Shown piece after piece: positions 1 to 20,424 of a stretch of DNA of 20,424 bases; the first letter of the stretch is position 1, and each line of letters opens with the position of its first letter. Position numbers and translations under genes: made by a program. The DNA comes from Euplotes cf. woodruffi 2 WChen-2021. Taxonomy: Eukaryota > Ciliophora > Spirotrichea > Euplotida > Euplotidae. The notes beneath the pieces were generated by a model. The model saw only the letters and a list, made by a program, of their open reading frames with translations. It was not told the origin of the DNA and made no database searches. Where the stretch lies: NCBI GenBank assembly GCA_021441665.1, contig JAGYYN010032035.1, positions 1 through 20,424 on the forward strand. Direction: 5' to 3'.

Positions 1-376
1 TTTAATTTTTATCTATAAATCAGAAATATAATCGGTCCATAAAATCCCTCGTCCCCTGCTCTTATCACTACTCCCCATACCGTTCTCAATCTTGTTGATA
101 CTATCTTTGGCTGATAACAAATTCTCTAAAATAAGCATAATATATCCCTCACTGATCCAAATATACAGCGTATATAAATACAGCTGATGCAGATATCAGC
201 CACAGCCGATGTCAAAGGCTTATTAAATACCAAATGCATGCCATTAGATGCTTATTACGGGATGGAGCATGTAAGGATAGCTAGGGAGGTTGGATTCAAT
301 ATAGCCAAGGCTGATGCATTGGGGTGTGGGTTTTGATATAATTATATTGAAATTGCATAATATAGATTCAGTGGTC
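1..376. other. AT-rich flank with one weak small ORF
   Basis: No gene is recognised here. On the + strand an ATG at 187 opens a 57-codon frame ending in TAA at 358-360 if the TGA at 334-336 is read as Cys. It starts MQISATADVKG and carries a GCGFC stretch near its end. A TATATAAATA run lies just upstream at 171-180. The opposite strand is also open as a +1 extension of the 377-2042 gene past its last TAA, so the ORF may be chance. No family is recognised and no intron or frameshift is needed. Confidence 0.25.
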
Positions 377-2042
377 TTAGGGTTGCTTAGATTCCTCCCC
401 GATTTTGAATTTTGACATCAGAAGGTTTATTACTTCGTTCAGATGCTTGATTTCGGATTTGTAGGCTTCTGATGATTTGCTTTCTGACGATATATCTGAC
501 TCGTTATCGTCTATTATTTCGTTAATTTTTTTAATCATCGAGTCAACGTTGCTGATTGCAGCTTTGTCTTTTTGATGATTTTGAGCGATTTCTTTAATCT
601 CTTTCCCGACTTCAGATCCAAGCTTGGTCTCTTCTTTCTTAGCTGTAACATAATCATCTTGAATTTCTTTGATCATTTTTACAAGTTCGTCATTTTCAGT
701 TTTGAGCTTATTCCACGAGTTTTGATAGTTTATCGTTAAATTTGAAATCTGTAATTTTATAATGATGTATCAGATTTTATAAATTTAATCATAAACAGTT
801 TAAATCTTAACAACTTCAAATTTAAGCGAAAATAAAATCTACCTGAGTTTTGAGCGCTTTATTACTTGCAGTTAAGCTCTTTTTGAGAATTAAGAAGTTT
901 TGAGTTCTGCTGCTTGAGCCAATTGATCTCTCGATTAAATACACTTGATACCTCTTTTGATGACTTATAAGCTTCAAGTGCTTCGAGTTCAAGAATCTCC
1001 TTCGCATAGTCTTCATCATACCCTTGATCGAAGTTCTTCCGTAGCTCTTTGTTTCACTGATAGAAAATGTCTTTTAAAATCCAAAGGTGAGTTTCAATTT
1101 TCGAGTTGACATCTTCAAAAGATTTCAAATCGTATATTTCTCCGTCATATGCTGTGACAATTTGGCTTTTGAGATCGTCGATCAGCTTAACATATGCTTC
1201 AGGCGAGTTTTGATCTTGTAAGTCAAGTCTCCGAATAACCTCTGCGATCTCTGCTTTGATCGGATCGGCTAAAGTTACCTTATTAGCAAAGCTTACTTTG
1301 ATTATTAGTGCATGCAGTTTCAGCTGTCCGATTTAACTTATTTACTCGCACTTCGCTTATTTGACTTGACTAATATCCGCTTCTTCAGTCGAGACTTAAT
1401 TGGGACAGCGGGGGAGGAATAATCAATCGAATCCGTGGTCTGAACGCACGGGTTATCAACGCTTATATTTATTTGCCGAATCGTATTTTTCCGAGACTGA
1501 ATGTTATCTCTGAAAAGACTGATGCTCTGCTTGAAGTCTTCAACCAGCTCGAATACCTTATTGACCATGATAAATCCCTTTTTGATTCTTGCTGAGTTCA
1601 GCTTTTGGTACTTGACGACTGAATCTTGCAAATAGTCCAGCCGTTTTTGCTCAAGAGCGTAAAACTCATTTATGTTCAGGTCTGGGTTCACTGATTTGTA
1701 CTTACTGTTGCACATCGTCTGCACGATTCAGTTGATTCGCTTTTGAAGCTCATTAATCGGACCGTTAAAATCATGCGGGTTGTAATACTCAACTGTGTTT
1801 CTCAGTAATAAATGTATGTCTGAGCCAAATCTATCGAATTCTTGGTTGATCCTTTCCTTCAATCTGAATACGTCGACTGAGTCAGGAGATACTGAATGCA
1901 CATTGCTTTCTGAGTTAAAATTTTTCAATAGTGATCTTGCTCGCTCAAAGTTTTTCTTGCTTGACTCGAGAATATTAGAAGACAGTGACTCTTTGCTTCT
2001 ATTTCTCAGTGGTCTTGTTACAATTTTCGGACTCCTCTCCAT
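377..2042 (-). CDS. Coiled-coil protein of unknown function, two stop-codon frameshifts
   Basis: Unrecognised protein of about 513 residues, read from ATG at 2040-2042 to TAA at 377-379. Exons on the minus strand are 2042-1297, 1268-843 and 748-377, with introns of 28 nt (1269-1296) and 94 nt (749-842). Two in-frame TGA codons are read as Cys (after QKRIN at 1725-1727 and after IFYQ in exon 2). Frame continuity also needs +1 shifts at AAA-TAA (1338-1343) and AAG-TAA (862-867); with both, the total length is a multiple of three. The protein is rich in K, E, Q and N with long heptad-like helices (for example EINWLKQQNSKLLNSQ), suggesting a cytoskeletal or scaffold role by inference only. Both Trp in exon 2 use TGG. 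A 22-nt GTAAAT...ACAG intron could replace the first shift; no simple intron replaces the second. The next gene starts about 75 bp away, divergently. Confidence 0.75.
862..867 (-). other. Candidate +1 frameshift site AAG-TAA
   Basis: The frame reads QKELNCK then AAG-TAA. A +1 shift gives NKALKTQ up to a GT donor at 842, and the phase-0 junction with the exon starting at 748 (ISNLTINYQNSW) keeps the frame. The donor at the AAGTAA itself would enter the next exon in the wrong phase, so a splice alternative is poorly supported here. Confidence 0.7.
1338..1343 (-). other. Candidate +1 frameshift site AAA-TAA
   Basis: The upstream frame ends NKRSASK then AAA-TAA. Skipping the T continues as KLNRTAETACTNNQ and runs in frame through a 28-nt intron into some 140 more coding residues. 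AAA-TAA is the commonest published Euplotes shift motif. A 22-nt intron beginning inside AGTAAATAAG would give the same downstream frame, so RNA is needed to choose. Confidence 0.65.
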
Positions 2043-2115
2043 TTAAATTTAATTTCAAATTTAAATTTACGTTAGCCAGAGGGATCGATTAAATATAATT
2101 AAATTGAATTTAAAA

Positions 2116-4600
2116 ATGAAGGAAGACAAGAACACAATAACCATCTCTCGAGGGTCAGAAGAGCGTTCTGGACTCAGTTTAAAGTACGAATCCTACGATC
2201 CTCAGCAAGAAGTAAAATTCTCATCGAAAGGAGTCAGCTCGGATAGCTATAAAAAGTGGGGACACCTAAACTTCTCAAAAGAAGACACCTCAAAAGTTCC
2301 ATCAGTGGGCAAATAGCAATAAGTCCCCGCTGAGCATCGTAAACTATGAGACCTCAAGCGTTGAAAAATAGCATTCCGTTTCATTTCTTAGAAGACCGGA
2401 GATTTGCAGGCGATCCTAAGAATTCAGTCGAACTTGTGTGAAATGATAAAAATGTTCTTCACAGCATTGATATTGGTAATTTGCATTCTGCGAGGATATT
2501 TTGGGACTATTATTTTGTGCTTGTTGTGTAGTTTGAATCAATTAAAACTTACTGAATTAATTACAGCATATGCTGTTGTATTACCATTACCGCAAATTGT
2601 CATTTATCAGTAACTTATACTCTTAATGGGGATATGCCTTACAATAGCTGATATCTTAGTAATGCATAGTTTAGATAATACAAAACACTTTAATACATTT
2701 TTATAAGTCTTGATTACAAAATACAATACGATATTTTTGACTTAAACAAATGGATATGCTATCACATCTGACAATTTATAATAGATGACAGGAAAAAGCT
2801 TTTGATGTCTGAGCCAATGGGAATTCCTAAAATAGACATTAAAGATCACAACAAGCCCAAAGTAAAGCAAGAAAAGTCAAATTTGATGCTGAAGAAGCTA
2901 AATGAAACTCACCGTCTCCCTCAGCCAGTGTTAAAGAAAGAACTCGAGGCGAATAGTTATGCAATGTCTCCATATACAAAGGTAGGACTAGATACGAGCA
3001 AGCAAACGCAGAGTTCTCATCCAGTAATTTCAAATTAAAAAACTGCAAAAGAACTTTATTTTCAAAAGAGTTAGCAGCAGAGTTTCAAAAGACAGCAAGC
3101 AGATAAAAGGAAGAGTGTATTCAGCTGTGAGACGAAGTCAGATCAGCAATCTTGATTTGTCTAATAATTCAAATATAATCGATAGAAAAAGAATCAGAAG
3201 CTTATAGTAAAGCAAAGCCATAATGGTAACTAATTGCCTTTACCTTTTTAAATTCAATAATATAGGATCCGAAGACTCAAGTTTTCAAAAGAAGATGAAT
3301 TTAAAGATACTAAATGTCGAGCCTTATCAACAAACAATGGTCATGAGGTCGCATACAAGAGGTCTTCGATCTGTAACCAGAAAATTTGGGAAATTGTGGA
3401 ATAAATCTCCCCAGTAATTTACCATTTTTCTTTTATAAAATTTATTCACCTACTTTTTTAATCTGCTAAATTCAGACTGGCGAGCAGATTGCCATCAACA
3501 ATCAAAAGTGTCAAGAACAGTCATCGAAAGTTATCGTTGCAAAGCCAAGCCAGAGATTTAAAAATTGAAAAGCAGCAAAATCAAGAAACACTGTTTTCAA
3601 TTGGCCTTGAGATCAGCAAGCAGCTGAATGAAATAAACAAGGACATCTTCAAGACCAAATTTAGGATTCCAAGGTTTAATACCCCAAAGAACTTCATGGA
3701 GCAAGAGGACCATTCGACAAATGTCCACTCCTCCCAAGCTGGCATGGACTATTGAGGTAAGCCTTGTTAATCTGGTAAATTCCAAATCCTTTTCTATAGT
3801 TTTTCATTAAAAATTCTCATAGACGGTCCGATTCGAGTTCCTGACTCAGCAACGAAGCGAATACGAAAATAACAACAGCCAGAGCATCAATTCAAACAGG
3901 CTTTACACATCGATTGAGAGGATAAAGCTAAAGCCGGACTCTGCAAACGGATGTAAATACCTAAGTTCACCTGGTTTAGTGTACGAGCACAAGTTAGAAA
4001 AGATCAATGCAAGCATTGCGAAGTTCGAAAAGAAGCTTATCATCCCATCAAGGTAAACTCCATTTTTCACATTACAGAGGGCTGCAGTGCAAAGAGTGCA
4101 ATAAGCGGTTTCCAAAAACAGAATTCAACTCACCTCGAGAAACCGTGAATACCGATATCTCAAGGCCAAAGGATTACTTCATGGAGACCGATGATGAGTC
4201 GAGAGACTCTTTAGACATGAACAAAGTCACTTCGATCAATATGGAGCGCAAATACGCAGCCATAATGAAAGTCTGCTCCGATCTCAATAGGCTTAAGCAC
4301 GTGATTGCCGAGATGCAGAGCCGCCTGTCGCGAAGAACCGAGCAGTTTTTGAACAGCGACTCGGTGTCGAAGATCATAATGACGTATAAAGCACAGCAGA
4401 TGGGGCTGAAAAGTGAATATGATATAAAGCAAGAAGGACTGAAACAGGAAAAGGGCACGAAGGAAGCTATTATCAGCAAAATTATTAACAAAAACAAAGT
4501 GCTTATTCTTGAAAAGAACAGACACCTGAACCTGCTTAAGAAAAAGGGACAGAAGGATCGGCAGTTTGATTATAAAAACATCATGCAGGTCTTAGAGTAA
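2116..4600 (+). CDS. Low-complexity and coiled-coil protein of unknown function with many stop-codon frameshifts
   Basis: Unrecognised. ATG at 2116, TAA at 4598-4600. Supported exons: 2116 to about 2450-2490 (donor unresolved), 2792-3206, 3266-3413, 3476-3756, 3823-4052 and 4078-4600; the last two introns are 66 and 25 nt. TGA is read as Cys at 2448-2450 and 3753-3755. Stop-linked shifts are needed at AAA-TAG (2311-2316), AAA-TAG (2366-2371), AAT-TAA (3033-3038, or a 28-nt intron), TTA-TAG across the 3206/3266 junction (unclear, because two frames are open in 3266-3413), and AAA-TAA (3867-3872). The N-terminal part is polar and Ser/Lys-rich. A CKECNKRF pair of cysteines resembles half a zinc knuckle but lacks the second ligand pair. 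The last 130 residues form a strong coiled coil. The exon at 2116 could belong to a separate gene, since the AT-rich gap 2490-2791 is long; no alternative start with a promoter is obvious. Confidence 0.65.
2311..2316 (+). other. Candidate +1 frameshift site AAA-TAG
   Basis: The frame reads SKVPSVGK then AAA-TAG; +1 gives SNKSPLSIVNYETSSVEK, 18 codons until the next AAA-TAG. Only a 19-nt intron could mimic it, smaller than any other intron inferred here. Confidence 0.55.
2366..2371 (+). other. Second AAA-TAG frameshift site in the same gene
   Basis: Coming from the frame entered at 2315, SSVEK meets AAA-TAG. A +1 shift continues SIPFHFLEDRRFAGDPKN and on through a TGA (Cys). None of the GT-AG pairs examined around it has a length that restores this frame. 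Confidence 0.5.
3867..3872 (+). other. Candidate +1 frameshift site AAA-TAA
   Basis: DSATKRIRK ends at AAA-TAA; skipping T gives NNSQSINSNRLYTSIERIK and 60 codons to the donor at 4053, then the correct phase into the coiled-coil exon. A 46-nt intron (GTTCCT donor) would also fit but is GC-rich with a poor donor. Confidence 0.65.
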
Positions 4601-5184
4601 TTAATTCCTACTTTCAATTTTTATTGCTCGAAATTTAGGAACTTTTGTGCATACAAGGAATTGAGATATGGGGTACAGAAATTAGAGAGGCCATAAGTGA
4701 GGAGGAGGATTAAAAAAGAAAGAATAAAGGATGGTTGTGTTGTTATTTTTTATGATTTATTAAGTCGTATACCTTAAAATTGTATTTTATGAATGTTTTT
4801 ATTAATAATTATTTTTGATAAAAATATTATAACTTTATATTTGTCAGAATTATTTAACATATGACTAATAAATTAAAATCATTTGTTTTAAATTTAAAAA
4901 TATTCAAATTTGATATTACTACAGAATTTGAAAAAACAAGGAAGTTCTTTTTAGCCCACCTCCTTGTTTAATCCCTTGCATTAATATCCAAATTCGATTT
5001 GGAGGTGGACAGGAAATCGAATTCACAGACTCAGTTTCCATTCCTGTTAATTCAATTTTTTTTAAATTTCATATTCATTCTCAATATTGCTGTAGACATC
5101 CCTTAAAAATAAATAACCTAAAACAATCGTTATTGAGAATTGTTTTGAACAAATCTTGAATATTACAGAACATCTCTATGATTA
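4601..5184. other. AT-rich spacer between converging genes
   Basis: This is the 3' flank of two convergent genes (the coiled-coil gene ends at 4600, the kinase at 5185). It is strongly AT-rich with no coding frame, except for a GC-richer inverted-repeat cluster at 4934-5047. No telomere repeat, tRNA or mobile element is seen. Confidence 0.7.
4934..5047. repeat. Cluster of nested inverted repeats (tandem hairpins)
   Basis: Stem 1: AAACAAGGA 4934-4942 with TCCTTGTTT 4961-4969 (9 bp, 18-nt loop). Stem 2: AATTCGATTT 4991-5000 with AAATCGAATT 5014-5023 (10 bp, 13-nt loop). In addition CCACCTCC 4956-4963, at the loop and 3' arm of stem 1, is complementary to GGAGGTGG 5001-5008 in loop 2. ACAGGAA (5009-5015) is complementary to TTCCTGT 5041-5047. 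The matches are exact. Function is unknown: transcript 3' ends, germline processing or chance are all possible. Confidence 0.6.
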
Positions 5185-5784
5185 TTATTTAAATGCTTTC
5201 TTGACATCTTCAAAAACTTCATCAACTGGTTTTCCTGAATTAATCTTTTTGACTTTTCCCAATTTTTCATAGTTCTTGATCACAGGAAGTGATTCATTCT
5301 GGAAAGTCTCGAATCTTTTCAAAATAGTAGCTTCATTATCATCAGCTCTTCCGCTTTCCTGTCCTCTCTTGAGTAATCTTTCCCTCATGACGTCTTCGCT
5401 GACATCCATAACGAGCACAAATTTAAGTTCGACAGTATCTCCGATTTGTTTATTCCATTCATCGATATTTTCTTGATTTCTCGGGAACCCATCGATCAGG
5501 TACTTCTTGCCCTTAATGTTTTTCTTCAGGAGCTGTACGAGCAAGTCGCTAGAGACAAGTTTTCCTTGGCTCATGACTTCATTGAGCTTGTCTGCGAGTT
5601 CGCCTCCTTTCTTAACCTCTTCTCTGAGTAAATCTCCGGTCGAGAGGTGTCCGTAACCAAAATTCTTGACGATTCTCTCGCACTGAGTACCCTTTCCACT
5701 GCCTGGCCCTCCGAGCACGAATACGACCTGCGGCTTGTCCGACGGAGAAGATGCGTCTGCTGCTCTTGCGCTTCCACAACCCAT
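5185..5784 (-). CDS. Nucleoside monophosphate kinase (UMP-CMP/adenylate kinase family), N-terminally acylated
   Basis: Transfers phosphate from ATP to an NMP. The 199 residues match the short-LID class. P-loop GGPGSGKGTQC lies at about residues 25-35, the NMP-binding part is HLSTGDLLREE (about 46-56), then LIDGFPRNQENIDEW, and the short LID segment RGQESGRADDNEATI. The FPRNQEN and SGRADDN signatures are typical of UMP-CMP kinase. The Thr of STGD is the adenylate kinase type, where UMP-CMP kinases usually have Ala, so substrate preference is open. The start MGCGSARA is a consensus N-myristoylation site with Cys3 available for palmitoylation, predicting membrane or ciliary targeting like mouse AK1-beta (inference). 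No TGA, intron or frameshift; TAA stop at 5185-5187. One Trp uses TGG. The 5' half is visibly richer in G/C-ending codons than the 3' half. Confidence 0.93.
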   Translation of the reverse strand: MGCGSARAADASSPSDKPQVVFVLGGPGSGKGTQCERIVKNFGYGHLSTGDLLREEVKKGGELADKLNEVMSQGKLVSSDLLVQLLKKNIKGKKYLIDGFPRNQENIDEWNKQIGDTVELKFVLVMDVSEDVMRERLLKRGQESGRADDNEATILKRFETFQNESLPVIKNYEKLGKVKKINSGKPVDEVFEDVKKAFK

Positions 5785-6234
5785 TTTATATCGATTTTAT
5801 TTTATTTCAAATGATAACTTATTATATTGCCATATTTTTTTGCGCTTTTAGAGAATTTAATAGATTTAGAAATTATTAGCGAATAATAGTTTTATTTTGA
5901 ATTGTATTTGGATAAATTAGAGACTTGCTTTTTTTATCGCTAATTTACATTTGCTGAGTGAAGATACTTTAGATTCAATCTCCTCAAGTGGGATTGACTT
6001 TTAATTTACTGTGCGTTTTTGTAATGAATTTGGATAGATTTGATGGTTTAGAGAAGTAGATAAATATTCGTTGAAGTTGTAAAATTAACGATTTTTTAAT
6101 CATCGGCGGTTGGACTATTCATATTAACCACTGTGCGAATCAAAATCTTTTAAACGACCGAGTACTCTCGCGCAGACTGTAATAATACATATAAATATGG
6201 ATTATTATTTCAATTAAAAGAAGATAATTTTAAG
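5785..6234. promoter_or_regulatory. Divergent intergenic promoter region
   Basis: A 450-bp AT-rich stretch separates two divergent start codons (kinase on -, disordered protein on +), so it must hold both promoters. No convincing TATA box, repeat or small ORF stands out. A short GC-richer block (about 6105-6180) precedes the + gene by some 60 bp. Confidence 0.5.
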
Positions 6235-9119
6235 ATGGAGAACTCCCGCAAACTCAGCGCCAAGATCAGAAAGAAGTCCAAGTCCCGCCTGCTCATGCGC
6301 AATATGTCCAACTACAATCTCGGAAAGTAAGTTTATACTTTATTTTTGGGAGTTTTTCACAGTTGATTTGCAAAAGCAAAGATTAATCAAAAACAAAGTT
6401 GCGCACTGGAATAGCAGGCGACATCTTTTAGAGTTCAATGGATAATTTTACCAAATTTTACTATATAATTTTGCTTTAAGACTCGAAACCAAGTTTTGTA
6501 TTTAAATTTCAAATTATTTTGAACCGATAAATTTATGATTTACTTTAATAGAAGTAAAAAATTTGTATACTTGAAATAGAAATTATTTATAAAATTTATA
6601 TGAAAAATAATTTATTCATTTCCACATATTTTGAGTATTTTTTGACTTTAAAATAATAAAAATCAAGCTATTGAATTCTTGTAAAGAATGCAAGAGATAT
6701 GCGGAGAAATATAAATCTCTGGTGTATAGAATATCGCCAATAAACTCAAGCTTGACTCCAGCTTTCATTGCAACAAAGACTCACTTGTTTCAAAGCACAA
6801 CTAAAAATAAAGGTGGAGCTGAGTGGAAAAGAGCAAAATTATTTTACTTCATTTTTACATTTGGTAATAACGAATTTATTTAGATTCAAAGGAATTCAAT
6901 TTTGATACCGATTCAACTCTCCTTTCTCACTTGGAGCGAAACAAACGGCAGAGAAACGAAAAGATAAAGTGATACATAAGTAACCAAGACAACACTGGTA
7001 AGATTATAGTTTTCCTTTGCAAACTTTAAGCTTAATAAGTATATGAAAAGATCCAAAAGTACGTCAGGACCAGCAACACAATTAAAAATAACACGATTAC
7101 AAAAGCCAATGCGTCACAGATGATCTCGCATTTGGATCAAATAAAGAAGAGGAGGTCAAAAGGAAACTCAATGCAATACAACGGGTACGGTGATTACTGC
7201 TTTCTGTATTTACAATCTCACTGTAAAACGTTTGTTATAATTCCCCTTCTTTAGCAACCTTACAGATATTCATCATAAAAATCAATATCTGAACTCAGAA
7301 GAGCCTGAAGAATGCGAAGACGATATGGAAGTGGGCGACTCCAAAGACGGCGTAATGTCCAAGGATTTAAATATCGACAGTATGCTTAACAACTCAAAGA
7401 ACAACATCGGTGGTACATCGCGACGAAAGAAATCAGTTTGCATTACCGAAGGCTCGAAGTTAATGAAGAGGTCTTCTGGGTTAAATAAGACTCACGACTA
7501 TTTAAACTCCACAGCTCAGATCCACGCAAATCCGCTTCGGCTAAACTTAAATAACAGCTTGCAGAAGGAATCATTAAATGATGAGCAAAAGATATTTATT
7601 AAAAGCCGAAGAGTTGATATGCATAACATACAAGGAAGTATTTTTAACAATTACCGCAGTAATGTACCGAACCAGAGCCAGTCGAGAAGCTCGCAGAGAT
7701 ACGCAAAGACTTTCGACACTCCAGAAGAACTGAGGCACTCAAAGGTCTTTGAAAGCGACAAATCAGAAGTCATTTGCGAAGACATAGAGGATACATTTGA
7801 TAGGGAATACATTAACATGTCGTCTACTTCAAAAACGCAAAAACAATCAGACGTAACTCCAAAGAAAATCGATAAAAATAAAACTGCGAAAATAATGATG
7901 TTGGTCGATGACGACGATGAAGATGACTATATCAGGCCTGACGAGGAAATCATGATCACTCCTTCCACTGGTAAAAAGTAGCACCCCGGTTGACTACCAG
8001 AAGACATTAAATATGCAGTCGGACTCTATTGAAAAACCTCTCAAATGTGTGTCGAAATTAAGTAAGCTTGTAATTAGTAAACCTTTTGTAGGCTGAGCGA
8101 TTGAGTCTGATAAGTTAGTCAAAAATAATAAATCAAGCTCTTTTATCGTCCCGAAAATAGAGCTCTCACTTATTAACGATAAGCAACAAGAGAAATGTAA
8201 GCAGGCTTTAATAGTTAATGATTTTATAATTAGTTCTTTTGAGTAATCCTTAATAAAATCGATAATTTACAAAAAGAAAACTATTTTGAAGTAATTTTAT
8301 ATTATTCATAACAACTGTTAATAATTTATATCTAGACTATCAAGATGTGTCCAAAAAGAATCATGATCTTAATGACTCGAACTCTGAAAAAGAAAATAAT
8401 AATCGGACTATAAACCGAGTGGACATTCTAATGATGAGTAAAGACTCAAAGCTCACTCGGTACCGGGAGATGGATTCAGACCGATTCAGTGAAAAATTAA
8501 GAGCCTCGCATTCTCGCAAGTTTAGCCAACCTATGGATTCTGAGCTTAAAGTTGAAGACTTATAAAGATGTCTCAAAATATTAACAGTCAGAAGCCGCAT
8601 CACAGATCAAATCAGTCGGTGTTCATCAACCCAATTACAAAAGATGAAAAGTACTGTCAAACTGAATTCGATGATGGCTCATCAGATCAAAAGAATAAGA
8701 GCAAAGAAGCCAAAGATCAGGATAAAGAAATCGCAAAATGGAGGAAAGCCTACTTCAACGAAAAGCAAAATCACAAAGCAACAAAAGAGGTCTTAGACCA
8801 AGCTCTTGCACTTTCAATGAAGCTTCTTGAAGAAGTCAAAACTCTCGACGTCAAGTTGTACCAAGAGACAGAGAGAAACAAACGGCTTAAAATAGCAACA
8901 ATCGAGAATTACTGAAGTAAAGACAAGCAGTCGTGAGATCGAGGGACAAGCGGATCTCCTTCAAAGGGAGTCAACGATGAGCCCTCAGGTTCTTCTTACT
9001 CGCAATTTATTCGCAAATCAACAGAGGAAATTGAAAACATTATTCGGAGAATCCAGTTTGACAGCGACAAAAAGAAAAGTGCAGAGAAGCCACCTCAGCC
9101 ACCAAAGACACAAAAGTAA
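6235..9119 (+). CDS. Large disordered protein with C-terminal coiled coil, unknown function
   Basis: Not recognised. ATG at 6235; the first exon (to 6326) is basic and G/C-rich in codon ends. A frame rich in Lys and Cys (CKECKRYAEKYK) at 6668-6880 and another at 6890-6997 are probably exons, but their junctions are unresolved. From 7040 the frame is firm: exons 7040-7184, 7255-8196 and 8336-9119, with introns of 70 and 139 nt. Within it a +1 shift is needed at AAG-TAG (7976-7981) and a +2 shift (or -1) at TTA-TAA (8560-8565). TGA is Cys at four or more places, including 8913-8915 (after IENY). The protein is Ser/Asn/Lys-rich with an acidic run (LVDDDDEDD near 7900), then a helical coiled coil (KWRKAYFNEKQNHKATKE). 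It ends QPPKTQK-TAA (9117-9119). A scaffold role is only a guess. Confidence 0.7.
7976..7981 (+). other. Candidate +1 frameshift site AAG-TAG
   Basis: A 240-codon frame ends STGKK then AAG-TAG. Skipping T reads STPVDYQKTLNMQSD and stays open, through a TGA (Cys), for 72 codons to the donor at 8197 in correct phase. The GT-AG pairs tried here give lengths of 23, 26, 30, 33 or 48 nt, none of which restores the frame. Confidence 0.7.
8560..8565 (+). other. Candidate +2 (or -1) frameshift site TTA-TAA
   Basis: The frame reads ELKVEDL then TTA-TAA. The downstream coding frame (KMSQNINSQKPHH) is entered by skipping two bases. Only a 17-nt intron could mimic this. +2 shifts at stops have been described in Euplotes but are rarer than +1. 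The alternative is a separate gene starting at ATG 8568, which would leave a 2-bp gap between genes. Confidence 0.5.
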
Positions 9120-9480
9120 AATTTAATAGTAATAAATTATTTCGTTTCGTTACTGTTATCTGTTTTGGAATCGATACTTTATTTTATGATTTTGCTACTT
9201 CAATATGACATAAAAATAAGTATTCAAATTTGACTTTTAAATTTAAAATTATTCATTTTTACAAAATAAAATAATTAATATTTAAAATCGAAAATTTCTC
9301 AAATTTTTGCTTCGATATCGTCAATTTCTGCAATTATAATTCATAAAAATAAACTATTAATTTCAGTTTTTTGTTTACAATTTCGAATATTTAGTCATAA
9401 CAAAATAAATATAAATCCCAAAATAAATACAGCCGTTGACTTTAAATTGAGTAAATTAAAAGACTCGGTTATAAAAGATA
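9120..9480. other. AT-rich intergenic region, no gene seen
   Basis: About 360 bp between two genes on the + strand. Only A/T runs and scattered TTAAA-like motifs are visible. It must contain the 3' end of the upstream gene and the promoter of the 9481 gene. Confidence 0.6.
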
Positions 9481-10117
9481 ATGCAATCAATTACAAACTT
9501 CAGACACCCAGACTCACAAATGAAGTACGTTATTCTCAGTGAAGACATTGACGGGGAAATGAGTCCGGTGGAGGACTACACATCCCTCGATGATTTCGCA
9601 ATCACGAATCAGTCAATGAATGAGCTCGTCAGCTGTGGGCAGATAAATGTCTTTCATAAAAGTAATTCCACCTTAATTTATATCCAGCCTTCACGATCTT
9701 AATCTAACTTAACATAGACAATAGTGAAAATCAACCCTGCCAGGCGCAGATTGAGCCAAAGCCAGATGCAGATCTAAATTCCGAGGGACTAAAGGTAGTT
9801 GGTGATGACAGTAAGCTAATCGAACAGCCTTTGAACCCAGAAGTCAAAGCACATGCAAATATCAGTGAAGAGCTAAACGAACTGAGGTTTTTAAACATCC
9901 AAATCAATAATAGAAATCATGACGTGATATTTAATTCTTGCCTCCAGTTCACAGGTATTTTAGATTCGAGTTAAAATCGATTATTAAGATGCTTTCAATG
10001 GTGTAATTGAATGTAGAATCAGTCCCAGCTGAATTCAATGTCAGAATTGATAGAGGAAATATCTCCATTAGCACGAGAAATCAACTTATAGTCGATTCGA
10101 TGATGAGCACTGTGTAA
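9481..10117 (+). CDS. Small uncharacterised three-exon protein
   Basis: Unrecognised protein of 172 residues. Exons 9481-9661, 9718-9954 and 10017-10117; the GT-AG introns are 56 and 62 nt, and the spliced length is an exact multiple of three, ending in TAA at 10115-10117. Without splicing the first exon would stop at 9700-9702. The sequence is acidic (KYVILSEDIDGEMSPVEDY near the start, then a Pro/Asp/Glu-rich middle), with no signal peptide, membrane span or known motif. It needs no TGA codon and no frameshift. It may be a regulatory or adaptor protein, but nothing in the sequence shows it. Confidence 0.75.
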
Positions 10118-10337
10118 ATGTAAAATTCATTCACTAAAAATAGAGTAAATAAAGATTAGTAGTTTTATTTACTAATGATAAGAGCTTAATATTTAAGTGA
10201 AATAAAAACAGATAAATAAATAGATTATAAAAATTATAAGCATTAATTTAAAATTTCAGTCAACTTTTTTTACTTTCAATTAGAGAAAAGTTAAAATAAA
10301 AACACACAAGTATTTTAATTTATAATATATTGAACAA

Positions 10338-12438
10338 ATGGTAAAATTACAAAGCAAATGGCCTGCATGAACTTTGATGCTGGCCTTGATGCTTGCAAAT
10401 CTTTCAAATGCTGATGATACGAATTTTCCTTCGTTCAAATGAGGAATTGTTGATAAGGGAAAATCAGTTCAACTAAAGAAATCTTCAGATCCAATTTATT
10501 ATGCTGTAAGTGATTGACTTCAGAAAAGGTAAGAATATATCACAATTTAGAAGATATTATATATCAAAGTCAAATAATTTATTATTGATAAAACTAACAG
10601 TTTTCCATTGTTTTTCTCAAATTTTCTATATAAAAATTCAAAATTCTGTATCAACTTGTAAATCCGCAATCTCTGCATAAAACAGTCTAATCTTTATTAA
10701 TCATCTTTCATTCCGACTTCAGCTAAATTCTATTTCCAAATAACGATCAACTACAATTCCCTTCCTTTATCGATGATTTAATTTAGGTATCTGAGTTCAG
10801 CCCAAAAGCCAGGTAATTTTGATTCGACTAATAAGCTACCGATTTGCAGATAAATCAGCTGTTTAGGATACGACTACAAATCAGGGGATGCTGGTTGAGA
10901 CTACGTTCCTGACTACCAAGAGTTCGAAGTCTGCGACCAGGACAACCAAACTGGATTCACGTGTGCTCACGGCCTTAGTTGCTCCGGCCAGATTGATTTC
11001 CAAGTAGATGGTAAACCCATTTTAAGGCTGTTTGAGTTTTTATATCTCTAGGCGTCAAAAATCCTGCTTTTTGAACCAGGGCCGGAATAGAAGAACATGG
11101 TGGAGAGATGGTTGATACTATACGCGCACTTAATCGGGTGGAGAGTGAAGAAGGGGATGATGTGTTTTTATTTCATGTTACTGAGATTACTGAAAGTGGA
11201 GAGATTTCAAAAACAGCTCGTCTTTTTCAATACGATGCAGGTTTTAAGTATAAAGTCAATCTTGATGACTTCAAAACTGTTCCTCATCAGTTGATTTGAA
11301 AATCTGGATATTCTCTTGAGCTTCTTGATAAATCTGGACATATATGACTCAAAAAAGATGATGAAGCTAAAGCTGATTGATATGAAAAACCAGATTTTAC
11401 AAAGGTAGAAAACTGATTAAAAGTGGAATGATATTTGAGCATATTTTTGTTTTCAGTATTTTTTGAACAAAAGAAATAATAGTATAACCATATTCTGAAT
11501 AATCATTTAATAATGGACGTATATCCTTTAACTAGTAAAATTATTATTCAAATTTTTGTTTAGACAGCAAGTACACAATTCTACGGTCCTCGTAAGCCAA
11601 ACGATATATGTTACTACGAAAGGACCTGTTCCAGCAGCATGTCTGAGTACGCCTCATACAGTACAACCTCGCACATTGGTTTTAACCCACTCGACCGGAA
11701 TGGAAAAGTAGTATCATTTTGTCCGTTAGCCAGAGGGAAGCTTCTAAATTCACTATACAACTACTGTAAGTTTCCCATAGCTATAAATCCCCACTTCATC
11801 ATTTTTTATTAGTAATCTGATGCCCGTGTAATTCTATCTTCTCTATTTAAACTGTGATTTAGTCCACGATAACGCAATTGCCGCGAGTCCGATAGAAAAA
11901 GATCTCTTCGTGATGTTCAACATGAACAACAGGTAAATTGTGAGTAATAATTTACTAGGACGAGCTGTCCGAGCGAATGCCTTGCTTACATCGACAAGTT
12001 CTCCTTAACTTCAGGTAACAAATCACTGCTTTTATTTTTGGATTTTTAATTATAAAAATCAGCAAAAATGGGGTTTTAGAGCCTTGGGCGGTTTTGCATT
12101 CACGCAGTTAAGTTACTGATTTTGTAGGAAATGTGAAGAACAGCGCGTATTTTCATTGCTTGCTGAGAAACTACACACAAGAGGTTAAGAACTTGATATG
12201 GCTTAAGTAAGACTGGTTTTTGATAGTGACTGAGCGATTAATGTATTTAGGTACTATAAATTGGTATATTTGCTGCAGCCTGGTACGTATACTCGCTTAT
12301 ATACGCTTAGATGGATACGCTAAAGTTGCGAGTAATGACAATTGAGTCAAAAGAGTCATAACGAGAGATTTTTACGGAGATGAAGGAGTCTACGGTATTG
12401 GTCCAAACCAGTTTAGCGATTTTTATGAAACAGAATAA
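10338..12438 (+). CDS. Secreted cysteine-rich protein, ten exons
   Basis: Unrecognised 426-residue protein. It starts MVKLQSKWPA then a hydrophobic run (TLMLALMLANLSNA) and a likely signal-peptide cleavage before DDTN. Ten exons join in frame: 10338-10528, 10787-10812, 10867-11010, 11052-11404, 11564-11765, 11863-11932, 11959-12014, 12128-12206, 12251-12282 and 12311-12438. Introns are 258, 54, 41, 159, 97, 26, 113, 44 and 28 nt. The mature part has about 17 Cys, roughly half written as TGA and half as TGT/TGC, in motifs such as FTCAHGLSCSGQ and RTSCPSECLAY; there is an N-glycosylation sequon at RNYT. No second membrane span is seen, so it should be secreted or peripheral. The TAA at 12436-12438 may be followed by a 30-codon +1 extension. 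The boundaries of the first and fourth introns are the least certain. Confidence 0.75.
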
Positions 12439-12630
12439 AGTCATTTTCAATAAAATCACTAAAAAAGATTTGGGAATATTAACTACCACTATTAGGAATC
12501 TTGGTATTTTTAAGATTGATGGTTGTTAAATGCTAAATTAGTTGAGTTGAGCACACTTCTTGAACGGAGAAATGACTTCGAGACTGATACTGGTTTTTCA
12601 CTAAAGATATCATTTGATAATTGGCCTATA

Positions 12631-13448
12631 TTAAATGATTATATCTTGATTACTATGAACTTCATCATTGTTTGATTCTTTATCATCGTTTAAGTTAACA
12701 GTATTTTCTTGAGCTTTAATTTCATCAATATTGTTCTTATTCTTAGCATTTCCAGAAAATGCATTCATTAATCTTGATAATGCTTCGGTCCGTTTACTCT
12801 TGGTATTATGTATTTTTTGTAGCAGTTCGACTTCAAGCTCTTCCATTTTCTTGATTCGTTCATTATTCTTGCGTATTCTGTTCTTTTCACGTTCAAGCTG
12901 TATTGAATACTCTGACTTCTGGTGTCCATGATGTTCTTTCTGTTGATAAGTTCTGCTTTCACCTTTAAAGTTACTTAAAACCCTTACTTTTATACATATT
13001 TTTATTTAAAAGGTTGTCAAGCTGTTCTCGAACTTCATCTCTGAGTTGTCGTCTAGCAAATAGTAATAACTACACATACTTTGATTCAAAAATTTGTTGC
13101 CGCTTCTTTTGTATATTTTCTTTAATTTGTTCTTTAACTTTCAAAAACTTCGTGCGGTTATTTTAACTCCTAAAAATACTGAGATCACGATACCAATTCG
13201 TTCTTTTCAATATTTCGATTTTGAGTCTTCATTATATGCGACTGGTGATCAATACGGATTTTGTTAAATTTCTCAAGCTGGAGATTGAATTTTTCAATCT
13301 CCTTACTCGCCCTCATCTCAGTATTTTGCAAAGACTTAACTCGGTTTGAAATAACTTCGTATTTTTGTTCTGTGTTCTTCCGTTTTTTATTTGCTCTACA
13401 ATGATATAAATATTTTAATTTCACTGTTGCTAATGAAACCAAGTCCAT
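12631..13448 (-). CDS. Lysine-rich coiled-coil protein, unknown function
   Basis: Not recognised. ATG at 13446-13448, TAA at 12631-12633. Exons 13448-13194, 13169-13080, 13052-12988 and 12962-12631 are split by three tiny introns of 24, 27 and 25 nt. Exon 2 then begins ELK followed by AAA-TAA (13158-13163), where a +1 shift gives NRTKFLKVKEQIKENIQKK and a 246-residue product. Alternatively the first intron is 46 nt (13148-13193), which removes the stop and gives 239 residues. Both models are in frame. Nearly the whole protein is a charged coiled coil (EKFNLQLEKFNKIR, QLEREKNRIRKNNERIKKME), ending in an acidic Asn/Asp tail. A cytoskeletal or basal-body role is possible but not shown. It is convergent with the secreted-protein gene (gap under 200 bp). 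Confidence 0.75.
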
Positions 13449-13942
13449 TTTTACTTTACAGTTTATTTAAGTATTATTTTACTTATTTGGCTTCATAGCG
13501 ATAAAAAAATTTTGAATAAAAAATACAGTAAAAATAACGGAAATCTGTTGCTATTAAGATTGTAAATGTAGTTAATGTTGAATTACATCTCGACTCAAGA
13601 TACGTATTAGATACCTGTACATAATCTGTCCATCTATAGCTATTAATCATTACTGACTGTCTATAAAATTATTATATTTTGGCCGTAGTATACTTCACAA
13701 TCAGTGATTAATGGTTTAGCCTCACTTTTATGTATTTTAATTGCTTCAACAGTCGACTGTGTGACAACCAGTCGAAAATAAATTAAAATCTGCATATAAA
13801 ATAACTAGTATTTAAAATAAATCGTCAAAACTGCATTTAGTTGTCATTTTATAGTATAAATTAGCTTGACTTTGATTAAACTCATTGTGTGCTGAGTAAA
13901 GGTTTAAAAGCTAAAATAATAAATGCGCATTTAGATTGCTAT
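13449..13942. other. AT-rich intergenic region, no gene seen
   Basis: Upstream of the coiled-coil gene and downstream of the next minus-strand gene. Very AT-rich, without an open frame of note on either strand. A partly symmetric GTCGACTGTGTGACAACCAG stretch near 13751 gives weak dyads. The exact upper limit depends on where the next gene ends (14140 or 13943). Confidence 0.5.
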
Positions 13943-14139
13943 TTATTTGTTAGGATCCTTCTTAGATACCAATTTAAACATCAACCTGATTTGCAGTGTT
14001 TTTTTAAGTCACAGAATGCAGATTTGTATGGTATTTTCAACTGTAATAACCCCCAATGTCATTCGCGAATCGAAATTACACAGTAATATGAGGAACGAAT
14101 TAGAAAGGAGTTTGGAGGTAGGTGAGGCCATAAAAATAA

Positions 14140-14651
14140 TTAGTACGCAGATTTGGTTTGATGTAAAAGTGATTGTAGCTTTCAAGAATACGGGTTGCTT
14201 TTTGTTGGTGAATAATTTACAATCACTCCATTTGTCCTCTTAACATTCTTGGTCTCAACTACAAATGGAAGACTGTAGTTTTTGCTCTTATTTTGAGATA
14301 TAAGTGTCTTCTGGAAGCACATTGAGTAGCTTAATTTGACCCTAAATTGAGAAATTCATTTTATATTGAAGTGGAGTGAATTTTAGATAAATTAAATAAT
14401 TAAGCGTACCTTCACGTTTCGTATATAGGACTCTTGCTTACTCTTCGCTCGTTCTTGGCTTAGTAAAATATTGCTTTTGTTAGCTAAATACAATTGATTA
14501 CATTTGAAGGAGAATAATCTAAAAAACACGGACTGTTAAGTTTTTTCTTCGCAAATTTGAATCGTCTAAGCCTGTCTTCTTCAGGAAGAGCAAAGCTGTT
14601 GCTATCATAGTTCCTTGAAGGAGTGCTGCTTCTTAACTTTGGTAAGCTCAT
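14140..14651 (-). CDS. Uncharacterised protein with +2 and +1 stop-frameshift sites
   Basis: Unrecognised. ATG at 14649-14651 begins MSLPKLRSSTPSRNYD. The frame runs to VINCI then ATT-TAG (14484-14489). Coding resumes +2 as ANKSNILLSQERAKSKQ and reaches a 68-nt intron (14342-14409). The second exon starts GQIKLLNVLPED and meets AAA-TAA (14288-14293); +1 continues KSKNYSLPFVVETKNVKR, through a TGA (Cys), to TAA at 14140-14142. The total is 146 residues and a multiple of three. A donor at 14146 could instead splice to 14040 and extend the protein to a TAA at 13943, with another shift (ACT-TAA) on the way. The protein is basic, with no known domain. Alternatively an intron from the GTAATC donor at 14489 plus a GAG-TAA shift replaces the +2 event. 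Confidence 0.55.
14288..14293 (-). other. Candidate +1 frameshift site AAA-TAA
   Basis: DTYISK ends at AAA-TAA; skipping T gives 48 further codons (KSKNYSLPFVVETKNVKRTN and on). The downstream frame is clearly coding in style and includes a TGA as Cys. No fitting short GT-AG intron was found around it. Confidence 0.65.
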
Positions 14652-14700
14652 AATAAATAAAATTATATAACAATCAATTTTATTGAATTAAATCAGCATC
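14652..14700. promoter_or_regulatory. 49-bp divergent intergenic promoter
   Basis: Only 49 A/T-rich bases separate the start codons of the minus-strand unknown gene and RRP8. Both promoters and both 5' leaders must fit in or overlap here, or extend into the opposite coding region. A TATATAAC stretch and a TATTGAATTA motif are visible; neither is proven functional. Confidence 0.6.
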
Positions 14701-15558
14701 ATGTCTGTCCAGAAAAAGCAGAGCAAGCAAGCTAAAACTAGTGAAGAAGTCAGTCCGCAGCCTGTTGTTGATTTTGCAGCAATTATGAAGCAACAACTTG
14801 CATCGATTAGCAAAGAGCCTATAGCAGAGCCGAAAATAAATAAGTCTACTGAGAAAAAGACTGTCAAGCACGCCAAACAGCCAGAGGAAGAACTAAAATC
14901 AAGTAGGTTTCGGTGGTTGAATGAAAAACTATACACATCTCAGAGTGCGGATTCTTTCGAATACTTCAAGCAAAATGAGGACTGATTTCGGGATTATCAC
15001 GAGGGGTTTAAAAATCAGGTCAAAAAGTGGCCTAAAAATCCTGTTGATATATTCATCAACGAGCTGCTCAAAGAAAAATACCACAGCAAAGTAATTGCTG
15101 ATCTCGGGTGCGGAGAAGGCAAACTTGAGTTAAGACTAAAAGAGCAAAACCCAAAGAGGACTATTTATTCGTATGATATCGGTAAAATGGACGATCATGT
15201 GATACAAGCAGATATCTCTAATCTGCCGCTTGAAAACCACTCTCTAGATATTGCGATATTCAGCTTGTCCTTAATGTTAACGAATTTTGTTGAAATGCTG
15301 ATTGAAGCGAATCGAGTGCTGAAGCCTGATGGACTACTTTTTATTGCTGAAGTCTCAAGCAGATTAGAAATCAATAAATTTGTTTCTTTACTCAAACAAA
15401 TAGGTTTTAGTAAGCAGAAGGTCAGCCAAATCGAAACTTTCTTTTATGTTATGATTTTGAAGAAAGAAAATGAAATCTCGAAGAAAGCAAGAAAGAAACT
15501 GATTAAATCGATTGACTCTCAAGAGTATTTAAAGCCATGAAAATATAAAAAGCGATAG
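14701..15558 (+). CDS. RRP8: Rrp8-type 25S/28S rRNA adenine N1-methyltransferase (nucleomethylin family)
   Basis: SAM-dependent methyltransferase; in yeast and human this family makes m1A in large-subunit rRNA in the nucleolus. 285 residues, single exon. The basic N-terminus (about 1-75) is variable. Then come the Rrp8 hallmark SSRFRWLNEKLYTS (about 65-80), DYHEGFKNQVKKWPKNPVD, SAM motif I VIADLGCGEGKLE (about residues 131-143), the acidic-loop motif YSYDIGK, LPLENHSLDIAIFSLSL and EANRVLKPDGLLFIAEVSS. Two TGA codons must be read through: 14983-14985 (between NED and FRDYHEGF) and 15538-15540 (after YLKP); the true stop is TAG at 15556-15558. Under the standard code the gene would be split before its catalytic domain. 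The conserved Trp of FRW and KKWP are TGG, which argues TGA is Cys. It is convergent with the DDX21-like gene. Confidence 0.93.
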
Positions 15559-15919
15559 TGAATTTTAATCAATTGAATAGCATTTTTAAAGCTATTTTAG
15601 GTAAATTTTGTTTTGACATATGTTTTTATTTGTTTTTCGATCTAATTGATTGAGTAAAAATATAAAATATCAAGCTGATTTATATCTTTAAACATAATTC
15701 TTACTTTACACGAATTAACGTAGCAAAATTAAAATTTTATTAATGTTTTATTCAATTTATTGGAAATAAAAAAATATTATCATAACATCTGAATATAATT
15801 TCTTTGAAATGTTAAAACTATATAATTTCAATGTGTTTTTAAAATAAAATTGAATAATTTTCAATAGTTATGACTTAAAGTTTTATTTGTTTTCTCTAGA
15901 CATAAGCCCTTTTATCAAA
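15559..15919. other. AT-rich spacer between converging RRP8 and helicase genes
   Basis: 360 bp, very AT-rich, holding both 3' ends. No ORF, hairpin with a strong stem, or RNA gene was seen. Confidence 0.6.
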
Positions 15920-18086
15920 CTAATAGCGATCTCCTCTATACGAGTCTCTATTATTACTATGTCCTGAGTACCCATTTGACTTTGAGTCAGCATTTCCGTG
16001 ATTTCGGAGTCTTGATGTATATCCAGATCCGCCTCCAAATGAATTGTTAGAGTTAAAGCCTGACCCACCATGGCCACCATCATATCCTCCAGATGGTCGT
16101 GATCCAAATCTTCCGCCACCGAAGTCTTTCGGGAAATCGTTTCCATATCCACCAGGTCTTGGTCTTTGTTCATAGCCGCCTCTTCTAAATCCAGATCCGG
16201 ATGATCTGCCTCCAAAACCTCCTCGTCTTGGTTCGATTGGAGGAGCTTCAGTTTCGAAGAGTTCAGGCAGTTCTTTAGCGACTTCAATTTGATAGCTCAT
16301 CGACCTTCTTGAGTCTTTTTCATTTTGGTACAGATCTTGCACTGCGCTTGTGTGTTCTTCTGGGACATCGAATACTGCCCCCTTTTTGCTATCGTACATT
16401 CTCATTCCTCTGATGGCGTCAACGATATTTTGAGGAAGGAGTCTTCTCAAAATTCCCCATACGTATGAGATGCCTCTGAATTCCTCGTTCGTTTGCAGAT
16501 CAAAGGTTACGTAGTGTTCCTCACCTGTGAGGAGAGACCTCTTTTTAATTGTTTTTGTCGTCCCTGAAATGTACGCGAGGGCAAGCGACACTGCTTTTAA
16601 CGCGCCCTTCGAGTCAATTAAATTCTGAGCTGTATCTTCAAATAGCTTCAGGACCTCTTCGTCGACTTTATCGAATCCTTTGATAGCCTCCTTTGCTGAA
16701 GACTTAATGATTTCTTCGGGTTGGGGTGCTCCGATTTTCTTTAGTTTAATTCCTGCTTTTGATTCGATTAAATTGATCAATCCTTGCTGCTTTTTAGTAT
16801 AAAAAGTAATGCATGTTCCGCTGTTTCCAGCTCTTGCAGTTCTTCCAGATCTGTGGATGTATGTCTCCACATCCTTTGGTGGTTCAAGCTGGATGACCAA
16901 ATCGACGTTTGGAATATCAAGTCCTCTTGAAGCGACGTCAGTAGCAACAAGGACATTGAACTTTCCTTCTCTAAATCTTTTGAGGGTAACTTCTCTTTGA
17001 TTTTTGGGCAATGTCACCGTGTAAGACCTCTACGTCGTGAGTGACTTTATCTGCGAGCATGACAGTGTTGGCATCTTGCTTTGTTTGCGCAAAAACAATA
17101 GTTTTTCCGTGGAGTCCACCATAACAAAGTAAAATGTCTGCTAATGTATTTGTCCTGTTTGTATACGGGCAGTTAATTGCTAAATGCTGCACAGTTCGAG
17201 ATGTTTTGTTCTTCAAGTCCTTCACAAGATCAACATAGCGATAGTCTTGGTTTAAATACTTGCTCGCAACGTTTTTGACCCAAATAGGGATAGTTGCGGA
17301 GAAAAGTAAAAATTGAGGTTTTGCTTTCGCATCTTTTGTAATGTTTGACATGATCTTTTCAACGTCTTCCTGGAAGCCCATGTTTAACATTTGATCTGCT
17401 TCATCCAATCAGACTGCTTTTATTGTGCTGAAGTCGATATTTCCTCTTTCAATGTGGTCAAGTACTCTGCCAGTTGTTCCGACGAAGAACTCAACTCCTG
17501 ATCTGAGTTCTCTCGTCTGATCATCAATAGAAACACCACCGTAGACTGTAATTACTTTGTATTCAGTTTCGGAGTGCCTTAGTGCTTTCAGTTCTTTCGC
17601 GACTTGCAGTGCGAGTTCTCTTGTCGGAGCGAGGATGATAGCCAGCAGTTTGCGTCTATGCTCCGACCTCGATTCAGATGAAAAATACCCGAGTTTTCTA
17701 TACTTTTCGACAAGAGGCAAACAAAAAGCTAGTGTTTTCCCAGACCCAGTCAAATCCCTCGCGATGAGATCGTCTCCGCCGTAGATGTAGCGGAAGGTTG
17801 ACATTTGGACGGGGAATAGCGTTGTAATTCCTCTAGCATTGAGTCCTTTGACAGTATTATCGGTAAGTTCTGGGAAATCATCAAAGTTGGTGTCTTTCTC
17901 CGAGTTTTTGATAGAGCTCTGGTCCATATCGCTTCTCTCCTCCGAGTACTCCTTGCTTTGCTCCTTGAGATCCCTCTTCCTCCTCGGCTTCGGTGAGGAA
18001 CTGCGGTCTTTAGATTTTGGAGTGTCGTTGTTGGGTGACGACCACCGATTTCTTTTGCCTATCCTTGATTTGCGAGTGTCTTCCAT
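15920..18086 (-). CDS. DDX21: DDX21/DDX50-like nucleolar DEAD-box RNA helicase with GUCT domain and RGG tail
   Basis: ATP-dependent RNA helicase. By family it acts in nucleolar pre-rRNA processing. ATG at 18084-18086, TAG at 15920-15922, about 721 residues, no intron. The N-terminus is Ser/Lys/Arg-rich. Motif order: Q-motif region (LFPVQMSTFRYI), motif I DLTGSGKT, Ia PTREL, Ib TTGR (usually TPGR), II LDEAD, III SAT, IV IVFAQTK, V ATDVASRGLD, VI HRSGRTARAG. The GUCT domain follows (GEEHYVTFDLQTNEEFRGIS to GAVFDVPEEH), then a Gly/Arg-rich tail (RRGGFGGRSSGSGFRRGGYE). TGA at 17409-17411, directly before LDEAD, is read as Cys. The frame breaks once at an A5 run (17001-17005), inside the conserved segment after LHGDIAQ: one A fewer would give the expected NQREVTLKRF. 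The conserved Trp in PIWVKN and YVWGIL are TGG. Confidence 0.93.
17001..17005 (-). other. One-base frame break at A5 homopolymer inside the helicase
   Basis: Upstream frame LHGDIAQ, downstream frame NQREVTLKRFREGKF. Removing one A from the run (T5 on the + strand) joins them in the family consensus. No stop codon sits at the break, so it is not the usual Euplotes shift. As written, the upstream frame would run KSKRSYPQKI to ATT-TAG, where a +1 shift would re-enter the correct frame. Confidence 0.7.
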
Positions 18087-18720
18087 CTTAGATTGCGTTT
18101 TATGTGATTGGGGCTATAACAGAAATTATATCGCTGATGCTGCAGAATTAATACTAAAAATATTGCAGTTGTAAATGCGATGTTTGGATTCCAGCAATTA
18201 TTAGAAGCCAATCTTTTTAATCATTTTTACCAATAAATTTTTACAATTTTGTAAATTCATTTGATATATATATATATATATATTTTTGATTGATTTTAGC
18301 TAGGTATCTGAGTCAAGGACTACTATGTCAGGAGAAGTAGATTGAACAAACATTAAGGATTTTAGATGGAAGTTGAGATTGAATATTTTTAAATGTTGAG
18401 ATTTGGTATTGTATTAGGATGTAGAGTGTTTGAGAAATTTGATAAGTAAAATTTATTAATATATGAGATAGTTGTTTAACAATTAATCAAAAATCTTGAT
18501 TTAGGATTGGAAATTACTTATTGTACTACATATTGAAAGTTAAAAATAATTAAAGAGTAAATTGATTAATAGATAAATTTGAAAGAAATATTATCAATTG
18601 CACATATTACCAAAAAATCAGAACAAATAAGAAACCTGCTATCAGATTAATCTTCGATGCATTACATTTTCGATAAAGTAGAGTTGATTAAAAACTTTGC
18701 TTAATTCTAAACCACTTTAG
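18087..18720. other. AT-rich intergenic region with (AT)n run
   Basis: About 630 bp between two minus-strand genes, so it holds the helicase promoter and the 3' flank of the FAM161 gene. A (AT)10 microsatellite lies at 18264-18283. No reading frame, RNA gene or terminal repeats were recognised. Confidence 0.6.
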
Positions 18721-20424
18721 TTATGATCTTGTTCATCTTCATAATCTTCATCATTTTCATCTTGATGATCTTCTGCGTCCATTTCTTCCATCTCTGGTGC
18801 TTCATGAACTGGTTCTACATACCCTGTGCCTTCCTCATCCTCTTCTACAAATATAACTTAACTATTTTTACCTTCGTCCATTCCTTCGCCTTCTTCATAG
18901 TCTTCGCCTTCTCCTTCATATTCCTGTTGGATCGGCTGTTGGAGCATAGCTTGGTCTACAGTCGGAAAGTATGCATGTTCTGCATTCAATCTTTCTAACT
19001 GTTCTGCCTTTTGAAGAAGCACCTTCTGCTCTGGAGTGAGATGATCATCAACATTTAATTTTGCTTCTCTAAGCAAGTTAGCATACTGTTCAACTTCTTG
19101 CATTCGGAGAAGCTCTTGGAAGAAGTTCTTTGATGCCATTTCAACTAGCAGCGGACGATTAGCGACATTAATTTCTATTTCAGCCTTTTTCCTTTCGTAT
19201 TCCTTTTCTAAAATTAGTCATTTTTCAGCGGCCTGTCTTCTAGCTCTTTCTCTCATTTCTCTCAAGGCTTCGGTATTGTCAACGATAGCAGGAGATCTGA
19301 TTACTCTTTCCTTCATTCTCGTTTGCTTGAACTTTCTTTCGAGTGCTTCTCTCGCATTCAAATGCTCGCTAATCAGCTTTGACTCGAGCTCTCTTCTTCT
19401 TAATGCGATTTGGGCGTCAAATTTCTTAGTGCTTTGCGCGCATTTCAGCGGTGGCTTCAGAGACTCGATTTCTTTCCTCATTTGTCTTACGTTGAAGGTC
19501 AGTAGCTTTTCTTCTGGACGGTTTGCAGCGTCCATGTACTGCCTTAGCTCTTTATTCGGTTTCGTTTCGCAAAAGTTGAATGGAACCATTTTTGTTCAAC
19601 TTTTAGACTGCCTCTTTGACTCTAAGCCTTTGTGGAAGTTCAACTGTAAAGTTTCAAAATCAGGCACTGGCTTTGATGGAGCTGGTTTGAAGGTAAACTC
19701 TGGATTTTCATATGACTTTGATCGCTTTTGGATTTCATTAGTTTCCTTTATTTTCTCATATAACGCCATTCTAGGAGGAAGCTTAGATTGAGCTAAAGCT
19801 AGTTCAGCGTTTTGCTTGATTCTTAATTCGCGCTCTTTCTTATCCTTTTTCATCATATAATCGTACATTTGAATCTTTGCATGGCCTGGAACAGGATTAG
19901 CTTTAAATGGCGGATGATTCATTACATCATACTCTGGATCATAAATAGGTGTCACTGCGTTACTGTATCTTTGCTGAAATTTCATCATATCTCGATCATA
20001 AAATGAAAAAGGCTTAGCTGCTTGTTTGTTGATTAAAAAGTTTTCTTTGTTTTGTCTGCGCCTTTCTTCCTGCTGCTTCAACAGCTTCTCGTAGCGCGGC
20101 TCGAGCGTCGACTTGGGTATCTCCTTGGCCCTGAACTGCTGCGACATCTCGTACTCGTCTTCGAGGTACTTGTACTTGATCATCTCTTCGAGCTTGCGCT
20201 CTCTGATGCTTTTGCCTTTCTTTTTGTCGCGCTTCATGAACGCAGGGTCGCCCGGAATCGTGATGCGGTACTTGCCCTTGCCGTCGTTGCGCGGAAACAT
20301 CGGGAACTCGGCCATGCGCTTGTTGACTTCGTTCTTGATCGCCTTGTTGCGGGCCGCGACTTCGTTTTCGTCGACCTCGTCGGCTGCTCCGCTGTCGATG
20401 ACTTTGCGCAGGTCGGCGTCGGAT
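18721..20424 (-). CDS. FAM161: FAM161-family basal body/ciliary protein (5' end outside window)
   Basis: The frame is open to the window edge upstream of the ATG at 20313-20315, so the N-terminus is cut off by the window and that Met is internal. Exons 18872-20424 and 18721-18844 flank a 27-nt GTA...TAG intron (18845-18871); stop TAA at 18721-18723. FAM161 features in order: RAKEIPKSTLEPRYEKL, KPFSFYDRDMM, HPPFKANPVPGHAKI, LPPRMALYEKI, FTFKPAPSKPVPDFETLQLN, MVPFNFCETKP, then a long Arg/Glu-rich helix and a Glu/Asp-rich acidic tail in exon 2. Two TGA codons are read as Cys (before TKMVPFNF and after RRQAAEK). In animals FAM161A is part of the centriole inner scaffold and connecting cilium; a basal-body role in a ciliate is inferred. 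Codons from about 20080 to the window edge are strikingly G/C-ending, unlike the rest. Confidence 0.8.

Follow-up and report, generated by a model that had tools for sequence, protein, structure and literature searches.

A probable intron-rich Euplotes gene whose mRNA would shift frame at three internal AAA-TAR stops

Introduction

In Euplotes, stop codons within a message lead to +1 frameshifting while stops near the mRNA end terminate translation, and the shift sites have been treated as a nearly neutral, non-regulatory feature (PMC10235951). The motif AAA-TAR is found in 3489 of the 3700 shifted genes of E. octocarinatus, and AAT-TAR in only 29 of the 3700. Two genes of E. amieti, BBS7 and CKAP5, carry three AAA-TAR shifts each (PMC12106347). 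Introns can be tiny, with a modal length of 26 nt in E. aediculatus (PMC10449743), and in the E. nobilii gene En-MAPK1 the cDNA showed that, owing to a 47-nt intron, an in-frame TAG does not end the gene, while an AAA-TAA shift stayed (PMC3645696). Macronuclear chromosomes of Euplotes usually hold one gene on roughly 2 kb (PMC4759687), and the motif WWATTGAA/TTCAATWW has been reported beside telomeres (in subtelomeres) in E. aediculatus (PMC10449743).

Here we analysed a 20,424-nt stretch of DNA (the window), in which an earlier note had proposed a single gene at 2116-4600 with up to five stop-codon frameshifts. This locus resembles the known shifty stops of Euplotes in having AAA ahead of TAA or TAG, a +1 change of frame, open coding sequence afterwards and a position far from the 3' end; it differs from the usual case in that two of its sites lie 18 codons apart and in that it is known here from sequence alone. 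BBS7 and CKAP5 match it in number and type of shifts (PMC12106347), but their shifts came to light when the genes were aligned with known proteins, whereas the protein of 2116-4600 has no detectable relative in the databases searched. En-MAPK1 combines an AAA-TAA shift with an in-frame TAG that, owing to a short GTA-TAG intron, does not end the gene, the pattern that we propose for two further stops of the locus (AAT-TAA and TTA-TAG), although it has only one shift and one intron, unlike 2116-4600 (PMC3645696). The introns of 25, 28 and possibly 27 nt resemble the tiny GT-AG introns of E. aediculatus (PMC10449743), from which the 28-nt intron differs by its AAG acceptor. The proposed shifts of 2116-4600 are those of the known Euplotes mechanism, with a somewhat unusual spacing.

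Methods

Gene structure was evaluated with a semi-Markov gene model whose codon usage was trained only on the other genes of the window. It allowed for introns of the GT-AG type, whose donor was GTAA-rich, and for +1 shifts at stops; +2 shifts were rare and indels optional. Its +1 shift weights favour AAA, following the literature, while the donor and acceptor weights were the author's settings from general knowledge and were not fitted. A stricter donor model was used, an earlier lax one having placed weak GTG introns. The codon-phase (frame likelihood) test was calibrated by leaving genes out.

Results

The window uses the euplotid genetic code. Throughout it, TGA is a sense codon (Cys) and TAA and TAG are stops, and conserved genes and Cys-rich ORFs are open only when read so; TGA fits Cys in the V-TGA-LDEAD stretch of the helicase, and the Cys-rich reading frames hold many TGA codons. 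Genes for an adenylate kinase (5185-5784, minus strand), an RRP8-type methyltransferase (14701-15558, plus strand), a DDX21-type helicase (15920-18084, minus strand) and FAM161 (from 18717, minus strand) read with TGA as sense or end in TAA/TAG. Introns of the window are of a tiny GT-AG type. A search for tRNAs and Rfam RNAs found none.

Several adjoining genes are carried by this 20-kb window. Of the copies of the motif WWATTGAA/TTCAATWW, 15 fall between genes, in stretches that make up 22% of the window, and 8 lie within genes; for the 60 distinct letter permutations of its core the mean was 4.2, with none of the others reaching 15. Such clustering between genes is what chromosome breakage sites of germline DNA would be expected to show. 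Given both the multi-gene stretch and the enriched break-like motifs, the source is therefore likely to be germline (micronuclear) DNA of Euplotes.

Starting at 2116, the best indel-free path through 2116-4600 (plus strand, as are all features of the gene given below) takes shifts at AAA-TAG 2314, AAA-TAG 2369 and AAA-TAA 3870. The introns that it splices out lie at 2476-2784, 3024-3051, within 3127-3281 (one or two), and at 3414-3475, 3757-3822 and 4053-4077. An AT-rich spacer of 73 nt lies directly ahead of ATG 2116, with the neighbouring gene head-to-head, and contains just 5' of the start codon the break-like motif AAATTGAA (WWATTGAA, 2101-2108), placed as in the subtelomeres of E. aediculatus (PMC10449743). 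A second copy, TTCAATTT (TTCAATWW, 4613-4620), follows just 3' of the stop, and the two copies flanking ATG 2116 and the stop at 4600 support the stretch being one gene. Reading five shifts without splicing, one meets 21 further in-frame stops ahead of 4598; introns are therefore required under any shift model, and the gene needs at least six whatever the shift count. A pure intron model free of shifts was 34.5 log units worse and was rejected.

Coding segment 1 (2116-2313; 66 codons from the ATG, frame 1) is open, with its frame favoured by 9.6 over the next, and ends at frameshift site 1 (AAA-TAG, +1, 2311-2316), a classic AAA-TAR context whose barring costs 11.3 log units. Segment 2 (2315-2368; 18 codons, frame 2) has no stop and its frame is favoured by 4.9; it leads to site 2 (AAA-TAG, +1, 2366-2371), the barring of which costs 9.5 log units. 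By the frame likelihoods, the coding frame changes by +1 across both sites. Segment 3 (2370-2475, frame 0, favoured by 5.9) runs into an AT-rich intron of 309 nt (GTAATT...TTATAATAG, 2476-2784; posterior 0.88), in which the coding score is strongly negative in all frames. An exon in frame 0 (2785-3023, favoured by 11.6) is followed by a 28-nt intron (3024-3051, GTAATTTC...GCAAAAG, 21% GC; posterior 0.95) that holds AAT-TAA, and then by an open exon in frame 1 (3052-3126, favoured by 2.9) that may extend to 3206. Splicing is uncertain within 3127-3281, the region with TTA-TAG, where the model places either introns at 3127-3185 and 3226-3265 or a single intron at 3207-3281. The next exon (3282-3413, frame 1) may begin at 3266, and codon usage does not separate frames 1 and 0 over it.

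Downstream, the gene model places an intron of 62 nt (GTAATT...TTCAG, 3414-3475), an exon of 93 codons without a stop (3476-3756, frame 0, favoured by 6.2) and a 66-nt intron (GTAAGC...TCATAG, 3757-3822) whose posterior as a phase 1 intron was 0.97 with indels barred. The short exon part ahead of the third shift (3823-3869) is read in frame 0, its phase being unsettled, as frame 1 leads by 1.5 over these 15 codons. Site 3 (AAA-TAA, +1, 3867-3872; posterior 0.98 with indels barred) opens an exon in frame 1 (3871-4052, favoured by 7.5) with a possible in-frame intron of 27 nt at 3953-3979, and a 25-nt intron (GTAAAC...TTACAG, 4053-4077; posterior 1.00) precedes the last exon (4078-4600), which comprises 173 codons in a frame favoured by 27.2 and ends with a charged, coiled-coil-like C terminus at the TAA stop 4598-4600. 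In genomic distance, the three sites lie about 730-2280 nt upstream of this final TAA. The last exon had no relatives among GTDB genomes and IMG/VR viral contigs or in the PDB, and the assembled protein had none in Pfam. The product is probably a structural protein of coiled-coil type, a function that we infer.

We confirmed that all five stop contexts of the earlier note are present (AAA-TAG at 2311-2316 and 2366-2371, AAT-TAA at 3033-3038, TTA-TAG at 3202-3207 and AAA-TAA at 3867-3872), as is the spacing of 18 codons (55 nt) between the first two stops. The open +1 frame said to follow each of them was found after four (18, 53, 56 and 61 codons) but not after TTA-TAG, and the proposal of up to five shifts was supported for the three AAA-TAR sites only, introns being the better explanation of AAT-TAA and TTA-TAG. 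The slippery AAA directly precedes TAA or TAG at 2311, 2366 and 3867, and is absent at the two other stops. The earlier note is fair in taking one or two shifts as the usual number for published genes, though genes with three have been published (PMC12106347).

With indels barred, the three AAA-TAR shifts had posteriors of 0.98-1.00, and with indels allowed the two AAA-TAG shifts kept 0.97-0.98. Under an equal penalty for every pre-stop codon, shifts 1 and 2 were still placed at AAA-TAG, but the AAA-TAA of the third lost to TGT-TAA at 3768; with the original weights, the best model lacking AAA-TAA 3867 also shifted at TGT-TAA 3768 and was 4.0 log units worse. In the model, a third shift would be needed either way, and its location rests on the known AAA preference. 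When indels of 1 nt were allowed, the model chose an indel near 3750 with frame 1 in place of the third shift, at AAA-TAA, and the posterior of the splice choice tied to this shift fell to about 0.2. We hold the third shift less firmly than the first two because free indels remove its preference.

The AAA context was compared to its background frequency. AAA stands ahead of 5 of 107 out-of-frame chance stops in intact coding sequence and ahead of 105 of all 1559 stops in the window, and three AAA codons at three stops are unlikely by chance (about 1 in 10,000, with the sites counted as independent). Open frames on both sides of a stop are not discriminating, since window-wide they also flank non-AAA stops in 74 (+1), 79 (+2) and 57 (read-through) cases, and this property was dropped as evidence. 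What does exceed chance is that the three shifts needed by the gene model lie in an AAA-TAR context.

An alternative explanation for some of the gaps, chiefly 2476-2784, is that they are internal eliminated sequences of the germline and not introns. While the multi-gene 20-kb context and the intergenic break-like motifs suggest micronuclear DNA, the GT-AG ends and the exact codon phase fit splicing, which makes elimination unlikely; the choice between intron and eliminated segment leaves the shift count unchanged.

The main rival to real shifts is that the three AAA-TAR breaks are base insertions of a long-read assembly and that the true gene is shift-free. Each break would disappear if its A-run (of 3, 5 or 4) were shortened by a base, and the nearby DDX21-type helicase has a frame break without a stop in an A5 run. 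However, there is no need for errors to land right ahead of TAR, and in intact coding sequence TAR comes after just 5 of 190 A-runs. About 1,700 other codons hold one indel compared to three in about 600 here, and site 1 has only three A's, so that we consider assembly error unlikely. The helicase break itself (16990-17010, minus strand), a stop-less frame change at CCCAAAAATCAAAG within the conserved HGDI-Q-QRE motif, is probably an assembly indel in the A-run.

Translation could also start at ATG 2346 in frame 0, with 2116-2313 being either a small gene of its own or an upstream ORF, in which case only the third shift would be needed. This ATG shares the frame that runs through 2475, but the model was 27.8 log units worse, 2116-2345 is coding-like and in phase, and the AT-rich spacer and break-like motif directly precede ATG 2116 instead; a start at 2346 is accordingly quite improbable. 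The suggestion that the gene is decaying and its stops accidental, also raised by the earlier note, draws on the several stops within one gene and on constraint not being seen through homologues (none were found in the searched databases). It is disfavoured to the point of being very improbable, as the coding phase is held in most segments, the three unavoidable stops are all AAA-TAR and the introns have canonical ends and correct phases.

Regarding the two other stops, AAT-TAA lies inside GTAATTTCAAATTAAAAAACTGCAAAAG (28 nt), a correctly phased GT-AG intron whose removal (3024-3051) brings CCA next to AAC and changes the frame by exactly as much as a +1 shift would. Reading it as a true shift costs 7.6 log units compared to the intron, and only 3 of 91 out-of-frame chance stops in intact genes can be bridged by a GTAA intron, which speaks against a shift at this stop. 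The weak point of the intron is its acceptor, AAG, which is weaker than the usual TAG or CAG. In the model, AAT-TAA appears best explained by this 28-nt intron. At TTA-TAG, a +1 shift yields five codons (SKAKP) and then TAA. This stop overlaps the donor GTAAAG at 3207, just ahead of a second donor at 3226, and over 3127-3281 the two intron models without a shift scored 218.2 and 217.5, 3-4 log units better than a +2 shift at TTA-TAG (214.3). Model scores make a shift here possible but worse than splicing, and splicing at the overlapping donor would best explain the stop. A reading of all five stops as shifts, +1 or +2, is hardly credible, even though AAT-TAA and +2 shifts are known rare Euplotes sites and the model takes +2 at TTA-TAG (posterior 0.41) when all pre-stop codons cost the same, and such a gene would exceed the three shifts per gene that we found published.

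Discussion

We conclude that 2116-4600 is probably one intron-rich, Euplotes-type gene in germline DNA, with an mRNA in which three AAA-TAR stops are shifted. What the sequence shows is open frames, a coding phase kept over most of the segments, and introns that fit together with the shifts. Splicing would remove at least six introns and leave an mRNA with three internal AAA-TAR stops. At each of them, the lysine tRNA on AAA would move forward by one base (AAA-U to AAU), a putative slippage that may be caused by poor recognition of internal stops by the release factor in Euplotes, and the ribosome would read on in the +1 frame as far as the true stop, close to the 3' end.

A spacing of 18 codons between two shifts seems somewhat unusual but calls for no new mechanism; our literature search found no published survey of shift-site spacings for comparison with this value. 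Three AAA-TAR shifts, two of them this close, offer a natural test of the shifting efficiency required in Euplotes, and the closely spaced pair a test of mutual interference. The locus also illustrates that, on genomic data alone, tiny introns in Euplotes genes can be mistaken for additional frameshift sites.

Other genes of the window were also inspected. A gene at 10338-12438 (plus strand) encodes a Cys-rich, secreted-looking protein; numerous TGA codons occur in the gene, for which about nine introns are predicted, and a Pfam search with part of the protein gave no significant match. The FAM161 gene has a clear tiny intron of 27 nt, GTAAAAATAGTTAAGTTATATTTGTAG, at 18845-18871 (minus strand). 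The neighbours of 2116-4600 share its style, with tiny introns and a candidate AAG-TAG shift at 7979. In the head-to-head neighbour (377-2042, minus strand) the frames are broken: an AAA-TAA near 1340 could either be a shift or belong to an intron of 22 nt, another intron, of 28 nt, lies at 1296-1269, and AAG-TAA occurs near 860. In the gene at 6235-9119, AAG-TAG at 7976-7981 (plus strand) is followed by a +1 frame open for 88 codons, which makes it a candidate shift at a codon other than AAA.
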